In this document: positions 1 to 64,000 of the stretch, one piece after another
Position numbering within the stretch: position 1 is the first letter of the stretch
Layout: the number at the start of each line of letters is the position of its first letter
Made by a program: the position numbers and the translations under genes
Notes under the pieces: generated by a model
What the model was told of the DNA's origin: nothing
Seen by the model: only the letters and a program-made list of their open reading frames with translations
Database searches by the model: none
Assembly (NCBI RefSeq): GCF_001548095.1
Contig: NZ_AP014815.1
Span: 3,099,656-3,163,655 of the forward strand
From: Geminocystis sp. NIES-3708
GTDB taxonomy: Bacteria; Cyanobacteriota; Cyanobacteriia; Cyanobacteriales; Cyanobacteriaceae
Length of the DNA: 64,000 nucleotides
Reading direction: 5' to 3'

Positions 1-1011
1 ACCAGCTACATCAATTCCTTTGTGCATTCTACCCCAGCGCCAACCATAACCAGAGGTAAATACTCCTTGGGCGGGCCAAATAAAACCATTAAAAGGACGA
101 CTATTATCTGGTAAATAAGGATCAGGGGAATTAATTTGTGGTAAATCAGGGGATACCATTTGTCCTGCAGAAGGAGTTACCATTGGGTTATAGTATTCTA
201 CTTGAATCGGTACAGAACTCATTAAGTTACCAGAAGAAGGCCCTTGATTTGTCTGGGGATTAGGAGCAGGATTAATAATTCTGCTATTTCTGCGATCTAA
301 ATTTTGATTAAAAGAAGTTCTCGTGTTACTAATTAAAGTTGGTCGTTCTACATTACCCAGAGTTTCTAGAGGTTCTGTTTCAGTCTGTTGTACGAAAATT
401 TCTTCATTAACTGAAGTTACAACAGGTATATTAATGGAGTTATTTGCTCTATCAGAATTATTAATTACAGGAGCAATATTACTTCTTTGCTCAACCTCTA
501 CAGGAATAGAGATAGATTGAGGCTCATTTTTGATATTTACTGGTGCTTGAAATTCAACTTTTATTGGTATTGACAAAGAGTTTTCTTGAACAACAGTAGA
601 AGTAGAAACTTCATTAGATGCAATTAGAGAAGGATTATTCAGAGTTTGAACTGAATTTTGTGGAGGCAGATTCGCTGTTTTAACAACATTGAGTTCTACT
701 GTTTCCGTTGTTACTTCTTCTAAGGGTGTCACTTGAGCATCTTTTGCAATAGTATAAGTGTTATTTGTTACATTATCTATGGCAGTGGATGAGAGATTAT
801 TGCTCAATTCGGAGTCAATAGTGTTGGATGCTTCTACTAACATTGAGACTTGTTTAACACTGTTAACCAATAAAGTCGGCTTGGAAAGCTCTAAACTTTC
901 GGTGGGTAAAGTGGAGGTAGCTGCTTTAGCAGATTCAGGATAAACGATTAACCCTAAAGCAATTAATAAAATGCCCTGAGATAATTTTTGTGATTTTGAT
1001 TTTAGATTCAT
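1..1011 (-). CDS. M23-family murein peptidase, partial at window edge
   Basis: Minus-strand gene starting at ATG 1009-1011; 337 codons are visible and the C-terminal end lies outside the window. Residues about 8-30 form a hydrophobic signal peptide ending near SAKAA. A long Ser/Thr/Asn-rich low-complexity linker follows. The last visible part contains a SGYGWR segment and then HKGID, the first half (H-x3-D) of the zinc site of LytM/M23 endopeptidases; the second half (HxH) should lie off the edge. The family cleaves peptide cross-links of peptidoglycan outside the cytoplasmic membrane. The second M23 gene of this window (21751-22386) has a similar SGYG entry and a much shorter linker. The family call is firm; whether this copy is an active enzyme cannot be judged from the visible part. 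Confidence 0.8.
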   Translation of the reverse strand, partial: MNLKSKSQKLSQGILLIALGLIVYPESAKAATSTLPTESLELSKPTLLVNSVKQVSMLVEASNTIDSELSNNLSSTAIDNVTNNTYTIAKDAQVTPLEEVTTETVELNVVKTANLPPQNSVQTLNNPSLIASNEVSTSTVVQENSLSIPIKVEFQAPVNIKNEPQSISIPVEVEQRSNIAPVINNSDRANNSINIPVVTSVNEEIFVQQTETEPLETLGNVERPTLISNTRTSFNQNLDRRNSRIINPAPNPQTNQGPSSGNLMSSVPIQVEYYNPMVTPSAGQMVSPDLPQINSPDPYLPDNSRPFNGFIWPAQGVFTSGYGWRWGRMHKGIDVAG

Positions 1012-1383
1012 GTACAATTTCCTTTTACTCGTCACACTCTAAATTTTTGAGAGCAAACTATCGAGTTAGCGATAATCTACCATGAGAAACATTAAATTAT
1101 TATTATTTTTAAGTGTAAATTCTAGCTCAATGTATCAAGAAATGTCACTTTATTTTTAAATTAATGATATAAATTTCTTATACTTTGATTTAATGTTCTT
1201 AAACCAAAATTCAAAAAAGTTCAGCTATAACAATTACTATCAAAAACTTTAGCTAAAATAAATCAAGTAAGATCAATTTAGTAAATTATTATCTATTTTC
1301 TTGTTATTTAAAAGCATTTATTACAATTGATAATTTTTTTAAATAACTTTTTGTCGTTTAATATTAAGAGGAAAAAATCAATT
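1012..1383. other. Divergent intergenic region
   Basis: A 372-base AT-rich stretch between the M23 peptidase (leftward) and the small hypothetical gene (rightward). It should carry both promoters. I see no RNA gene, repeat or credible reading frame in it. A poor in-frame start at 1327 exists for the downstream gene but encodes an unconvincing N-terminus. Confidence 0.5.
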
Positions 1384-1719
1384 ATGTCCTATTCTTTCGA
1401 CATTGTTGGAGTCACACCTATTTTGGACTTTTTCTATTATCAACAACAAGTAGAACAAAATCCAAAACGTAGTAAAGCCTATCTTGGTAGTTATCAATGT
1501 ACTTTAGATAGTTTTATTCAATCTACGCAAATGATTCCCAAAAAACCTGACTGGAATTGGGATCAAGTCACTGAAAGTATTGTCAATTTTTGGTTAGAGC
1601 AAGAAGAAACCATCGAACAATGGAAACAAACTTTTGAAAATTCCAATCCACAAAATTTGATTATTGCTAGAGTCGCAAATGTTAAATGGTTAAGACAGGA
1701 GTTTCAATCATTATTGTAA
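1384..1719 (+). CDS. Small conserved-type hypothetical protein
   Basis: I do not recognise a named family. The protein is 111 residues from ATG 1384, chosen because AAGAGGA lies a suitable distance upstream and because the longer frame from 1327 adds only a Phe/Asn/Lys-rich stretch. The product is soluble, with no membrane segment or signal peptide. It is acidic and rich in Trp, Gln and Phe, with a central PDWNWDQV segment and a predicted mostly helical second half. It stands alone between divergent and convergent neighbours: argB converges on it with about 87 bases between the stops. Codon use matches neighbouring genes, so it is very probably real; the function is unknown. Confidence 0.6.
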   Translation: MSYSFDIVGVTPILDFFYYQQQVEQNPKRSKAYLGSYQCTLDSFIQSTQMIPKKPDWNWDQVTESIVNFWLEQEETIEQWKQTFENSNPQNLIIARVANVKWLRQEFQSLL

Positions 1720-1806
1720 AGTAGTTAACAATTCATGATAAGAAAACCTGAACAGTTAATAAAATTAAATGCAGTTTTTTAATTGTTAATTGTTAATTAT
1801 TAATTA

Positions 1807-2694
1807 TTACGGTACGATCATCGAACCAATACCATCATCTGTAAAAATTTCTAGTAACAAAGCATGGGGTAATCTTCCATCAATAATATGTGCCGCTTTT
1901 ACTCCTTGAGCTAGCGATCGCACACAACAATTGACTTTGGGAATCATGCCACCGCTGACAACTCCTTCATCAATTAAATCTCTTGCGTCTTGAATAGAAA
2001 GTTTATAGAGTAAAGTAGAAGGATCTTTATAATCTTCTAAAATTCCGGGTGTATCAGTAAGTAAAATTAATTTTTCAGCACCTAAAGCGGCGGCAATTTC
2101 TCCAGCTATGGTATCAGCATTGATATTATGAGCTTGACCTGTATGATCAGCCGCAACACTAGAAATAATTGGAACATAACCACTTTTAACTAAAGAGTCA
2201 ACTAAGCTACTATCAACGCTGAGGACTTCTCCCACAAAGCCAACCTTTTCCCTATCAACGGATCTGGCTTGGACTAAATTACCATCTTTACCACAGATGC
2301 CGACTGCTCTACCTCCAGCATTATTCACCATAGTTACTAATTCTTTATTAACACGACCCACTAGCACCATCTCGACTACATCCATAGTAGCCGCATCGGT
2401 CACTCTTAAGCCATCTTTAAATTGAGGTTCAATACCTAATTTTGTCAACCATGTGTTAATTTCCGGTCCACCACCATGAACAACGACAGGGCGAACTCCC
2501 ACAGAAGCCAAAAAGACAATATCACGGATAACATATTCTTTGAGAGTACTATCTTTCATCGCCGCACCACCGTATTTAATAACGATCGTACGCCCTGAAA
2601 ATTTTTGTATATAAGGTAAGGCTTCACTTAAAACTCTAACTCTCGTGGCTTCTGTTTCTTGTATATACTCGCTTTCTTTTTTATCCTTTGTCAT
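1807..2694 (-). CDS. argB: Acetylglutamate kinase
   Basis: This enzyme phosphorylates N-acetyl-L-glutamate with ATP, the second and controlled step of arginine synthesis in the cytoplasm. The 295-residue product has the amino-acid-kinase fold. KYGGAAM near residue 40 is the phosphate-binding lysine loop, VHGGGPEIN near residue 75 binds substrate, and [12 protein letters not shown] near residue 190 is the conserved nucleotide/substrate segment. The N-terminal helix (about residues 12-30) is typical of the hexameric, arginine-inhibited type. In cyanobacteria this type is activated by the PII protein; that is family knowledge, not visible here. The ATG at 2692-2694 is unambiguous. It is a single gene; the next gene upstream (gdhA) is over 300 bases away. 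Confidence 0.96.
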
Positions 2695-3008
2695 ATTTTT
2701 TATTAACTTTATTTCTCAAAAAATTACATTACTGAATAAGGTGACATAAAAATTGTTCATAGATAGCTTTTTTATGTACTTAATAAGCTAAAAATCTCCA
2801 GAAAAACCATAAAATACCTGAGTTCGATATAAATTTTTTAGGAAAGATTAGACGACAAGACTAAAAAACAACAAGAGAATTGACTTAAAAAATATTAAAA
2901 TTGATTTTAGACAATTATTTATCAAATTGAATTTTCTTCGGTGGGTAAAAGTTGGTATATCATCAGTCTTAAATCCTTCTTTTTCAAAGTTTTTTAGGTT
3001 ATGAATTG
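2695..3008. other. Intergenic region with an 18-bp dispersed repeat
   Basis: This 314-base stretch lies between gdhA and argB, both on the minus strand. At 2816-2833 it carries ACCTGAGTTCGATATAAA, identical to the left end of a MITE-like element at 49988-50005. No matching right end is obvious here, so it may be a solo end. The rest is AT-rich with no credible reading frame. Confidence 0.5.
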
Positions 3009-4295
3009 TTAAATACCTTGATAATAATCTCTTGTACCTTTTGCTGACATTGCTTCATTTAAACGATTAAGAGCATTAATATAAGCAGAAGTACGCATAT
3101 TAACGCCAAATTCTTGAGAAATACGCCAAACAACTTCCGTTTCCTCAATCATTCTTACTTTAAGTCTTTCCTGAACTTCTGTTAAACTCCAATATAAACC
3201 GTTACGATTTTGTACCCACTCCAAATAACTAACAGTTACTCCTCCAGCATTAACAAGAATATCAGGAAAAACATGAATACCTTTAGTATTTAAAATAGCA
3301 TCTGCAGAAGAAGTAATTGGACCATTTGCTACTTCAAATATATATTTTGCTTTAACGTCATGGGCATTTTTTTCGGTGATTTGTTTTTCCAATGCCGCAG
3401 GAATTAAAACATCAACATCAAGAGTTAATAATTGTTCATTAGTAATTACTTCATGATCAATAATATTGCAAACACTGTCTTTACAGTAAACCCCAGTAAC
3501 GGTGAGATGATTTTGCTTGTATTGACGAATACTAGGAATATCTAAACCTTGGGAAGCATAAATTCCCCCTTGAGAATCACTAACGGCGACGACTTTATAA
3601 CCTGCTTTATTGAGTAGTTGTGCTATCTGTGCTCCAGCATTACCAAAACCTTGCACTGCAATAGTTGTTTTTTCGGGAATCTGACCAAATTTGGGTAAAA
3701 CAGTATTCATGACATGAAAAGCACCAGTCGCCGTAGCAGTGTCTCTACCTTGACTACCACCCATGGTTAAAGGTTTTCCTGTTACCACACCGGGGGAAAT
3801 ACGACGACGAATAATACTATATTGATCCATCATCCAACCCATAATCATTTCGTTGGTATAAACATCTGGTGCGAGAATATCGACATCTGTGCCAATAAAA
3901 TCAGCGATGGCTTCAATATAACCCCTACTTAATCTTTCTAACTCAGCCCTAGATAATTCTTTTGGGTTAACAGTAATACCACCTTTAGCCCCACCAAAAG
4001 GAAGATTCAATAAAGCACATTTAAAAGTCATCCAAAAAGCTAAAGATTGCACTTCATCAAGAGAGACAGAAGGATGATAACGAACTCCACCTTTACCTGG
4101 TCCTCTAGTATCATCATATCGTACTCGATAACCTTGAAAAATTCTCAACGAACCGTCATCCATACGTACGGGAATAGAAACACTAAGACTAGCTTTAGGA
4201 TATTTCAACCTAGAAAACGCATCGTCAGAAATTGATACATATTTCAAAGCCTGTTCTAATCTGACACTAGCATCTGCCAATAAAGATTGAGACAT
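3009..4295 (-). CDS. gdhA: Glutamate dehydrogenase (Glu/Leu/Phe/Val family)
   Basis: It catalyses reversible NAD(P)H-dependent amination of 2-oxoglutarate to glutamate in the cytoplasm. From ATG 4293-4295 the product is 428 residues, the length I know for cyanobacterial GdhA. An upstream TTG/ATG extension to 4355 would add a Lys/Asn-rich tail and is less likely. The dimerisation/catalytic domain contains PFGGAKGG with the catalytic-site lysine at about residue 104. The Rossmann domain carries VQGFGNAGAQ near residue 215. The C-terminal part (VNAGGVTVSYLEW) is the conserved family block. The gene lies just upstream of argB in the same direction, and dnaX sits 72 bases upstream, but separate promoters are plausible. 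Cofactor preference cannot be read safely. Confidence 0.93.
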   Translation of the reverse strand: MSQSLLADASVRLEQALKYVSISDDAFSRLKYPKASLSVSIPVRMDDGSLRIFQGYRVRYDDTRGPGKGGVRYHPSVSLDEVQSLAFWMTFKCALLNLPFGGAKGGITVNPKELSRAELERLSRGYIEAIADFIGTDVDILAPDVYTNEMIMGWMMDQYSIIRRRISPGVVTGKPLTMGGSQGRDTATATGAFHVMNTVLPKFGQIPEKTTIAVQGFGNAGAQIAQLLNKAGYKVVAVSDSQGGIYASQGLDIPSIRQYKQNHLTVTGVYCKDSVCNIIDHEVITNEQLLTLDVDVLIPAALEKQITEKNAHDVKAKYIFEVANGPITSSADAILNTKGIHVFPDILVNAGGVTVSYLEWVQNRNGLYWSLTEVQERLKVRMIEETEVVWRISQEFGVNMRTSAYINALNRLNEAMSAKGTRDYYQGI

Positions 4296-4367
4296 AATTT
4301 TAATTTCCGAAAACTCTCTAATATTACTTTTATTTAACCATTTTCTGATTACCAAAAGAACTATTAT

Positions 4368-6209
4368 TTAAAAGGGAATATCATCATCGTCAAAATCTTC
4401 AACTTGAGGACGATTAACAATTTTCACATCAGAAATTTTTGATTCGATAGTTTTTGTTTCAATCAAAACAATTTCACCATTAAGACTTTTCGCTAAATTT
4501 TCCGCTGCATTTTTAGCTGTAAGATTTTTATTTTGTTGGATAGAAGGAGTTATTTCCGCAGAAGATACGGGAGGTTTATTTTTAGGTTGTTTTAAGGGAA
4601 TTACATTATTGATGGGTGGATTATTTTGATTATTATTAACAAAAGGATTCTCTGATACCGATTCATTTAATTTTGTCTCAGAAATATTTTCTTTTGATTC
4701 TTCTTTATTTGACTTTAAATTTTTATCCTCAAAGAAAAATACTGTCATCGGTTGCCCGAAAACTTTTTGAAAACTATTTTCTATCTCTTTTTTGTTTTTA
4801 TTTCCAACTTCTAAGAGAAATTTACTACCGACACTAATTTTAATTGCATTACCTTCGATACTAGAAATATGACAATTTTGACGGAAAAAAGATTTTGTAG
4901 TCATCAAATTAATGCTATTAGCAACCTTTTCTTTCACATCAATAAAAGAAGTTAAATCGACTTTTTCGATATTTTCTGGGATGGTTTCAATCGTTTCAGT
5001 TTTTGGAATTGAGGGGGTTGGTGGTGCCACATTATCGGAAGATCTTGTCATAGTTTGATTCTTGACTACTGCTGAAGATGTTGTAATTTGATTACTCATC
5101 ATTGTAACAGTATTCTCATTAGCAGATGGTAAAAGACTTAATAAAGTTATTTCTAACCATAGTCGAGGTTGGGTTGTGTTTTTAATTTGTACTTCACTGT
5201 CTTTAAGTTTTTTTGATCCCTGTAAAATGGTGCTTAATTGCCAATTAGGTGCTTCTTTGATCAACTTTGACCAAATTTCAGCCGTAATCGCTACTAAATC
5301 ATTCCTTTCAGGTGCTGTTTTTGCAATTAAGAGGTTTAGATAAAAATTAGCTAAATTTTGTAATACAGTTAAAGGTTCTCTTCCTCGATCTAACAGTTTT
5401 CGACATTGAGTTATTACTGTTTCAGGATTATCAGTAGCGATCGCTTGTATTAATTCTAATAAATCTTGTTCAGATACTGCACCAACTAAATCCCAGACTT
5501 TTTGAGGTGTAATGGTATCCGATAATAGGCTAAGTTGATCTAATAAACTTTGAGCATCTCTCATACCACCATTGGATAATTGTGCAATTAAAGTTAATGC
5601 TTCAGTGGTTATAGCAATATTTTCTTTGATGGCAATATCTTGCAAATGATTTACCATTGCTTCTAAAGGAATACGGCGATAATCGAATCTTTGACATCGA
5701 GATATAATAGTAGGTAATACTCTTTGAGGATCTGTTGTTGCTAAAACAAAAATAACTCTTAAAGGTGGTTCTTCCAAAGTCTTTAAAAGAGCATTAAAAG
5801 CAGCCGTACTAAGCATATGACACTCATCAATAACATATACCTTATAACGACATTGAACAGGGGCAAATTGAGCTTTTTCGATGATTTCTCTAATATTATC
5901 AACTCCTGTATTACTAGCGGCATCGATTTCTATGACATCTAATGCTGAACCATTTGTGATACTTCTACAGGCTTCACATACCCCACAAGGTTGAGCAGTA
6001 GGACGATCACTTTCAAGACAGTTAAGAGATTTAGCTAAAATTCTAGCACTAGATGTTTTTCCCGTACCACGAGGTCCACAAAAAAGATAAGCAGGAACAA
6101 TTTTCTCACTGTTGATAGCATTAATCAGAGTTTGGGCTATGGCTTCTTGCCCAGCTAATTGAGCAAAGGTTTGAGGTCTGTATTTATGATGTAAAGGCTC
6201 GTAAATCAT
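4368..6209 (-). CDS. dnaX: DNA polymerase III subunit gamma/tau
   Basis: The clamp-loader ATPase opens the beta sliding clamp at the replication fork. The 613-residue product starts MIYEPLHHKYRP. It has a Walker A loop GPRGTGKTS at about 45-53, zinc-binding cysteines at about 64, 75, 78 and 81, a DECHML Walker B box near 130 and the sensor segment SRCQRFDYRR. After about residue 370 comes a Ser/Thr/Asn/Lys-rich linker and a tau-like C-terminal domain ending in an acidic DFDDDDIPF tail. Some cyanobacterial dnaX genes carry an intein in the ATPase domain; none is present here. gdhA lies 72 bases downstream in the same direction. I see no obvious slippery A-run for a programmed gamma frameshift, though I did not examine every A tract. 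Confidence 0.95.
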   Translation of the reverse strand: MIYEPLHHKYRPQTFAQLAGQEAIAQTLINAINSEKIVPAYLFCGPRGTGKTSSARILAKSLNCLESDRPTAQPCGVCEACRSITNGSALDVIEIDAASNTGVDNIREIIEKAQFAPVQCRYKVYVIDECHMLSTAAFNALLKTLEEPPLRVIFVLATTDPQRVLPTIISRCQRFDYRRIPLEAMVNHLQDIAIKENIAITTEALTLIAQLSNGGMRDAQSLLDQLSLLSDTITPQKVWDLVGAVSEQDLLELIQAIATDNPETVITQCRKLLDRGREPLTVLQNLANFYLNLLIAKTAPERNDLVAITAEIWSKLIKEAPNWQLSTILQGSKKLKDSEVQIKNTTQPRLWLEITLLSLLPSANENTVTMMSNQITTSSAVVKNQTMTRSSDNVAPPTPSIPKTETIETIPENIEKVDLTSFIDVKEKVANSINLMTTKSFFRQNCHISSIEGNAIKISVGSKFLLEVGNKNKKEIENSFQKVFGQPMTVFFFEDKNLKSNKEESKENISETKLNESVSENPFVNNNQNNPPINNVIPLKQPKNKPPVSSAEITPSIQQNKNLTAKNAAENLAKSLNGEIVLIETKTIESKISDVKIVNRPQVEDFDDDDIPF

Positions 6210-6352
6210 GGGTAATTAGGAGTTAAGGAGACTAGGAGAAAATGTTTATGTCTTTTTGCCTTCTCTTATTTTTAATTATTAATTGTTAATTGTTATTATC
6301 CATTATGATTAAATATTAAAATTTAAAAAACCGCTTTTAATAAAGAAAAGCA

Positions 6353-7522
6353 ATGATTAGAAAATTACAAAAATGGCTCAAATTACAATCTGACACCATT
6401 GAAGCTCATAATCCTCTTGAGAGTGAAAGTGATAATCATCACTCGCCGACTGAAATTTCATTATCTCACAATTCAGAAAAATCTTTGAAAGATAGAGATT
6501 TAGAATTCCTTTTTCATCAATTATTAGAAGGAGTCGTTAATGGTTGGCAAGAAAATCGGATTGAACAATTTTTTCAGAAGTTACAGCCAAAAATTACAGT
6601 TGAAATATGGCTTGATTGGTTACAACGATATCGTAATAAATTAGTTGTCTCTCCTGCACCTCATAATCACTTTGCGGCGAGAATGATCATTTTAGGTGAA
6701 AAAACTGCTTCTTTACCGTTTCTTCGTGCTGTTGGCGATTTAGCCTATGAAATTGGGAAAGAATTATTAAATCGAGCGGAAAATAATTCCTTAGCTGAGT
6801 CTTTGCGACATAATCTCAATAATGACTCTCAAGATTCTAATGTCATTGAAAATCAAGAAAATTCTGAGCCTATTTCTTTAGGAGATGTTCTTCATTTATT
6901 ACAAAATGACCCCGATTTTGCTGAAGATACTGCTCGTCAATTGGGTATTGATACAAAAGATCCCGGTATCATCATGGAAAAAATAGTTCAGGAAAGTGAG
7001 TTAATTACTCCTATTACTCCTATTACTCCTATAGATTCCGTTTCTTCTGATACTGTTAATGATTTGTTTAATCTCGGTTTGGAAAAAGCCTCTACAGGAG
7101 ATTTAGAAGGTGCGATCGCTTATTGGGATCAAGCCTTATCTATCAACAATAACTTTTCTCAAGCATGGCATAATCGAGGTAGTGCATTAGCTTATTTACA
7201 ACATTTTGAGGAAGCCATAAAAAGTTTTGATCGTGCCATTGCTTTAGATGTAAACTATCATCAGTCGTGGAATGATCGTGGGAATGCCTTATATAGTTTA
7301 CATCGTTGGCAGGAAGCCGTTACTAGTTGGGATCGTACTCTAGGATTAGAACCAAATGATTATCAAGCATGGTATCATCGTGGCTTAGCTTTAGAAAAAC
7401 TCAATTTATTTTCAGAAGCGATAAGTAGTTTTCAAAAATGTTTAAGTATTTATAATAATTATACTCCTGCTCAAAATGCTGTAAACAGAGTTTTAAAAGT
7501 GATAAAGGGCAAAGGACAATAA
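6353..7522 (+). CDS. Tetratricopeptide-repeat protein
   Basis: A 389-residue cytoplasmic protein of unknown partner. Residues 1-225 are a non-repetitive N-terminal region found with TPR modules in cyanobacterial proteins. From about 236 there are four TPR units, recognisable by recurring AWHNRG / SWNDRG / AWYHRG turns and A-x3-W/F-D helices. Between the two parts sits a short (Thr-Pro-Ile) repeat encoded by a 9-base repeat (ACTCCTATT) near 7007-7033, probably a flexible linker. TPRs bind proteins; no enzymatic motif is visible. The gene starts at ATG 6353 and is followed after 46 bases by pgeF in the same direction, so the two may be cotranscribed. Confidence 0.85.
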   Translation: MIRKLQKWLKLQSDTIEAHNPLESESDNHHSPTEISLSHNSEKSLKDRDLEFLFHQLLEGVVNGWQENRIEQFFQKLQPKITVEIWLDWLQRYRNKLVVSPAPHNHFAARMIILGEKTASLPFLRAVGDLAYEIGKELLNRAENNSLAESLRHNLNNDSQDSNVIENQENSEPISLGDVLHLLQNDPDFAEDTARQLGIDTKDPGIIMEKIVQESELITPITPITPIDSVSSDTVNDLFNLGLEKASTGDLEGAIAYWDQALSINNNFSQAWHNRGSALAYLQHFEEAIKSFDRAIALDVNYHQSWNDRGNALYSLHRWQEAVTSWDRTLGLEPNDYQAWYHRGLALEKLNLFSEAISSFQKCLSIYNNYTPAQNAVNRVLKVIKGKGQ

Positions 7523-7568
7523 TTAAATTAACCAGTAATAAAAGATTTTCAATTCTATTTTATTAACT

Positions 7569-8354
7569 ATGGACTCATCTCAATGGCAGTGGCAAGAAAC
7601 AGAAAAAGGAAGTTTTCTCACCTGTAAATTATTGGCAGATTGGCAACATGGTTTTTTTTCTAATCATTTTCACCAACAATCGCCAGAAGTTTTGATTAAA
7701 TATCTTCACCCTCAAGCTTCGAGTTATCGAGTAAAGCAAATTCACAGTAATATAGTGGTATCAACAAATACTATTAATGATCATCAAGTTAGTAATGATA
7801 ATTTAGTGGAAGCAGATGGAATTATAACAGAAAAATCTTTACAGTCTGTTTGGTGTGCTAGTGCTGATTGTACGCCTGTATTAATTGCTGATTCTCATAC
7901 CGGTAAAGTTGCAGCTATTCATTCAGGGTGGAGAGGCACATCTACACAAATTGTGGCTAATGCGATCGCACTATTTCAATCTCAAGGCAGTAAGTTAGAA
8001 AATTTATTATTTGCTTTAGGTCCTGCTATTGATGCTAAAGTTTATCAAGTTGATAAAGAAGTAGCGATAAAAGTTTTAAATACGATAATCCCTGATGCTA
8101 AAAATTCAGATTCTGAAGATCTTTTAACACAAGGTTATGAATTCCCTAATCAAGTAATTATTCTTGATGATGAAGTCAATAAAGTTAAATTAAACGTTAC
8201 TCAAGTAATTAATTTACAAATTCAAAAACAAGGCATCTCTCCTGATAATATTGCCATCGCACCCTATTGTACTTATCAAAATCCTGAATACTTTTTTTCT
8301 TATCGGCGTACTCACGAAAAAAATGTACAATGGTCAACTATCATATCCTGTTAA
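7569..8354 (+). CDS. pgeF: Peptidoglycan editing factor PgeF (YlmD/YfiH, multicopper-polyphenol-oxidase-fold)
   Basis: A 261-residue single-domain protein of the YfiH/laccase-domain family. Visible hallmarks are the first metal/active-site His in KQIHSN (about residue 58), SADCTPVLIAD with the active-site Cys (about 99) and HSGWRGT with the second His (about 117). Family members have been shown to act as purine-nucleoside-processing enzymes and, in E. coli, to remove misincorporated amino acids from peptidoglycan precursors. Which role applies here is not evident from sequence. The gene follows the TPR gene in the same direction and is followed by a small CsbD gene with its own leader. Confidence 0.88.
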   Translation: MDSSQWQWQETEKGSFLTCKLLADWQHGFFSNHFHQQSPEVLIKYLHPQASSYRVKQIHSNIVVSTNTINDHQVSNDNLVEADGIITEKSLQSVWCASADCTPVLIADSHTGKVAAIHSGWRGTSTQIVANAIALFQSQGSKLENLLFALGPAIDAKVYQVDKEVAIKVLNTIIPDAKNSDSEDLLTQGYEFPNQVIILDDEVNKVKLNVTQVINLQIQKQGISPDNIAIAPYCTYQNPEYFFSYRRTHEKNVQWSTIISC

Positions 8355-8488
8355 ATTTAATATTAAGATTTGTATCTTAACTCAGTGAATTTACTTAAAA
8401 AAAAAAATCATCTTTTATAATCGAACATACGCAAAGTTGTAAAGTTAACTCAACTAAGTGATTCTCAAAATTTAAACAGGAACACATT

Positions 8489-8674
8489 ATGAGTATTAAA
8501 GATAGAGCGAAGGCAACAGCCAAAAATATTGAAGGTAAAATTCAAGAAGCCGTTGGAAATATAACAGATAATCCAAAAGCACAACTTGAAGGTCAAGCAA
8601 AACAAGTTGAAGCAAAAGTTCGTCACACGACTGAGAATATCAAAGACGAAATAAAAAAAATTGTTGACCAATAG
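8489..8674 (+). CDS. CsbD-family small stress protein
   Basis: A 61-residue hydrophilic protein rich in Lys, Ala and Glu. It starts MSIKDRAKATAKNIEGKIQEAVG, broken here only by length; the KNIEGKIQEAVGN segment is the CsbD signature. GGAACA lies 7 bases before ATG 8489 and works as a ribosome binding site. CsbD-like proteins are abundant under general stress in many bacteria, and their molecular role is not settled. The gene has its own 130-base leader after pgeF, so independent stress control is likely (inference). An open frame on the opposite strand is a shadow of this gene. Confidence 0.88.
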   Translation: MSIKDRAKATAKNIEGKIQEAVGNITDNPKAQLEGQAKQVEAKVRHTTENIKDEIKKIVDQ

Positions 8675-9246
8675 CTTTTTTTAACACTATTTAAGATTTT
8701 TTAGAGAATAAATAGTTAAAACATTTTTTAATAGTCAGATAAATTTACTTCTAGTATCCGATGAAGTAAATAAGTTTATTGACCTATTCAATAAGAATAA
8801 GATAAATTTTTCTTTTTGATAAAACTTTTGATCAGCATTGTATAAAATGGTTGTTCAAATAATATATTAGTATTAATGCTTAAGATATAAACCGATTATC
8901 TTTATCGGCAAGTTTAGCTATATCAGTAATCACAAATATTACCATTCGTTAGTTTTGCATCTTCATAGAGTTGATTAATCACAACAGCAATATCGTTTTT
9001 CACTCAACGTCAAACTAATCTTGCTATCAATGGATATTACTTTATCAGTAATAAAATCCAAAAACTTAATGACAACATAATTGGTGATCGCCAAATTCAA
9101 GCTATAGAGAAAACTATAGAAGTTAAATATTAAGTTGCACATATTACCAAAAATTTTGATAGTAAAGATCAAATTATAGTCGATTAATAATTAATAACAT
9201 TACAAAGTTTATTTTGAGCTAAAAATTGATTTGTTGGAGTTTTATT
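8675..9246. other. Intergenic region with a possible decayed reading frame
   Basis: A 572-base gap. Near 8982-9132 one plus-strand frame reads without stops for about 50 codons (ending EKTIEVKY before TAA). It lacks a start, a ribosome binding site and any family match I can name. It may be the tail of a dead gene or chance. The rest is AT-rich, with no RNA gene visible. The final part holds the ribosome binding site (GGAG, about 9235) of the radical SAM gene. Confidence 0.35.
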
Positions 9247-10812
9247 ATGAGAGCATTATTGCTTTATCCCCAATTTCCGCAATCCTTTTGGTCTTATGAT
9301 CGTGCTATGGAAATGGCTGGACTAAAATCTGTAATTCCACCATTGGGGATTATTACCGTTGCCGCATTATTGCCCCAAGATTGGGAAATTCGATTTTTTG
9401 ATCGGAATGTCAGTTTAGAAACCGATGCAGATTGGCAGTGGTGCGATATAGTGATTATTTCGGCAATGTTGGTACAAAAACCAGATTTTCACTATTTAAT
9501 CAAAAAAGCGGTCAAATGGGGCAAAAAAGTCGCAGTAGGTGGTCCTTATCCCACATCTGTTCCTGAAGATGCCTTAAATTCTGGTGCGAATTATCTGATT
9601 TTAGATGAAGGAGAAATGACGATACCTTTATTCTTAGAAGCTTTAAATCAAGGACAAACAAAGGGCATTTTTCGCTCTATAGATAAGCCTGATGTGACGA
9701 CTAGCCCCATGCCTCGTTTTGATTTGTTACAAATGAATGCTTACTTTATGATGGCAATTCAATTCTCTCGTGGTTGCCCTTTCAACTGTGAATTTTGTGA
9801 CATAATCAGTCTTTATGGTCGGAAACCTCGGACGAAAAATTCAGATCAAGCCTTAGCAGAATTACAAACTCTTTATGATTTAGGTTGGAGAGGTTCAGTT
9901 TTTATCGTTGATGATAATTTTATCGGTAATCAGCGTAATGTCAAGATTTTTTTACGAGAATTGATTCCTTGGCTAAAACAACGAAATTATCCCTTTACTT
10001 TTTTAACAGAAGCCTCAGTGAATTTGGCACAAGATGATGAACTATTAGAATTGATGACGGAAGCTCGTTTTTATGGAGTTTTTCTCGGTATTGAAACTCC
10101 AGATCAAGATAGTCTGCACGTCACCAAAAAGGTTCAAAATACTCGTAATTCCCTGGTAGAAGCCTGTGACAAGATTAATCAAGCTGGGTTGTTAATTTAT
10201 GCAGGATTCATTCTCGGTTTTGATGGAGAACGTACGGGAGCTGGCGATCGCATTCAACAATTTATAGCAGAAACAAATATTCCTCAACCGATGTTGGGCA
10301 TTCTTCAAGCATTACCAAATACCGCCTTATGGACTAGATTACGACAAGAAAATCGTTTAATTGAAAATATCAGTAGTACGGCTATGGGAGATCAAAATGC
10401 CTTGATGAATTTTATCCCAACAAGGTCGATTTCAGAAATTGCGAAAGAGTATGTTGAAGGATTTTGGAGATTATATGAACCAAAAACTTACTTAAATCGA
10501 TGTTTTCAACAATGTCTTAATATTCGAGTGAAAAACCGTTGGCAACAAACAAAAAAATTACCTCTTGATGTGGGATTACGAGTCATTAGTAATTTAATTT
10601 GGCATCAGGGTATTCGTCGCCCAGAAATTAGAGAACAATTTTGGCTACAACTTTGGACAATTTTGTGGAAAAAGCCTGAAGTATTAGTAATGTATTTGGT
10701 TTTATGTTTGACAGGAGAACATTTTTGGGAATATCGTATTTTAGCGAAAAAACGCATTGCGGAACAATTAGGATATGATCCTTTAACTGTTAGTTTTGAG
10801 AACATCGAATGA
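9247..10812 (+). CDS. B12-binding-domain radical SAM protein
   Basis: A 521-residue protein from ATG 9247, chosen because TTGGAG lies 8 bases upstream; an upstream in-frame start at 9226 lacks one. Residues 1-150 resemble the cobalamin-binding domain found in this radical SAM class, with YPQFPQSFWS and PPLGI motifs. The radical SAM core carries the cluster motif RGCPFNCEFCD (C-x3-C-x2-C) near residue 178, and a further DDNFIGN segment. The C-terminal 100 residues match the helical DUF4070-type tail often seen in cyanobacterial members. The substrate is unknown; relatives are methyltransferases or tailoring enzymes for lipids and natural products. It stands alone, with rpaA downstream. Confidence 0.88.
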   Translation: MRALLLYPQFPQSFWSYDRAMEMAGLKSVIPPLGIITVAALLPQDWEIRFFDRNVSLETDADWQWCDIVIISAMLVQKPDFHYLIKKAVKWGKKVAVGGPYPTSVPEDALNSGANYLILDEGEMTIPLFLEALNQGQTKGIFRSIDKPDVTTSPMPRFDLLQMNAYFMMAIQFSRGCPFNCEFCDIISLYGRKPRTKNSDQALAELQTLYDLGWRGSVFIVDDNFIGNQRNVKIFLRELIPWLKQRNYPFTFLTEASVNLAQDDELLELMTEARFYGVFLGIETPDQDSLHVTKKVQNTRNSLVEACDKINQAGLLIYAGFILGFDGERTGAGDRIQQFIAETNIPQPMLGILQALPNTALWTRLRQENRLIENISSTAMGDQNALMNFIPTRSISEIAKEYVEGFWRLYEPKTYLNRCFQQCLNIRVKNRWQQTKKLPLDVGLRVISNLIWHQGIRRPEIREQFWLQLWTILWKKPEVLVMYLVLCLTGEHFWEYRILAKKRIAEQLGYDPLTVSFENIE

Positions 10813-10955
10813 GCTTAAACTATAGATTACAAAAAGTAAATAAAACTTATTCATATTTAACAAGATTGCTTATAATTATTAACATAAGATAAATTTTTAT
10901 TGTTTTTTTATAAATATATTTTTTATTCACAAAATTATTATAGGCAGAATTGATA

Positions 10956-11669
10956 ATGTCTCGAATATTAGTTATTGATGACGATCCAGCAATCTCAGAA
11001 TTAGTATCTATTAACTTAGAAATGGCAGGATACGATATTTGTCAAGCAGAAGATGGTATTAAAGGACAAGCTTTAGCATTACAAATTCAACCAGATTTAA
11101 TTATGTTAGATCTGATGTTACCAAAAGTTGATGGTTTCACTGTCTGTCAAAGATTGAGACGGGATGAAAGAACTTCTAATATTCCTGTATTAATGTTAAC
11201 AGCTTTAGTGCAAACTAAAGATAAGGTTGATGGTTTTAATGCTGGTGCTGATGATTACTTAACAAAACCTTTTGAAGTAGAAGAAATGTTGGCAAGGGTA
11301 AAAGCATTATTAAGAAGAAGTGAGCGTACTTCACAATCTACCAAGCATAGCGAAATTCTTAATTATGGATCTTTAACCCTTGTGCCTGAAAGATTTGAAG
11401 CAATTTGGTTCGAGAAAACGATCAAGCTAACTCATTTAGAATTTGAGTTGTTGCATTGTTTATTACAACGTCACGGACAAACTGTTTCCCCTAGTGATAT
11501 TCTCAAAGAAGTATGGGGATATGATCCAAATGATGATATTGAAACCATTAGAGTTCACGTTAGACATCTAAGAACAAAATTAGAGCCTGATCCCCGTCGC
11601 CCTCGTTATATTAAAACGGTATATGGTGCAGGATATTGTTTAGAATTAAATCAAAATAATAATAATTAA
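10956..11669 (+). CDS. rpaA: OmpR-family response regulator RpaA
   Basis: A 237-residue two-domain transcription factor. The receiver has the acidic cluster D8-D10, phosphoacceptor D52 ([10 protein letters not shown]), Thr in MLTAL and the lysine in LTKPF. The winged-helix DNA-binding domain (about 135-235) ends [18 protein letters not shown]. The segments [21 protein letters not shown] and [23 protein letters not shown] match my memory of RpaA closely and differ clearly from RpaB. In cyanobacteria RpaA is phosphorylated by SasA and CikA-controlled, and transmits circadian and light signals to global transcription. The start is ATG 10956; an in-frame TTG two codons earlier is less likely. No kinase gene lies nearby. 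Confidence 0.92.
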
Positions 11670-11672
11670 TAA

Positions 11673-12560
11673 TTACTTACCAAATTTTGGTAATTTTAAA
11701 AACGATTGCCTACGTTGTTTACCATTTTTAGAATTATCCCCTTGTTTCACCTCTAAATTATTATTAAGTTTTTCTGATTTATTCACTGGTGGAAGACTTA
11801 AATTACTTTCTAATAAAATAGAAGATACACTATTTTTTTTACTCTCTTTTAATAACTCAAATTTTTCTACTTTTTGTGGTATGTCATCAATAATTTTTTC
11901 TTCATTTTGTTCCTTTAAATTATTAAGAATAATCCCAGAATCTTCTTGATTAGGATTTTGCATTTCACTATCTGATGATAGATCAATTGACAAAACGGGT
12001 ATTGAATAATTAGATTTATCCTTTGACCAAGATTCGATTCCTAAACTACCGACATCAGAAGGATTTACAGAAGATGATGTTAAATATTGATCTAATGAAG
12101 TTTTTAGTTGAATGTTATATCTTTGCTGTCTTTGGAGTCTAGTTTGTAATTCTTTATTTTCTTTTTCTTTTTGTTTTAATTGATGTTGGGTTTCATTGTA
12201 CTTATCTTGAAGTAAAGAACATTCTCTTTCTAACCCCGCCGCTAATTGTTGAGTTTTTTTTAATTCAGTATTAACAGTATCAAAAGTTGTTTTTTGTTTT
12301 TCGTATTGTTGATTTTTTTGATTAATTTTTATATCTGATTCTTTTATTTTTTGATATTGTTCGTTTATTAATTGATTTTGATCTTGATTTTTAATAACTT
12401 GTACTGTGAGTTGATTTTTTTGTTCTGCAATTATATTATCTAATTGGGCAATTTTTTCTTTTAATTCCTGATTTTGTTTTCTGATTTTACAAGCAATGGA
12501 ATGCCAATCCTTATCAGTTAAAGAAGATTTATTAATAGGAGAAGATTGAGAACTACTCAT
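11673..12560 (-). CDS. Coiled-coil protein of unknown function
   Basis: A 295-residue, very Gln/Lys/Glu/Asn-rich protein. Residues about 28-160 form a long heptad-type coiled coil. Residues 160-295 are disordered and Ser/Asn-rich, ending in a basic tail (KQRRQSFLKLPKFGK). There is no signal peptide or membrane segment. It is convergent with rpaA, with only 3 bases between the stop codons. It could be a cytoskeletal or scaffold protein. I cannot name a family, and low-complexity coiled coils make similarity-based assignment unreliable. Confidence 0.75.
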   Translation of the reverse strand: MSSSQSSPINKSSLTDKDWHSIACKIRKQNQELKEKIAQLDNIIAEQKNQLTVQVIKNQDQNQLINEQYQKIKESDIKINQKNQQYEKQKTTFDTVNTELKKTQQLAAGLERECSLLQDKYNETQHQLKQKEKENKELQTRLQRQQRYNIQLKTSLDQYLTSSSVNPSDVGSLGIESWSKDKSNYSIPVLSIDLSSDSEMQNPNQEDSGIILNNLKEQNEEKIIDDIPQKVEKFELLKESKKNSVSSILLESNLSLPPVNKSEKLNNNLEVKQGDNSKNGKQRRQSFLKLPKFGK

Positions 12561-12787
12561 AAGATATAGCTGAATAATTAAATTTAAAGAATGATTTTAG
12601 TTTCAAGGTTAACATAGGTAAGAAAATATCATCGAGGAAATTATCGAAAAGATTATATTAGCATATTTTTTATTAAGAATTATTAAAACGCTGATAATTA
12701 AAGGGATTTAATACTATATTTCATTGACTAAATTTAAAAAAAATGATAAAGTTTAGATGTTAAAATAAGGCATAAATCAAAAATACG

Positions 12788-12985
12788 ATGAACTTCAAAT
12801 CGGATAGCTTAACTCAGTCGATGAACGATGATGTTCGTGATTATGTTGCTCATTTACAACTACACATGAGTCTTCAATCTCGTAATCTTTTACCATCTAT
12901 GAACCAAGTTCAAGATAGCCGTGATAATTTACTTTACCAAACTCAAGCTACTATCGAAAAATACACTTCTCGTGAGTTAGCTTAG
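12788..12985 (+). CDS. Small hypothetical protein
   Basis: A 65-residue hydrophilic protein with no membrane segment, rich in Gln, Ser and Asn, with a central HLQLHMSLQSRNLLPSM segment and a likely helical C-terminus. Codon usage looks normal. A 227-base gap separates it from the divergent coiled-coil gene, giving room for a promoter. No conventional ribosome binding site is obvious just before ATG 12788. I do not recognise the family; cyanobacteria have many such small conserved proteins. It is probably real because of composition and isolation. Confidence 0.5.
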   Translation: MNFKSDSLTQSMNDDVRDYVAHLQLHMSLQSRNLLPSMNQVQDSRDNLLYQTQATIEKYTSRELA

Positions 12986-13156
12986 TTTTTCAATACTTAA
13001 GCAAAATATATTTTATATTAGACTTTTCTAAGAAGTTAGAAAATGGGGGATGAGGAAATAAATTTCTACTCCTTTTTCCCTCTTATTTTCGGCAAGGTTT
13101 TTATATCAAATTTCGGTATTTATTATCAACTATTTTTATAAAGAAAAATTCTGTAA

Positions 13157-14367
13157 ATGTTAAACAATTTAAAAAAAAATGGCTACAGTATTTAGAATGG
13201 TTTTATGAAACTTCTACCACAGTTGTTATTATTGTTTTCCTATTTTTCTTAATTCCTATTATTATTTGGATAGATATAGAAGAAGTAAAATTCTTTAAAA
13301 ATATTATTGAAATTTTATTAGAAAAAGGAGAAGTAATAGCTATTTTGTCAGCTATACTACTTTATTTTAAAGAAGCTCGTAATCGCAAAAAAAGAGAACA
13401 TTATGAAGCGTGGCAAGTAATTAATTCTGCCCATAATCAAGGAGGAAGTGGAGGAAGAATTAATGCTTTAGAAGATTTGAATAAAGATCATGTTTCTTTA
13501 GAAAATTTAACAGTAATAGAAGCAGATTTAACAAAAATTAATTTACAAAAAGCCGATTTAGGAAAAGCTAATTTTGCAAAATCTCGTTTAGAAAGAGCTA
13601 ATTTACAAGAAGCTGTTTTAGTTAGTGCTAATTTACAAGAAGCTGTTTTAGTAGGTGCTAATTTAGAAAATGCAATTTTAAGTAATGCTAATCTTCAAGG
13701 TGCCGATTTACGGAAGGTTAATTTTAAAAATGCAATGTTATTTAATGTTAATCTTCAAGATGCAACTTTAACAGGCACAAATTTTGAACAAGCAGTTTTA
13801 AGTAATGCTAAATTACAAGGTGCAATTTTAAGTAAAGCTGATTTTAGTCAAGCTATTTTAGATAATGCCAAGTTACAAGGTTGCATTTTAAACAAGAGTA
13901 ATTTTCAAGGTGCAAATTTAAGTAATACTAATTTTGAAAAAGCCATATTACAGGAAGTCAATTTCTCTCAAGCCAATGTTTTTAATGCTAATTTTGATGA
14001 AGCTGATTTAAGTGAAGCTGATTTAACGAATGTCATTAATTTAACTGAAAAACAAATTTTTAAAGCTATAATTTGTAAAACATTATTACCGAATAAAATT
14101 ATTATTGATTCTAATCGAGATTGTAATGTTAAAGTAGAACAAATTTTTCAAGAAGATGGACAACTTTCTGAGGAAGAAAAAAAACAATTATTAAGATTAA
14201 AAAACTTTATTCAACTTGCTTCAGAAGATGGTAAAATTTCTCAAGATGAAATGAAAACTATTGAATCTTTAATTACTTCTGATCATAGAATTAATATTCA
14301 AGAGTTAAAAATTTTACAAGAATTGATTAATTCTAAAATTGAAAAGGGAGAATTAAATTTAGAATGA
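13157..14367 (+). CDS. Pentapeptide-repeat membrane protein, apparent frameshift at an A9 run
   Basis: The reading frame encoding the repeats is open from about 13054 but has no ATG, GTG or TTG before the TTG at 13345. That TTG would lie after a clear membrane segment (VVIIVFLFFLIPIIIW, about 13222-13269) that is in frame. In the next frame ATG 13157 reads MLNNLKK and runs into a run of nine A at 13171-13179. One more A, or slippage there, joins it exactly to the membrane segment and the rest. After the membrane helix and a short basic region come about 25 A(N/D)Lxx pentapeptide repeats, which fold as a right-handed quadrilateral beta-helix. A helical C-terminal domain (about 80 residues) with EEKKQLLRLKNFI and a DGKISQDEM acidic loop follows. 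No function is assigned. The start coordinate assumes the frameshift; the uninterrupted alternative is 13345-14367. Confidence 0.75.
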
Positions 14368-14503
14368 TTATTAATTGATCGCTTTTATTAGATTCAAAAA
14401 TTATCAATAATTGATGATTAATATTTGAGAAATAACTTTTTTTATAGTAAATGCTATTGATATTGTTATGGGTTAGTCTATATTTATTTGAGTATAAAAA
14501 ATA

Positions 14504-15049
14504 ATGAAAAAAAGAATAAATAAAATTGAATTTATTTTTGAAAATCTTATTTGGAATTTTCGTTTTTTTGTTTTATTTCCTGTTATTTTTAGTTTATTTA
14601 GTTCCTTAAAATTTTTTATTATTGGTAGTTTAGATATTTGGGCAGGATTAATTTTAAAGTTTAATGTTAAAGATCCAGAAGGAGCAATTACTTATAAAAT
14701 TGTCTCTTATATTATTGGTGGTATCGATTATTATTTAATTGGTATTGTCTTATTAATTTTTAGTTTTGGTATTTACGAACTTTTTATTTCTAAAATTGAT
14801 ATTCGATTTGAGCAAGACGAAATTAATATTCTTCAAAGTGAATCTTTAGAAGAGTTAAAAGGAAAATTGGTTCAAGTTATTGTAGTCGCATTAATCGTAA
14901 GTTTATTTAAAAAAATGTTAAATTTAGAAGTAAAACAAGCTAGTGATTTAGCATATATTGCTTTATCTATCTTACTGATTTCTATAAGTAGTTATTTACT
15001 TCAATTACAACATAAAAGTTCTCATAAATCTCACCACGAAAATCATTAA
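14504..15049 (+). CDS. UPF0114/YqhA-family membrane protein
   Basis: A 181-residue integral membrane protein with about four hydrophobic helices (roughly residues 20-40, 62-95, 122-140, 150-165). It has the family blocks ENLIWNFRFFVLFPVI at the N-terminus and LVQVIVVALIVSLFKKML in the second half. The C-terminus is His/Ser-rich (HKSSHKSHHENH). No activity has been proven for this family. It lies between the pentapeptide membrane protein and the ion channel, all in the same direction with gaps of 136 and 42 bases, so the three may be one transcription unit of membrane proteins (inference). Confidence 0.82.
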   Translation: MKKRINKIEFIFENLIWNFRFFVLFPVIFSLFSSLKFFIIGSLDIWAGLILKFNVKDPEGAITYKIVSYIIGGIDYYLIGIVLLIFSFGIYELFISKIDIRFEQDEINILQSESLEELKGKLVQVIVVALIVSLFKKMLNLEVKQASDLAYIALSILLISISSYLLQLQHKSSHKSHHENH

Positions 15050-15091
15050 ATTGTCAATTAATTTTGTTTTTATTTTAACGGGTAATCACTT

Positions 15092-16471
15092 GTGAAAGTA
15101 ATCAGAGAAAATTCTACATTTAGAATAATTTGGGATAGTTTTATACTGATTTTAATTTTTGTTACCGTTGGATTATTACCGTTTCAAATTGCATTTAATC
15201 AAGATTTATTATTAGATTATCAAAAATTAAATTATTTCTTCGATTCTTTTTTTTTCATAGATATATTCTTAAATTTTTTTACTTCTTATCGTTATCATGG
15301 GGAAGAAATTACAGATCTAAAAAAAACAAAAAATCATTACTTTAAAAAATTCTTTTTTATTGATTTTGTTGCCAATATTCCTCTTGATATTTTGTTTGTA
15401 TTCTTTCCACAAATTACTATTGGTAAAATACCTTTATTTTTAGTTTTAAGACTCTTACGTCTTTTAAGAATTACCAGACTTTTACTAATTTTTAATCGTT
15501 GGGAAAGTTATAGTCACATTAATCCAGGTTATGTCAGAATTACAAAATTATTTATTACTGTAATTATTCTTACTCATTGGATTGCGTGTATTTGGTTTTT
15601 TCTTGCCTTTATTGACAATTTTCCCGCAGATTCTTGGGTTGTTGCTTTAGAAATCGAAAATGCTTCTGTGATTAGACAATATATTTATTCTCTTTATTGG
15701 GCTGTGACAACTATGACTACGATTGGTTATGGAGACATTACCCCTCATCGAGATATTGAATATGTAGCCACAACTATGATTATGATTGTGGGAGCATCTA
15801 CTTACGCTTTTATTATTGGTAATATCGCTTCTCTTTTTAGTAATCTTGATTCAGCGAAAATTGCCCATAAGAATAAAACTGAGGCTTTAACACAATTTTT
15901 AGCCTATCATAATGTTCCAAAATCCTTAATTTTTCAACTCAGAAATTATTATGATTATATCTGGGAACGTCACCGAGGCTTACCAGAAAATAATTTTTTT
16001 GAAGATTTACCTCTACATTTTCATTTAGATATTCTTCAACACATTACAGGAGATTTATTAGAAAAAGTAGCGTTATTTCAATATTGCTCTCCTCGTTTAA
16101 GAAATGTTTTACTTATCGCTCTTAAATTTCAAACCTATCCACCTAATAGTTATATTGTCAAAGAAGGAGATTTAGGACAAGCCATTTATTTTATTTCTTT
16201 AGGCAAAGTTGAAATTTTATCAGAACAAGAATCTAATTTTGAATTTATATTAGAAACAGGAGAATATTTTGGACATTTATCTTTGATTTTTAATGAAAAA
16301 CTCACCGCATCAGTAAAAACTTTAACTTATTGTGAAATTTTTATTTTAAATAGAAAACAATTTAATTATATCAAAAATGAATATCCAGAATTTAAAGATG
16401 TTTTAAAAAAAGCCGCATCTGAACATACAAAAAAGATGTCAGAATTAATTTTAGAGGGATTAATACTGTAA
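15092..16471 (+). CDS. Six-helix cation channel with cyclic-nucleotide-binding-like domain
   Basis: A 459-residue protein starting at GTG 15092, with a weak GGGT upstream. Residues about 10-240 form the voltage-sensor-like and pore helices; the S4-like segment has spaced arginines (LRLLRLLRITRLL). The pore loop TTMTTIGYGDITP contains the K+ selectivity filter GYGD. A C-linker is followed by a CNBD (about 340-440) with VKEGDLGQAIYFISLGKVEIL and a GEYFGHLSL loop. Architecture is that of bacterial CNG/HCN-like or Kv-like channels in the inner or thylakoid membrane. The canonical phosphate-binding Arg of cyclic-nucleotide sites is not evident after the FGHLSL loop (it continues IFNEKLTASVK), so ligand binding is doubtful. 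Confidence 0.9.
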   Translation: MKVIRENSTFRIIWDSFILILIFVTVGLLPFQIAFNQDLLLDYQKLNYFFDSFFFIDIFLNFFTSYRYHGEEITDLKKTKNHYFKKFFFIDFVANIPLDILFVFFPQITIGKIPLFLVLRLLRLLRITRLLLIFNRWESYSHINPGYVRITKLFITVIILTHWIACIWFFLAFIDNFPADSWVVALEIENASVIRQYIYSLYWAVTTMTTIGYGDITPHRDIEYVATTMIMIVGASTYAFIIGNIASLFSNLDSAKIAHKNKTEALTQFLAYHNVPKSLIFQLRNYYDYIWERHRGLPENNFFEDLPLHFHLDILQHITGDLLEKVALFQYCSPRLRNVLLIALKFQTYPPNSYIVKEGDLGQAIYFISLGKVEILSEQESNFEFILETGEYFGHLSLIFNEKLTASVKTLTYCEIFILNRKQFNYIKNEYPEFKDVLKKAASEHTKKMSELILEGLIL

Positions 16472-16550
16472 ATTTAAGAGATCATCAATTATTATCACAT
16501 TGTCTATTCCCTAACTTGTTAGAAAAGTCTATTGTTAATTGTTAATTATT

Positions 16551-18806
16551 TTATGGTGCTTGAAGGCGAATCAAGTTATTTTCGGGTAAATATTCTTTAT
16601 ATTGACCATTTTCTGCTAATATTGCCAATAGATTTAGTTCAGCATCAGGATCGATATGTAAATCTTTCCACGGTACAGAAATTTCTATAGAGGTATCAAA
16701 AGCAATTCTTGCACCACAATAACGAGAGTGCCAGTTACCATCTTCTCCCGCTTCTTGTAACCAAATAGTTTTAGTTACTAAATTTATACACAAATGATGG
16801 TGATAGTAATAGTGAAGAGGGGCTTCATCAGGCAAATTAGCCAAATAAATCTGATTATTACGGATTAATCTGCCGGGATAGTACCAAAATAAATGTAATT
16901 CAGAAGGTAAGTCTTGCCCCGCTTTAACCCCCGGCTTGATGTCAAAACGCAGGTAAAAGTTAAGGTGATCCCAACCATAGAATATAGCAGGAATGAGACT
17001 TGCACGGTGCATAGTTCCCCTTGCTCCACCAATTTTGATTTTTCCAGCCTTATCCCAATCTTCCTCATCCCCTCGCCCATCTATGACGGGATGAATGAAA
17101 CTAGCAGGTAAATAATCATTAGCTAATTTTGTTTCAACTTCCGCAACAGGTTTATATAAATATTCTGGTGGAGTTTCATCTAAGGCTTGATATAAAACAA
17201 TTAAATGTTCTCTAAATAATTGGTCAAACATCGCATCATGATTAGAATGATGAGGATCACCAAACCACCAAAACCAATCTGAACCTTCGGCAGCGTATAA
17301 TGCTTCCCACGCTTCGGGATTATTTTCTTCTGTGGCTTCTGAATGTTTTGCTAAAATTTCTCTAGCGGTTTTAAGATATTCCCATGCTCGATTTTTCGCA
17401 GGATCTCCAATCCATGTACTAAAGCTACCATCAACCCATGAACCACTATGTAAACTCTTGCTATTGAGGATTTGGGTAGGAGGAAATTGATCGATAAATT
17501 CAGAAACAGTAACTAATTTAATTTGTGATTGTTGAGATAGCCGACTATAAAGGGATTCTAAAAATAATTTACCATCTTTTTCGTAAAATTCCCAACAGTT
17601 TTCTCCGTCAAGAGCGATTGTCACTAACCAAGGATTTTCTAAAGTGCTTTTGTCATCTCCCCACTGTCTTTCTTTTAACCGTCTAGCAATAGCTTCTAAA
17701 TGTCCAATTAAATCTCCTGCGGCTTGTTCTGGGTTCATTGCACCGTAGGTAAAGCCGATTAAATCTGATAGACGGTGATCTCGAAAAATGATACTTAAAT
17801 CACCTTCTGAGGTTTCTAATCGATAAGGGCGATATAGGTATTCTGGTTCATATAAATTCCCCATTTCATCTCGCTGAAAAAAGTGATTGATACTCCATCC
17901 TAAAACTGCTTCATCAGAGCATAACCAATTAAATCCTTTTTTGGCAACATGGGGTAAAATTGAAGGACTAACAGACTGTTCACTAGGCCATAATCCTCTT
18001 GGCGATCGCCCAAATCTATCTTCATAAATATTCCATGCTTTGTTGAGGTGACGAGGAATATCTTCTTCCCAGAGAAAACGAGTATCAGGTAAAGTCATAT
18101 TTGGAATGGCGACTCTTCCTGCATTTGTATCGGCTAATAAGGGTAAAATTGGATGAGTGTAAGGGGTTGTGGTAACTTCTAATTGTCCTGTTTCCTGCAT
18201 TTTTTTATGCTGTGGAATAATACGGGCAATAATTTCTTGTTGTTTAGCACAAATATGTTGGCGATCACGTAATGTAAAATTGTGACCTTTTTCTAGCCAT
18301 CCAGCAATATCAGGATCATCCCAAAAAAGAGGATCAAACCATGCTAAATTATGCCATGCTAACAAATCACTGTAATCTTTATCATCCCAACGTTCATAAC
18401 ACCATTGTTCACCTTTTAGATGACGTTCTTGATAAAGTTCTTCATATCGAGCATGGGGGCGAATCAAATGATAATGATTAGCGTCGAAAAAATGTGCAAT
18501 TATATATTGTTTTTGTTCTTTAGTTAATTCAGTGACAGGAGTAAGAGTTAAAGCTAAATAAGGATCGATAGCTGTACCATTAGCATATTCTTCTAACTGT
18601 AAAATCAAAGAGGGAACAAGGTTGACAGTTTGATGTAGTAAAGGATATTTTTCAAGAATTAAAACTAAATCTAAATAATCTTTGATACCGTGTAGCCTAA
18701 CCCAAGGTAAACGATATTGTCCACCAAAATCATGACTAGACAGGCGAGATTTATACAATGGCTGATGTTGATGCCAGATAAATGCAACATAGAGAGGATG
18801 AGCCAT
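16551..18806 (-). CDS. Glycoside hydrolase family 57 enzyme
   Basis: A 751-residue cytoplasmic enzyme of the alpha-amylase/glucan-modifying GH57 family. The N-terminal FIWHQHQP motif is GH57 conserved region 1. GLWPSEQSVS (about 271-280) holds the catalytic nucleophile Glu276. IALDGENCWEFY holds the general acid Asp400. A C-terminal region from about residue 575 (PVIDGRGDEEDWDKAG) looks like a beta-sandwich carbohydrate-associated domain. The likely substrate is glycogen or maltodextrin-type alpha-glucan; exact specificity (amylase, branching or glucanotransferase) is not readable. It is alone on the minus strand, with cysC starting divergently 229 bases away. Confidence 0.9.
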   Translation of the reverse strand: MAHPLYVAFIWHQHQPLYKSRLSSHDFGGQYRLPWVRLHGIKDYLDLVLILEKYPLLHQTVNLVPSLILQLEEYANGTAIDPYLALTLTPVTELTKEQKQYIIAHFFDANHYHLIRPHARYEELYQERHLKGEQWCYERWDDKDYSDLLAWHNLAWFDPLFWDDPDIAGWLEKGHNFTLRDRQHICAKQQEIIARIIPQHKKMQETGQLEVTTTPYTHPILPLLADTNAGRVAIPNMTLPDTRFLWEEDIPRHLNKAWNIYEDRFGRSPRGLWPSEQSVSPSILPHVAKKGFNWLCSDEAVLGWSINHFFQRDEMGNLYEPEYLYRPYRLETSEGDLSIIFRDHRLSDLIGFTYGAMNPEQAAGDLIGHLEAIARRLKERQWGDDKSTLENPWLVTIALDGENCWEFYEKDGKLFLESLYSRLSQQSQIKLVTVSEFIDQFPPTQILNSKSLHSGSWVDGSFSTWIGDPAKNRAWEYLKTAREILAKHSEATEENNPEAWEALYAAEGSDWFWWFGDPHHSNHDAMFDQLFREHLIVLYQALDETPPEYLYKPVAEVETKLANDYLPASFIHPVIDGRGDEEDWDKAGKIKIGGARGTMHRASLIPAIFYGWDHLNFYLRFDIKPGVKAGQDLPSELHLFWYYPGRLIRNNQIYLANLPDEAPLHYYYHHHLCINLVTKTIWLQEAGEDGNWHSRYCGARIAFDTSIEISVPWKDLHIDPDAELNLLAILAENGQYKEYLPENNLIRLQAP

Positions 18807-19035
18807 AATTTAAGGGGATAGATAAATAATCTTTATCAATTCATCTTAATCAACTTTTTTTTGATGATATTAATTCCGTAAAGTTTCTTAACCTCTTACT
18901 GAATTTATTATGATTAACATAAATAGCGATCGCATTAAGAAGTTTAATGCTAATTGCTCATTGTTAATTGCCTCTTACACTTGTAAAATACTTTAGGAGT
19001 ATTAAATTCTATTATTAATAACTATAATAAATATC

Positions 19036-19581
19036 ATGGAACAAAAAGGCGTAACCATTTGGTTTACTGGATTAAGCGGTGCTGGAAAAACCACCATTAG
19101 TCATCAAGTAGAATTAAAATTAAGAGAACAAGGCTATAAATTAGAAGTGTTAGACGGTGATATAGTTCGCACAAATTTAACGAAGGGATTAGGTTTTAGT
19201 AAAGAAGACAGAGATGAAAATATCCGCCGTATTGGTTTTGTCTCAAATTTACTTACTCGCAATGGTGTTATCGTTATTGTTTCAGCTATTTCTCCTTATC
19301 GTGAAATTAGAGATGAAGTCAGGGAAAAAATCGGCAATTTTGTTGAAGTTTTTGTCAACGCTCCTTTGTCAGTATGTGAAGATAGAGACGTAAAAGGTTT
19401 ATATAAAAAAGCCCGTAGCGGAGAAATCAAAATGTTTACAGGTATTAGTGATCCTTATGAAGCACCTCTTAACCCTGAAATTGAGTGTCGCACTGACTTA
19501 GAAGAATTAGACGAAAGCGTAAATAAAGTATTACAATCTTTAGAAAAACTTGGTTATTTACCTCAACCTGTAGTTGTCTAA
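19036..19581 (+). CDS. cysC: Adenylyl-sulfate kinase
   Basis: It phosphorylates adenosine 5'-phosphosulfate to PAPS in assimilatory sulfate reduction. The 181-residue product has P-loop GLSGAGKTT at about 12-20, the LDGD-IVR substrate segment near 40, and the conserved FTGISDPYEAP block near 140. Length is typical of a stand-alone kinase with no sulfurylase fusion. The DUF92 gene follows 48 bases downstream in the same direction; a functional tie is not obvious. The upstream 229 bases, shared with the divergent GH57 gene, contain a HIP1-like GCGATCGC near 18925 and no feature I can name. Confidence 0.95.
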   Translation: MEQKGVTIWFTGLSGAGKTTISHQVELKLREQGYKLEVLDGDIVRTNLTKGLGFSKEDRDENIRRIGFVSNLLTRNGVIVIVSAISPYREIRDEVREKIGNFVEVFVNAPLSVCEDRDVKGLYKKARSGEIKMFTGISDPYEAPLNPEIECRTDLEELDESVNKVLQSLEKLGYLPQPVVV

Positions 19582-19629
19582 TCAAAAATTAATCAAGAAA
19601 AAAGCATCTTTTACACTTACCAAATAACT

Positions 19630-20397
19630 ATGATAAATATTAATCTTGATTGGTCTAATTCTTGGTTAATTGCCATTATTTTAAATACAATTCTTATTAC
19701 TATTGCTTTAATTTCTCCCAAAAAATTATTAACCGTCATAGGTTATTTTCATAGTTGGGTATTAGGAGTGATTATATGGGGATGTTTACAATGGCAAGGT
19801 TATTTGGTAGTAATGTTTTATTTTTTTGTAGGATCAGGAATTACTCGTGTAGGAATAGCACAAAAAGAAGCAGAAGGCATAGCTGAAAAACGCTCAGGGG
19901 TTAGAGGACCTGAAAACGTCTGGGGAAGTGCCTTAATTGGCACCCTATGTGCGTTAGGTTATGTTTTTGCTCCTGTCCCTTGGCAACAGTTTTTTTTAAT
20001 CGGTTATTTGGCTAGTTTTGCCACTAAATTATCGGATACCTGTGCTAGTGAAATAGGGAAAGCATACGGTAAAAATACTTTCTTGATTACCACCTTTAAA
20101 CCAGTGCCCAGAGGTACAGAAGGTGCTGTAAGCCTTGAAGGCACTATTGCTGGTTTTATTGCTAGTCTGGCGATCGCCTCATTAGGTTATGGTATCGGTA
20201 TGATTAACATTATTGGTGTCATTATTTGTTTAATATCCGCTTTTATTGCTACTAATTTAGAGAGTGTAATTGGAGCAACTTTACAAACTAAATTTGACTG
20301 GTTAACCAATGAAATTGTCAACGTTTTCAATACTTTTATAGGAGCAATAGTTGCAATTTTCTGTACTTATATTTATCTTAAAACTTTGTCCCTATAA
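19630..20397 (+). CDS. DUF92/TIGR00297 membrane protein (VTE6-like phytyl-phosphate kinase family)
   Basis: A 255-residue integral membrane protein with about six hydrophobic segments. The hallmark block KRSGVRGPENVWGSALIGT lies near residues 90-110, and DTCASEIGKAYGK near 137 carries conserved acidic residues. Plant VTE6 of this family phosphorylates phytyl phosphate for tocopherol and phylloquinone synthesis. A similar role in recycling phytol from chlorophyll is plausible in a cyanobacterium but is inference from the family. It is downstream of cysC by 48 bases in the same direction and upstream of gun4 with a separate 124-base leader. Confidence 0.85.
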   Translation: MININLDWSNSWLIAIILNTILITIALISPKKLLTVIGYFHSWVLGVIIWGCLQWQGYLVVMFYFFVGSGITRVGIAQKEAEGIAEKRSGVRGPENVWGSALIGTLCALGYVFAPVPWQQFFLIGYLASFATKLSDTCASEIGKAYGKNTFLITTFKPVPRGTEGAVSLEGTIAGFIASLAIASLGYGIGMINIIGVIICLISAFIATNLESVIGATLQTKFDWLTNEIVNVFNTFIGAIVAIFCTYIYLKTLSL

Positions 20398-20521
20398 TTA
20401 TTATCATTAAATTAAAATAAAATAAGTTTATATTAAACTATATATATTATTAGTTTCGATAATAATTGAACTAAATTTTATCATAAAAATTCTATAATAA
20501 AAACTTTAATATTAATCAAAA

Positions 20522-21202
20522 ATGAATGATTTAGAAACTCTAAAAGAAAAATTTAATCAAACATCTGAAAAGAATAAATTATCGATTATAAACCAACTAA
20601 CAGATCAAGGAGAAGATGGCTATCAATTTTTAAGAGATTTTTTATTTACGAATAAAGATAAGGTTGACCCTATTATCGGTAAAATTTATCTAATATTAAG
20701 ACAAAGCAATAAACAAGAAGATAAAAAATTTATTAATCTATATTTTCCCAAAGGAATTATTAAATTAACATCAGAAAAAAATATTGACTATAGCGATTTA
20801 CAACAATTACTAATCCATCAAAAATTTCAGGAAGCAGACGTATTAACAAGAGTTAAATTATGTGAACTAGCAGGTGAAACAGCCATTCAAAGAAAATGGG
20901 TTTATTTCACTGAAGTAGATAAATTTCCGATCCAAGATTTACAATTAATAGACTTACTCTGGCAAGTTTATTCTGAAGGAAAATTTGGCTATAAAATACA
21001 GCGTCAACTGTGGTTATCTTTTGGAAAAGACTATGCACAATTATGGGAAAAACTGAAATGGAAATCAGGCAATAAATGGACAAAATATCCTCAAGAATTT
21101 ATCTGGGATTTAAGTGCTCCCATAGGGCATTTACCTCTATCAAATCAATTACGTGGTATCAGAGTTATCGATGCTTTGTTTTCTCATCCAGCTTGGAATT
21201 AA
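20522..21202 (+). CDS. gun4: GUN4-type tetrapyrrole-binding protein
   Basis: A 226-residue cytoplasmic or membrane-associated regulator of Mg-chelatase, which binds protoporphyrin IX and Mg-protoporphyrin. Residues 1-80 form the N-terminal helical bundle seen in cyanobacterial Gun4. From about 85 the GUN4 domain proper begins: DYSDLQQLLIHQKFQEAD, then IQDLQLIDLLWQVYSEGKFGYK-QRQLW and PIGHLPLSNQLRG. These match the tetrapyrrole-binding pocket and loop region of the family. A single full-length copy lies in this window. Transcription is probably independent of DUF92. Confidence 0.92.
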   Translation: MNDLETLKEKFNQTSEKNKLSIINQLTDQGEDGYQFLRDFLFTNKDKVDPIIGKIYLILRQSNKQEDKKFINLYFPKGIIKLTSEKNIDYSDLQQLLIHQKFQEADVLTRVKLCELAGETAIQRKWVYFTEVDKFPIQDLQLIDLLWQVYSEGKFGYKIQRQLWLSFGKDYAQLWEKLKWKSGNKWTKYPQEFIWDLSAPIGHLPLSNQLRGIRVIDALFSHPAWN

Positions 21203-21204
21203 TA

Positions 21205-21234
21205 AATAATAAGTAATAAGTAATAAGTAATAAA
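21205..21234. repeat. Heptamer tandem repeat (AATAAGT)n
   Basis: About three and a half direct units of AATAAGT directly after the gun4 stop. The 7-base period is the same as in the other short tandem repeats of this window, but the unit differs. Confidence 0.75.
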
Positions 21235-21271
21235 ATTTTTATCAGAACTTAATTTCTACTTCCTCATTATT

Positions 21272-21754
21272 ATGACTGTTAATATTACAATTAATCAAAA
21301 TCATATTTATAAACTAGATTTATCTCCAGTAGAAATAATTATTGAAGAGTTGGGAAAACCGCAAGAAATTTTGACATTAGAACAACAAATAGTTTTTAAT
21401 ATTGATTATCCTAGAGAAGAAACCGATCCTCGTGAATTATCTGAAATCCCAGAAATAAGACTTTGGTTTATTGCTTTAGATAGTCGTTATCCTTGGTTGC
21501 CTTTTTCTTTAAATTGGCGAGATGGTGAGTTAGTCAGATATACTGCCATGCTTGTACCTCATACATTTAGTCGCACAGAAGGAATACAGTATAATTCTGA
21601 AGCTCTCGATATTTTTATAATGAATAAAATTTTTACCCTTCATCGTTGGTTAAAACAACAAAATATTAAGGGTAATTCTCGATTAAAAGCGATGGCACAG
21701 ATTTTTGGTTACGATTTGGAAGATAGTTTTTTTGAACTTTTATCGCAAAATTAA
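21272..21754 (+). CDS. CRR6-family NDH-1 (NdhI) maturation factor
   Basis: A 160-residue soluble protein of the DUF1817/CRR6 family. Conserved-looking features are FNIDYPREETDPRELSEIPE near residue 45-65, RLWFIALDSRYPWLPF near 70-85, and a C-terminal LKAMAQIFGYDLED block. In chloroplasts CRR6 assists maturation of the NdhI subunit of the NDH complex; the cyanobacterial role is inferred from that. It is transcribed after gun4 in the same direction with a repeat-filled 69-base gap. It overlaps the convergent M23 peptidase gene by four bases at the stop codons. Confidence 0.75.
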   Translation: MTVNITINQNHIYKLDLSPVEIIIEELGKPQEILTLEQQIVFNIDYPREETDPRELSEIPEIRLWFIALDSRYPWLPFSLNWRDGELVRYTAMLVPHTFSRTEGIQYNSEALDIFIMNKIFTLHRWLKQQNIKGNSRLKAMAQIFGYDLEDSFFELLSQN

Positions 21755-22386
21755 ATCCTTTGGGCAAACATTTGTCGTAATACATCGGCTGGATCAATAT
21801 GATTACCATTATACTTTAATTCCCAATGTAAATGAGGTCCAGTAGTTCTACCTGTCATTCCTACTCTAGCAATTCTTGCACCAGCAGGAACATTTTGTCC
21901 TTGCCATAATACAATTCCACCACTACGATCCACTAAAACTGTTCCTTTTGCTGTATTTTCCACCGAACCCATTAAGTGACAATAGATATGAGTCCATTTA
22001 CCTGATTGAATAGTAATCATTGTACCACACCCTGTATGATCAGAAAGAGAGACAACTTGACCACTCCACCAACTACGAACATAACTACCTAAAGGGGCGG
22101 CTAAATCTAATCCTCGATGAAATCTGGTATCTCCGCTAATGGGGTGCATTCTATAACCATAACCAGAAGTATAAGCCTGAAAATTTTCTACTGGAAAAGA
22201 TGCTTGTCGCCAAGAAGCAGTTACGGGAATTGTTTGTGCTTGAACTGATTTAGGTTTGACAAGAATTAGACTATTGGTAATAATTAAAACTAAAGTAGTC
22301 ATTAGTAAACCCGATGAATGTAAATACTTTCTAGGATTTAATGACCCTTTAATTGATCGAGTTACTAGGGTATTCAGATTAAACAT
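21751..22386 (-). CDS. M23-family murein peptidase
   Basis: A 211-residue exported peptidase. I use ATG 22384-22386; a GTG codon lies immediately before it, and GAGGAG ends only about two bases upstream, an unusually short spacing. A hydrophobic segment at about 27-48 ending near VQAQT is a signal peptide or anchor. The catalytic zinc motifs are complete: FHRGLD (H-x3-D) near residue 103 and GPHLHWEL (HxH) near 183. The protein should cut peptidoglycan cross-links in the periplasm, or act as a wall-binding activator. The second M23 gene at the window's left edge has a longer linker. Confidence 0.88.
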   Translation of the reverse strand: MFNLNTLVTRSIKGSLNPRKYLHSSGLLMTTLVLIITNSLILVKPKSVQAQTIPVTASWRQASFPVENFQAYTSGYGYRMHPISGDTRFHRGLDLAAPLGSYVRSWWSGQVVSLSDHTGCGTMITIQSGKWTHIYCHLMGSVENTAKGTVLVDRSGGIVLWQGQNVPAGARIARVGMTGRTTGPHLHWELKYNGNHIDPADVLRQMFAQRI

Positions 22387-22518
22387 CACTCCTCACGAGT
22401 TTGATTGAAATAAAATTGTTATTAAGAGTTTATACTTTTATAAACAAATATTCTTCTATACAATTACTTATCATGGAAAATAAGTACGGATTTTATTCTA
22501 CATTATTATTGCCTTTTT

Positions 22519-22953
22519 ATGAATTTGACAGTTGATTTAAGGGTGGCAAAAATTCCTTATTTAGGTTTAATTGCTGTGCATTATTGGTTTATCATTATTG
22601 AAAATAACAATTTTGAACGTTGGGAGATATGGCAAAGTAAACATTTAGTAACCACAAGTTGGGGACACTTACACCAAAATTTAATGACGGCTACTCAAGG
22701 GGTTGGGAATGGTAGTAGTTGGTTAGAAACTCAGTGGATAGGAAAAGAAGCAGAAATATTAAGAAAAATTATTCGAGAAAGTCCAGAACAATATCCTTAT
22801 AATTATATTTATCATTACTATCCTGGACCAAATAGTAACACTTATGTTCAATGGATTCTTAATCAAGCTAATATTCCTTATATTTTAGAAAGACGTGGCT
22901 TAGGTAAAAATTATCTTAAATATAATTATTTTCTAGCTAATTTGAGGAATTAA
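22519..22953 (+). CDS. DUF3750-family protein
   Basis: A 144-residue protein with the DUF3750 hallmark YYPGPNSNTYVQWIL near residues 103-117. The N-terminal part is YLGLIAVHYWFIIIEN. Spaced conserved Trp/His and Asn residues look like an NlpC/P60-like papain-type fold, but I see no convincing catalytic Cys. No signal peptide is present. The gene ends inside the convergent trpF, with a 17-base overlap of the 3' ends. The function is unknown. Confidence 0.7.
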   Translation: MNLTVDLRVAKIPYLGLIAVHYWFIIIENNNFERWEIWQSKHLVTTSWGHLHQNLMTATQGVGNGSSWLETQWIGKEAEILRKIIRESPEQYPYNYIYHYYPGPNSNTYVQWILNQANIPYILERRGLGKNYLKYNYFLANLRN

Positions 22954-23590
22954 GTTGATTTTTCAAGGTATTTAATTTTTGAAATAATTGTCTAATCTTG
23001 TCTAAATCTTTATTTCCAGGACTAATTTCCACACCACTAGAAACATCAATACCATCACATTTCAATATTTCTAAAGCATTCAAAACATTATCAGGATTAA
23101 TACCACCTGCCAATAACCAAGGGCGAGAAGGGCGAAAATTAAGTAATTCTAACCAATTTAATATTTTTCCAGTACCACCGTAAACCCCTTGTTGATAAGC
23201 GTCTAATAAAATGGTATCGATAACAGGAATATAACTATCTAATAAGGCTAAAGATTCTGGATTTTGATAGCGAAAGGCTTTAATAATTTCAATATCAGGC
23301 AAAAATTCCCTTAATTGAGCACAAAAAGCTGTACTTTCTTCCCCATGTAATTGTATTCCTGTTAATCCTGTTTCTTGAACTGTTTTAATAAGATTATCAA
23401 TATTTTCATTAACAAATATACCTATCTTGCTTATTTCTTTCGGTAATTGTTGAATAATATTTTTGATTATTTCATTGTTAACATATCGAGGAGATTTTGC
23501 CACACAAATAAATCCGAGAGTATCAGCTCCAGAATTGACGATAGCTAAACCTTGTTCTAAATTAGTAATACCACATATTTTGACGCGCAT
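22937..23590 (-). CDS. trpF: Phosphoribosylanthranilate isomerase
   Basis: It isomerises N-(5'-phosphoribosyl)anthranilate in tryptophan synthesis. The 217-residue TIM barrel starts MRVKICGIT, the family N-terminus with the catalytic Cys7. The catalytic Asp lies in ILLDAYQQGVYGGTG (near 130). Phosphate-binding segments are LAGGINPDNV (near 160) and GIDVSSGVE (near 180). Length is typical. No other trp gene lies nearby, which is usual in cyanobacteria, where trp genes are scattered. Its stop overlaps the convergent DUF3750 gene. Confidence 0.95.
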   Translation of the reverse strand: MRVKICGITNLEQGLAIVNSGADTLGFICVAKSPRYVNNEIIKNIIQQLPKEISKIGIFVNENIDNLIKTVQETGLTGIQLHGEESTAFCAQLREFLPDIEIIKAFRYQNPESLALLDSYIPVIDTILLDAYQQGVYGGTGKILNWLELLNFRPSRPWLLAGGINPDNVLNALEILKCDGIDVSSGVEISPGNKDLDKIRQLFQKLNTLKNQLNSSN

Positions 23591-23728
23591 AATGAGAAAT
23601 CAATCAATTTTTAGTAAGAAAAGTTAATAATAAAAATAATTAATAAATTTTAAGAAAACAAGCAAAAAAGGTACTATAAACATTACCATAACAAAAATAG
23701 TTAACATAAATCAAATTAAATTAAAATC

Positions 23729-24004
23729 ATGAATTATTTAGTATTATCTAATCTTCTAGCTAATATTCCCCAAACAGTAGAATGGAATTTTAACATTGCA
23801 TTAGTAATGATTTCAGCAAATTTACTGGCAGTTTTTATCGGACGATTTGCCATTCAAAAAGCGGGAATTGGTCCTGATTTACCCGTAGATAAACCTGCAT
23901 TATGGAAAAAATTTGGCTTACCTGAATTATTAGCTACCCTGAGTTTTGGACATATTTTAGGAGCCGGTTTTGTCTTAGGATTATCTAATGCAGGACTTTT
24001 GTAA
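23729..24004 (+). CDS. psaK: Photosystem I reaction centre subunit PsaK
   Basis: A 91-residue thylakoid membrane protein at the edge of photosystem I. Two hydrophobic helices (about 21-42 and 67-88) are joined by a charged loop (QKAGIGPDLPVDKPALWKKFGLPE, given here with the family's KAGIGP and FGLPELLAT blocks). A short N-terminal leader ends near LLANIPQ. PsaK binds chlorophyll and helps state transitions and antenna docking. Some cyanobacteria have psaK1 and psaK2 with opposite light responses; I cannot decide which this is. It stands alone between the divergent trpF and the FHA gene. Confidence 0.93.
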   Translation: MNYLVLSNLLANIPQTVEWNFNIALVMISANLLAVFIGRFAIQKAGIGPDLPVDKPALWKKFGLPELLATLSFGHILGAGFVLGLSNAGLL

Positions 24005-24039
24005 CAATTAATAATTAACAATTAATAATTAACAATTAA
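24002..24039. repeat. Tandem repeat of a 14-base unit (TAACAATTAATAAT)
   Basis: About 2.7 units directly at and after the psaK stop codon. Each 14-base unit is two diverged 7-mers. It belongs to the set of heptamer repeats at gene ends in this window. Confidence 0.75.
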
Positions 24040-24267
24040 GATTTACTGAATAAGTAAAAATTTTGTCAAGTAACAGTTTTGGAAAAACTATATCAACAAA
24101 AAAGTCTTAGATTTTGCCTACTTTTATTCAAACAATCAACATTTTCGTCTTAAATTCTTAGTTTTGAATATGAGTTTACTTAATTCTATGGTGAATAATA
24201 TCAACTATGAACTAAATCATGTAAAATATGAGAGTGTATCGAGTCAAACTTGTAAACAATCCTTTTT

Positions 24268-24705
24268 TTGACTTATAACAAAAGTAACAATCTTTACTCA
24301 GATGAAACGTCGGTGATTACCTTAACTCTCTTACATCCTCTCAAATCAATTGCAGTTCAAAAATGGAATTTTGAACCAAATTCAGTAATTAGAATTGGTA
24401 GAGCTAATGATAATGAGGTAGTTCTGTATAGTGCAGTCGTATCTCGTCATCATCTGGAAATTCGCCCTAGAGGGAATGATTGGGCATTGGTGAATTTAGG
24501 CTCGAATGGCACTTTTATCAATGGTAAAAAGATTAATAAAGTTTTAGTGAAAGATGGAATGGTAATACGTTTAGCAAGTTCTGGTCCTAAAATTAAAATT
24601 ACTTTAGCACAAGGTGTTGAAAGTAATGTTACTCAAGAATCTAATAAGCCTAAAACTCAACCTCTTACTAGCAGAGATATTTCTAAAGACACAGTGATGA
24701 ATTAA
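24268..24705 (+). CDS. FHA-domain protein, start uncertain (possible frameshift at a T7 run)
   Basis: A forkhead-associated domain binds phosphothreonine peptides. The domain occupies about residues 18-110: IRIGRANDNEV, then SRHHLEI and NLGSNGTFINGKKI, all the key residues of the fold. The only start in this frame is TTG 24268, with no ribosome binding site. Just upstream, a frame beginning ATG 24170 runs 33 codons into a run of seven T at 24263-24269 and stops there. One extra T would fuse it in frame to the FHA protein, giving an N-terminal extension beginning MSLLNSMVNN. The C-terminal tail (about 110-145) is Ser/Thr/Lys-rich. The binding partner is unknown. Confidence 0.8.
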   Translation: MTYNKSNNLYSDETSVITLTLLHPLKSIAVQKWNFEPNSVIRIGRANDNEVVLYSAVVSRHHLEIRPRGNDWALVNLGSNGTFINGKKINKVLVKDGMVIRLASSGPKIKITLAQGVESNVTQESNKPKTQPLTSRDISKDTVMN

Positions 24706-24711
24706 TTTCTC

Positions 24712-25551
24712 TTAGACTGGAATACTTGATTTTAAATTATTCATTATTAATTGTTTACGACTTTCCTTGGTTAATTTTTCAATGACATCAATATTAGGGG
24801 GTTGATTACTCTCTATTTGATTTAGCCAAAGTAGATATTCTATATTTCCTGCTGGTCCTGTAATGGGAGACCATGTTAAACTTTGATATTGCCAACTTAG
24901 TCTGAGTGCTTCAGTTAAAACTTGATTAATGGCTTCAGCTTGAATTTGAGCATCTCTGACAACACCATTTTTACCGACTTTATTTTTCCCGACTTCAAAC
25001 TGAGGTTTAACTAATAAAATAATGTCTCTAGGGGGGGCTAATAATTCCCATAATTTAGCTAATACTTTTGTTAAAGAAATAAAAGATAAATCCATTACGG
25101 CTAAATCAGCAAAAATTTCTCCGTTATAGAGTTTTTCTGGAGTTAAATGACGGAAATTAGTTCTTTCTAATAAAATTAACCTCTCATCTTGTCGTAATTT
25201 CCATGCTACTTGTCCATATCCCACATCTACACCATAAACTTTTTCAGCTCCTTGTTGTAATAAACAATCTGTAAATCCTCCAGTAGAAATACCCCCATCA
25301 AGGCAAATTCTTCCTTCTATATTGATCTTAAATTCATTTAAGGCTTTAACTAACTTTTCTCCTCCCCTGGATACAAAAAGAGGTTCAGCTTCCACTTCAA
25401 TCAAGCTCTCTATATCAATTAAAGTCCCCGGTTTATCTACTATTTGTTGTTTGACTCTTACTTTTCCCGCTCTAATCATTTTTTGTGCGATCGCTCTAGT
25501 ATCACACAATTGCTTTTCTGTCAATAATATATCTAGTCTTTCTTTGGTCAA
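24712..25551 (-). CDS. TlyA-family rRNA methyltransferase / S4-domain protein
   Basis: A 279-residue protein with an N-terminal S4 RNA-binding domain (about 4-65; KERLDILLTEK and MIRAGKVRV) and a FtsJ-type Rossmann methyltransferase domain. The SAM loop is LDGGISTGGFTDCLLQQGA near residue 82, and DLSFISL and LVKPQFEVGK follow. TlyA proteins 2'-O-methylate rRNA, and some are called hemolysins for historical reasons; the rRNA substrate here is not proven. The start is TTG 25549-25551, supported by AGGAG nine bases upstream. It is convergent with the FHA gene, with six bases between stops. Confidence 0.88.
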   Translation of the reverse strand: MTKERLDILLTEKQLCDTRAIAQKMIRAGKVRVKQQIVDKPGTLIDIESLIEVEAEPLFVSRGGEKLVKALNEFKINIEGRICLDGGISTGGFTDCLLQQGAEKVYGVDVGYGQVAWKLRQDERLILLERTNFRHLTPEKLYNGEIFADLAVMDLSFISLTKVLAKLWELLAPPRDIILLVKPQFEVGKNKVGKNGVVRDAQIQAEAINQVLTEALRLSWQYQSLTWSPITGPAGNIEYLLWLNQIESNQPPNIDVIEKLTKESRKQLIMNNLKSSIPV

Positions 25552-25651
25552 AAGTAATTACTCCTAAAAATTATTCAAGAAAAAATATTGGCTTAAAAGT
25601 AAGAATTAATCTAATAATAATTCAAATAATAAATAAAAAAACAAGATATAT

Positions 25652-25843
25652 TTAACAGGTTTCTAACCAATCATAAATACGATCTAATTGTTCGATGGTA
25701 ACTAATCCATATTGCCATAAAACCATCGGCATTAAACCCAAGTTTTGATTTACTGAACGTTGAGCAATAGCAATAGAATCTTGAGGTAAATTGATTTCCT
25801 CTTGCAAAAATTTGACAAAACGATTATAGGTAATAGTAGGCAT
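25652..25843 (-). CDS. DUF2949-family small protein
   Basis: A 63-residue soluble protein starting MPTITYNRFVKFLQEE. It carries the DUF2949 pattern: LQEEINLPQDSIAIAQR, then MPMVLWQYGLVTIEQLDRIYDWLE. DUF2949 occurs essentially in cyanobacteria, with no assigned role. It lies about 100 bases upstream of tlyA in the same direction, so cotranscription is possible. The length is normal for the family. Confidence 0.78.
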   Translation of the reverse strand: MPTITYNRFVKFLQEEINLPQDSIAIAQRSVNQNLGLMPMVLWQYGLVTIEQLDRIYDWLETC

Positions 25844-26387
25844 AATATTAATTAATTGATTTAAAAATTGTTAATAAAAAATGAAAAAATAGTTATAAAA
25901 TATGTTATTTTTTATCAGAAGTAGATTTGATAGTTTTATCAAAAACTCTTATTCTTATCGCTTTTTTTATTTACTTTTTGCTCTAATTTTTATAGAGAAA
26001 GAGTATAAAAACATTGTTCCCACAACCATAAAACTACTTATAGATTTACGTTTTGATGGATTGGTGTTTGATATTTTGATGATGATCTCTTCTTCAATCA
26101 CGAAAAATTATTGATACACTTCTTCTCAGTTGAAAATAGATCGTTAGCTATATGAGAATAACAATTCTAGTTTGATAAAACTAATAATCTACACGATATT
26201 TTTTTTAAAATTATGTTCAAAAAGTAGCTTTAAAGATGTGTATTAAAAATTACTATCTAAGAGCTTTCTGTAACCTTGACAAGAGATCTAATAATCCTCA
26301 CTTCAATAAGTGTTAGTTGTGAACCTAACTACTTTACGGGAATGTTTAAGTAAAATATTATACATCTTTTTATTTCGTTTTGGTTAA
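25844..26387. other. Intergenic region with two small hairpins
   Basis: A 544-base gap. A Phe/Ile/Ser-rich frame at 25902-26114 has no ribosome binding site or family signature and I do not treat it as a gene. At about 26300-26332 two hairpins follow each other: CACTT-CAAT-AAGTG and GTTAG-loop-CTAAC. They may belong to an untranslated RNA or to the 3' region of the DUF192 gene (minus strand). No T-run follows them. The rest is AT-rich and featureless to me. Confidence 0.35.
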
Positions 26388-26927
26388 TTAATTTTCCTTC
26401 TTTTTTTCATCCTCTACCATTTTGACATTGATGCGATCGCCAATGTTGATTTTTAGTTCTGTTGATCTATTTTCTGCCAGTTCAATGACTTGATCAATTG
26501 GTACGTTTGAATTAAAAAGAGGACAAGGTTCAACTTTACAAGGGGGCGCTTTAACTATATTTTTAACAACTCCTTCAGAAACAAAAATCATGTCAAGGGG
26601 AATAGATACATTTTTCATCCAAAAACTAACAGTTTGGGGAGGATTGAAAGGAAATAACATACCACGATTTGGAGGGAGGGAATTACGATACATTAAACCA
26701 ATAGATTGTTGTTGGGGAGTTGCCGCAATTTCTAATTCAATTTCTTGATCATTAATTAGTAATTTAGCACCGATGGGTAAATTCTGAGCCAAGGAAGTAT
26801 TATCAACAGGAGTAATTTCGACAGAATTATTTATCTGATTATCAGACACAGAAGGGGATTCAAAATCACAACCAAAGAAAAAGAAACTAATAAGAATAAT
26901 TAAAGGATAATTTTTAAATAATTTCAT
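26388..26927 (-). CDS. DUF192-family lipoprotein
   Basis: A 179-residue exported protein. I use ATG 26925-26927; the preceding GTG codon is a less likely start. Residues 5-20 are hydrophobic and end in a lipobox, FFFGC, so Cys at about residue 20 should be lipidated. The DUF192 domain (about 60-165) shows LMYRNSLPPNRGMLFPF, SFWMKNVSIPLDMIFV and PCKVEPCPLF, the usual pattern. The family folds as a small beta-barrel and its role is unknown. The gene ends 18 bases from the 26370 region and is alone on this strand. Confidence 0.88.
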   Translation of the reverse strand: MKLFKNYPLIILISFFFFGCDFESPSVSDNQINNSVEITPVDNTSLAQNLPIGAKLLINDQEIELEIAATPQQQSIGLMYRNSLPPNRGMLFPFNPPQTVSFWMKNVSIPLDMIFVSEGVVKNIVKAPPCKVEPCPLFNSNVPIDQVIELAENRSTELKINIGDRINVKMVEDEKKKEN

Positions 26928-27334
26928 CACAGGAAAATAATAAATAGTTAGTATTAAATAGTAACTTAAGATTCTTGAAAAAAAGATGGAAAGTTAGCGA
27001 TGAGCAATAGACAATGGATACAGTTTTTAATTTTTTACTAATTTTAAAAGATGCAAGTTAAAAATCATTCTACTTTTTCCATAAAACCATAATAAATTAC
27101 TTAGTGAAAGTAAAGAATTGTAAAAAATAAAAGCTCAATTGCTAAGAGAAGTTTAAATTCAAAGTAAAAACAGAGGAATGATATTAATATGCAAAAATAA
27201 AGAGTTTTCAGAATGGACAATGAATCACAAATAAATAATAAATTCATAGCCAAAACATCTTAATAAACCTTTGTGCCTTCGTGCACCGAAGCGATAGATA
27301 AAACGAACTTTCAAAATAACACAGAAGTAGAATT
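26928..27334. other. Leader region of pntA
   Basis: A 407-base AT-rich gap between the divergent DUF192 gene and pntA. A small hairpin, CTTCG-TGCAC-CGAAG (27277-27291), sits about 44 bases before the pntA ATG. No reading frame or RNA family is recognised. The remaining sequence should hold both promoters. Confidence 0.4.
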
Positions 27335-28918
27335 ATGACAGCAACTCTCACTGATGAGAAAAAAAGTGACGATAAAAAAATATCTTTAAAAATAGGTATT
27401 CCTAGGGAAATTTATCCTAACGAGTGTCGAGTTTCCGCTACTCCCGACACGGCGACTAAATTACAAAAACTTGGTTTTACCATTTTAATTGAAACTCAAG
27501 CAGGAGAAAAAGCTAGTTTTAGCGATCGCGTCTATGAAGAAATTGGGTGTAAAATTATTCATAATAAAAAACAATTGTGGCAGGAAGCTGACATTATTTT
27601 AAAAGTGCGTCCTCCAGAGCAAGAAGAAGTAAACTTATTAGATAGCAAGAAAACCTTAATTAGTTTCATCTATCCCGCTCAAAATCCCGAGTTATTAAGA
27701 GAATTATCGGATAAAAAAGCAACAGTATTCGCAATGGATGCTGTGCCTAGGATTAGTCGGGCTCAAAAATTAGATGCTTTATCTAGTATGGCAAATATTG
27801 CAGGGTATCGAGCCGTAATCGAAGCAGCAAATAACTTTGGTAGGTTTTTTACAGGGCAAATTACGGCGGCGGGAAAAGTGCCTCCTGCGAAAGTATTAGT
27901 TATAGGTGCTGGGGTTGCAGGTTTAGCCGCTATTGGCACGGCTAAAAGTTTAGGGGCTATTGTTAGGGCATTTGATACTAGATTAGTAGTTAAAGAGCAA
28001 ATTGAGAGCTTAGGCGGTGAATTTTTAGAATTAGAATTTGCTGAAGATGGCTCAGGGGAAGGAGGTTATGCTAAAACCATGAGTAAGGAATTTATCGATG
28101 CGGAAATGGCTTTATTTGCCGAACAAGCCCAAGAAGTTGATATTATTATCACTACTGCCTTAATTCCGGGTAAACCTGCCCCGAAACTCATTACTGAGGC
28201 GATGGTGAGTAGTATGCGTCAAGGTTCGGTGATAGTTGACTTAGCCGCCGAACAAGGGGGTAACTGTGAGGTTACAAAACCTAACGAGGTTTATAAATAT
28301 AACGGTGTCACCATTGTCGGTTTAACAGATTTACCCAGTCGCATGGCAAGTCAATCTAGTCAGCTTTACGGCACAAATTTATGGCATTTACTCAAGGATA
28401 TGGGCGGTAATGATAATTTTACTGTTAATCTTGAGGATGAGGTGATTCGAGGTGCGTTAGTAACCTATCAAGGTGATGTGACTTTTCCACCTCCCAAAAT
28501 TGCTCAACCTTCTCCCACTACCACCGTTAAACCAGAAGTGAAAATCGTTACTTCTGAGAGTAAAAAAGAGAAAAAAAGTAATAGCGGTTTATTGTGGGCA
28601 GTTTTAGCAGTTTTAGCTTTAATTGGTATCGGCATTGGTGCACCTTCTTCTTTTCTGTCTCATTTTACTGTCTTTATTCTCGCAGTATTTGTCGGTTGGC
28701 AGGTGATTTGGAATGTTACCCCTGCTTTGCACACGCCGTTAATGAGTGTAACTAATGCGATTAGTGGCATTATTATCATCGGTGGGATGTTACAAATTTC
28801 TGGTGAATTAACTTCTCCTACTACTATACTTGGTGCGATCGCTATTTTAGTTGGTACTATTAATATTTCTGGGGGATTTTTAGTTACTCAGAGAATGTTA
28901 AAAATGTTTAGGAGATAA
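27335..28918 (+). CDS. pntA: NAD(P) transhydrogenase subunit alpha
   Basis: With PntB it forms the membrane-bound proton-pumping transhydrogenase that exchanges hydride between NADH and NADP+. The 527-residue protein combines domain I, related to alanine dehydrogenase, with the membrane part. Key parts are [16 protein letters not shown] at the N-terminus, the Rossmann loop [17 protein letters not shown] (near 190), [14 protein letters not shown] (near 300), a Pro/Ser/Lys linker, and hydrophobic helices from about 425 on. Many cyanobacteria split this into two genes; here it is a single one as in E. coli. pntB follows after 590 bases that contain a gene relic, so the two may not be a simple operon. 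Confidence 0.94.
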
Positions 28919-28920
28919 GT

Positions 28921-28941
28921 TAACAATTAACAATTAACAAT
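28921..28941. repeat. Heptamer tandem repeat (TAACAAT)3
   Basis: Three perfect direct units just after the pntA stop codon. Same unit as at 38693-38716. Confidence 0.8.
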
Positions 28942-29037
28942 ATTAATCGAGATATAGATGTAATTTTTAAAGATAATTAAAACAACAGTAATAATTAGAT
29001 TAGGAAAAAGAAATATTAACAACGGCTACGGCAATTT

Positions 29038-29275
29038 ATGGAGGGTAATTTACCTTTAGTTTTAGATGCTTTAATTTTTTGTAAACGAATTGTTGAAATT
29101 ACTAAAAACATAAAAAAGATTTTATTCAAGATTAAAAAACCCAAACCGCAGTTACTTATCGAATTTCTGTTTTAGGTGAAGCCATAATACTAATTTAACT
29201 AGAATTTTATCAAGAATATACCCAAATTCTTTATAAATAAATTATCGGGAAATAAATATTTTTAATATCTATAAA
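29038..29275 (+). pseudogene. Decayed HepT-like (DUF86) toxin gene
   Basis: From ATG 29038 the sequence reads MEGNLPLVLDALIFCKRIVE and continues with ITKNIKK. It then shifts by one base near 29110-29120, after which a second frame reads KDFIQD-stop-KTQTAVTYRISVLGEAI, then -LEFYQEYTQ, a stop and IIGK. These blocks line up in order with HepT/DUF86 HEPN ribonuclease-type toxins: an N-terminal helix, the KDF-D-KT block, a Y/V-RI-IGEA helix, the LSPEF-QQ-HP segment and IIGMRN. Several stops and at least one frameshift make it non-functional. The partner nucleotidyltransferase (MntA) is not visible upstream. It separates pntA from pntB. Identification is from pattern reading and needs a frame-tolerant search. 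Confidence 0.6.
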
Positions 29276-29508
29276 AAGGCTTTTATTTCTTATTTAGTTA
29301 ATATTGATTATTTTATTTTTTAATGACTAAATTATGTTTAAGTATCTCTATTTCATATAAATTTATGTTTTACAATAAATAAAAATCAGCAAATACAGAT
29401 ATTTTTAACAGATTCTTAACAATTAAACACCCATAAATTGCATAACCTATTGTTAGAGCATTATTTATTCTCTATTGTCAATTACTCAAACTACGAAATT
29501 AAATATTT

Positions 29509-30951
29509 ATGACAAGTAACCTCATTACCGTTGCGTATATCGCCGCCAGTGCCTTATTTATTCTCAGTCTAGCAGGTTTATCTAACCAAGAAACCGCAGG
29601 AAAAGGTAACATTTACGGTATTGCAGGGATGGCGATCGCATTTATAGCTACTGCTTTTAGTGCTGAGGTGACAAATTACGCAACCCTCATTACTGCCATT
29701 ATTCCTGCGGTTATTATCGGCTCAATTTTAGCCTCTAGGGTAGCAATGACATCCATGCCTGAATTAGTGGCAATTTTACATAGTTTTGTCGGTTTAGCCG
29801 CCGTATTAGTGGGTGTCGGTAACTATTTACAACCAGCATCTGGCTTAGTTGGTGCTGAAGAATTTATCCATCAAATCGAAATTTATATCGGTGTCTTCAT
29901 CGGCGCAGTGACTTTTACAGGTTCGATTGTTGCCTTTGGTAAATTACGTGCGATAATTAGCTCAAAACCTCTCATGTTACCTGCTAGACATTTTCTCAAC
30001 TTGGGGATGTTAAGTGCAACAATTTATTTCGGATATGCCTTTCTTAACAGTGAATCTGGCTTACAACCATTATTAATCATGACTGGTATTGCTTGTTTAT
30101 TGGGTATTCACCTCGTGGCGGCTATAGGTGGTGCGGATATGCCAGTAGTTATTTCCATGCTAAATAGTTATTCAGGATGGGCTGCTGCCGCCGCAGGTTT
30201 TATGTTAAGTAACGACTTGTTAATCATCACGGGTGCGTTAGTTGGTAGTAGTGGTGCAATTCTGAGTTATATTATGTGTAAAGCCATGAATCGTTCCTTT
30301 ATCAGCGTAATTTTAGGCGGTTTTGGAGAAGGAAGTGGAAAATCTACTGCTTCATCAACTACTGAGGAAGTTGGGGAAGCGGTAGCTACCAATATTGATG
30401 AAGTTGCCGATTTATTGGTTAATGCTAAAAGTGTGATTATCACCCCTGGTTATGGTATGGCAGTCGCTCAAGCTCAACACGGCGTTTCGGAAATTACTAA
30501 GATTCTCAAAAGTCGTAGAGTGAATGTGCGTTTTGGTATTCATCCTGTCGCAGGGCGTTTACCCGGTCACATGAATGTTTTATTAGCTGAAGCAAATGTG
30601 CCTTATGACATCGTTTTAGAAATGGATGAAATTAACGAAGATTTCCCCACAACTGACGTAGTTTTGGTTATCGGTGCGAATGATACTGTTAATCCTAGCG
30701 CATTAGAAGATCCCAATAGTGCAATCGCTGGTATGCCTGTATTAGAAGTATGGAAAGCAGAAACCTCCATTGTGATGAAACGCAGTTTAGCCAGTGGTTA
30801 CGCCGGAGTAGATAACCCTTTATTTTATAAAGAAAATACAAGAATGCTTTTTGGTGATGCTAAGGTAAATATTGACTCATTGTTAGTGGCATTGAGAGAA
30901 AAAACCAGCAAAAAAGGTAAAGCTGAAGATAAAGTTTTAGTTACCGCCTAA
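29509..30951 (+). CDS. pntB: NAD(P) transhydrogenase subunit beta
   Basis: A 480-residue partner of PntA. The first ~270 residues form about eight membrane helices (e.g. [28 protein letters not shown]) that carry the proton path. The C-terminal domain III binds NADP(H): [52 protein letters not shown] and [17 protein letters not shown] are all intact. Length and motif order are as in the family. Its ATG at 29509 follows an AT-rich leader with no clear ribosome binding site. A strong terminator lies 20 bases downstream. Confidence 0.95.
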
Positions 30952-30970
30952 TAATAACTTGTGAATTCTA

Positions 30971-30994
30971 GGGTGGGCAATGCCCACCTTTTTT
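30971..30994 (+). terminator. Rho-independent terminator after pntB
   Basis: GGTGGGCAATGCCCACC forms a seven-base GC-rich stem with a three-base loop, followed by six T. It ends the pntB transcript. Related palindromes without the T-run occur near 42174 and 44644. Confidence 0.85.
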
Positions 30995-31330
30995 ATGACT
31001 ATAATAAAAATAAATCATCTTTATGCTATTTAAAAATTCCTGAAATACTGGCTAATTGATATTTTAGATAAAAGAGTTTTCTATTTTCGATTAAAAGAGA
31101 ATAATTTATATAAAGAAGCTGATTTTTTCCTCATCTTAAAGAATTTACCTATTAGTTTATTAAACGAAACTTTATCTGTTTTAGAAAGTCAAAGTAATTA
31201 GTAATGGCATTTTTACCAGTTGGTTTGTCCGACAAATTAATCAATTACATAATATATAATTTTCGATTCAAAATCATTATTTAACTAACAATAAACTTTT
31301 ATTTAAACATATTTATCATCTCCATAAAAA
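30995..31330. other. Intergenic region with an unassigned reading-frame relic
   Basis: A 336-base gap between pntB and feoC. From about 31049 to 31201 a plus-strand frame encodes WLIDILDKRVFYFRLKEN and a further 32 residues before TAG, without a start codon. The amino acid pattern looks protein-like and could be the end of a dead gene such as a transposase, but I cannot assign it. The remaining part shows nothing recognisable. Confidence 0.35.
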
Positions 31331-31558
31331 CTACTTACAATTATTAATTTTCCATTCATAAAATTCGATAGATTCAGGAGTACAACTATGACAACCTCCA
31401 CATTTTTTGCCTTCGATTTGCTTGACTCTTCCTTTGCGAATCAGACGGTTTAACATTAGACGAATAGCATCAGCATCAGAATGAGCATACATAGCTAACT
31501 CTTCTAAAGATGCTTTACGGTGTTTAATTAAATAATTTTGTATGTCTGTTAAAATCAT
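31331..31558 (-). CDS. feoC: FeoC-like transcriptional regulator
   Basis: A 75-residue winged-helix protein at the end of the feo operon. Residues 1-50 form a helix-turn-helix (LEELAMYAHSDADAIRLMLNRLIRKGRV). A cysteine cluster KKCGGCHSC (C-x2-C-x2-C) near 52-58 is the iron or Fe-S binding wing of FeoC. FeoC in enterobacteria binds FeoB's cytoplasmic domain and controls its stability; a regulatory role here is inferred. It starts 10 bases after the feoB stop. Confidence 0.85.
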   Translation of the reverse strand: MILTDIQNYLIKHRKASLEELAMYAHSDADAIRLMLNRLIRKGRVKQIEGKKCGGCHSCTPESIEFYEWKINNCK

Positions 31559-31568
31559 TTTTTGTTCA

Positions 31569-33899
31569 CTAAATAATAACTTTTTTGATGGTTTTAATGG
31601 GGCGAATTTGGCTAAGAGTAAATAAAACTCCTACTAAAATTAGACTCATTACCACAATCCATGTTAAAGAAAAGCCCGGATGTTGGGAAAAAGTAGCCAC
31701 TTGATAAAATATCGTTGCTACCCAATAAGCCATACCAGTAGTCCATGCGGCGACAAAAACTGTCCACCATAAAGTTGTTTCTCGATAAACAGCCGCAGTA
31801 GCGGAAACACAAGGAAAATAGAGCAAAACAAATAAAAGGTAAGCAAAAGCCCCAGCTTGTCCATTAAAACGCTTCACCATTGCTCCAAAAGTACTTTTAT
31901 TGACTTCTTGTTCTTCGGCAGCGGTTTCAATGTTTTCACTATTAGCAATACTTAAACCTAAAGGATCGAGTAATTGAGAGGGTAAATCAGCTAAATTGGC
32001 AGGAATCGTGGCAAAAGCATCTTTTATCCCTCTCCAGAAGCTATATTCATCTATTTTGGCTTCCTCATCGGGATTATCTTCTTTTGCTAATTGACTGTAA
32101 AGGGAATCTAAAGTTCCTACCATGGCTTCTTTAGCAAAAACTCCCGTGAAAATTCCTACCGTTGCCGCCCAATTTTCTTTAGTCAATCCCATCGGTGAAA
32201 ATATAGGGGTGACAGCTTCGGAAGTAACACTTAAAACCGAATTTTTTGTATTTTGGTTGCCAAAAGAGCCATCAAAACTAACGGAATTTAACAAGCCTAA
32301 AACCATCACCATCAAAATAATTACTCGCCCTGCTTTCCATAAAAAGGCTTTTAATCGATCCCATGTTCTAATTAATACACCTTTAACACGGGGTAAATGA
32401 TAGGGCGGTAATTCCATGACAAAATGACTAATTTCTCCTTTAAGTAAAGTATTTTTCATCACTATTCCTGTAAAAATAGCGGCGACAATACCTAATATAT
32501 ACATTCCAAAGACAATATTTTGACCACCCACAGGGAAAAAAGCCGCCGCAAACAGTGCATAAACCGGAAGCCTTGCACCACATGACATAAAAGGATTCAT
32601 CATCACCGTCATTAGGCGATCGCGGGAATTTTCGAGGGTACGAGTTGCCATAATTGCTGGTACATTACAGCCAAAACCCACCAACATTGGTACAAAAGAT
32701 TTACCCGGAAGCCCGACTAATCGCATTAATCTATCCATAACAAAAGCCGCCCGTGCCATATAACCAGAATCTTCCAAAATGGAGAGAAATAAAAACATAA
32801 AGCCAATTACGGGAATAAAAGTGGCTACGGTTTGAATACCACCTCCAGCACCATCAGCGAGTAAAGCAATTAACCATCCAGGGGTATTAATGCTCTGTAA
32901 AACATGAGCTAAACCATCAACAAAGATAGTAGCGGCAGTCATGTCAAAAAAGTCGATAAACGCCGCACTAACGTTAATGGTAAAGAGAAACATAAGATAC
33001 ATCACACCGAAAAAAATGGGAATGCCCCACCAACGATGGAGTACAATTTGATCTAAACGATCAGATAAATTATTACTAATTTCTCCCTGTCGCCCTGTCG
33101 CTCCTTGGGTAACTTGCTGAATAAAACCATAACGGCTATCCGCAATCATAATATCAATGTCTTCTCCAAGTACTTGATGAATTTGGCGACGATATTTAGC
33201 GATTATGGAAGGTAATTCTTCACCACCTAAATTTTCAATACCTCTATCTTCATACTGTAACAAACTTAAAGCAGTCCAACGAGGCTCAACAATCGGTTTT
33301 GTGCTATTTTCAGTGATATAAGAAACTAATTCCTCTAAAGCCTCTTCAATTACTGGTGGATAAGCTATATAAGAAGCTGAATTACTCAAATTCCCTAATT
33401 CGTCCGCAATAACATTAATTAATTCTGTGATACCTTGCCCATTAACTGCACTTAGAGAAACTACTGGGCAACCTAATCTTTCTCTTAATAAATTAGTATT
33501 AATAGAAATCCCTCTTTTTTCGGCAACATCCATCATATTTAAGGCAATCACCATGGGTAAGTTCATTTCCATGATTTGAGTCGTTAAATAGAGATTTCGC
33601 TCTAAATTAGAAGCATCGACAATATTAATAATTAAATTCGCTTCTCCTGAAAGTAAATAATCTCGTGCTACTAATTCATCTAATCCTGTTTCTTCATCGT
33701 CTGCATCTAAAGAGTAAACTCCGGGTAAATCCACCACGGTGATTTCTTTACCTTCATGATTATTAAATTTACCTTCTTTACGATCAACTGTAACACCGGG
33801 CCAGTTGCCAGTGCGTTGATTTGCACCCGTTAAGGCATTAAAAAGGGTGGTTTTTCCACAATTGGGATTACCTATAAGTCCTATAATTGGTTTTAACAT
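31569..33899 (-). CDS. feoB: Ferrous iron transport protein B
   Basis: The main Fe2+ permease in the inner membrane, 776 residues from ATG 33897-33899. A TTG ten codons upstream is not needed. The N-terminal GTPase domain shows G1 GNPNCGKTT (about 10-18), G3 DLPGVYSLD and G4 NMMD. A helical GDI-like domain follows to about residue 270. The C-terminal half has about eight or more membrane helices with the two Gate motifs; GFGCNVPAIMATRTLEN near 405 is conserved. It is followed by feoC and preceded by the double-domain feoA, so the operon is feoA-feoB-feoC on the minus strand. Confidence 0.95.
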   Translation of the reverse strand: MLKPIIGLIGNPNCGKTTLFNALTGANQRTGNWPGVTVDRKEGKFNNHEGKEITVVDLPGVYSLDADDEETGLDELVARDYLLSGEANLIINIVDASNLERNLYLTTQIMEMNLPMVIALNMMDVAEKRGISINTNLLRERLGCPVVSLSAVNGQGITELINVIADELGNLSNSASYIAYPPVIEEALEELVSYITENSTKPIVEPRWTALSLLQYEDRGIENLGGEELPSIIAKYRRQIHQVLGEDIDIMIADSRYGFIQQVTQGATGRQGEISNNLSDRLDQIVLHRWWGIPIFFGVMYLMFLFTINVSAAFIDFFDMTAATIFVDGLAHVLQSINTPGWLIALLADGAGGGIQTVATFIPVIGFMFLFLSILEDSGYMARAAFVMDRLMRLVGLPGKSFVPMLVGFGCNVPAIMATRTLENSRDRLMTVMMNPFMSCGARLPVYALFAAAFFPVGGQNIVFGMYILGIVAAIFTGIVMKNTLLKGEISHFVMELPPYHLPRVKGVLIRTWDRLKAFLWKAGRVIILMVMVLGLLNSVSFDGSFGNQNTKNSVLSVTSEAVTPIFSPMGLTKENWAATVGIFTGVFAKEAMVGTLDSLYSQLAKEDNPDEEAKIDEYSFWRGIKDAFATIPANLADLPSQLLDPLGLSIANSENIETAAEEQEVNKSTFGAMVKRFNGQAGAFAYLLFVLLYFPCVSATAAVYRETTLWWTVFVAAWTTGMAYWVATIFYQVATFSQHPGFSLTWIVVMSLILVGVLFTLSQIRPIKTIKKVII

Positions 33900-33981
33900 A
33901 CTTTTGTTTTGTTGATAGTTAATGATCAAAATAACAAGTAAAAATACTTATTAATTATTTAAAATGCTTGTTTCATCGGCA

Positions 33982-34533
33982 TTAACTATTAACTATTTCT
34001 ACGATTAAAGTGTCAGCTTCTTGTTTACGCAAACTTAAATGAAAATCTCTGACTTTAATTTCTACAGGATCTCCTAAAGGTGCTACTCTAATTACCATAA
34101 ATTCCGTGCGAGGAGTTAATCCCATAGACAATAATTTACTTTTATAACCCCTCATGGTTTTTTCATAACCTAAAACTCGTCCTACCGTACCACTAACCAT
34201 TTCCCGCAAATAAATTCTAGTAGTATTTGTCATTAAATTTTCCTCTTGATTGATTAATTGCTTATCACTGACTAAAATTTTGTTGGCCATATCAGCTCCT
34301 ATACCCATTCTTTGATCTTGAATCGCTATCATTACTGAGCCACTAGGTTGAGCATTTACAATTTTAAGTTTCCTACTCGGAATTAAACCCATACCCAAAA
34401 GTCGATTAGTACCTTCTTTTTCTGCAAATCCCACAACCCACACCTCCGCCCCAGCCTTAGCTTGGGAAAGAGGATAGCTAGAAGATGAAAATTTCTGTTC
34501 TAAAGTCGTAGTAATATTCTCTTCTAAATTCAT
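33982..34533 (-). CDS. feoA: FeoA protein with two tandem FeoA domains
   Basis: From ATG 34531-34533 the product is 183 residues, about twice the usual 75-80 of FeoA. GGGGTGA lies seven bases upstream, supporting this start over the ATG ten codons further. Domain 1 (about 22-95): AGAEVWVVGFAEKEG, LLGMGLIPSRKLKIV. Domain 2 (about 105-183): LREMVSGTVGRVLGYEK, LLSMGLTPRTEFMVI, VEIKVRDFHLSLRKQEA. Both have the SH3-like LxxMGLxP signature. The domains are diverged, so the duplication is not recent. FeoA assists FeoB in Fe2+ uptake. It is the first gene of the feo operon; feoB starts 82 bases after its stop. Confidence 0.92.
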   Translation of the reverse strand: MNLEENITTTLEQKFSSSSYPLSQAKAGAEVWVVGFAEKEGTNRLLGMGLIPSRKLKIVNAQPSGSVMIAIQDQRMGIGADMANKILVSDKQLINQEENLMTNTTRIYLREMVSGTVGRVLGYEKTMRGYKSKLLSMGLTPRTEFMVIRVAPLGDPVEIKVRDFHLSLRKQEADTLIVEIVNS

Positions 34534-34931
34534 TTTTTCACCCCAATAAGAAAATTTTTTCATTGCTGTTTATCTGTGTTGTCATATCTCATAATTATTT
34601 AACCCTCCCGATTTTTACTATTCATTTAATCAAAAAGTTGTTAAATAAGACTATATCATTTATTGATTATATTTTTCAATAACTTTATTATTTAACATCA
34701 AATATCTATCCTCAAAGATGTTAAACATTTCTTCATTGTTTTTTTTAAAAGAATATTAAATAGTTGACTACTTTTTCTTTTTTACCTTGAAATTTTAGAA
34801 AACAGAGAATGATGGATATAGAAATATTAAAGTAAACAATAAACTTAATTATTAAAACATAGTTAAAAATTATCAAAATGTCTTACTAATAAGATATTAT
34901 CTGTAAACAATAAAATTACTCAGAAAAAATT
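34534..34931. other. Divergent intergenic region upstream of feoA
   Basis: A 398-base AT-rich gap between the feo operon and the amine oxidase gene. It should carry the iron-responsive promoter of feoA. I looked for a Fur-box-like palindrome (GATAATGATTATC type) and found nothing I would defend. No reading frame or RNA gene is visible. Confidence 0.4.
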
Positions 34932-36308
34932 ATGTCTTCCCTAAACTCAACTATTTATGATTGCATTATTGTTGGTTCTGGATTGTCGGGGTTAGTTACT
35001 GCTCGTAATCTATCTAGGTTAGGTCATAGTGTTTTAGTCATTGAAGCTCAAAATCGTATTGGTGGTCGGATGTATGGTGAATATTTGCCTTCTGGACAAT
35101 GGATTGATCGAGGTGGACAATGGGTTGGCCCTACACAAGATCGTTTTCTTGCCCTCTTAGATGAGTACAAAATTCGTCGCTTTCCCACACCTTTAGAGGG
35201 GAAAAAAGTGCTTTTATTTGACGGAAAACGTTATGAATTTGACGGTTTTTTTCAAGGTGTACCCGAAGGAGAAGCTCCAAAAGTAAGTGAAAAAGAATGG
35301 AGCGATGCCATGAAAGCATGGGAATCTTTTGAAGCTCTATCTCAAACCTTACCCGCAAACCATCCCATTGGTAATGATGATCATTATAAGAAATTAGATA
35401 GTCAAACTTTTGCTCAGTGGATTGAAGAAAATACTCATACCGCTTTTGGAAAATGGTACTTTTCCTATATGTCCCGTGCGGTGGGTTTTTTAGGACCGGC
35501 TGAACCCAACCAAGTTTCTTTATTACACGTTCTTTGGGGGCATAAATCCGCTTCTCAGGGAGAGCATCCCGAAGCTGAACTTTTACACGGTGGAGCAGGG
35601 CAAATTCCTCAAAAAATTGCTGAGGAGTTAGTAAATAATATTCTTATTAATGAACCTGTAATACAGATTAATCAAAACTCTCAAGGGGTAGAAGTGCAAA
35701 CCACTAAAGGTAAATATTCGGCTAAGTTTACTGTTGTAGCTATGCCTCCCCATTTGGCTGGTCGAATTACCTATGAGCCCCCTATACCGTCTTTACGTCA
35801 ACAACTGACTCAACGAATGCCGATGGGTAGTTGTGCCAAACTTCTTATTTCTTATGATCGACCATTTTGGCGAGAAAAAGGTTTAGCAGGGATTGGATTC
35901 GGTAATTGTAAATGGATTGAATTATGTGCTGACAGTTCTGATCCTGAAAAGGGAGTAGGACTTATTGCTACTTTTGTGGTGGGAGACCGATATAAAGATT
36001 GGTGTTTGATGAGTGAAGTTGAGCGTCGTTCTTCTGTACTTTCTGATCTTGCTAATTATTTTGGTGAAGAAGCCCTTTCTCCTGTCACTTATAATGAAGT
36101 GGATTGGCCTAGAGAACAATGGGTTGGAGGAGGATATGCCGCTTTTATGCCCCCCGGAGTGTGGACAACCTTTGGAGAAGCTCTCATCGCTCCTGTCGGA
36201 AGAATTTACTGGGCAGGTACAGAAATGGCTAATCGTTGGGCAGGGTTTTTTGATGGTGCAGTGCGCACTGGTGAATCAGCCGCCAATTCCATCGCAACTT
36301 TATTGTAA
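34932..36308 (+). CDS. Flavin monoamine oxidase family protein
   Basis: A 458-residue FAD-dependent amine oxidase. The dinucleotide fold IIVGSGLSGLVTARNLS is at about 13-29, with IEAQNRIGGRM following. The second flavin block GRIYWAGTEMANRWAGFF-GAV lies near 425-445. The GxQWVGP-T segment and C-terminal GESAA are typical of monoamine/L-amino-acid oxidases. There is no signal peptide, so it is cytoplasmic. The substrate is unknown; family members oxidise polyamines, L-amino acids or aromatic amines. It is alone, with the convergent secreted hypothetical gene 65 bases downstream. Confidence 0.9.
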   Translation: MSSLNSTIYDCIIVGSGLSGLVTARNLSRLGHSVLVIEAQNRIGGRMYGEYLPSGQWIDRGGQWVGPTQDRFLALLDEYKIRRFPTPLEGKKVLLFDGKRYEFDGFFQGVPEGEAPKVSEKEWSDAMKAWESFEALSQTLPANHPIGNDDHYKKLDSQTFAQWIEENTHTAFGKWYFSYMSRAVGFLGPAEPNQVSLLHVLWGHKSASQGEHPEAELLHGGAGQIPQKIAEELVNNILINEPVIQINQNSQGVEVQTTKGKYSAKFTVVAMPPHLAGRITYEPPIPSLRQQLTQRMPMGSCAKLLISYDRPFWREKGLAGIGFGNCKWIELCADSSDPEKGVGLIATFVVGDRYKDWCLMSEVERRSSVLSDLANYFGEEALSPVTYNEVDWPREQWVGGGYAAFMPPGVWTTFGEALIAPVGRIYWAGTEMANRWAGFFDGAVRTGESAANSIATLL

Positions 36309-36373
36309 AAAGATTTTAATCAGTGGTAAAAGTTAAAAATCCAATGCCAAAATAAATGTCTATTCCACCATTA

Positions 36374-36778
36374 TTAATTTTTGATTCCTGTTAAAGTAGT
36401 GGTGGATTTAAACTCATTATTTAGCCAACAACCAACTTCTATTGTGACATAATTATCTTGTCCAATTCTCTCAACTTTATCAGCGATACGATACCAATAA
36501 GTTTCTTGTTTGAGAGTATTATTTTCATCACTAACTGAACCAAAACAACTATACTCAAAATCCATCATTCCGCCTAAATCCATATTGGATAATCCTACTT
36601 GAATGTCATCAAAAGGAAAATCCACCCAAGGTTGCCAAATACTCCAATCTTTTTCTTTAGTTATAGGAGGAGAAGTTTTATTGAGATTATTGGGCAGTGA
36701 AAAAACAGATAAATTCAGGCTATTTATTAACAATGTTAATACAAAAAATATACTGGTAAAATATGTAAATTTAAACAT
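36374..36778 (-). CDS. Secreted hypothetical protein
   Basis: A 134-residue protein with an N-terminal signal peptide (hydrophobic residues about 7-24, cleavage near VFSLP). The mature part is short, rich in Trp, Asp and Thr, with two Cys (YSCFG and GCWLN) that could form a disulfide. No family recognised. It lies 44 bases downstream of the PAP/fibrillin-like gene in the same direction, so they may be cotranscribed. Its ATG at 36776-36778 is clear. Confidence 0.6.
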   Translation of the reverse strand: MFKFTYFTSIFFVLTLLINSLNLSVFSLPNNLNKTSPPITKEKDWSIWQPWVDFPFDDIQVGLSNMDLGGMMDFEYSCFGSVSDENNTLKQETYWYRIADKVERIGQDNYVTIEVGCWLNNEFKSTTTLTGIKN

Positions 36779-36821
36779 AATAAAATTGATTAATTGTAAA
36801 CTAATAATTCATTTCTTACTT

Positions 36822-37409
36822 TTACTTATCTAATTTTTTCCATAAGGCTAAACCGCCTCCTCTTCCCCTAGCAGCGATCGCATTTTCGGATACATAAAAA
36901 TAACTAAAAAAGGCTTGATGATTAGTATTTGTCTCATAAAATTTAGCTTCACTATTTTTACCATTTCTGATATTCATTTCATAGGTTTTCGTACCAAGAA
37001 TAAACATCTTTAAATAGGTAAAATCAAAAGCCATAATATTTTTTTTCAGCACGAATTTAGAAGGACCATCGATAATAAATTTTACAAGACCAAATTTGAG
37101 AATATTAGCAATTCTTCCTCGGTTATTTTGCTCTAAATTTTCAGATGAAGAATAAGAAATAATCACTTGAAAAATAGAAGGAAGATAAAAACCACTACCG
37201 AGAAAATTACCCAACTTTTTTTGACTATTTTTAGTGCCAGTAATGAAATGCAATTGCCAATCTCCGATTAGTTGCTCAAATTGATATTGAGTTTTATGTT
37301 TATGACTATCTTTTTCTGCCGCTAATAAAGCCTCCACTAATACCTTACTTTTAGGGGATAAATTTTTACCACTAATAGCATTATTTAAAATTTCTATAAA
37401 ATCTGTCAT
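36822..37409 (-). CDS. PAP/fibrillin-like hypothetical protein
   Basis: A 195-residue soluble protein. The block GDWQLHFITGTKNSQKK near residues 48-65 and the mostly beta C-terminal part (FVLKKNIMAFDFTYLKMFI; FSYFYVSENAIAARGRGGGLALW) resemble the lipocalin-like plastid-lipid-associated (PAP/fibrillin) proteins of cyanobacteria and plastids. These bind lipids or quinones at thylakoids and plastoglobules; here that is a family-level inference. There is no signal peptide. It may be cotranscribed with the secreted hypothetical gene downstream. Confidence 0.6.
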   Translation of the reverse strand: MTDFIEILNNAISGKNLSPKSKVLVEALLAAEKDSHKHKTQYQFEQLIGDWQLHFITGTKNSQKKLGNFLGSGFYLPSIFQVIISYSSSENLEQNNRGRIANILKFGLVKFIIDGPSKFVLKKNIMAFDFTYLKMFILGTKTYEMNIRNGKNSEAKFYETNTNHQAFFSYFYVSENAIAARGRGGGLALWKKLDK

Positions 37410-37494
37410 TATCTTTATTTTATTTGGTTAACTTTATGATTTATTGATATTTTATAAACAGGTAAAAAAATATAAAAAATTAATAAATTTGATG

Positions 37495-38256
37495 TTAAGG
37501 AAAATCTGTTACTTTTGAAACAACCTGATTTGCCCCAGCTTTAAATAATTGTTGACTATATGTACTGATATTAACATCACCTTGAATATGAGGAGGTAAT
37601 ACACCTACCGCAACCCATTCTCTTTCAGGTTGAATTTCTCTAGCTTTGATGATAGTTGTCATATCTGCTACGGTATCACCTAAATACACCACAGGTAATG
37701 ATGATAGTAAAGATAATTTTTCTTCTATTAATTTTACTGCTAAAAATAGACCCGTCGGATCTGGTTTCCCCGGTGCATCTTCCATGGCTACTAACAGAGG
37801 ATTTTCCAAGGCTAAACGATGTTTTAAAATGTATTCTGCCGAACCTCTGGTGGCACCACTAAAAAAACCCCAAGCTGAGTTTTTAGTAGTTAAAGTGGTA
37901 AAGTATTCTTGAGTTAATAATAATGGCTCAGTAGTAATATAACCTTCCCATGTTTCGGGTTTATCGGGTTGGCTACCTCGATAACGCCGTTGAAAAAAAT
38001 TGACAATTTCCTCATAAGTATAAGTAACATCTCCACGAGATTTACCCATACTCTCAAAATAACGATAAATTAATTCTTGTGAGCCTTCCCAATCATTATT
38101 CCAAATTCCTTCACCTTTAAGATTATCAATGTCATCCATACTGGGGCGATAATTATTGTTGGTAAAATGTTCGACGGTATCTGCTAAAGCTCGACGATAT
38201 GAGCCTGTTACATCTCGAATCACTCCATCAATATCAAAAATAATAATATTTTTCAT
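37495..38256 (-). CDS. HAD-family hydrolase (TIGR01548 type)
   Basis: A 253-residue hydrolase from ATG 38254-38256, chosen over the longer frame to 38298 because the HAD motif should lie near the N-terminus and AAGG sits upstream. Motif I FDIDGVIRDV (Asp8 nucleophile, Asp10), motif II near SGATRG, motif III K of KPDPTG, and motif IV YLGDTVADM are all present. TIGR01548 members are common in cyanobacteria; the substrate is unknown (phosphatase or phosphoglycolate-like). The upstream region is shared with the divergent PSRP-3 gene. Confidence 0.85.
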   Translation of the reverse strand: MKNIIIFDIDGVIRDVTGSYRRALADTVEHFTNNNYRPSMDDIDNLKGEGIWNNDWEGSQELIYRYFESMGKSRGDVTYTYEEIVNFFQRRYRGSQPDKPETWEGYITTEPLLLTQEYFTTLTTKNSAWGFFSGATRGSAEYILKHRLALENPLLVAMEDAPGKPDPTGLFLAVKLIEEKLSLLSSLPVVYLGDTVADMTTIIKAREIQPEREWVAVGVLPPHIQGDVNISTYSQQLFKAGANQVVSKVTDFP

Positions 38257-38364
38257 TTTAAAAAGAACCTTATAGATAACAATTTTGACTATGATCAATC
38301 TTAGGTTATAATATAGTACTGTGCTAAATTATCTGTCTATAAAAATTGTTATTTGGAGGTTTAC

Positions 38365-38688
38365 TTGGAAGCCGTAGAAACTAAAATTGATTCTCGATTT
38401 GTATTAAAAGTTGTGTGGTTAGATAAAGATGTAGCTCTTGCAGTTGATTATGTAATTAGTAAAGGTACTAGCCCCTTAACAGCTTATTATTTCTGGCCTC
38501 GTAGTGATGCTTGGCAGGAATTGAAAGACGAGTTAGATAAAAAAAATTGGATTACTGATAGTGAAAAAATCCAATTACTCAATCAAGCTACCGAAGTTAT
38601 TAATTTCTGGCAAGAGAAAGGAAGAGTTACCAGTATGCTTCAAGCTCAACAGAAGTTTCCCGAAGTGGTATTCTCTGGCACTAACTAA
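38365..38688 (+). CDS. 30S ribosomal protein PSRP-3 (Ycf65-like)
   Basis: A 107-residue ribosome-associated protein found in cyanobacteria and plastids. It shows [34 protein letters not shown] and [11 protein letters not shown] blocks of the PSRP-3/Ycf65 family, which lies on the small subunit. The start is TTG 38365: a perfect GGAGG lies at 38355-38359, five bases upstream, whereas the earlier TTG at 38353 overlaps that site. A TAACAAT repeat follows the stop. It is divergently arranged with the HAD gene. Confidence 0.88.
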
Positions 38689-38692
38689 TAAT

Positions 38693-38716
38693 TAACAATT
38701 AACAATTAACAATTAA
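38693..38716. repeat. Heptamer tandem repeat (TAACAAT)3
   Basis: Three perfect units plus TAA directly behind the PSRP-3 gene. Same unit as behind pntA. Confidence 0.8.
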
Positions 38717-38838
38717 ACTTCTTTCAAAATAAAAAATAGTATTAAAACTTCGACAATATTAATCTTTATTAATGGTTAATTCTTTTTTTCTTTTCAAAAC
38801 ATAAGATTAACAATAGATTTTCATTTCATCATTACACT

Positions 38839-39156
38839 ATGCAAGAATTTAGCGATTTTTTACGTCATAAATGTGCTTATGTTGCGATCGCAACTTTTAA
38901 ACCGGGTAAATTTCCTGAAGCTCAAAAATTATTTGAAGAAGCTGTTGCTACCTATAATAAAGGTTTCAAAGGTGCATATTTATTTCAAAAACCCAATACT
39001 GATGAAGGAATAGCTTTCATTATTTGGGAAAAAATAGAAGATATGGAAGAAAACCAAGGAGAAACTTATCAGAAGATTATGGGAGAAATGAAACATTTAT
39101 TTGCATCTCCTCCAGAAACCGATTTTTATGAATTATCGACAGAAATTAAACCTTAA
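38839..39156 (+). CDS. Small protein resembling dimeric alpha-beta barrel (ABM-like)
   Basis: A 105-residue soluble protein. The pattern YVAIATFKPGKFPEAQKLFEEAVATY, then GAYLFQKPNTDEGIAFIIWEKIEDME, looks like a ferredoxin-like alpha-beta barrel as in antibiotic-biosynthesis-monooxygenase (ABM)-type proteins: strand, helix, strand with a Trp in IIWE, helix. I cannot name a family or substrate. It lies upstream of the cobalamin riboswitch but has its own leader. Codon use is normal. Confidence 0.55.
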   Translation: MQEFSDFLRHKCAYVAIATFKPGKFPEAQKLFEEAVATYNKGFKGAYLFQKPNTDEGIAFIIWEKIEDMEENQGETYQKIMGEMKHLFASPPETDFYELSTEIKP

Positions 39157-39284
39157 AAGTCATGAGGATTTAGGAATTTGTAGGGGGGAATACCATTCGC
39201 TCAAATCATTAAAAAAGAAGAATATATAAAATAATAAATGGCTGAATAATTAATCAATTACCTAACAGAATGTGATATAGTCAT

Positions 39285-39409
39285 AATTTCAGTATCGGTT
39301 CTCACGAATAACAGCCGTGGGAAAAAACAGGGAAAGAGTAGTGAAAATCTGCCACTGTCCCGCAACTGTAATTGAGAAGGCTATTCTCATAAGTCAGAAC
39401 ACCTGCCGA
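39285..39409 (+). promoter_or_regulatory. Cobalamin riboswitch
   Basis: The region carries the classic AdoCbl riboswitch landmarks in order: a CGGTTCTCACG-type 5' stem, GCCGTGGGAAAAAACAGGGAA, AGTAGTGAAAATCTGCCACTGTCCCGCAACTGTA (shown here only in part as CCACTGTCCCGCAACTGTA), and the B12 box variant GTCAGAACACCTGCC (about 39393-39407). It ends about 45 bases before the cbiM ATG. In bacteria such elements switch off expression when cobalamin is bound; the distance suggests control of translation or of a terminator in the leader. It makes cbiMNQO a vitamin-controlled cobalt importer. Confidence 0.93.
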
Positions 39410-39452
39410 AATTAATCTAAAAATTGATCAGTGTTAATCTGCGAGGTACAGA

Positions 39453-40214
39453 ATGAATACACGCCTAAAAAATCGAATCTGCTTAGGTTTAATGTCAGGT
39501 TTGACTTGTTTTATAATTATTTCTTCTCCAAATCCAGCCTATGCCATGCACATCGCCGAGGGTTTTTTACCCGTGACATGGGCGATTTTTTGGTGGATTG
39601 TCACCATACCCTTTTTGATATTTGGGTTTAAATCTCTTTCTCATATTACACAAAAAAATCCCGAGTTAAAACTGCTTTTAGCTTTATCAGGGGCGTTTGG
39701 CTTTGTCTTATCAGCCTTGAAAATCCCTTCAGTGACTGGTAGTTGTTCTCATCCTACAGGTACGGGATTAGGGGCTATTTTATTTGGTCCTTCTGTAATG
39801 TCAGTTTTAGGTAGTTTAGTGTTACTATTTCAAGCAGTATTATTAGCCCATGGTGGTTTAACGACTTTAGGGGCAAATGCTTTTTCTATGGCTATTGTCG
39901 GTCCTTGGGTTGCTTTTGTTGTTTATAGTCTTATAATACGTAGCGGTAAACAAAAATTAGCGATTTTTTTGGGTGCAACTTCCGGAAATTTAGCGACTTA
40001 TATGGTTACTTCTATTCAATTGGCGATAGTTTTTCCAGCTGTTGAAGGTGGTGTGATGGCTTCATTTATTAAATTTAGTGGTATTTTTGCCATTACTCAA
40101 ATTCCCCTTGCTATCAGTGAAGGTTTCTTAACGGTGTTGGTATGGAATTGGCTACAATCTTACGCTATTAATGAGCTACAAACATTGAAATTATTAAAAA
40201 TTCAAGAAGGATAA
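39453..40214 (+). CDS. cbiM: Cobalt ECF transporter S component CbiM
   Basis: A 253-residue membrane protein. An N-terminal signal-type segment (about 10-30) ends NPAYA directly before MHIAEGFLP. The Met-His of that block is the N-terminal cobalt-binding pair in CbiM, and cleavage at AYA would expose it (family knowledge; the match to the cleavage site is what I see). About six further helices follow, with [13 protein letters not shown] as the second metal-site block (near 97). GAGG lies upstream of ATG 39453. It is the first gene of cbiMNQO, under the cobalamin riboswitch. Confidence 0.95.
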
Positions 40215-40222
40215 TAAAAATC

Positions 40223-40525
40223 ATGGACAATAAAGAAGTAACTACATCTCAATCTAAAAATAAACAAAGCAACTGGTGGTTAATTTTTGCCGTCATTAGT
40301 TTAACCGTGTTACCCTTAGTCTTTGTTGAAGGAGAATTTTCTGGTGCTGATGGAGAAGCAGAAGAATTAATTAACGAGATACAACCTAATTATAAACCTT
40401 GGTTTAAACCTTTATTTGAACCTGCTAGTGGCGAAATTGAAAGTCTTTTATTTGCTTCTCAGGCAGCACTGGGTGCAGGAGTTATCGGTTATATTATTGG
40501 ACTTTATAAAGGGCGAAATAAATAG
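40223..40525 (+). CDS. cbiN: Cobalt transporter CbiN
   Basis: A 100-residue protein with two membrane helices (about 18-35 and 76-95) joined by an acidic periplasmic-type loop with EGEFSGADGEAEELI and PLFEPASGEIESLLFA. Both are CbiN hallmarks. CbiN is needed for Co2+ loading of CbiM. It starts 9 bases after the cbiM stop. An 83-base gap with a heptamer repeat separates it from cbiQ. Confidence 0.92.
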   Translation: MDNKEVTTSQSKNKQSNWWLIFAVISLTVLPLVFVEGEFSGADGEAEELINEIQPNYKPWFKPLFEPASGEIESLLFASQAALGAGVIGYIIGLYKGRNK

Positions 40526-40550
40526 ACTTCTGCTACAAGTCGTGGCAAAT

Positions 40551-40580
40551 AGGCAATGGGCAATAGGCAATAGGCAATAG
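40551..40580. repeat. Heptamer tandem repeat (AGGCAAT)n in the cbi operon
   Basis: Four units of A/GGGCAAT (AGGCAAT, GGGCAAT, AGGCAAT, AGGCAAT) lie between cbiN and cbiQ. Same 7-base period as the TAACAAT and AATAAGT repeats, with a different unit sequence. Confidence 0.75.
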
Positions 40581-40608
40581 CTAAATTTTAAATTCTAAAT
40601 TCCCATAA

Positions 40609-41403
40609 ATGCACCATCAAATTGACTCTTTAGCTTATGGTAATAAATTACGATCACTTCCACCAGAACATAAATTAGGATTTGCGATATTATTATTTAT
40701 TTTAGGTTATATATCTTCTTGGTATATTCAGATTTTAATTAGTATTTGGTTAATAATTTGGGTAGTTATTTATGGGGGTATTCCCTTGGCTTTTTATTGT
40801 CAATTATTAGCAATTCCTTTTGGTTTTTGGTTGATGAGTTTGCCACCTTTACTTATGGGTATTGGTGCTTTTTCTTCCTTGAATAACTTTCAACAAGATA
40901 TTATTTTTGGTTTCCCATTAGGTGATTTTTTCCTTTATCTGAGTAAGCAAGGAATTTCACAAAGTGGCATGATTTTTACTCGCTCATGGTGTTTAACTTC
41001 TTGTATGTATTTTATTCTTTTAACCATCCCCTTTGGAGAAATAATTACTGTTTTGCAAAAATATAAATGCCCTACTTTATTGACAGATTTATTATTATTA
41101 ATGTATCGCTTTATTTTTATTTTAACTACCACTGCATCGGAATTAATTACGGCTCAAAAATCTCGCTTCGGTTATATTAATTGGCGTAGAGGAATGTATA
41201 GTTTAAGTTTGGCGATCGCACAACTATTAACAAAATCATTAGAAAATTATCGACAAATATCATTAGGATTAACATCCAGAGGATTTAATGGAGAATTACG
41301 AACATGGCATTCCCGTCGTTATCGAACCAATTGGCGTTATCTCACTGAAGCTATAGCAGGTTATAGTTTTTTATTGGTAGTAGTTGTGAGACAAAATTAT
41401 TAA
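40609..41403 (+). CDS. cbiQ: Cobalt ECF transporter T component CbiQ
   Basis: A 264-residue transmembrane coupling protein. About five membrane segments lie in the first 190 residues, and the coupling helices near the end carry SLGLTSRGFNGEL, the Ala/Ser-Arg-Gly motif that contacts the ATPase. The N-terminus starts MHHQIDSLAYGN. It sits in the cbiMNQO operon, and cbiO starts 18 bases after its stop. Confidence 0.9.
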   Translation: MHHQIDSLAYGNKLRSLPPEHKLGFAILLFILGYISSWYIQILISIWLIIWVVIYGGIPLAFYCQLLAIPFGFWLMSLPPLLMGIGAFSSLNNFQQDIIFGFPLGDFFLYLSKQGISQSGMIFTRSWCLTSCMYFILLTIPFGEIITVLQKYKCPTLLTDLLLLMYRFIFILTTTASELITAQKSRFGYINWRRGMYSLSLAIAQLLTKSLENYRQISLGLTSRGFNGELRTWHSRRYRTNWRYLTEAIAGYSFLLVVVVRQNY

Positions 41404-41421
41404 GATATTTAAGTGCTTATA

Positions 41422-42174
41422 ATGATAGAATTTGAAGACTTATTTTACACTTATCCCTGTAGTCAAAAACCTACTATTAACAACCTTTCATTACAACTTA
41501 ATGAGGGGAAACGTTACGGTCTAATCGGTAATAATGGATCAGGTAAAACTACTTTTTTACGGTTAGCAAATGGCTTGTATCGCCCGAATCATGGACTTAT
41601 TCGCATTTCAGGGAAGCCTTTAAATTACGATCGCCAATCCCTAAAAAAGTGGTATCAACAAGTAGGTCTTGTCTTTCAAGATCCTGAGCAACAATTAGTG
41701 GCTACTACAGTGGAAGAAGATTTATCCTATGGATTGTGTAATTTGGGGATACCAAATATAGAAATTGAGCAAAGAGTAGCTATTACTTTAAAAGATTTTA
41801 ATTTAGAGGAATTAGCTCATTTTCCCGTTAATTATCTTAGTTTAGGGCAAAAAAAACGCTTGGCGATCGCCGATGTAATGATACTTAAACCAAAAATATT
41901 ATTATTAGACGAACCAACAGCATACCTTGATCCGAAACAAAGAAAAGAATTAATTAAACAATTAGACCAAATTTTCAAGGAAGGCACAACCATCTTATTA
42001 GCCACCCATGATCTTGATTTTATTTATCGTTGGGCGGATTGGATTTTCGTCATGGATAGGGGAAAAATCGCTCTACAAGGTACACCTGAGGAAGTTTTTA
42101 ACCAAAAAGATCTATTGGAACAATTAGACTTAGATATTCCTTTAGAATTAAAATTAAGTAAAGAAAACAAGTAG
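41422..42174 (+). CDS. cbiO: Cobalt ECF transporter ATPase CbiO
   Basis: A 250-residue ABC ATPase. Walker A GNNGSGKTT (about 35-43), Q-loop QDPEQQLV, signature LSLGQKKR and Walker B ILLLDEPTAYLD are complete, with the switch His in ATHDLD. I use ATG 41422 rather than the GTG three codons upstream; neither has a good ribosome binding site. It is the last gene of the riboswitch-controlled cobalt importer. A short palindrome-related sequence (GTAGGGTGGAAAATGCCC) overlaps its stop. Confidence 0.94.
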   Translation: MIEFEDLFYTYPCSQKPTINNLSLQLNEGKRYGLIGNNGSGKTTFLRLANGLYRPNHGLIRISGKPLNYDRQSLKKWYQQVGLVFQDPEQQLVATTVEEDLSYGLCNLGIPNIEIEQRVAITLKDFNLEELAHFPVNYLSLGQKKRLAIADVMILKPKILLLDEPTAYLDPKQRKELIKQLDQIFKEGTTILLATHDLDFIYRWADWIFVMDRGKIALQGTPEEVFNQKDLLEQLDLDIPLELKLSKENK

Positions 42175-42248
42175 GGTGGAAAATGCCCAAATTCCCAGAA
42201 AAAAACAATTTTAAGACACTCATCGAGAGCAAAATCAAAACACGAAGC

Positions 42249-42297
42249 ATTACATATAGTAACAAACTGTTACAGTTCATAACAAAGATGTACAAAT
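42249..42297 (+). promoter_or_regulatory. HLR1-like repeated elements upstream of psaD
   Basis: ATTACATA (42249), GTTACAGT (42269) and a weaker GTACAAAT (42290) recur about every 20 bases, 70-110 bases before the psaD ATG. Each resembles the (G/T)TTACA(T/A)(T/A) half-site of HLR1, the RpaB-binding element of photosystem genes. Classical HLR1 has two half-sites only two bases apart, so this arrangement is loose. RpaB control of psaD is established in other cyanobacteria; binding here is inference. Confidence 0.35.
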
Positions 42298-42361
42298 TTG
42301 CTAATGTCAGTGGTAGCATTGCCTAGATAGTAAATATAATTACCATAAAAGCAATATCTGT

Positions 42362-42796
42362 ATGAGCGAAACAATTCAACTCACTGGACAATTACCTAAA
42401 TTTGGTGGTAGCACTGGCGGTTTACTTTCTGCTGCTGACAGAGAGGAAAAATATGCTATTACTTGGACAAGTAAAAAAGAGCAAGTTTTTGAATTACCTA
42501 CTGGTGGCGCAGCCATTATGAATGAAGGTGAAAATTTATTCTATTTTGCCCGTAAAGAGCAATGTTTGGCTTTAGGCACTCAACTGCGCACCAAATTTAA
42601 GCCCAAAATTGAAGATTATAAAATTTACCGTATTTATCCTACTGGTGAAACTCAATATCTTCATCCTGCTGATGGTGTATTTCCTGAGAAAGTTAATGAA
42701 GGTCGTGAATTTCATGGGAAAAAAGACAGAAGCATTGGTAAAAATCCTGAGCCTGTCACTCTCAAATTTTCTGGCAAAGCACCTTACGACGTATAG
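42362..42796 (+). CDS. psaD: Photosystem I subunit II (PsaD)
   Basis: A 144-residue stromal-side photosystem I subunit that docks ferredoxin and stabilises PsaC. It starts [22 protein letters not shown], the family N-terminus, and carries [37 protein letters not shown] and [13 protein letters not shown]. Full length. It is monocistronic: it follows a 187-base gap after cbiO, and a stem-loop follows 35 bases downstream. Strong, light-controlled expression is expected. Confidence 0.96.
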
Positions 42797-42829
42797 GCAA
42801 ACAATTTATAATTGACAGTTAATAATTTA

Positions 42830-42850
42830 GGGGTGAATGGTATTCACCCT
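42830..42850 (+). terminator. Probable terminator stem-loop after psaD
   Basis: GGGTGAATGGTATTCACCC folds as an eight-base stem with a three-base loop. It lacks a proper T-run (followed by TATTAAAA), so it may be a transcript-stabilising hairpin instead. Confidence 0.5.
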
Positions 42851-42900
42851 ATTAAAATGTTATTCGCTCTGCTTAATCAATCAGGTTTATTGTTAATTAT

Positions 42901-44616
42901 TCATGGTGAATCATTAATGGTTGATATTTGCCATGATTTATTATCAGATATTTGTAATAATAATTGATGATAAGTCCTTAAACTTTCACGATGCCCAACG
43001 CTAATAAAAGTCGTGTTTGTCTCTAAAAGATGTTTGTATAAATTCTCTTCATTTTTAGCATCTAAGGCACTTGTTGCTTCATCAAGAATAGCGTACCGTG
43101 GTTGATTAATCAAAATACGAGCAAAAGCAACTCTTTGTTGTTCACCTAAAGATAACACCTCACCCCAGTCTTTTTCTACCTTAAAACCACCAAATTTATC
43201 AGCTAAATTCGGTAAATTGACTAAATTTAAGATATTTTCTAACTCTGTTTCTGTAATCTCTTTTTCGAGACTAGGATAAATTAATTGTTCTCTTAATGTG
43301 CCTATAATCATGTAAGGGCGTTGAGGTAAAAAGAGCATTTGGTTTAATTCTGGGCGAAAAATTGCTCCTGTGCCTGAATTCCACAATCCTGCGATCGCAC
43401 GCAATAATGAACTCTTACCGCAACCACTTGTACCCATAATTAATAAACCTTTTCCTTGAGGTAAATTTAAACTCACATTTTCTATTAATGTGTTTTGATA
43501 ATTAGGAGTTTGTAGAGTTAAATGTTCGATAGCTAATTGTCCATTTTCAATAGTATCAATAGTTCTATTTTCAGGATTGACTTTTGTTAATAAATCACCT
43601 TTTTCTTCAGGAGATAAAAATTGATGAAAAGTAGATAAACGATTAATTCCTGCCGCAAAAGTTGTTAGGGATTGAAAACGACTAACGATAATATTTAATG
43701 AGAAAAATACCCTCGCAAAAGCACCCGTTGCTTCACTAACTTTTCCTACTTCTAATTCTCCTGATAAAACACTAGGAGCAACCACAATGGCGGGAATAAC
43801 GTAAGGTAAAAATTCAAAAGTATTAATGAATAATCCTAAATATAATTCTTGCCAAATAATTAATGAATTAAAGTTATTAAATAAATCAGTAAATAGGTTA
43901 TTTAAGTTGTTCTTTTCTTGAATTTCTCCTTGATAAAAAGCGATAGATTCAGAATTTTCTCTTACCCTTACTAAACCGAAACGAAAGTTAGCTTCTTTTT
44001 GCAATTGCCCAAAGTTTAATGTAACTAATTTTTTGCCAAAAACTCCTGTTGTTATTAACGTTCCGACGATGGCATAAACTAATAAAAAGATAACTAATTT
44101 TTGCGAAATTGACCATAAAACAGCACTAAAAGCAACTACTTGTAAAACTGATTGCACAACTACTAATAAAAATAGTAAAGAATCTTGAGTAAAACTTCTA
44201 ATGTCTTCTGAAATTCGTTGATCTGGGTTATCAATTTCTATATTTTTTACCGCTAATTGATAGAAAGATCTATTAGTAAAATACTTATTTAAAAAGTTTT
44301 CTGTTAACCATCTTCGCCAATATAAACCTAACTTACTTTGAGTGTAAGAAAAACCAGCAAATAAAGGTACATAAACTACTAAAATCAACAAAAATCTTAA
44401 TACGGTTTGCCAAAATTTAGTTTCATTTTTAGCTGATAAAGTAGAGATTAAATCTCCTTGGGCTGTATTTAATAAAACGCTTAATTGAGTATAACCAATC
44501 AATAATAATCCTAATATTCCTAAAAGAATAAATGCACCTTTTTTTTCACTTCCTAACCAATATAATTTGGCGATCGCCCAAAAGCGACTAAAAACACTAA
44601 AATTAAAACCACGCAT
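42901..44616 (-). CDS. ABC transporter, fused permease-ATPase (YddA/SbmA-like type)
   Basis: A 571-residue half-transporter. The membrane domain (about 20-330) has six helices and the segment LGLYWRRWLTENFLNKYF, typical of the ABC_membrane_2 (SbmA/BacA, ABCD) class. The ATPase domain (about 360-571) has Walker A MGTSGCGKSS, signature LSLGEQQRVAFARI, Walker B YAILDEATSALD and a switch His in SVGHRES. It probably dimerises. The substrate is unknown; relatives import peptides, very-long-chain acyl groups or B12. It is convergent with psaD. Confidence 0.88.
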   Translation of the reverse strand: MRGFNFSVFSRFWAIAKLYWLGSEKKGAFILLGILGLLLIGYTQLSVLLNTAQGDLISTLSAKNETKFWQTVLRFLLILVVYVPLFAGFSYTQSKLGLYWRRWLTENFLNKYFTNRSFYQLAVKNIEIDNPDQRISEDIRSFTQDSLLFLLVVVQSVLQVVAFSAVLWSISQKLVIFLLVYAIVGTLITTGVFGKKLVTLNFGQLQKEANFRFGLVRVRENSESIAFYQGEIQEKNNLNNLFTDLFNNFNSLIIWQELYLGLFINTFEFLPYVIPAIVVAPSVLSGELEVGKVSEATGAFARVFFSLNIIVSRFQSLTTFAAGINRLSTFHQFLSPEEKGDLLTKVNPENRTIDTIENGQLAIEHLTLQTPNYQNTLIENVSLNLPQGKGLLIMGTSGCGKSSLLRAIAGLWNSGTGAIFRPELNQMLFLPQRPYMIIGTLREQLIYPSLEKEITETELENILNLVNLPNLADKFGGFKVEKDWGEVLSLGEQQRVAFARILINQPRYAILDEATSALDAKNEENLYKHLLETNTTFISVGHRESLRTYHQLLLQISDNKSWQISTINDSP

Positions 44617-44643
44617 ATTTAATGAGTCTCAAAATCAAATTTA

Positions 44644-44663
44644 GTAGGGTAGGCAATGCCCAC
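44644..44663. repeat. Interspersed palindrome GTAGGGTAGGCAATGCCCAC
   Basis: Imperfect palindrome sharing its core (GGGCAATGCCCAC) with the pntB terminator and partly with 42171-42191. It lies between the Uma2 pseudogene and the ABC transporter. No T-run follows. Confidence 0.55.
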
Positions 44664-44720
44664 AATTATTTAAAGAAAAGTTGATGAATCTTATTATCTC
44701 AGAAAAAGCGTAGAAATATT

Positions 44721-45294
44721 TTATTGATTTAAAACTTGATTAACTGTGATATTTAATTCAGGAAATAAAGCAGATTTAATAATTTGTTCACCCTTAAACT
44801 CAGTAACATCATAAAAACCTGCTACTAATAATAAAATAGAAATTTTTTGCTCAAAACAATCAATAATCCAATATTCAGGGATTTCTATTGCTGCATATTC
44901 TGAGCGTTTATAACGGTAATCATCTTCACTATTTCCTTTACTAACAATCTCCATAACTAACAGAGGAGAAAATTCAATAATTGCTGAATTTAAACATTTT
45001 AATTCTTCGCATTGTTCTGTGATAAAATTATTAAATCAGGAATTCGAACTTTATGTTTAGAAGTTCTGATACCGACATTACTAGGCATAATTTTCCATGA
45101 TTGTTGAAGTCTTTCAATTTCAGTTTTTAAAAATCATAAATAAAGATAGTAATTAAAGCATGAAAACCACTAGCAGGGGGCATAATAATTAATTCTCCAT
45201 TGACAAATTCACATTTATAATCATCACTGATAGATAAAGCTAAATAGTCTTCAAAAGATACCGTTTTTTTAATGTTTGAACCATAAAAGCACAT
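44721..45294 (-). pseudogene. Uma2-family (DUF820) endonuclease-like gene, two frameshifts
   Basis: Starting at ATG 45292-45294 one frame reads an Uma2 N-terminus (SFEDYLALS, YKCEFVNGELIIMPPAS) and hits TAA near 45130. A second frame continues with FLKTEIERLQQSWKIMP and VRIPDLIILSQ. From about 45015 a third frame continues with ECEELK-like sequence and ends in VMEIVSKGNSEDDYRYKRSEY and EYWIIDC. The pieces are in family order and cover the PD-(D/E)xK-like core, so the gene is full length but broken by at least two single-base shifts. Uma2 proteins are very frequent in cyanobacteria, often in decaying copies; their role is not settled. The last piece (44721-44954) is open on its own but is only a fragment. 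Confidence 0.8.
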
Positions 45295-45409
45295 TTTTAA
45301 ATTACTTTTGAATGTAATATAACAATCATAGTCGAAAATATTGTGTAAAATCGGAATGAATTAAATGTTATGCTAGATTTTTGACAATTTCATTAAATAT
45401 AAAGGGATT

Positions 45410-45664
45410 GTGATTGTGACAGAACAAAATAAACGAGATAAAGAAAATTTTATTTTTCCTCATACTCCTTATCGTGGAGAATTTACTCCAGAAAACTTAG
45501 TCTTTAATGCTAATTTACAAGAGTTTGCTCAAAAAGTTAGTTATATTTGTAACTTAGAAACAAATGGTAAGATTTCCTCTCAAGATGCTTATGAACAAAT
45601 TAAAAATCTTTGGGGAGAGTTAAAAGCAAGTATCAAAAATTTAGGTTTGAATGACAAAAAATAG
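45410..45664 (+). CDS. Small conserved-type cyanobacterial protein
   Basis: An 84-residue acidic protein starting at GTG 45410 or GTG 45416, with AAGGGA just upstream. The central block PHTPYRGEFTPENLVFNANLQEFAQKVSYICNLETNGKIS contains ENLVFNANLQEFAQKV, which I recall from a widespread small cyanobacterial family (perhaps DUF7219). A C-terminal helix follows. No membrane segment is present. The permease gene starts 36 bases downstream in the same direction. Function unknown. Confidence 0.65.
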   Translation: MIVTEQNKRDKENFIFPHTPYRGEFTPENLVFNANLQEFAQKVSYICNLETNGKISSQDAYEQIKNLWGELKASIKNLGLNDKK

Positions 45665-45700
45665 GTTATAATTCAGCTTCTGTAACCTTGATTTGTGCTT

Positions 45701-46726
45701 ATGTCTCGCTCTAAATCTTTACAATACTATATCTTCGCCCGTATTCTCTTAGCACCCTTAATGATATGGACAATTATCACTATCGTTTTTTTATTATTAA
45801 GGGCAACTCCGGGAGATCCGGCAGATGCTATACTTGGTACTAGGGCACCTCAATCTGCGAAAGATGCTTTGAGAGAGGAATTAGGTTTAAATGCACCTTT
45901 ATGGTTACAATATTTTCGCTATTTAATACAAGTTCTTAATTTTAATCTTGGCACATCTTTAAGTAGCCGAGGACAAAATGTTTGGGACGTAATTCAAGAA
46001 TATTTTCCCGCTACCGTCGAATTATCCTTATTTGCCATTATCGTGGCGATAACTATAGGTGTAAGTATTGGTATTATTTCAGCATCTCGTCCCAATACTC
46101 TGTTTGACATAGGAGGCAGACTATTTGGAATCATAACCTATTCTTTACCATTATTTTGGGTAGGAATGATTATGCAACTAATTTTTGCAGTACAATTACG
46201 TTGGTTTCCCCTTGGCACTAGGTTTCCCGTAGGAATGCCTACTCCCAAAACCATCACAGGATTATACACTTTAGATAGTTTATTCTCATTTAATTTTGCT
46301 CAATTTTTCACCTCTATTTATTATTTAGTATTGCCATGTATTACATTAGGGCTTTTGTTAAGTGGTATTTTTGAGCGTATTGTAAGAGTAAACTTAAAGC
46401 AAACATTAAAATCTGAGTATGTAGAAGCGGCTAGGGCTAGGGGAATTCAAGAAAATACGATTTTAATATCTCACGCCCTTAAGAATGCCTTAATTCCTGT
46501 TATAACCGTCATGGGATTAACTTTTGCGGCTCTATTAGGTGGAGCAGTGTTAACAGAAGTTACTTTTTCGTGGCCTGGTTTAGGTAATAGATTATATGAG
46601 GCTATTTCTTTAAGAGATTATCCTACCGTACAAGGAATTATGGTATTTTTCGGTATAATTGTCGTGTTTGCTAGTATTTTAATTGATATTATTAATGCTT
46701 TGATTGATCCCAGAATCAGATATTGA
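45701..46726 (+). CDS. Peptide/nickel-type ABC transporter permease (DppB family)
   Basis: A 341-residue inner-membrane permease from ATG 45701. It has about six helices and the DppB features LLRATPGDPADAILGTRAP near the N-terminus, an EAA-type loop (YVEAARARGIQENTILISHALKNALIPVI) for ATPase coupling, and the C-terminal VVFASILIDIINALIDPRIRY. Binding-protein, second-permease and ATPase genes are not in this window, so it acts with partners encoded elsewhere. The substrate (di/oligopeptide or metal) is unknown. A MITE-like element starts directly at its stop. Confidence 0.92.
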   Translation: MSRSKSLQYYIFARILLAPLMIWTIITIVFLLLRATPGDPADAILGTRAPQSAKDALREELGLNAPLWLQYFRYLIQVLNFNLGTSLSSRGQNVWDVIQEYFPATVELSLFAIIVAITIGVSIGIISASRPNTLFDIGGRLFGIITYSLPLFWVGMIMQLIFAVQLRWFPLGTRFPVGMPTPKTITGLYTLDSLFSFNFAQFFTSIYYLVLPCITLGLLLSGIFERIVRVNLKQTLKSEYVEAARARGIQENTILISHALKNALIPVITVMGLTFAALLGGAVLTEVTFSWPGLGNRLYEAISLRDYPTVQGIMVFFGIIVVFASILIDIINALIDPRIRY

Positions 46727-46826
46727 TATAGCAATCTTATTTGAATCGACATCAAAGACTAAAAGATAGTCTTAAAAAGTGTTTTATAATTTCCTAAATT
46801 AGTGTATATTGAGGGATTGGCTATTA
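46727..46826. mobile_element. MITE-like element with TATAGCAATC-type ends
   Basis: About 100 non-coding bases flanked by TATAGCAATC on the left and GATTGGCTATTA (its near inverse) on the right. It sits directly behind the DppB stop and carries no reading frame. The ends resemble those of the element at 62410-62542. Confidence 0.4.
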
Positions 46827-46882
46827 ATTATTGATTAATTGTTCATTGTCTATTGCTACCGAATATTTAAGAATCGAATAAA

Positions 46883-47521
46883 ATGTCCATTCGCCAACAA
46901 CCAAGAAGAACAGCTAGAATATTGTCCTTACTTAGTTTAAGTCAAATTAGAGCAAAATCAGAACAGATTGATGATATAGAAATTAATGATCTAATTCTTA
47001 GTGCCATTCGTACATTATCTGTTGAGATTGAAAGCACTATTGAAACAGCATCCGATGAATTAAATCGCAGTAATGATCAATTATTTAAAAGTGAAACTCG
47101 TGCTACTAATTTAGGTAGTGCTAGAAGTATGCTCAAAGAGTCTATTGCTTTAACTCAAAAAGCCATTAATCGTCTTGGTAGTATTATTGAGATTCCTGAA
47201 TTTGTACAATTATCTCGTCAACATGAAGTTAGGGAATATGCTTTAGAATTAATTGGTACGGTTGATCGTCGTCGTGTAGAAATAGAAGCTATTTTAAATG
47301 AAGTAATGGTAGATTGGACTCTGAATCGTTTAACCCAAATAGACGCTAATATTCTACGTTTAGCTGTGGCTGAAATGGCTTTTTTAAACGTTGATCATAA
47401 AGTAGCTATCAATGAAGCTATTGAAATTGCCAAAAGTTATTCTGACGATGACGGTTATCGTTTTATCAATGGCGTTTTAAGAAAAGTCAGTGATAAATTA
47501 ACCAAAATGATCAAAAGTTAA
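46883..47521 (+). CDS. nusB: Transcription antitermination protein NusB
   Basis: A 212-residue RNA-binding protein that works with NusE/S10 on boxA sequences in rRNA transcripts. It starts [23 protein letters not shown]; the [11 protein letters not shown] helix is the family start. The C-terminal half, [63 protein letters not shown], is highly typical (the last block being the NusB signature). The central 60-residue insertion is normal for the longer cyanobacterial form. Its stop overlaps the convergent response regulator gene by four bases. Confidence 0.94.
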
Positions 47522-48531
47522 AAATTGTCAATAACAATAATATTAGTTTGCTGATGAGATAAAGCAGTATTAAGAGCATTTTCGGCTACTTCAATTAAAA
47601 CAGTGGGGGGTAAAGCCTGACTAGGGATACCCGTAGCGATGCCAAAGCTACAACTGATATACTCACTAAAATTAGAGTAATGATGAGGAATTTGTAAACT
47701 TTCTAATTTAGAATTAACCATTTGTGCAACTTTTTCAGCACCATCTTGATCAGTATTCGGTAATAAAATTACAAATAAACCTTGACTAAAAGTACCAACT
47801 ACATCCCCCGGTCTTTTTACCACTGATTGTAAGGTTTTACCGAGAATATTGAGACAATTATCAATTAAATCTTTTTCATGATTATTTTGATAAACAGTAA
47901 AATCATTAATTTTAGCCATAATCAAAGAAATATTTGTTCCAGCTAAATCCCCGAAAGAAGATCTTTGACGTGCGCCCCTTAACCATTCTTGTTCTAAAAT
48001 TTTTGCAAATTCTTCTTTTTGTGGTAAAAAACTAGACTGATCTTTTTGAGTAATATTTGCTAATTCTAATTTAGATTTTTCTAAGGCTAATTTTAATTTT
48101 TGGTAATGAGGAATTAATTTGTGTAATTGATTGGTTTTTTCTGTGAGTGCTTCTTGTAAACTTTTTAGTTTTATCTGAGTTGAAATTCGATGTAAAATTT
48201 CTCCAGAACTAAAAGGATAATTTATATAATCAGAACCACCTGAATTAAACATGGTTTCAGCATCAAAATAACGTTGATCTCTATTAATAAAAATAACTGG
48301 TATATTTTCGCTGATTTCTAACAACTTAATTTTTTTACAAATTAAATAACAATCTTTATCTTTTAAGGTGGCACTTAACAAAATAATATCAGGCTTTTGA
48401 TTAGAAATTGAGTCTAAAAGTTCTGATTCTTCTTCTGTAATAAATACCTTATAATTAGCTTCATGAAGTAATCTTAAAAAAAACTGACTTTGTTCTACTA
48501 AATCGTCTAAAATAATAATTTTTTTATTCAT
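47518..48531 (-). CDS. Response-regulator/GGDEF-like protein with both active sites degenerate
   Basis: A 337-residue protein. Receiver domain about 1-120: Asp9-Asp10 are kept (IIILDDL), but the phosphoacceptor is Ser53 in [10 protein letters not shown], and the Lys of the usual K-P-F is Tyr (INYPF). A coiled-coil linker (about 120-170) follows. The C-terminal domain has the GGDEF fold, with [17 protein letters not shown] and a CSFGIATG block, but the catalytic motif is replaced by SQGLF in [13 protein letters not shown]. So neither phosphotransfer nor c-di-GMP synthesis is expected. It could be a signal-independent binding protein. The gene is convergent with nusB. Confidence 0.85.
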
Positions 48532-48612
48532 GATAAATACTAGATACTAAATACTACTTTTATTTATAAATTTAGACTTGATTCTTCTCTATTTTACAAA
48601 GATTAATCATCT

Positions 48613-49083
48613 TTAACGATATAAACGACGATTGTTAAACCAAGATTGTAATAATTCTCGACTAGCTTTTTCTTGAATACCAGCAAATACTTGTAAATTA
48701 TGATTAGAAACAAAACTATCGGGAAGATTCATTACAGTACGAATACAACCAGTTTTAAAGTCATCTACTGCATAAACTAAAGTTTTGAGACGAGAATGAA
48801 TAATTGCTCCAGCACACATAAAACAAGGTTCAAGAGTTACATATAATGTACAATTATTTAAACGCCAACTATCCAATTTTTTACAAGCATGACGAATGGC
48901 GATAATTTCTGCATGGGCAGTACAATCTTGGAATTTTTCTTTCTGATTGTAAGCTGATGCAATTAATTTATAATTTTGATCTATAATAACTGCACCAACT
49001 GGAATTTCCCCTTCATTTCCAGCTTTTTCGGCTAATACTAACGCTTGATTCATCCAATATTGATGATGTTGTAATTCTATCAT
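48613..49083 (-). CDS. tadA: tRNA-specific adenosine deaminase
   Basis: A 156-residue zinc enzyme that converts the wobble adenosine of tRNA-Arg(ACG) to inosine. Zinc site and proton shuttle: TAHAEIIAI (His-Ala-Glu) near 57 and PCFMCAGAIIHSR (Pro-Cys-x2-Cys) near 86. The length fits the family. It starts six bases after the DUF3611 gene on the same strand, so they are probably cotranscribed. Confidence 0.92.
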   Translation of the reverse strand: MIELQHHQYWMNQALVLAEKAGNEGEIPVGAVIIDQNYKLIASAYNQKEKFQDCTAHAEIIAIRHACKKLDSWRLNNCTLYVTLEPCFMCAGAIIHSRLKTLVYAVDDFKTGCIRTVMNLPDSFVSNHNLQVFAGIQEKASRELLQSWFNNRRLYR

Positions 49084-49088
49084 TCTAA

Positions 49089-49658
49089 TTAATTACTAAT
49101 GCGATTAATTAAAATCAAAGAAGTTACTATCCCAGCAAAATGAGCTCCGATGGTGTTCGTATTGGCTTGAATGATTAATAAATCCAGAGAATTAACAAAT
49201 AATTGAGGATTAGAACCAATTAACTGAGGTGATAATGTTAATAATTTCGCCAAGGATAAACCAACTAAAGTTTCTGCACCGATAATCGCAAAAAGCATTC
49301 CAACCAAATTAAAAATCAATCCAAATTTAATTAATCCGATGGTTTCAGACTTTTTCGGGCGCATTGCTGGATCTTTATTTTCGATTTTTTTGCCAATTTT
49401 GTTGTAACGAAAAGATGTATAAATAGCTACAACTAAAAGAACAATACTAATAAAAGCCGAAAAAATCCCGAATTGAACATTTTGTACATCTTGTTCTGTT
49501 TTAAATAAAGCGGGAGTGGCAAACAAAAGAGTAACCGTAGAAATAATCCCTAAAATCAACTGTAGCCAAAAACTCCAAAATCCCCACCGTTGCAAATTTT
49601 TCGATACTTTTTGTACCGCAGGAGGTAAAGATTGAGCCAGTTCGGAATCTCTAGTCAT
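49089..49658 (-). CDS. DUF3611-family membrane protein
   Basis: A 189-residue membrane protein from ATG 49656-49658; a longer frame to 49721 adds an unlikely N-terminus. The first 30 residues end RWGFWSFWLQLILGIISTVTLLF, a family-like start. Four membrane helices are visible (about 28-50, 70-90, 120-142, 170-188). A charged loop KIENKDPAMRPKKSE is in the middle. DUF3611 occurs in cyanobacteria and plastids with no known function. tadA begins six bases downstream. Confidence 0.82.
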   Translation of the reverse strand: MTRDSELAQSLPPAVQKVSKNLQRWGFWSFWLQLILGIISTVTLLFATPALFKTEQDVQNVQFGIFSAFISIVLLVVAIYTSFRYNKIGKKIENKDPAMRPKKSETIGLIKFGLIFNLVGMLFAIIGAETLVGLSLAKLLTLSPQLIGSNPQLFVNSLDLLIIQANTNTIGAHFAGIVTSLILINRISN

Positions 49659-49749
49659 AATAAAAATAATTAATAATTGATCAAAAAAATTTTTTATCGC
49701 TAATTGATATAATAACCGCAAATCTTTGGTTATACCGTGAGGAATTTTG

Positions 49750-49950
49750 ATGACTAGAACTGTAAATTGCCAAATAGAGTGTGTTAATGGTTGTATTTTA
49801 GGTGAAGGATGTCCCCATCGAGAATTTGTTCAAGAAACATCCCAATTTATTGAAAATACTTCTTTAGATAAGATGATTGAAATGGCGGAAGCCTCTCGAT
49901 TAAAGAAATTAACAGAACCTCCTAAATGGGTTATTCCTGATGATTTTTAA
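49750..49950 (+). CDS. Small Cys-containing conserved-type protein
   Basis: A 67-residue protein from ATG 49750, with GAGGAA a few bases upstream. Five conserved-looking cysteines occur in the first 25 residues (NCQIECVNGCILGEGCPH), resembling a compact metal-binding or redox motif. A helix (SLDKMIEMAEASRLKKL) and PPKWVIPDDF tail follow. It is divergent from DUF3611. I recall similar small cyanobacterial proteins but cannot name the family. A MITE-like element follows after 37 bases. Confidence 0.6.
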   Translation: MTRTVNCQIECVNGCILGEGCPHREFVQETSQFIENTSLDKMIEMAEASRLKKLTEPPKWVIPDDF

Positions 49951-49987
49951 AATTTACTATACCGCCAAAGCTAACCACTGATAGCTA

Positions 49988-50083
49988 ACCTGAGTTCGAT
50001 ATAAAATTATCCCAAAAATGTACAAATATGAGGAATTTTTCTGCCTGTCTCGTTTTCACAACTTTTCTTGTGTCGAACTGAGA
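49988..50083. mobile_element. MITE-like element with imperfect inverted ends
   Basis: About 95 non-coding bases. The left end ACCTGAGTTCGATATAAA is identical to 2816-2833. The right end, TCGAACTGAG, is close to the inverse complement of TGAGTTCGA (12 of 16 over a longer stretch). No reading frame is inside. No target-site duplication is clear. Confidence 0.4.
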
Positions 50084-50121
50084 TATAGTTAATGTACTAA
50101 TCAATTTGTCGTGTTTGCCAT

Positions 50122-50151
50122 AAAAAAAGGGGCTTATTAACCCCAATTTTT
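50122..50151 (-). terminator. Terminator, probably bidirectional, between the sigma gene and the Cys-rich gene
   Basis: GGGGTTAATAAGCCCC (minus strand, 50129-50144) forms a six-pair stem including one wobble, followed on the minus strand by seven T (50122-50128). It ends the sigma factor transcript. On the plus strand the same hairpin is followed by AATTTTT. Confidence 0.7.
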
Positions 50152-50193
50152 CCGATTTATTTTCAAGAGATTGGGCAAACCCAACCTCCTGAT

Positions 50194-51192
50194 TTAATTA
50201 GCGACAATATATTCTTTTACACTACTACGTTTTTTTCGTAGATGTGCCAATGCTTGTTGTTCTAATTGACGTACTCTTTCTCTACTAATACTCATTCTTT
50301 GACCGATTTTGGCTAAAGATAGTTCTTTACCGTCTTCTAAACCGAATCTTAGTTTTACTACTTGTTGCTGTTGAGGTGTTAATTCTCCTAACAATTTATG
50401 TAAATCTTGACGCATCAATTCTTGAGTGATATAAGCATCAGGAGAAATACCATCATCTTCTAACAATTCAGATAATTCGGTATCCTGATTATCCCCCACT
50501 TTAACATCTAAAGAAATCGGTTGACGGGCTATACTGAAATATTCCCTGATTTGAGCAGGTTCTAATTCTAAAGCTATGGCGATTTCATTGGGGGATGGGC
50601 TTCTACCTAATTTTTGAGATAATTCCCTCTGAGTTTTTTTGATTTTATTGAGTTTCTCTGTAATATGAATTGGTAAACGAATAGTTCTCGCTTGTTGAGC
50701 GATGGCACGGGTAATAGCTTGACGAATCCACCAGTAAGCATAAGTAGAAAACTTGAAGCCTTTAGTAGGATCAAATTTTTCCACACCTCTTTCTAAACCT
50801 AAACTCCCTTCTTGGATTAGGTCTAAAAATTCCATATTTCTTTTTTGATATTTTTTAGCGATCGCCACCACTAAACGTAAATTTGCCTCAATCATTTTTT
50901 GTTTGGCGCGTTTACCTTGATGAATAATTTTTTTGATTTCATTAGGGGTTTTATTGACAGCATTAGACCATTCTTCGATACTCGGTTGACGACCTAATTT
51001 TTCAGTTAAATTTTCCTGTACATTGTACAAAGCCATCATGTGCTGTACTTGCTTTCCAAAAATAATTTCCTGCTCATGACTTAACAGAGGGACTTTACCG
51101 ATTTCTTGCAGATAGGTACGCACCATATCTACTGTATTGACTTTGCGTTTATCAATGTCGTTTATTTTAGCGGTAACTTTGGCAGTGGACAT
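50194..51192 (-). CDS. Group 2 sigma factor (RpoD-like, SigB/SigD type)
   Basis: A 332-residue sigma-70-family protein lacking the long region 1 of the primary factor. Region 2: RLVVAIAKKYQKRNMEFLDLIQEGSLGLER, then KFDPTKGFKFSTYAYWWIRQAI for -10 recognition. Region 3: HITEKLNKIKKTQREL. Region 4 (about 285-330): ELSLAKIGQRMSISRERVRQLEQQALAHLRK for -35 recognition. N-terminal VRTYLQEIGKVPLL is region 1.2. Such non-essential group 2 factors in cyanobacteria respond to light, nitrogen, heat or stationary phase; which subtype this is I cannot decide. Confidence 0.92.
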   Translation of the reverse strand: MSTAKVTAKINDIDKRKVNTVDMVRTYLQEIGKVPLLSHEQEIIFGKQVQHMMALYNVQENLTEKLGRQPSIEEWSNAVNKTPNEIKKIIHQGKRAKQKMIEANLRLVVAIAKKYQKRNMEFLDLIQEGSLGLERGVEKFDPTKGFKFSTYAYWWIRQAITRAIAQQARTIRLPIHITEKLNKIKKTQRELSQKLGRSPSPNEIAIALELEPAQIREYFSIARQPISLDVKVGDNQDTELSELLEDDGISPDAYITQELMRQDLHKLLGELTPQQQQVVKLRFGLEDGKELSLAKIGQRMSISRERVRQLEQQALAHLRKKRSSVKEYIVAN

Positions 51193-51622
51193 AGGGCTTA
51201 TATTCTCCTAACTTCAAGCTCGATATTATTTTCAGAACAAGATTGTTTCTACAAGCAACCTTGATATTCATTTCATCGAAGTCGTAATAACTTTTACTTA
51301 GTGCTACTTGTATTTTACTTTTTCTTTAGACGTTAAATTGTTAATAAAAGTTCATTTTTGAGATTTTTTTATTTATGGTAATGTATTAACTTGAGTCAAT
51401 AGTAAACCAAGATTTATGTAAATTTTCGTTACAACTTATTTATATAATGACGGATTTAAAATATAATTGATAGGTTGGTTAGTGAGTGATCACCGAACCT
51501 TGTACTAAATCTGAGAATAAAATTCTTTGATTATAGACAGATCCTTCTGATATTAGCATACCCAGAAATACGTTGATAAAGATAATTTCTTAAGAAAAAT
51601 ATCAGGATTATTTAAGAAATCT
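51193..51622. other. Intergenic region upstream of the sigma gene
   Basis: A 430-base gap between the MOSC gene stop and the sigma factor start (both minus strand). An imperfect palindrome around 51472-51499 (GGTTGGTTAGTGA/TCACCGAACC) could be the terminator of the MOSC transcript or an operator. The sigma promoter should lie within the nearest 200 bases. No reading frame is credible. Confidence 0.4.
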
Positions 51623-52486
51623 TTACATTAGAGCCTCATCAGTTTTTAATTGATCACCAATTTCGATAATTCCATCATTTATAGCAATAAGATTTTGTCC
51701 AAACATAATTCCTTCAGTTGTATTACGAAAATTACTTAATGTTAATAAAGGTTCTTTTTCAGGATTTGTTTTACCAGTTTTTTGATCGGTGGTAGTAATT
51801 ATACAACGACTACAGGATTTAACCACTGAAAAATTAACTTCCCCAATCGCAATTTTTTGCCATGTATCTTCCATAAAAGAAAATTCACTTTCCACTACAA
51901 TATTAGGACGAAAACGATCCATACTCACCTGAAATTGTTCTGAGGAATATTTATTTTTTAAACGTTGATTTAATGCTTCTAAAGAGGCGGTATTAGTTAA
52001 TAAAAAAGGAAACCCATCAGCGAAACTCACAGGTTGATTTTCACGGGTGGAATACCGAGAATTAATGACTCGAATATACTCATCTGATTGTTGAACTAAA
52101 CGACAAGATATGTCTATTTTTAAGGCATTTTTAAACCAGTTTGCCACTTCATCTCCCTGATCAATGGCCATAGTATGATCACTCCAAACCTTAACTTTAA
52201 TATTTTTTTTAGTATTAGAAGGAATTAATTGAAACGGTGATATATTATCATATTCACTACTTAAATCAAGTGAATTATTGTTAATTTTCACTTTAATAGT
52301 TGCTAATTCTGGATATTGTCTTTGAGTCAAAAATTTACCTTGGTCATCGACTAACATAAATTGACGATCATAAATATTAGAATCAGAAAAATATCGTAAA
52401 CCTTTAGGAGTAATTAATGCTTTTTTTAGACTAATGCCTTGACAAGATTTGATGGGATAAAGAAAAATACCGCTAACTTTCATCAT
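51623..52486 (-). CDS. MOSC-domain protein
   Basis: A 287-residue protein; the first two codons are both ATG, so the start could be 52486 or 52483. The N-terminal beta-barrel domain begins MKVSGIFLYPIKSCQG, where the Lys-Ser-Cys-Gln/Glu-Gly block is characteristic. The MOSC domain carries the Cys of SCSRCIITTTDQKTG (about 223-227) that binds molybdenum cofactor or a sulfur carrier. Eukaryotic mARC and bacterial YcbX relatives reduce N-hydroxylated compounds. It is the last gene in a run of five minus-strand genes and follows the patatin gene by 36 bases. Confidence 0.88.
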   Translation of the reverse strand: MMKVSGIFLYPIKSCQGISLKKALITPKGLRYFSDSNIYDRQFMLVDDQGKFLTQRQYPELATIKVKINNNSLDLSSEYDNISPFQLIPSNTKKNIKVKVWSDHTMAIDQGDEVANWFKNALKIDISCRLVQQSDEYIRVINSRYSTRENQPVSFADGFPFLLTNTASLEALNQRLKNKYSSEQFQVSMDRFRPNIVVESEFSFMEDTWQKIAIGEVNFSVVKSCSRCIITTTDQKTGKTNPEKEPLLTLSNFRNTTEGIMFGQNLIAINDGIIEIGDQLKTDEALM

Positions 52487-52522
52487 AGTAGGATAAATAA
52501 CTTCAATGTTTTTTCTAATTGA

Positions 52523-54607
52523 TTATGTTATATCTGTAGTAGCTATGACCATAATCTGTTTGATAAAGTGATGTAAAATTTCTTCATCTGATGAACTTGA
52601 TTGAGGAAAAGATATGGAGATGATTTTGAACCATATTAATGCTGCATTTTCAAATTCTTTGAATCCTAATTGTTCTAATTCATTGCGAAATTTATGACCA
52701 AAATCATTCAGTGTTTTAAGATCATTCCTATATTGGTATAATTCACGTAATTTTAGCATTGTTTCCCCTGAGTTATTAGAATTATCTGAGTTACTATAAA
52801 GAACACCAATTTTATTCGCTGAATATTCTAAAAGATTATAACAAGCCGCCACAAACCCACAGGCAATAACGACTTCTGCGGCAGTTGTTTTTTTGGAGTC
52901 TCCTGATTCAGTGGCAAAGGTGATAAATGATTCTGTTGTGCTATCTGTTTTCCAGATACAAGTTGATTCATCTTTTAAAATATCATCAATTAAAGATTTA
53001 GATGGACCACTTTTTTCTTTACTTTCTACATTGCAATGGGTGTACCATTTTAGCCAAAGAGTTGTCGGCAAAGCAGTTGCAAGTTTGGTAAGGCAGATGA
53101 TACTTTTGAGGTTATTATCTTCATTCTTAAAGGTTTCTATCTGATAATCTGAAGCAGAATTCTGACTACTCATCAATGCCAAAACTAAAGTATTGATTTT
53201 ACGCATTTCTCGTAAGATTGCTTCTGAATCTGATTCTGAATTATCCGCCAAACTTTCTTGAGAAAGTTCTGTTAATTTCGGGACAAGTTCGCTTAATGCC
53301 GTATCGGGATCATTTCTGTTATAAAGATCAAAGATCAAATTACGGAGGAGGTTTATTTTCTTATTTTCTTGGTCATAATTTTTGTTTTCTTGTTCATATT
53401 TATACTGTAAAAACTGATAAGTTAAGTTGCGATTTCTTTTTAAAAATGCTCCAAATGTAGGAGATAGTTCTTTTATTCGATTAGGAATTAACTTTGCTAA
53501 TTTATTTTTATCAAGCGATCGCCAAGATTGAGATGTTGAAGCGTTAACTTCTTTTATGCCTACTTTAGATACCAACCAATTCACCAATTTAGAATAAAGA
53601 TTGAACTTTTGAAAGATAGAATCAAGTAATGTGACAAGTAAATTTACAACATGAGGAAGTTGTTCAAACAAAGTATTAGGATCATTTTCTTTGTTTAGTT
53701 GATCGGGATCTAATAAAGCACTTGACGGTTCAAGATTATCTGCATCTGTAGCAATTACTAGTTTTATAGGATAACGAAGAGTTATTTTTTGTTCTTGATT
53801 AGGATTCTCAAAATTTGGTCTTAAAGATTCAATAGAAGTTAAGGCTAAGTTATCATAAAGACCTGCATCCATTAAAGCAACACTTTTCTGATTTTTGAGT
53901 ACTTCTTTTAAGCAACCTTCACTATAAAAATTATCGGGAAAAATTATCGGTTCAAAACCAATAGGAAAGCAAGAAGAAGCCGCAATCATGTCTCCTAATT
54001 TCAAGTTTTGACAACATTCTATCATTTCTGAATTAGCGGAATTAGGATCAGATACATCAATAAATGTATTGCCAATAACCATTCCTTTTTTTGTTGTCTG
54101 CGTCCGCAACATTGCGAATCTGAATAAAGACGCATCTGTCATATTTGTGGCATTAATACTTAAGCAATCGGGAGATGTATCAGTTGTTGTTAGTAACTCC
54201 CAAATTTGCTCTGTCATCATTGTATTTTCTGAATTTTCAAGTATTTCTTGCAATTGCTCTTGATAACAATTCGCCGCTTTTTTGATCATTTTTTCCTCTT
54301 CACCCAAGTTAGATAAAATAGCATTTGCAACTATGTCGCTTTCTAAAAATTTTTTCAAGGGATGATAGAATTTATCCATAAAGTTTGACATCTCAAATGA
54401 ATCATTTTTATGTTCAGAATAGAAATGGGCTTTAGCTACCAGAAAAAAAGCGGCTGTAATTGAACCACCAGAGGCAGATGAAATGGCTTGAACTTTTTCC
54501 ATTAAACCAATCCGTTTCAATAAAACCATTGTTCCTAAAGAGAATCCTGCTGCTCGAAATCCGCCACCAGAAAATGTTAAGCCAATTGTGCGATGTTGAA
54601 TATTCAT
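52523..54607 (-). CDS. Patatin-like phospholipase
   Basis: A 694-residue protein, larger than a simple patatin (about 300). The N-terminal lipase domain has the oxyanion loop SGGGFRAAG (13-21), a nucleophile elbow SASGGS with Ser46 (first Gly of GxSxG replaced by Ser), and the catalytic Asp in MDAGLYDN near 247. The C-terminal 300 residues, Asn/Ser/Leu-rich, resemble no family I know; a YQYRND-type segment and predicted helices are visible. No signal peptide or membrane segment is present. The enzyme class releases fatty acids from membrane lipids. It follows the membrane-anchored gene by 85 bases on the same strand. Confidence 0.82.
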   Translation of the reverse strand: MNIQHRTIGLTFSGGGFRAAGFSLGTMVLLKRIGLMEKVQAISSASGGSITAAFFLVAKAHFYSEHKNDSFEMSNFMDKFYHPLKKFLESDIVANAILSNLGEEEKMIKKAANCYQEQLQEILENSENTMMTEQIWELLTTTDTSPDCLSINATNMTDASLFRFAMLRTQTTKKGMVIGNTFIDVSDPNSANSEMIECCQNLKLGDMIAASSCFPIGFEPIIFPDNFYSEGCLKEVLKNQKSVALMDAGLYDNLALTSIESLRPNFENPNQEQKITLRYPIKLVIATDADNLEPSSALLDPDQLNKENDPNTLFEQLPHVVNLLVTLLDSIFQKFNLYSKLVNWLVSKVGIKEVNASTSQSWRSLDKNKLAKLIPNRIKELSPTFGAFLKRNRNLTYQFLQYKYEQENKNYDQENKKINLLRNLIFDLYNRNDPDTALSELVPKLTELSQESLADNSESDSEAILREMRKINTLVLALMSSQNSASDYQIETFKNEDNNLKSIICLTKLATALPTTLWLKWYTHCNVESKEKSGPSKSLIDDILKDESTCIWKTDSTTESFITFATESGDSKKTTAAEVVIACGFVAACYNLLEYSANKIGVLYSNSDNSNNSGETMLKLRELYQYRNDLKTLNDFGHKFRNELEQLGFKEFENAALIWFKIISISFPQSSSSDEEILHHFIKQIMVIATTDIT

Positions 54608-54692
54608 AGTGTAAAAACTCCATTTTTAGAAAAATTACGGTAAGTATTTCGTGAAAATTGTTAATAAATTTGGCTATTTATCCTGTTAGCCC

Positions 54693-55589
54693 TTACGGTA
54701 TTTTGTTGGCATCAATCCAAATTTCAAATTGTTTTTTAGGGAGATTAGGATAATTTTCTGATAGATCACGGATGACAAAACATCCTTCTGGTTTTTCAGG
54801 ACAATATTTTTGGTTAAGAGTTGCTTGTAGCTGATTAGCTAACTCTTCTTCGTCCGTATGGAAAAACCGAACATCTCCATATTTGCCAGAAGGAGAATTA
54901 TATTCTGCTATAAATTCTATCCCTGGAGCATTCCATTCCTGTGATAATGTTTCTCTGAACTTATCAATATCTTCTCTCTTACTTTGATTGTTATATTGAA
55001 TAAAAACTAAACCTTTTTTTTCATCTTTAGCTTGTTCTGTTGTTTTTAACAAAGCACTCACAAAAGCATTGTTTTTTTCCATAGTAGATTTATCTATTGA
55101 TTTTTCACTTGTATCTAGATTAGGATCAGTTTTACTTTCTGGTGTTTGTGCTATTTTTGATTTCATTTCTTCTAGTTTTTCGGGATCGAGTGCTTCAATA
55201 ATTTTTAGAGCTTTTTTTGAAATTGGGATATTTTTTTCTTGAGAAACTTGAGAAATATTAGTTTCGAGAATTGTCTCCGATATATCTATTAACATATCTC
55301 GATGTTTAGGCGGTTTTTCCTCAAGAATATATAAAGAATACAGAATACTTAGGGCAATTTCTCGGTTTTCTGCATCGGCGGCTAAGTGATCGATAGTAGT
55401 TTCAAAAAATTTAGCATCCTCTAGTTTTTGATTAACCTTATTAAGATTAATATTGATTAAAACATTTAAAAGTGCAATAATAGAAAGTATTACTACCTCA
55501 GCAATACGAAACTCATTCAAAACAGTTTCTGATCGATTTTTGTTAATCTCAAAAATGTCTTTATCTCCAGAGGAAGGGTTTGTATTCAT
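54693..55589 (-). CDS. Membrane-anchored protein with SPOR-like C-terminal domain
   Basis: A 298-residue protein. One membrane helix (about residues 28-50: EVVILSIIALLNVLININ) leaves a short cytoplasmic N-terminus. A helical region (about 55-120) and a Ser/Lys/Asp-rich linker follow. The C-terminal 120 residues have a two-strand, two-helix pattern (GLVFIQYNNQSKREDIDKFRETL, then GDVRFFHTDEEELANQLQATL) that resembles SPOR-like or LytR_C-type domains; I judge this by pattern only. SPOR domains bind denuded glycan strands in the wall. It lies between the GH19 gene and the patatin gene, all on the minus strand. Confidence 0.65.
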   Translation of the reverse strand: MNTNPSSGDKDIFEINKNRSETVLNEFRIAEVVILSIIALLNVLININLNKVNQKLEDAKFFETTIDHLAADAENREIALSILYSLYILEEKPPKHRDMLIDISETILETNISQVSQEKNIPISKKALKIIEALDPEKLEEMKSKIAQTPESKTDPNLDTSEKSIDKSTMEKNNAFVSALLKTTEQAKDEKKGLVFIQYNNQSKREDIDKFRETLSQEWNAPGIEFIAEYNSPSGKYGDVRFFHTDEEELANQLQATLNQKYCPEKPEGCFVIRDLSENYPNLPKKQFEIWIDANKIP

Positions 55590-55736
55590 GGTTTTAACCT
55601 CTACTTTTTTATCAACGTTGGCGATCGCCGCAAAAGTTTCTTGAATTACGCAGGTTACAATTCAGCAATAACCTTTAATGCGATCGCATCTGTAAAATTT
55701 CCAATAATTTTCCTTTTTCGTGAATATTAGGACTTA

Positions 55737-56504
55737 CTAAAATAAAGTCGTTTTTTGCCACTGTTTCGCATATTCTTCGATTAGCCCAGCACGATCAAGA
55801 CCATTAATTATTTTACGGGCATGGTGAAAATCAACGTGGCTTCCCGAAATATAGTCGCTAAGCTTTTTGCCAGTGAAAGTTCCATTTTTCATGCCGTGGA
55901 CAATGATGAACAGAGAAATATCTGGTTCCATGACCTGGTCTGGGTGTTTGACAAAGTCCTGATTGAGGAGGTTGCTATATTTCTGATAGTTATATTTCCA
56001 CGTAAGTTGAACATACCCACGCCCATAATAAGGAGCATAGCGTCGATTCTTTCCGCCATACTCTGCTATGGGTCGGTAAGTACCTGCCGTTTCATGTTGA
56101 ATGGTTGCCATAATGTAGCAAATTTGGTTGCGATCGGTTATGCCTTGATTATGTGCTTCCTTGGCAATTGCCTGAGCAAGTTGCTCTTTACTTCCTCCAT
56201 TCCACCAGTGGGGTATACTAAAGCGACCAACATTGCCGATGTCCTTCGTTTCCATTAGAGCTTCTGCAAAAGAAGGTCCAAATAATCCTGTCTCGATGTT
56301 GTTCAGATGAACCGCTTTACAAAATTGCTCGATACCTTCTTCCGTTTTGGGACCCCAGAAACCGTCTGGATCGTTTGATCCGTAAGTATAGAGATTTAGA
56401 TCGTGCAAACGAGTTTGTATCTGTTGCAGAAGATCGACATCTTTTTTGAGATCGTCTAGGGAAATAATCAATTTCTCATCGTAGATTTCTTTTAGAGTAG
56501 TCAC
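55737..56504 (-). CDS. GH19 muramidase/chitinase with peptidoglycan-binding-like N-terminus
   Basis: A 255-residue enzyme starting at GTG 56502-56504 with AGGAG nine bases upstream. Residues about 20-85 look like a peptidoglycan-binding repeat (LHDLNLYTYGSNDPDGFWGPKTEEGI). The GH19 domain follows: YIMATIQHETAGTYRPIAEY carries the likely acid Glu138 and base Glu148, with YYGRGYVQLTWKYNYQKYS next. Relatives are phage endolysins and bacterial lysozyme-like chitinases. There is no signal peptide. The DNA is visibly richer in G+C than its neighbours. It follows the CHAP gene by 37 bases. Confidence 0.85.
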   Translation of the reverse strand: MTTLKEIYDEKLIISLDDLKKDVDLLQQIQTRLHDLNLYTYGSNDPDGFWGPKTEEGIEQFCKAVHLNNIETGLFGPSFAEALMETKDIGNVGRFSIPHWWNGGSKEQLAQAIAKEAHNQGITDRNQICYIMATIQHETAGTYRPIAEYGGKNRRYAPYYGRGYVQLTWKYNYQKYSNLLNQDFVKHPDQVMEPDISLFIIVHGMKNGTFTGKKLSDYISGSHVDFHHARKIINGLDRAGLIEEYAKQWQKTTLF

Positions 56505-56541
56505 GGTATTTATCTCCTAAATTAAATTAGCTAATGTTTAT

Positions 56542-57216
56542 CTATAAACGGACGTAGTGGCATGAAGTAATTAGGCGACCGGGTTTACGCATTGCAACTT
56601 CTGTTCCATTAGCACTACCGTCATAATTTGAATTGCCTTCGACCGTAGAAAAATGGTTATTGGTGACGGGACCGTTGACAAAACCTGTATGATAGTGACC
56701 TTGTGGAGTGCCGATGCACAGAAAGATATCTCCGATCTCCGGTTTGGACACAAGACGACCATGTTCTTTTGCCCAGTTATAGAGGGTGGGACAGAAGGCA
56801 GTTTTCGTTAGGGGGTTGGGTTTGCCTAATTTCTTGGCTGCTTCATCTACGCAGTAGTAAACAAAAGCCATACACCAAGGGTTCGGGGAAGGGACTCCAG
56901 CACGTTTGAGGTACTCATCTACTTCTGGACCTTTGTTGCTCCCTAATGGTCTTTCTTTGACACCAACTCGCCGTTGTGCCTCCATAAGAGATGCTACCCC
57001 TAAATCTTGAGAAGGTTGAGTAGCAAAGAGTGCAGCCCATGTTATGGGTCCGACTTCTCCGTCAACTTCGAGCCCGAATGCCTTCTGAAAGGCTGAGACA
57101 CAAGATTCAGTGGTAGGTCCAAAAACTCCAGTTTGTTGAACTCCTAACCGTTCTTGAATTTCTTTAACGGCTTCGCCTGTACTGCCACGTTTAATAATTG
57201 TTTCGGGGTAATCCAT
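56542..57216 (-). CDS. Peptidoglycan-binding plus CHAP amidase/endopeptidase
   Basis: A 224-residue two-domain protein. Residues 1-68 form a PG_binding_1 repeat (RGSTGEAVKEIQERLGV, GVFGPTTESCVSAFQ, DGEVGPITW). The CHAP domain (about 85-224) shows the catalytic Cys115 in NPWCMAFVYY, His176 in GHYHTGFV and an acidic Glu193 in TVEGNSN. Such enzymes cut amide bonds in peptidoglycan. AAGGAAAG lies suitably before ATG 57214-57216. No signal peptide is present, as with the GH19 gene. The composition is unlike the surrounding AT-rich genes, which suggests transfer. A 291-base AT-rich gap lies upstream. Confidence 0.87.
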   Translation of the reverse strand: MDYPETIIKRGSTGEAVKEIQERLGVQQTGVFGPTTESCVSAFQKAFGLEVDGEVGPITWAALFATQPSQDLGVASLMEAQRRVGVKERPLGSNKGPEVDEYLKRAGVPSPNPWCMAFVYYCVDEAAKKLGKPNPLTKTAFCPTLYNWAKEHGRLVSKPEIGDIFLCIGTPQGHYHTGFVNGPVTNNHFSTVEGNSNYDGSANGTEVAMRKPGRLITSCHYVRL

Positions 57217-57507
57217 GGTATTGACTTTCCTTAAATAAATTAAAACAATCTATTGAGTTTTCTTTGCAAATACTCAATCTATTTTTTCGTCTCCACTATA
57301 ACTAACATCTACGTAAAAATACTTAAATAATTTATTTTTCTTAATAGTTTTTCATTAAACTATACGTGTTTTTACTTATTTGAGAGATAAAGATCTGCTT
57401 CTCTTTTTCCCCATCTCTTTTACCGTAAATATATAAGGAATCTAGGCTTATCATGGCAATGATATGTAATAATGCAGAAATATTGCTATCAGAGAATTGT
57501 TTAGTTA

Positions 57508-57840
57508 ATGACAGATAATTATAAACATCTTAAAAATGAAGCCCATGTTGTTCATATTATTGATCAGGATGTTCATAGATTTTATGTTGATGAATCTATG
57601 TTTAAATTAGGTCATTTAATAGAAGGAATTAAGTGTAAACTAATCGATCTTTCTCGCAAGGATTTACACACTGAAAATGAAAAAATAAATCGAAAAAAAT
57701 GGCTACATGACGGGGTAGAAGTAGAAGTATTAAAAGTTGGTGCTTTAGATTGGCAAAAAGGTAAATTAAAATTAAAAGTTACCGTTGAATTTTGCCCCGA
57801 TGAACCAGAATTAAATTTAGATGAATTTAGAGAAAATTAA
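57508..57840 (+). CDS. KGK-domain-type small cyanobacterial protein
   Basis: A 110-residue acidic soluble protein. The end EVEVLKVGALDWQKGKLKLKVTVEFCPDEPELN matches, in my reading, the cyanobacterial KGK family (the W-x-KGK-x-x-x-KV-x-EFCPDE pattern). A Lys-rich helix lies in the middle. No function is known. The HNH gene starts eight bases downstream in the same direction, so they are very likely cotranscribed. Confidence 0.6.
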   Translation: MTDNYKHLKNEAHVVHIIDQDVHRFYVDESMFKLGHLIEGIKCKLIDLSRKDLHTENEKINRKKWLHDGVEVEVLKVGALDWQKGKLKLKVTVEFCPDEPELNLDEFREN

Positions 57841-57848
57841 GAATAAAA

Positions 57849-58094
57849 ATGAGTAAAACTCCTCGTATTCCCATTCCCTTAGAAGTAAGAAAATATATCT
57901 ATAATCGAGACAATTATCAATGTCAGAGCTGTAGAAAAACTATTCAAGAAACAACTTTAAATATTGATCATATTATTCCTTTAGCAAAAGGTGGAAGTAA
58001 TGATATGAGTAATTTACAAACTCTTTGTGTTAAATGTAATCAGGCAAAAAAAGCTAATCTTGATAGTCGTTTTCGTCGTCATTTTAGTAATTAA
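57849..58094 (+). CDS. Small HNH endonuclease
   Basis: An 81-residue single-domain nuclease. It has CQSC and CVKC zinc knuckles around the catalytic segment LNIDHIIPLAKGGSNDMSNLQTLC (His in DHI, Asn in DMSNLQ). The N-terminal PRIPIPLEVRKYIYNRDNYQ is the usual start of the small HNH family in cyanobacteria. It is eight bases behind the KGK gene. DNA or RNA target unknown; relatives occur as restriction, homing or phage terminase-associated nucleases. Confidence 0.88.
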   Translation: MSKTPRIPIPLEVRKYIYNRDNYQCQSCRKTIQETTLNIDHIIPLAKGGSNDMSNLQTLCVKCNQAKKANLDSRFRRHFSN

Positions 58095-58221
58095 GATTTG
58101 TTGAATGTCTTTATTCCGCTAGTTAATAGGTAATAATTTTTAAATAAAAAACTGGATTTTCAATTTCTTGTTTTGTTAATGTAATATTTCTAAATTTTTG
58201 TGTTCGTTTGTCCTAAATTTA

Positions 58222-60504
58222 TTATTTTTGCACTGATTTTAACATCATAATAACAGAACATGGTTTTGAATCTTGCAGTTGAAATACATTACCATTATCT
58301 TCAAAATAATTCCATCGCCAAGGTGCTTTTTTTGCTGATGACATCCATAGTAATTTTTTTGCTCTAGTCATTGCTACGTATAATAAACGATATTCTTCTC
58401 CCTGTTTTAGTTGATGACTTTCATGGGATGCTAAAGAAATACTCGTCAAAGGCGAATTTTTATGACCAGAATTTTTTTGATGAGTAAGCGATCGCAAAAT
58501 GGTTCTGGTAATATCTGGTAAATTATAGTTACCTAAGAATTTAGCACTTTTTGGTACGTATGGATCAGCACTGCCCGGAATAACATTTTCATGTAAGAAT
58601 GGTAAAAATACATAATCCCATTGTAAACCCTTAGCTTTGTGCATAGTCATAATAGTAACTTGTCCTTTTTCTGTATAAATGTTTTGATTATCTGTTTCTA
58701 CCCCTTCAAATTTTTCTGAATTAATAATTTCTTGTAAAGTTGAAATCATGGTTTTTAATGAGCTATTACCAATAATTTGTTTATGAATTTTATCACTTAA
58801 TTTTTGAGCAGTAGCTAATTCTGATGCTTGATATTCTAATAGTGAAGAAATGAAGGGAATTAATCGATAATGGGGTAATTCTAAGCGAGATTTTAGTAAT
58901 TTTAAACAATAGTTTCTTGCTTTTTTTGTCTGTTTAGACTGTGGTGGTTCAATAGCACTAGGATATAAAAATTTTTCAGGATAAATACTTAAAGCATTTA
59001 AGTCTTGAGCTTCAATTAATATTTTATTTTGGAGAGTTTCTAAGGCATTTTTGAGGTATTCACGAGAATGAGGACAATCTATAAACTGTAGAATAGATAA
59101 TATTTGTCGAGGAATATGAGCATAATTATTAATATCATTGATGAGTTGTATTTTAATATTATAATTATTTTTTAAAAATTCTAAGTGTTTATATAAAAAA
59201 GAACCTTGACGATTTTCTCTTACTAAAATTGCTAAATTATAAGTCTCTTTTGCTTTTTGATTATTAAATAATTGAATGATTCTTTTACTGATTAATTCAA
59301 CGGTTTGATATATATTTTCTGGCTCATAGATTTCAACTCCTTTGCCTTCGGCTTGTGGATTAGCATCAAGTTGTTTATCTTCTCTATCAACTATGTTTAT
59401 TTCTTGTTCTCGAAAAGGTAAAATAGAATCTAATTTATTGAAAGATTTATCTTCAAATTTTTCCCTAATTTGTTGATTAATCCACTTTAAAGTCGTGTTT
59501 GCTGTGTCTATAATGATTTTACTACTTCTCCCTGCCTGATTCATAGCAAAAAATTGCCCTATTTCTTGACATTGATCGCAAAAAAGTTTAAAGTAAAGGG
59601 GATCAGAAGCTGTAAATGTTGAGTTAATGGCTTGATTAGGATCGCCCACTCGAATAAAATTTACCTCGCTATTATCAGAATCAGTAGCCAAAATTTCCAG
59701 TAGTTTTCCTTGTAATGGGCTAGAATCTTGAGCTTCGTCTTCAAATACTCCAAAAATTTCTTCTTGCCATATTTTTCTCGCATTATCGTTTTCTAAAACT
59801 CTTAATGCTCCCAAAATTAAGTCATCATAATCAATTAAATTTTCTTTTTGCATCAATTCCTGATATTCGTGATATAGTCCTCGTGCGATCGCCATTAAAG
59901 GATAAGGATTAGTAGGATCATCTTGTAATGTATCGAGATCATATTCTGTTAAACCTGAACTTTTAATTTGACGAATAACATTATGGGCAAAATTAGGCAA
60001 AACTTCCGTTAATAATACGGAATCTCTTCTTAATCTTTCACTTTCTTCTGTTTCAGTATTTTTACCTTTCAATAGTAGATGATAATATTCTTCGTGATTT
60101 TTTGCCCATTCTGTAACCGTTGTGCGAATGATGCGATGGCTAGGAGTTGCATCAATTAATGTACTAATTTCGAGATGAAGTTGAGACAATAAAGGATGAC
60201 GATTGGCAATATTAACCGCTAATCCATGAATTGTTTGTACAGTAAAACCAATGGGAGGTAAATTTAATTCTTCTAATATTTTTTTTATACTATTTTTAAT
60301 ACTAGCGGTGGCAGATCTCGTATAAGTAACAATAAGTAATTGTCGATTATTATTAAGATTATTTTTATTAATAGTAATAGCAGCAGCCACCGCTAAACTA
60401 TGAGATTTTCCTGCCCCTGGTACTGCTGAAACTGCCATTTTACCGCCTTCCCATTTTGCCAATTCTTGTTGTCCAGTTCTTAAATTATTAATTAATTTTT
60501 CCAT
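58222..60504 (-). CDS. UvrD/PcrA-family superfamily 1 helicase
   Basis: A 760-residue ATP-dependent DNA helicase. Motif I SAVPGAGKSHS (about 26-36), motif II VFEDEAQDSS (DEAQ), the Q/motif III region GDPNQAI, motif V TMHKAKGLQWDYVF and motif VI RLLYVAMTRAKKLL are in order. The long central part (domain 2B/1B) is family-variable. Replacement of DExx-box Asp-Glu-Cys/Leu by DEAQ resembles UvrD-like helicases of the REP/AddA branch in cyanobacteria. No nuclease domain is seen. It is convergent with the HNH gene (127 bases apart). Confidence 0.88.
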   Translation of the reverse strand: MEKLINNLRTGQQELAKWEGGKMAVSAVPGAGKSHSLAVAAAITINKNNLNNNRQLLIVTYTRSATASIKNSIKKILEELNLPPIGFTVQTIHGLAVNIANRHPLLSQLHLEISTLIDATPSHRIIRTTVTEWAKNHEEYYHLLLKGKNTETEESERLRRDSVLLTEVLPNFAHNVIRQIKSSGLTEYDLDTLQDDPTNPYPLMAIARGLYHEYQELMQKENLIDYDDLILGALRVLENDNARKIWQEEIFGVFEDEAQDSSPLQGKLLEILATDSDNSEVNFIRVGDPNQAINSTFTASDPLYFKLFCDQCQEIGQFFAMNQAGRSSKIIIDTANTTLKWINQQIREKFEDKSFNKLDSILPFREQEINIVDREDKQLDANPQAEGKGVEIYEPENIYQTVELISKRIIQLFNNQKAKETYNLAILVRENRQGSFLYKHLEFLKNNYNIKIQLINDINNYAHIPRQILSILQFIDCPHSREYLKNALETLQNKILIEAQDLNALSIYPEKFLYPSAIEPPQSKQTKKARNYCLKLLKSRLELPHYRLIPFISSLLEYQASELATAQKLSDKIHKQIIGNSSLKTMISTLQEIINSEKFEGVETDNQNIYTEKGQVTIMTMHKAKGLQWDYVFLPFLHENVIPGSADPYVPKSAKFLGNYNLPDITRTILRSLTHQKNSGHKNSPLTSISLASHESHQLKQGEEYRLLYVAMTRAKKLLWMSSAKKAPWRWNYFEDNGNVFQLQDSKPCSVIMMLKSVQK

Positions 60505-60667
60505 TTTAATTTCTGATAATTTTTAAGTTAATTATGATGCTTAAATATCTATATTAATAATGATAATTTACTCTGCTAAATATTCCTTAAAATTATCAAC
60601 ATTAAATGTTAAAATGTGGGTGGTTTTCTTAATTTTTATTATTTTGTACTAATTACATTCTAACATC

Positions 60668-61009
60668 ATGGAATCATTCACCCTTAGTTTTATGAGCAAA
60701 GAAACCTTATTTGCCGTTTCTCTGTTTCCCTATCTCGGATTCTTATGGTTTTTAGGGCGATCTCAAAAAGTGCCTAAAATGGCTTTAATGGGTTTTTATT
60801 TATTATTATTATTCGTTGCAATTACAATACCTGCGGGGATTTATGCAGAAACTCACTATCAAACTTCATTAGCGAATGTAGATTGGTTACATGGAGGTGC
60901 AGAATTTTTCTTAACTTTATCTAATATTTTTGTAGTGTTGGGGTTTCGTAGAGTTGTTATTGAAAAAGAAAAAGAAAAAAAAGAGGGGGTTACTGAATCT
61001 AACATCTGA
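60668..61009 (+). CDS. DUF3593-family membrane protein
   Basis: A 113-residue protein with three membrane helices (about 10-30, 37-57, 75-97). The start may be ATG 60668 or the next Met at 60692 (MSKETLFAVSL), which is the more usual family start. The blocks FPYLGFLWFLGRS, THYQTSLANVDWLHGGAEFFLTLSN and FVVLGFRR are typical. DUF3593 is found in cyanobacteria and plants, role unknown. A second, truncated copy lies at 62146-62383, with the PEP-CTERM gene between them. The tail is Lys/Glu-rich. Confidence 0.82.
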   Translation: MESFTLSFMSKETLFAVSLFPYLGFLWFLGRSQKVPKMALMGFYLLLLFVAITIPAGIYAETHYQTSLANVDWLHGGAEFFLTLSNIFVVLGFRRVVIEKEKEKKEGVTESNI

Positions 61010-61172
61010 AGTAGAAAGATATAGTATTTCTATCTGAGCTATAAGATTTCGCTGAGGATAGAGACTATAAAGTGAAGGTGTAGGGTGTCGTTTCTATAAA
61101 AAAAATGCAATTCTTTCCTGTTATTGAAAGGTTAAAAGAATCACATTTTTTACAAATAAAATAGATGAAAAA

Positions 61173-61868
61173 TCAAGCCTTTTGTTTCCGTTTTTTCTTC
61201 ATCAAAGTTCCCATAATACCAGCACTTACAGTGCCTAAAATCGTTAAAGGTTCAGGGACATCAGTCGGATCAGGTATATCTGAACCTAAAGTAATGTTAT
61301 CGAAAGCTATTTGATTGACAGTACCACCAAAATCAACAGATTTAGCAGTTCCATTAAAAGCTACACCAAGAGGAAGCAATGGACTAAATTGTCCTGTAGG
61401 ATCTGGAGCTCCATCAAAAGGAGTCAGTGGTAAGTTTAAAGTCGCAAGTAAATTGCCTGTTCCATTTAAATCGTCATAAACATTAATAAATCCAGGGTTA
61501 TTAATTGCCGAATAATAGAAGGAAAAACCCGTAGTAAAACCGTTAGCGACGTTCATAATGGCAGCAGGACCGTCTAGGAAAAACAGGACAGTATCAGGAC
61601 TAGGTTCACCCCCGAAATTTCCACTACCTCCAGCATCCCCATCTATAATAGCTAAAGAATTTGATGAAAAAGTAATATCATAATCTGGACCAGGACCACT
61701 ACCGTTACCGCCGAAACCACCATCATAGAAATTATTAACAGATTCTAAATCCTGTAATCCCTCAAAGGTTAATACAATTGCTTGAGCTGTTCCTGTTGTT
61801 GCCATAGTAAAGATTGTTGCACCGGTAATAAAAAAAACTGATTGACTAAGTATTTTTACTAGATTCAT
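61173..61868 (-). CDS. PEP-CTERM sorting-domain protein
   Basis: A 231-residue exported protein. Signal peptide about 1-30 (VFFITGATIFTMATTGTAQA). The mature part is Gly/Asn/Asp-rich and beta-strand-like (GGFGGNGSGPGPDYDITF; NPGFINVYDDLNGTGNL). The C-terminus is a complete PEP-CTERM: DVPEPLTILGT, a short hydrophobic helix and the basic tail KKKRKQKA. Such proteins are anchored or processed by exosortase and sent to the surface. The exosortase gene is not in this window. It lies between two copies of DUF3593 in opposite orientation to both. Confidence 0.87.
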   Translation of the reverse strand: MNLVKILSQSVFFITGATIFTMATTGTAQAIVLTFEGLQDLESVNNFYDGGFGGNGSGPGPDYDITFSSNSLAIIDGDAGGSGNFGGEPSPDTVLFFLDGPAAIMNVANGFTTGFSFYYSAINNPGFINVYDDLNGTGNLLATLNLPLTPFDGAPDPTGQFSPLLPLGVAFNGTAKSVDFGGTVNQIAFDNITLGSDIPDPTDVPEPLTILGTVSAGIMGTLMKKKRKQKA

Positions 61869-62145
61869 TGTGATTTTCTCTCAATAAAATATTATTCACT
61901 TAAGTATATATCAGTTTTTTTAATATTGACAACTTATTTTGATGATATCTAAGTAAATATATTTGCGTATATTTACTATTTATTTTCTTTGCAAGACCTA
62001 AATACTTAAGTGTATTCTTGGAATCGAGACAATTATTCTAGTCTTCGTCATCATGTCGATATTAGAACTTTTGTTTTAATTCTTCTTTTTAAACTTTGGC
62101 ACAATAGCAAAAATGGACTTATGCCAATGGTTATAACGATCAAAA

Positions 62146-62383
62146 GCGATCGCAAAAAGTGCCTCAAATGGCTTTAATAGGTTTTTATTTATTATTATTC
62201 TTCGTTGCAATTACAATACCTGCGGGGATTTATGCAAAAACTCACTATCAAACTTCATTAGCGAATGTAGATTGGTTACATGGAGGTGCAGAATTTTTCT
62301 TAACTTTATCTAATATTTTTGTAGTGTTGGGATTTCGTAGAGTATTTATCGAAAAAGAAAATCAAAAAAAAGTTGACAATTAG
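62146..62383 (+). pseudogene. 5'-truncated second copy of DUF3593
   Basis: From GCGAT at 62146 the sequence follows 60757-60985 almost base for base for about 225 bases (I count only about a dozen differences). It encodes VPQMALIGFYLLLFF through FVVLGFRRVF. The first membrane helix and the start region of the family are missing; the frame's first usable start is GTG 62159. Upstream sequence is unrelated. It is a partial duplicate, likely not functional. Confidence 0.8.
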
Positions 62384-62409
62384 TTTATTCAAAACTTTTT
62401 TACAAAAGC

Positions 62410-62542
62410 TATAGCAATCCCACTGTAAAAGTTATGAAATATTTAGAGGTTTAGCTACCAGTGGTCAGCCTTGAAGTATAGTAAAATTTACAGATTTATT
62501 TTTTAATTTTTAATTATTGACAGATAACTTAGGATTGCTATA
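62410..62542. mobile_element. MITE-like element with perfect 11-bp inverted ends
   Basis: TATAGCAATCC (62410-62420) and GGATTGCTATA (62532-62542) are exact inverse complements flanking 111 bases with no reading frame. It lies between the DUF3593 copy and the CadD-like gene. The ends are TA-rich, as in Tc1/mariner/IS630-type elements; the parent element was not found in this window. Confidence 0.6.
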
Positions 62543-62602
62543 TTTACAAAAATTTTTCCCGTCCTCCTTAAACATTTGACAATTAAGCATTTATAATTGA
62601 GC

Positions 62603-63271
62603 TTACCAGGAGAATAGAGGCAAACTAGTGAAAAGCTCATAAGATTGATTATCAATGATAATCGACATACCTAACCAAATTAAGACAAAGGGAAAAAAGC
62701 GTTTAAGATAACGGGAGATAATAATTGCAAGATGGGGTTGACGGGTAAGGTTGTAAGAAAGAAAACACCATATTCCGATAATAGTATAAAGTACTGCTAA
62801 AATGATTCCTAAGCTGGGAAGACTGGCACTAGCAAATAAAGGGATATAGATGGCAATATTGTTACCACCATTAGCAACAGTGACGGCAGAAACCTTATAA
62901 GTTTGAGGATCTCGAATAGTTGCAATTAAACTTCTTTTAGGTGTCGGACGAGTATAATTGTAAAAATTAGTATTAACATCTTGGATTTCGTCTTCTTGTC
63001 TATTTAAAAGATTAGCGATACCAATACTTATCGGTAAAAAGCCCAATAATCCAATCCAGAGATGAGAAATAACTAAACCACCTAAAAATCCAACTAAACT
63101 GATTAAAACTAACAAAGTAAACCCCAAATATTCGCCAATTACAATATGTCTAGGGCGAAAAGTACGATTAATTTTTCCAAAAAATATAGTTAAATAAATG
63201 TTGTCATCAAAAGTTGTAGCAAAGGCGACGGCAACGCTAGTTATTAAAGTACTAATAAGCCAAGTATTCAT
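62603..63271 (-). CDS. CadD-like cadmium/cation efflux-family protein
   Basis: A 222-residue membrane protein with about six helices. It has the Cad (PF03596) features TTFDDNIYLTIFF (Asp-Asp near 21) and KVSAVTVANGGNNIAIYIPLFA (near 128), the conserved NGGxNI block. Members export Cd2+ or other cations or have unknown substrates. A second member is divergently placed at 63465. The C-terminus ends near a 61-base gap to the MITE-like element. Confidence 0.8.
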   Translation of the reverse strand: MNTWLISTLITSVAVAFATTFDDNIYLTIFFGKINRTFRPRHIVIGEYLGFTLLVLISLVGFLGGLVISHLWIGLLGFLPISIGIANLLNRQEDEIQDVNTNFYNYTRPTPKRSLIATIRDPQTYKVSAVTVANGGNNIAIYIPLFASASLPSLGIILAVLYTIIGIWCFLSYNLTRQPHLAIIISRYLKRFFPFVLIWLGMSIIIDNQSYELFTSLPLFSW

Positions 63272-63464
63272 ATATATCTTTCGAGTTTATTGATTAAATA
63301 ACAATAAGAATTAGATCTTTTTGAGAACTTAACTAAACTGTATGCAAGATGAATGATAAGAGCAAATATTGTTTCTTCTTGAATTAATAAATAAAATTGA
63401 TAATAAAAAACTGCACAAAATCTCCTTACAATCTTTACTGAAGTTATAACTATGAGGATTAGTT

Positions 63465-64000
63465 ATGAATCAAGTTTTCATTGCTATTATTACGGGGATT
63501 ACTGCCTTTATTGCTACAAACATTGATGATTTAGTTATTTTATTGATTTTATTTGCTCAAGTTAAAGAAGAAAAAATCACAAAAATTCATGTAATAAGTG
63601 GTTCTTATTGGGGATTTATTGTTATTATTTTATTAAGTTTAATAGGTTTTTTTGGAGGTTTAATTATCTCTCCATCATGGATTGGATTATTAGGAATTTT
63701 ACCTATTATTATTGGTATTAAACAACTTATTCAGCCTGATAATGAAACAGAAGAAGTACAATTAGTAACAAGTGAGTATGTTAATTTAAGTAATCGTCAT
63801 CCTTTTCTAAGCTTTGTCTCTCAAATCCTTCATCCTCAAACCTATAAAGTAGCAGTAATTACTTTTGCAAATGGAGGAGATAATATCGGTGTTTATGTAC
63901 CCTTATTTGCCACTAATAATCTGATGAATTTAATGATTATTTTATTAGTGTTTTTTGTTCTTAAAGCAATATCCTGTTATTTAGCTTATCGATTAATTAA
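63465..64000 (+). CDS. Second CadD-like membrane protein, partial at window edge
   Basis: Open from ATG 63465 to the window end without a stop; 178 codons are visible. It has TNIDDLVILLILF near 20 and KVAVITFANGGDNIGVYVPLFA near 125. The NGGDNIG block is the complete family signature, compared with NGGNNI in the divergent copy. It shares the SxxGFFGG and LGxLPIxIGI pattern with it. The two genes are 193 bases apart in a head-to-head arrangement and share a promoter region. The end is outside the window. Confidence 0.8.
   Translation, partial: MNQVFIAIITGITAFIATNIDDLVILLILFAQVKEEKITKIHVISGSYWGFIVIILLSLIGFFGGLIISPSWIGLLGILPIIIGIKQLIQPDNETEEVQLVTSEYVNLSNRHPFLSFVSQILHPQTYKVAVITFANGGDNIGVYVPLFATNNLMNLMIILLVFFVLKAISCYLAYRLI

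Follow-up and report, generated by a model that had tools for sequence, protein, structure and literature searches.

The genes for the alpha and beta subunits of the NAD(P) transhydrogenase, pntA and pntB, are separated in Geminocystis sp. NIES-3708 (the source genome, labelled G000; the compared genomes are labelled G001, G002 and so on) by a gap in which a sequence-only reading of the window, the whole stretch of 64,000 nucleotides analysed here, had placed a fragment of a HepT-like toxin gene. What this gap contains, and how its contents came to lie between the two genes, is the question that the locus raises. Our analysis suggests that the gap very probably holds a dead type VII toxin-antitoxin module, mntA-hepT, which the ancestor of G000 and G001 would have acquired between pntA and pntB, and that a later deletion fused its hepT gene to a gtrII-type gene.

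Layout of the pntA-pntB gap

Both host genes are intact. The open reading frame of pntA (27335 to 28918, plus strand) codes for 527 aa and carries the Pfam domains AlaDh_PNT_N, AlaDh_PNT_C and PNTB_4TM, while that of pntB (29509 to 30951, plus strand) codes for 480 aa, with a PF02233 match of 649 bits and the Pfam domain PNTB. These ends leave a gap of 590 bp (28919–29508), the length that had been claimed, with a G+C content of 21%. AACAATT-type short repeats, seen in the sequence itself, follow immediately 3' of the pntA stop (28919 to 28942), and similar short repeats stand after pntA in the other six genomes of the family in which the pair is adjacent (by eye).

The hepT remnant

The hepT fragment that had been placed at 29038 is homologous to the hepT genes of relatives and starts at that coordinate, with an ATG; DNA and frame-tolerant protein alignments recover residues 1–72 of the toxin on the plus strand (29038 to 29249). 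The proposed end at 29275 could not be retained, as the homology stops earlier, at 29249–29267 depending on the comparison: at 29249 against the HepT protein and DNA of relatives and at 29257 against the DNA of the relic in G001, with which the protein match reaches 29267. The frame-tolerant alignment scores 158 (highest value among 100 resampled gaps 52; reverse strand of the gap 33) and contains one frame change and three in-frame stops, which agrees with the stops and the frameshift described earlier. At the DNA level, collinearity between the gap and the mntA-hepT pair of G008 and G011 extends over 313–329 bp, with a best local alignment score of 227.5 (1000 Markov-resampled gaps: mean 33.6, s.d. 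4.0, maximum 54); that pair sits elsewhere than the pntA-pntB gap. These nearest copies (L216 in G008, L217 in G011) have disrupted hepT frames in both assemblies and adjoin an lpxA-like gene and a PIN-type pair (by eye).

A frame-tolerant search with the HepT/DUF86 profile had been suggested as a check, the lack of any match to be counted against the reading. With both hepT frames read through and X placed at the breaks, PF01934 gives 21.9 bits (E 1.5e-4), and the second frame alone gives 18.2 bits (E 0.0021), both under the curated cut-off of 23.5; because the profile does match after frame-tolerant reading, that objection falls away. The first frame alone gave no PF01934 match and the second frame no NCBIfam match. 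A PF01934 search of the G000 genome returned six matches, the relic not being among them, and the relic was found through its similarity to that of G001 (58% over 52 aa, E 6.7e-12), an instance of how genome profile searches can miss relics that relatives reveal. As judged from the alignments, the identity of hepT is proven by the relatives rather than by the profile.

The relic of G001, a member of the same genus (PF01934 65 bits, three stops), is 79.7% identical in DNA to that of G000 over 172 bp. It is longer, lies in the same gap, and the gap begins at another point of the module. On either side of the relic in G001 (L147, gap after pntA, 2451–3262) stands a direct copy of the pntA 3' end (27 aa identical) together with about 127 nt that follow it, two copies in all. 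The idea that the hepT relic was copied from another HepT of the same genome finds no support, the best G000 match of the G001 relic being the gap itself (47.3 bits) and the others listed being weaker.

The HEPN active-site motif RX4-6H (RX4H in HepT), which we take to be the hallmark of the toxin, is kept in the G001 relic, in G012 and in G049; the G000 relic ends where the motif begins and lacks its H. A functional HepT would need an open frame and this motif, and the G000 relic has three stops, a frame change and a break-off at the motif. It encodes nothing now and cannot act as a toxin.

The mntA remnant

Directly upstream of the toxin, and beyond the original hepT observation, we could identify the tail of the antitoxin gene. 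This mntA 3' remnant (28930 to 29048, plus strand) was delimited by a frame-tolerant alignment to the MntA of G008 and by DNA alignment. MntA residues from about 78 to 115 align at 28930–29039 with one frame change and two in-frame stops, and the tail ends at a stop of its own (29048), downstream of the hepT ATG at 29038, so that the two remnants overlap. Its left edge overlaps the AACAATT repeats, and about 10 bases there are uncertain. The score against the G008 MntA is 94 (null maximum 62 of 100) and that against the G012 MntA is 29, a value reached by 63 of 100 nulls; on these scores, only comparison within its own lineage reveals the tail. A functional MntA would presumably need the nucleotidyltransferase motif GS...DxD as its hallmark, and only residues from about 78 to 115 of the 117-residue G008 protein are matched. 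A candidate mntA remnant in the G001 gap was rejected, with its score of 42 inside the range of nulls computed for the G000 gap.

Chance resemblance in an AT-rich spacer would be suggested by the base composition of the gap and by Pfam scores under the cut-off. However, the observed scores were reached by none of the 1000 (DNA) or 100 (protein) resampled gaps, the antitoxin tail lies in the right order and overlaps the start of hepT, and a relic of the same lineage occupies the same gap in G001. We therefore consider chance refuted.

The gtrII remnant and its junction with hepT

The hepT remnant is followed, on the minus strand and divergent from pntB, by the 5' remnant of a gtrII-type glucosyltransferase gene (29250 to 29316), which has lost its start codon and contains stops in frame. 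Its assignment comes from a DNA score of 115 against a null maximum of 55.5 of 2000 (run on 29250–29338) and from the intact gtrII gene (PF14264, 101 bits) that adjoins pntB, likewise divergent, in G004, where pntA lies at a distance of about 800 kb. The gtrII gene of G003 is on another contig than pntB, and no gtrII match was obtained in the remaining 13 of the 15 family genomes searched.

Homology to hepT runs straight into homology to gtrII in G000. The ends of the alignments define a junction zone (29250 to 29257), in which the hepT homology to the G001 relic, extending up to 29257, and the homology to the gtrII-pntB region of G004, beginning at 29250, overlap by about 8 bases. The gap of G001 has no gtrII remnant. 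The presence of the gtrII remnant between hepT and pntB means that more than a toxin module stood there. The earlier statement that a toxin-antitoxin module was inserted and then decayed is consistent with the recognisable remnants of both mntA and hepT, and falls short in that more than one gene was involved.

Linkage of pntA and pntB in other genomes

Our first survey covered 60 genomes, 15 of them from the family of the source genome including G000 itself; pntB was found in 13 of these 15 (none for G009 and G014). The pair is adjacent in seven of the 13 (G000, G001, G002, G005, G006, G012 and G013), with gaps of 430–812 bp, and apart in the other six (G003, G004, G007, G008, G010 and G011). 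The claim that pntA and pntB are usually adjacent does not hold in the family, with adjacency in only these seven genomes. A second survey took in 166 genomes of the order, in which pntB was searched at E up to 1e-150: 49 gave a match, nine in the family and 40 outside it (a count that omits G024, which has a partial pntB), and 117 gave none. Of the 40 genomes outside the family, 38 have the two genes side by side (36 by the search, G039 by a pntA piece and G089 by reading the pntA end). As for the other two, G161 carries pntA and pntB on different contigs, and the flanks read there contain other genes, and in G020 the contigs end.

Contents of the gap in relatives

An intact HepT-MntA pair was to be looked for in the pntA-pntB gap of relatives, and open pairs are indeed present in G012 (both genes open) and in G049 (hepT open), with damaged ones in G013 (premature stop in hepT) and G089 (hepT altered at its start). 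G012 belongs to the same family as G000 but to another genus, G049 belongs to another family, and G089 is likewise outside the family; in the latter two, mntA-hepT lies behind a gene of about 180 codons. The same protein of about 180 aa, which precedes mntA-hepT in G049 (L227) and G089 (L233), follows pntA in G161 (L235), and its G049 copy gave no Pfam match when scanned.

Apart from these modules and the hepT relics of G000 and G001, the gaps of the family hold a 23S_rRNA_IVP gene, which fills the gap in G002, G005 and, inverted, G006 and is over the Pfam cut-off in all three. Gaps longer than 400 bp were found in six of the 38 adjacent pairs outside the family (G036, G049, G089, G071, G094 and G165). 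That of G036 contains HicB-like, HicA, Phd-like and PIN genes, of which HicA and PIN are over their Pfam cut-offs and the other two below, and those of G071, G094 and G165 contain repeats and no known gene (by eye). A PemK/MazF-like frame (65.8 bits) lies on the opposite strand, downstream of pntA and less than 800 bp from its end, in G004 (L152).

The block upstream of pntB

A block upstream of pntB, ATTCTTAACAATT...ATAAATT..ATAACCT (29412 to 29458, plus strand), aligns in eight genomes, chosen for their similarity in that region, namely G000, G001 and all six with the pair apart. It is absent from the gaps of the other five genomes with an adjacent pair, G002, G005, G006, G012 and G013 (by eye). 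A −10-like TAACCT lies within it at 29443–29448, and from its conservation among the eight chosen genomes we infer that the block is a candidate promoter of pntB; a scan with the sigma-70 consensus listed no promoter at this place. Since the block is common to G001 and all six pair-apart genomes, pntB may be expressed alone, and to speak of the splitting of a core operon may overstate the effect. That description stands in so far as the remains lie between the two genes, and is not supported as regards the operon, adjacency being unreliable in the family.

The conservation of the pntB-proximal part of the gap could also indicate that the relic has been retained for a new role as a leader, a small RNA or a regulatory spacer for pntB. 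However, the conserved block lies outside the mntA-hepT relic, and the relic itself carries stops, frame changes and a truncation. The searches point the same way: Rfam (E up to 1) matched nothing in 28850–29560, and 28880–29520 contained no terminator-like site and 3 promoter-like sites, compared with a mean of 5.4 in shuffled sequence. We regard such a role as highly improbable.

Order of events

The module has the direction of pntA-pntB. The simplest order is that the module came in, with gtrII between it and pntB, and that a deletion fused both. The common ancestor of G000 and G001 would have received mntA-hepT between the two genes, toxin and antitoxin would then have been lost, and in G000 a deletion would have joined hepT to the gtrII gene formerly before pntB, leaving the 590 bp. 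Transcription of pntB probably starts from its own upstream block, which would explain how an inserted module is tolerated, and likewise a separated pair in relatives. G000 and G001 are grouped in the trees of pntA, pntB and both (support 0.67, 0.69 and 0.50), in which the genus is poorly resolved; this grouping fits one insertion without proving it, and one shared insertion is likely.

The order is not fixed. The pair is apart in G003 and G004, and an earlier separation followed by rejoining could explain both the gtrII remnant and the shared block upstream of pntB. In the main rival explanation, pntA with a truncated mntA-hepT and gtrII with pntB were separate places that a rearrangement brought together, the module never having been inside an intact operon. 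It would account for the direct passage of hepT homology into gtrII homology, and it agrees with the separation of the pair in six of the 13 family genomes, with the arrangement in G004 (gtrII divergent from pntB, pntA about 800 kb away) and with the pntB block being present in all six split genomes and missing from five of the seven adjacent ones (by eye). However, the hepT relic of G001 lies between pntA and pntB with no gtrII remnant, the pair is adjacent in 38 of the 40 genomes outside the family, and it is unlikely that chance would bring both genes back together with their order and direction unchanged. We consider rejoining possible but rather unlikely, and favour the insertion of the module between pntA and pntB followed by deletion.

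Independent insertions at the same site

In a HepT tree, the copies of G000 and G001 stand with those of G008 and G011, the copies of G012 and G013 with a copy of G004, and those of G049 and G089 in a third place; the tree, read for its topology, was built from 44 extracted stretches and six gap copies (two of them also among the 44). As they belong to other HepT lineages, the open pairs of G012 and G049 are parallel insertions and not the ancestor of the relic. Toxin-antitoxin genes or their relics occupy the gap in seven genomes, and in all seven they are oriented as pntA-pntB. The 15 family genomes contain 62 PF01934 matches, about one per 0.8 Mb, and three of the 62 are in the pntA-pntB gap (G001, G012 and G013).

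A control pair, which we take to be cysC and its DUF92-like neighbour, is adjacent in all 15 family genomes, and its gap exceeds 400 bp in two, with a ParE-like toxin gene in G009 and a long ORF in G012. The control is valid for the family only, the pair being within 2 kb in only 5 of 25 other genomes. A second control, feoA-feoB, was unusable, its genes standing side by side only in G000 and G004 among the 15. Disruption, as a gap of at least 430 bp or separation, affects pntA-pntB in 13 of 13 family genomes against 2 of 15 for the control pair, and the pntA-pntB counts are biased because the site was chosen for having a relic. As the ParE-like gene in the control gap shows, pntA-pntB is not the only co-directional pair of the family to have received toxin-antitoxin genes. 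It is a tentative and somewhat doubtful proposal that toxin-antitoxin modules of Cyanobacteriales dock, and breaks occur, preferentially at the pntA-pntB junction, where at least three HepT-MntA lineages (G000/G001, G012/G013 and G049/G089) and one HicBA plus Phd/PIN set (G036) would have entered independently, all directed as the operon. The reason would perhaps be that a module, once resident, resists deletion and keeps the transhydrogenase genes linked; another may be that pntB can have a promoter of its own.

Comparison with known systems

The remnants of G000 are homologous to both genes of the type VII system HepT-MntA (HEPN/MNT; PF01934 and PF01909), in which two small co-directional genes lie with the nucleotidyltransferase antitoxin first and overlapping the start of the toxin. 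Unlike in a functional system, the G000 genes are truncated and carry stops, and the toxin has lost the H of RX4H and the antitoxin its N-terminal nucleotidyltransferase part. Passages of PMC7641770 report MntA as an adenylyltransferase that acts on HepT and blocks its RNase toxicity.

A toxin-antitoxin module within the hox hydrogenase operon of Synechocystis sp. PCC 6803 is reported in parts of PMC4963859; elsewhere the paper describes a toxin-antitoxin dicistron that strain 6803 has and strain 6714 lacks, the surrounding genes of the latter forming one operon. As at pntA-pntB, the hox module is small and the cyanobacterial operon around it codes for an NAD(P)-linked redox enzyme. In contrast, the hox module is not described as decayed in those parts of PMC4963859, whereas the G000 module is dead and its hosts are pntA-pntB. 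As toxin-antitoxin genes inside cyanobacterial operons have already been reported, the G000 relic is another case of a known kind of event, not a new system. No report of the pntA-pntB case was seen in titles and abstract beginnings on the transhydrogenase, the pntA/pntB operon and HepT/MntA in cyanobacteria.

A single site presents every stage in parallel lineages, from the open pair (G012, G049) and the damaged toxin (G013, G089) to the long relic (G001), the short relic (G000) and separated hosts (six of 13). It therefore allows one to ask whether toxin-antitoxin modules settle where polar harm is absent, or whether they keep host genes linked, a protective role that PMC4963859 proposes for the hox operon.

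Repeats around the gap genes

The PF05635 (23S_rRNA_IVP / four-helix-bundle) gene of G002, G005 and G006 resembles the relic in being a small accessory gene in the same gap and differs in belonging to an unrelated family and, in G006, in its opposite direction. Similar short repeats in opposite orientation stand at its two ends in these genomes (L148, L154 and L155; by eye). MNT-HEPN modules are described as mobile in parts of PMC2701414. The repeats behind pntA and the inverted gene of G006 prompted the idea of a repeat-bounded mobile cassette, which was rejected as a general mechanism, as the flanks of other copies are not enriched. In 400-bp flanks the repeat motif occurs at 0.42/kb for 15 HepT loci and 1.25/kb for 16 IVP loci (five loci being omitted as too short), against 0.58/kb in control 20-kb stretches and 1.03/kb in the 64-kb window. 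Ten of the 16 motif counts in the IVP flanks come from the three pntA-pntB copies; the other 13 loci contribute 6, about 0.58/kb, the same as the control. The gaps of G094 (L230) and G165 (L231), two genomes of the same genus, consist largely of heptad-like tandem repeats, of the GAAGGTT and then the TTCAACC type, and measure 631 bp and 436 bp, respectively.

What the first reader, a model, noticed from the sequence alone, without database searches (positions are those of the whole stretch)
52523..57216. CHAP - GH19 - membrane/SPOR-like - patatin gene run as a possible lytic or antagonistic cassette
Two peptidoglycan hydrolases with wall-binding domains but no signal peptide, a single-pass membrane protein with a wall-binding-like end and a patatin lipase are consecutive on one strand (gaps 37, 147, 85). 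The first two genes differ in base composition from neighbours. Together they could attack wall and membrane: a lysis module left from a phage, a programmed death or defence effector set, or cargo of an injection system. I know no described system with this exact set.
Basis: partly seen in the sequence, partly recalled or inferred. Interest (0 to 1): 0.65.

Follow-up and report, generated by a model that had tools for sequence, protein, structure and literature searches.

The report
Strain-specific wall-and-membrane hydrolase gene run
Four neighbouring genes found together only in this Geminocystis-type cyanobacterium encode two cell-wall-cutting enzymes, a membrane protein and a membrane-lipid-cutting enzyme; one wall cutter belongs to a branch that other cyanobacteria usually keep beside caspase or trypsin-like cell-death genes, so the set is best read as a self-destruct (lysis) effector kit rather than a phage leftover.

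Summary
In detail: four intact same-strand genes (PGB-CHAP, PGB-GH19, one-TM protein, patatin) with gaps 37/147/85 nt; the first two have the highest GC3 in the window. The gene order is unique: patatin and TM protein have no relative in 385 other cyanobacterial genomes, plasmids or phages, and the flanks occur without the cassette in sister genomes. The phage-remnant idea is weakened: the GH19 lies outside the clade holding cyanobacterial prophage endolysins and inside a fully supported clade of 14, in which 8 of the 13 others clearly (10 with two weak calls) adjoin or are fused to caspase or trypsin-like peptidase genes. Its nearest relative (72%) is a VanY-GH19 protein near a caspase-nSTAND1 gene; Planktothrix has caspase-M74-GH19 in one ORF. 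No contractile sheath was found in the genome. Best reading: recently assembled cytoplasmic lysis effectors related to caspase/STAND conflict systems; phospholipase and membrane protein breach the membrane, wall hydrolases finish lysis. That the four genes act as one unit, and the trigger, are not shown. New variant of a known kind; the link between wall hydrolases and caspase-STAND genes is the more interesting result.

The parts
56542..57216 (-). PG_binding_1-CHAP peptidoglycan peptidase/amidase gene, 224 aa, no signal peptide
   Evidence: closest relatives 36-40% identity: Variovorax plasmid gene, Microcystis phage Mae-JY24 CHAP
55737..56504 (-). PG_binding_1-GH19 lysozyme-type gene, 255 aa, GTG start with GGAG ribosome site, no signal peptide
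   Evidence: 72-73% to Crocosphaera VanY-GH19 (L102/G608), 69% to stand-alone GH19 of G576
54693..55589 (-). Single-pass membrane protein of unknown family, 298 aa
   Evidence: no relative found
55449..55505 (-). Predicted transmembrane segment of the membrane protein (aa 29-47)
   Evidence: Kyte-Doolittle mean 2.48 over 19 residues
54714..55013 (-). C-terminal alpha/beta region (aa 193-292), SPOR/LytR_C-like only by low-confidence secondary structure
   Evidence: (pLDDT 35-71 over this stretch), inference
52523..54607 (-). Patatin-like phospholipase gene, 694 aa; patatin domain aa 10-255, helical C-terminal region of unknown family
   Evidence: (weak match to a patatin-fold structure, E 0.005); no relative found
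57217..57507 (.). 291-nt divergent intergenic region upstream of the cassette; likely promoter region (not demonstrated)
   Evidence: promoter-like matches no more than chance
51623..52486 (-). MOSC gene, flank 36 nt downstream of the patatin gene on the same strand; also in sister genomes without the cassette
57508..58094 (+). KGK and HNH genes, other flank; also in sister genomes without the cassette

Best explanation
The run is a recently assembled, strain-specific set of cytoplasmic lysis effectors of the kind that cyanobacterial caspase/trypsin/STAND conflict (programmed-death) systems carry. Proposed mechanism: the two wall hydrolases have no signal peptide and stay harmless in the cytoplasm; the patatin phospholipase, helped by or anchored through the one-TM protein, damages the cytoplasmic membrane when the set is switched on; CHAP (peptide or amide bonds) and GH19 (glycan bonds) then reach and cut peptidoglycan and the cell bursts. 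Shown: intact enzymes, clustering, absence from relatives, GH19 ancestry in a clade linked to caspase/trypsin genes. Inferred: co-expression, that the four act together, that the target is the cell's own envelope, and any trigger (phage infection or stress).
For: GH19 tree: window GH19 + L102 + L207 100/100; inside a 14-row clade (100/100) separate from 23 rows that include the cyanobacterial prophage endolysins (larger tree). In that clade: L102 VanY-PGB-GH19, TPR lipoprotein, Trypco1, caspase-nSTAND1; L209, L210, L046 M74-PGB-GH19 with caspase-nSTAND1-WD40; L211 and L103 beside caspase; L110 caspase-nSTAND1 fragment-M74-PGB-GH19 in one ORF; L051/L079 of the same genus with GH19 in one run with trypsin-type genes, amidase and trypsin-M74. 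Alpha/beta-hydrolase or lipase genes in L103, L046, L209, GDSL-like domain in L079, which parallels the patatin here. In the wider tree's 41-row clade, control neighbours (148 proteins) hold at most one caspase and one trypsin_2 gene, since every family with two or more members is listed and neither appears. The stand-alone GH19 of G576 is preceded, 28 nt away, by a protein with several hydrophobic stretches by eye. Precedent: EAD1-linked lysozyme and papain-like peptidoglycan peptidase effectors (Kaur 2020, PMC7159879); phospholipases as CARD-NLR death effectors and LypABC-dependent lysis (PMC13236601).
Against: No caspase, trypsin, STAND or EAD gene or domain lies in or next to the cassette; the genome's single caspase is 1.26 Mb away and no nSTAND1 passes cut-off. 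The four-gene order occurs nowhere else, so joint function has no comparative support; CHAP/GH19 and TM/patatin differ in base composition and may have come separately. Patatin and TM have no relatives to inform function. The closest stand-alone relative, L207, has no recognised protease neighbour.
Confidence: 0.42

Rival explanations
1. Chance neighbours: two independent acquisitions, a CHAP-GH19 pair from a higher-GC cyanobacterium and a TM-patatin pair of unknown origin, sit side by side in a variable chromosomal spot without acting together.
For: Different GC3 (0.37-0.40 against 0.18-0.24); 147-nt gap between the pairs; order not seen in any genome searched with patatin, TM or GH19; MOSC neighbours vary between sister genomes.
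Against: Same strand, no terminator-like site in the gaps; the wall hydrolase + lipase theme recurs at related loci.
Confidence: 0.3
2. Effectors exported or injected to kill competitors, released by lysis or a delivery machine rather than acting on the producer.
For: Wall and lipid hydrolases without signal peptides are typical injected cargo (general knowledge); eCIS-associated toxins include peptidoglycan hydrolases (PMC8213781); L103 M74-GH19 lies beside sheath-, tube- and DUF4255-like ORFs (assigned by eye).
Against: No contractile sheath family PF04984 in the genome; no PAAR or DUF4157 domain in the four proteins and no known delivery partner in the neighbours scanned.
Confidence: 0.15
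3. Domesticated remains of a prophage lysis module (endolysins, membrane protein as holin or spanin).
For: PHROG endolysin matches for CHAP and GH19; GH19 relatives sit in prophage-like gene runs in G009, G028, G106, G001; CHAP 40% to Microcystis phage genes.
Against: GH19 outside the clade with those prophage genes; no phage gene nearby; no phage relative of patatin or TM; holins and spanins are usually far smaller than 298 aa (general knowledge).
Confidence: 0.11

Closest known systems
Kaur et al. 2020 System 3 (trypsin-NucA core with EAD1-linked effectors; PMC7159879)
   Different: Described mostly in alphaproteobacteria, joined by EAD1, with trypsin and NucA cores; here no EAD, trypsin or NucA in or beside the cassette, and a patatin is added.
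Caspase-nSTAND1 loci with M74- or VanY-PGB-GH19 proteins in cyanobacteria (seen here; L046, L102, L103, L110, L209, L210, L211)
   Same: Homologous PGB-GH19 module; wall peptidase + GH19 + lipase-type hydrolase theme.
   Different: In the window the wall peptidase is CHAP in a separate gene, the lipase is a patatin, and the caspase/STAND part is missing.
CARD-NLR anti-phage systems and LypABC of Caulobacter (PMC13236601)
   Same: Phospholipase can be the death effector; LypABC is needed for host lysis.
   Different: No CARD, NLR or trypsin-like gene here; LypABC has no wall hydrolase of its own.
Phage lysis cassettes (endolysin-holin-spanin)
   Same: Cytoplasmic endolysins plus a membrane factor open the envelope in order.
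   Different: No holin- or spanin-size protein, no phage genes, patatin not a known lysis gene; GH19 phylogeny separate.
Geminocystis NIES-3709 plasmid pGM3709_07 hydrolase run (NZ_AP014828)
   Same: Same genus; GH19 in a same-strand run of wall hydrolases and a GDSL-like lipase domain.
   Different: Other wall hydrolases (amidase_2, M74), two trypsin-like proteins, TPR lipoprotein; no CHAP, patatin or TM homologue.

Membership tests
Caspase/STAND (nSTAND1) conflict-system locus | Caspase-fold or trypsin-like peptidase gene in the locus | tested here: not met
   none among the neighbours scanned between 41.4 and 63.3 kb; only caspase of the genome 1.26 Mb away
Caspase/STAND (nSTAND1) conflict-system locus | STAND/NTP-dependent switch protein | tested here: not met
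   no nSTAND1 over cut-off in the genome; UvrD helicase flank is not a STAND protein
GH19 lineage associated with caspase/trypsin loci | GH19 groups with that lineage, not with prophage endolysins | tested here: met
   100/100 clade of 14, nested with L102 and M74-GH19 proteins at 96/89
Kaur 2020 System 3 / EAD-linked effectors | Effector-associated domain (EAD) on the effectors | tested here: not met
   no EAD family in Pfam scan of the four proteins at E 0.1
Kaur 2020 System 3 / EAD-linked effectors | Lysozyme and papain-like peptidoglycan peptidase effectors | tested here: met
   GH19 and CHAP
Phage lysis module | Endolysin related to phage endolysins of the host group | tested here: not met
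   GH19 outside prophage-containing clade; CHAP inconclusive
Phage lysis module | Neighbouring phage structural or integration genes | tested here: not met
   neighbours are MOSC, sigma factor, KGK, HNH, UvrD, ABC transporters, NusB
Phage lysis module | Holin/spanin function of the membrane protein | not testable with these tools
   no homologue, unusable model
Contractile injection system cargo | Sheath/tube machine in the genome | tested here: not met
   no PF04984 match in G000 while controls ring; T6SS sheath family not searched
Known anti-phage defence system (PADLOC 2023) | Match to a defence protein model | tested here: not met
   no family at E 0.1 for any of the four
Patatin-like phospholipase | GGGxR oxyanion motif, nucleophile Ser, catalytic Asp | tested here: met
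   GGGFR at 14, SASGGS with S46 (GxSxG with first Gly as Ser), DAG at 247; PF01734 46.3 bits
SPOR/LytR_C wall-binding domain in TM protein | Profile match | tested here: not met
   no Pfam match of that kind at E 0.1

The most novel reading that the evidence does not exclude
Cyanobacteria use a family of dedicated cytoplasmic wall-lytic modules (endopeptidase + PGB + GH19, with a lipase) as the execution arm of caspase/nSTAND1 death systems, a 'caspase-gated autolysin'; the window cassette is a regulator-free offshoot in which CHAP and patatin fill the peptidase and lipase slots.
Probability: 0.33. Interest if true: 0.72.

Novelty: new variant of a known kind. Interest (0 to 1): 0.45.

Why it matters
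What the caspase homologues of cyanobacteria do to kill a cell is unsettled. A repeated neighbourhood of caspase-STAND proteins with enzymes that cut peptidoglycan, including a one-ORF fusion, names concrete candidate executioners and makes 'does caspase activation release a wall hydrolase?' a direct test. The window cassette would then be a strain-level example of such effectors moving on their own.

Tried and rejected
Structure: AlphaFold2 single-sequence models of TM (pLDDT 45) and patatin (pLDDT 37) were too poor for fold searches, so none was run. Homologues of TM and patatin: sought in 386 phylum genomes, family genomes (patatin), plasmids, phages, viral contigs and genome contigs (patatin); none. 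GH19 in viral contigs by peptide patterns: none. CHAP context in viral contigs and plasmids: phage or unrelated; a patatin and a PGB-CHAP gene lie 2 kb apart on Calothrix plasmid pCAL6303.01, but that patatin is not detectably related to this one. Insertion scars: no convincing flanking direct repeat. Promoter/terminator scan no better than chance. Rfam: nothing. Injection machine: no sheath. Searching from the Crocosphaera MAG as centre was not accepted by the tool.
Full report
What is there. Four open reading frames lie head to tail on the - strand at 57216-52523: PGB-CHAP (224 aa), PGB-GH19 (255 aa), a one-TM protein (298 aa) and a patatin (694 aa), gaps 37, 147 and 85 nt. Domain calls come from Pfam: patatin 7.4e-12, CHAP 1e-6, GH19 1.1e-5, PG_binding_1 in both hydrolases. 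Catalytic motifs are intact. Only the membrane protein has a hydrophobic segment long enough for a TM helix, so the other three are predicted cytoplasmic unless released or delivered. GH19 and CHAP rank first and second in GC3 among 52 ORFs of the window; patatin and TM do not stand out. The GC3 of GH19 (0.395) is like that of its Crocosphaera relative (0.404), consistent with acquisition from a cyanobacterium of higher GC.

Distribution. The window is in a 4.04 Mb genome whose same-genus relative G009 is Geminocystis sp. NIES-3709. Patatin and TM protein have no match in any of 385 other cyanobacterial genomes or in plasmids and phages. The flanking sigma factor-MOSC and KGK-HNH/UvrD genes are found in sister genomes without the cassette and not next to each other. 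So the run is an addition to a variable spot of this strain. GH19 relatives exist in 68 of 389 genomes of the order at E 1e-15, most of them distant.

The GH19 lineage. The nearest relatives are a VanY-PGB-PGB-GH19 protein of a Crocosphaera MAG (72-73%, L102 = G608) and a stand-alone GH19 of G576 (69%, L207). In a tree of 37 GH19 domains these three form a 100/100 clade, nested (96/89) with M74-PGB-GH19 proteins, inside a 100/100 clade of 14; the other 23 rows include the cyanobacterial prophage endolysins of G009, G001, G028, G106 (and 88-row tree). I labelled as 'protease neighbour' those with a caspase-, trypsin- or gingipain-type gene close by or fused: L102, L103, L046, L110, L209, L210, L211, L051 (clear), L105 and L108 (weak: NAL1_N fragment at a contig end, E 3e-5, below cut-off; C25, E 3e-5, two genes away). 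All ten fall in the 14-row clade; none of the 23 others carries the label. The label needs 4 changes against 9.0 in shuffles, 0 of 500 as low, but related rows are not independent. A Pfam control on 148 neighbours of the 41-row clade of the larger tree gives at most one caspase and one trypsin_2 gene (every family with two or more members is listed, and neither is there). This clade holds both prophage and solitary chromosomal GH19 genes.

Anatomy of the related loci. L102: VanY-PGB2-GH19, TPR lipoprotein, Trypco1 gene, caspase-nSTAND1-pentapeptide. L209, L046: M74-PGB-GH19, caspase-nSTAND1-WD40-periplasmic-binding-like giant, alpha/beta hydrolase. L210: M74-PGB-GH19, WD40 ORF, caspase-nSTAND1-WD40. 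L211, L103: M74-PGB-GH19, caspase; L103 also CHAT-NACHT and LCAT-like lipase, and upstream ORFs that I read by eye as sheath, tube and DUF4255 of a contractile system. L110: caspase-nSTAND1 fragment-M74-PGB-GH19 in one 892 aa ORF. L079 (same genus, plasmid): trypsin-GDSL, GH19, TPR lipoprotein homologous to that of L102, amidase_2, trypsin-M74. Hence 'wall peptidase + GH19 + lipase-type hydrolase + death-type protease' recurs; the window shows the first three of these slots, filled by CHAP, GH19 and patatin, and lacks the fourth.

Mechanism. My preferred model is regulated self-lysis: cytoplasmic wall hydrolases let loose by phospholipase/membrane-protein damage. Precedents: Kaur et al. 2020 describe EAD1-linked lysozyme and papain-like peptidoglycan peptidase effectors of trypsin-core conflict systems, 'pointing to a potential attack on peptidoglycan' (PMC7159879); CARD-NLR systems use phospholipases among their death effectors and the CARD-NLR-like LypABC is required for lysis in Caulobacter (PMC13236601). 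The step from GH19 ancestry to function of the whole cassette is inference. The switch is missing locally: no EAD, STAND, caspase or trypsin.

Rivals. Chance neighbourhood of two gene pairs is the strongest rival: composition differs between the pairs and the order is unique. Absence of terminator-like sites and compact spacing speak mildly against it. Injection cargo lacks a machine found in this genome (T6SS sheath not searched). A phage lysis remnant is disfavoured by tree and context.

Limits. The TM protein's 'SPOR-like' end remains unverified; both structure models failed. Patatin's C-terminal 440 residues have no family. Searches by single protein find near relatives only, so distant TM/patatin relatives may exist. 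Expression, activity and trigger are untested.

Noticed in passing
L110 2110-4788 (Planktothrix sp. PCC 11201; same as L212): One 892 aa ORF joins caspase, a 65-residue nSTAND1 fragment, M74 murein endopeptidase, PG_binding_1 and GH19: a caspase-wall hydrolase fusion.
   Followed up: partly
L103 36-16753 (Drouetiella hepatica): M74-PGB-GH19, caspase, CHAT-NACHT and LCAT-like lipase genes follow ORFs that look like contractile sheath, tube and DUF4255.
   Followed up: partly
L079 1468-9989 (Geminocystis NIES-3709 plasmid pGM3709_07): Seven-gene same-strand run: trypsin-GDSL, GH19, TPR lipoprotein, amidase_2, trypsin-M74, BNR-like, RoxA-like di-haem protein; looks like another hydrolase kit.
   Followed up: partly
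L181 7863-12062 (gammaproteobacterial MAG): A GH19 gene directly followed by a 1156 aa caspase-like protein, from a different GH19 branch: possibly an independent pairing.
   Followed up: no
L082 562-8726 (Calothrix PCC 6303 plasmid): GMC oxidoreductase, patatin, hypothetical and PGB-CHAP genes close together; patatin not detectably related to the window's.
   Followed up: partly
L207 8023-9846 (G576): Stand-alone GH19 (69% to the window's) is preceded by 28 nt by a 338 aa protein with several hydrophobic segments and no Pfam family; a transposase-like gene lies upstream.
   Followed up: partly
window 56505-56541 and 57217-57240: The leaders of CHAP and GH19 are alike (TTTAAGGAAAGTCAATACC / TTTAGGAGATAAATACC before the start codon), suggesting a shared leader.
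   Followed up: no
window 14001-15000: Very AT-rich kilobase (GC 0.216) with strong GC skew (0.287), unlike the rest of the window.
   Followed up: no
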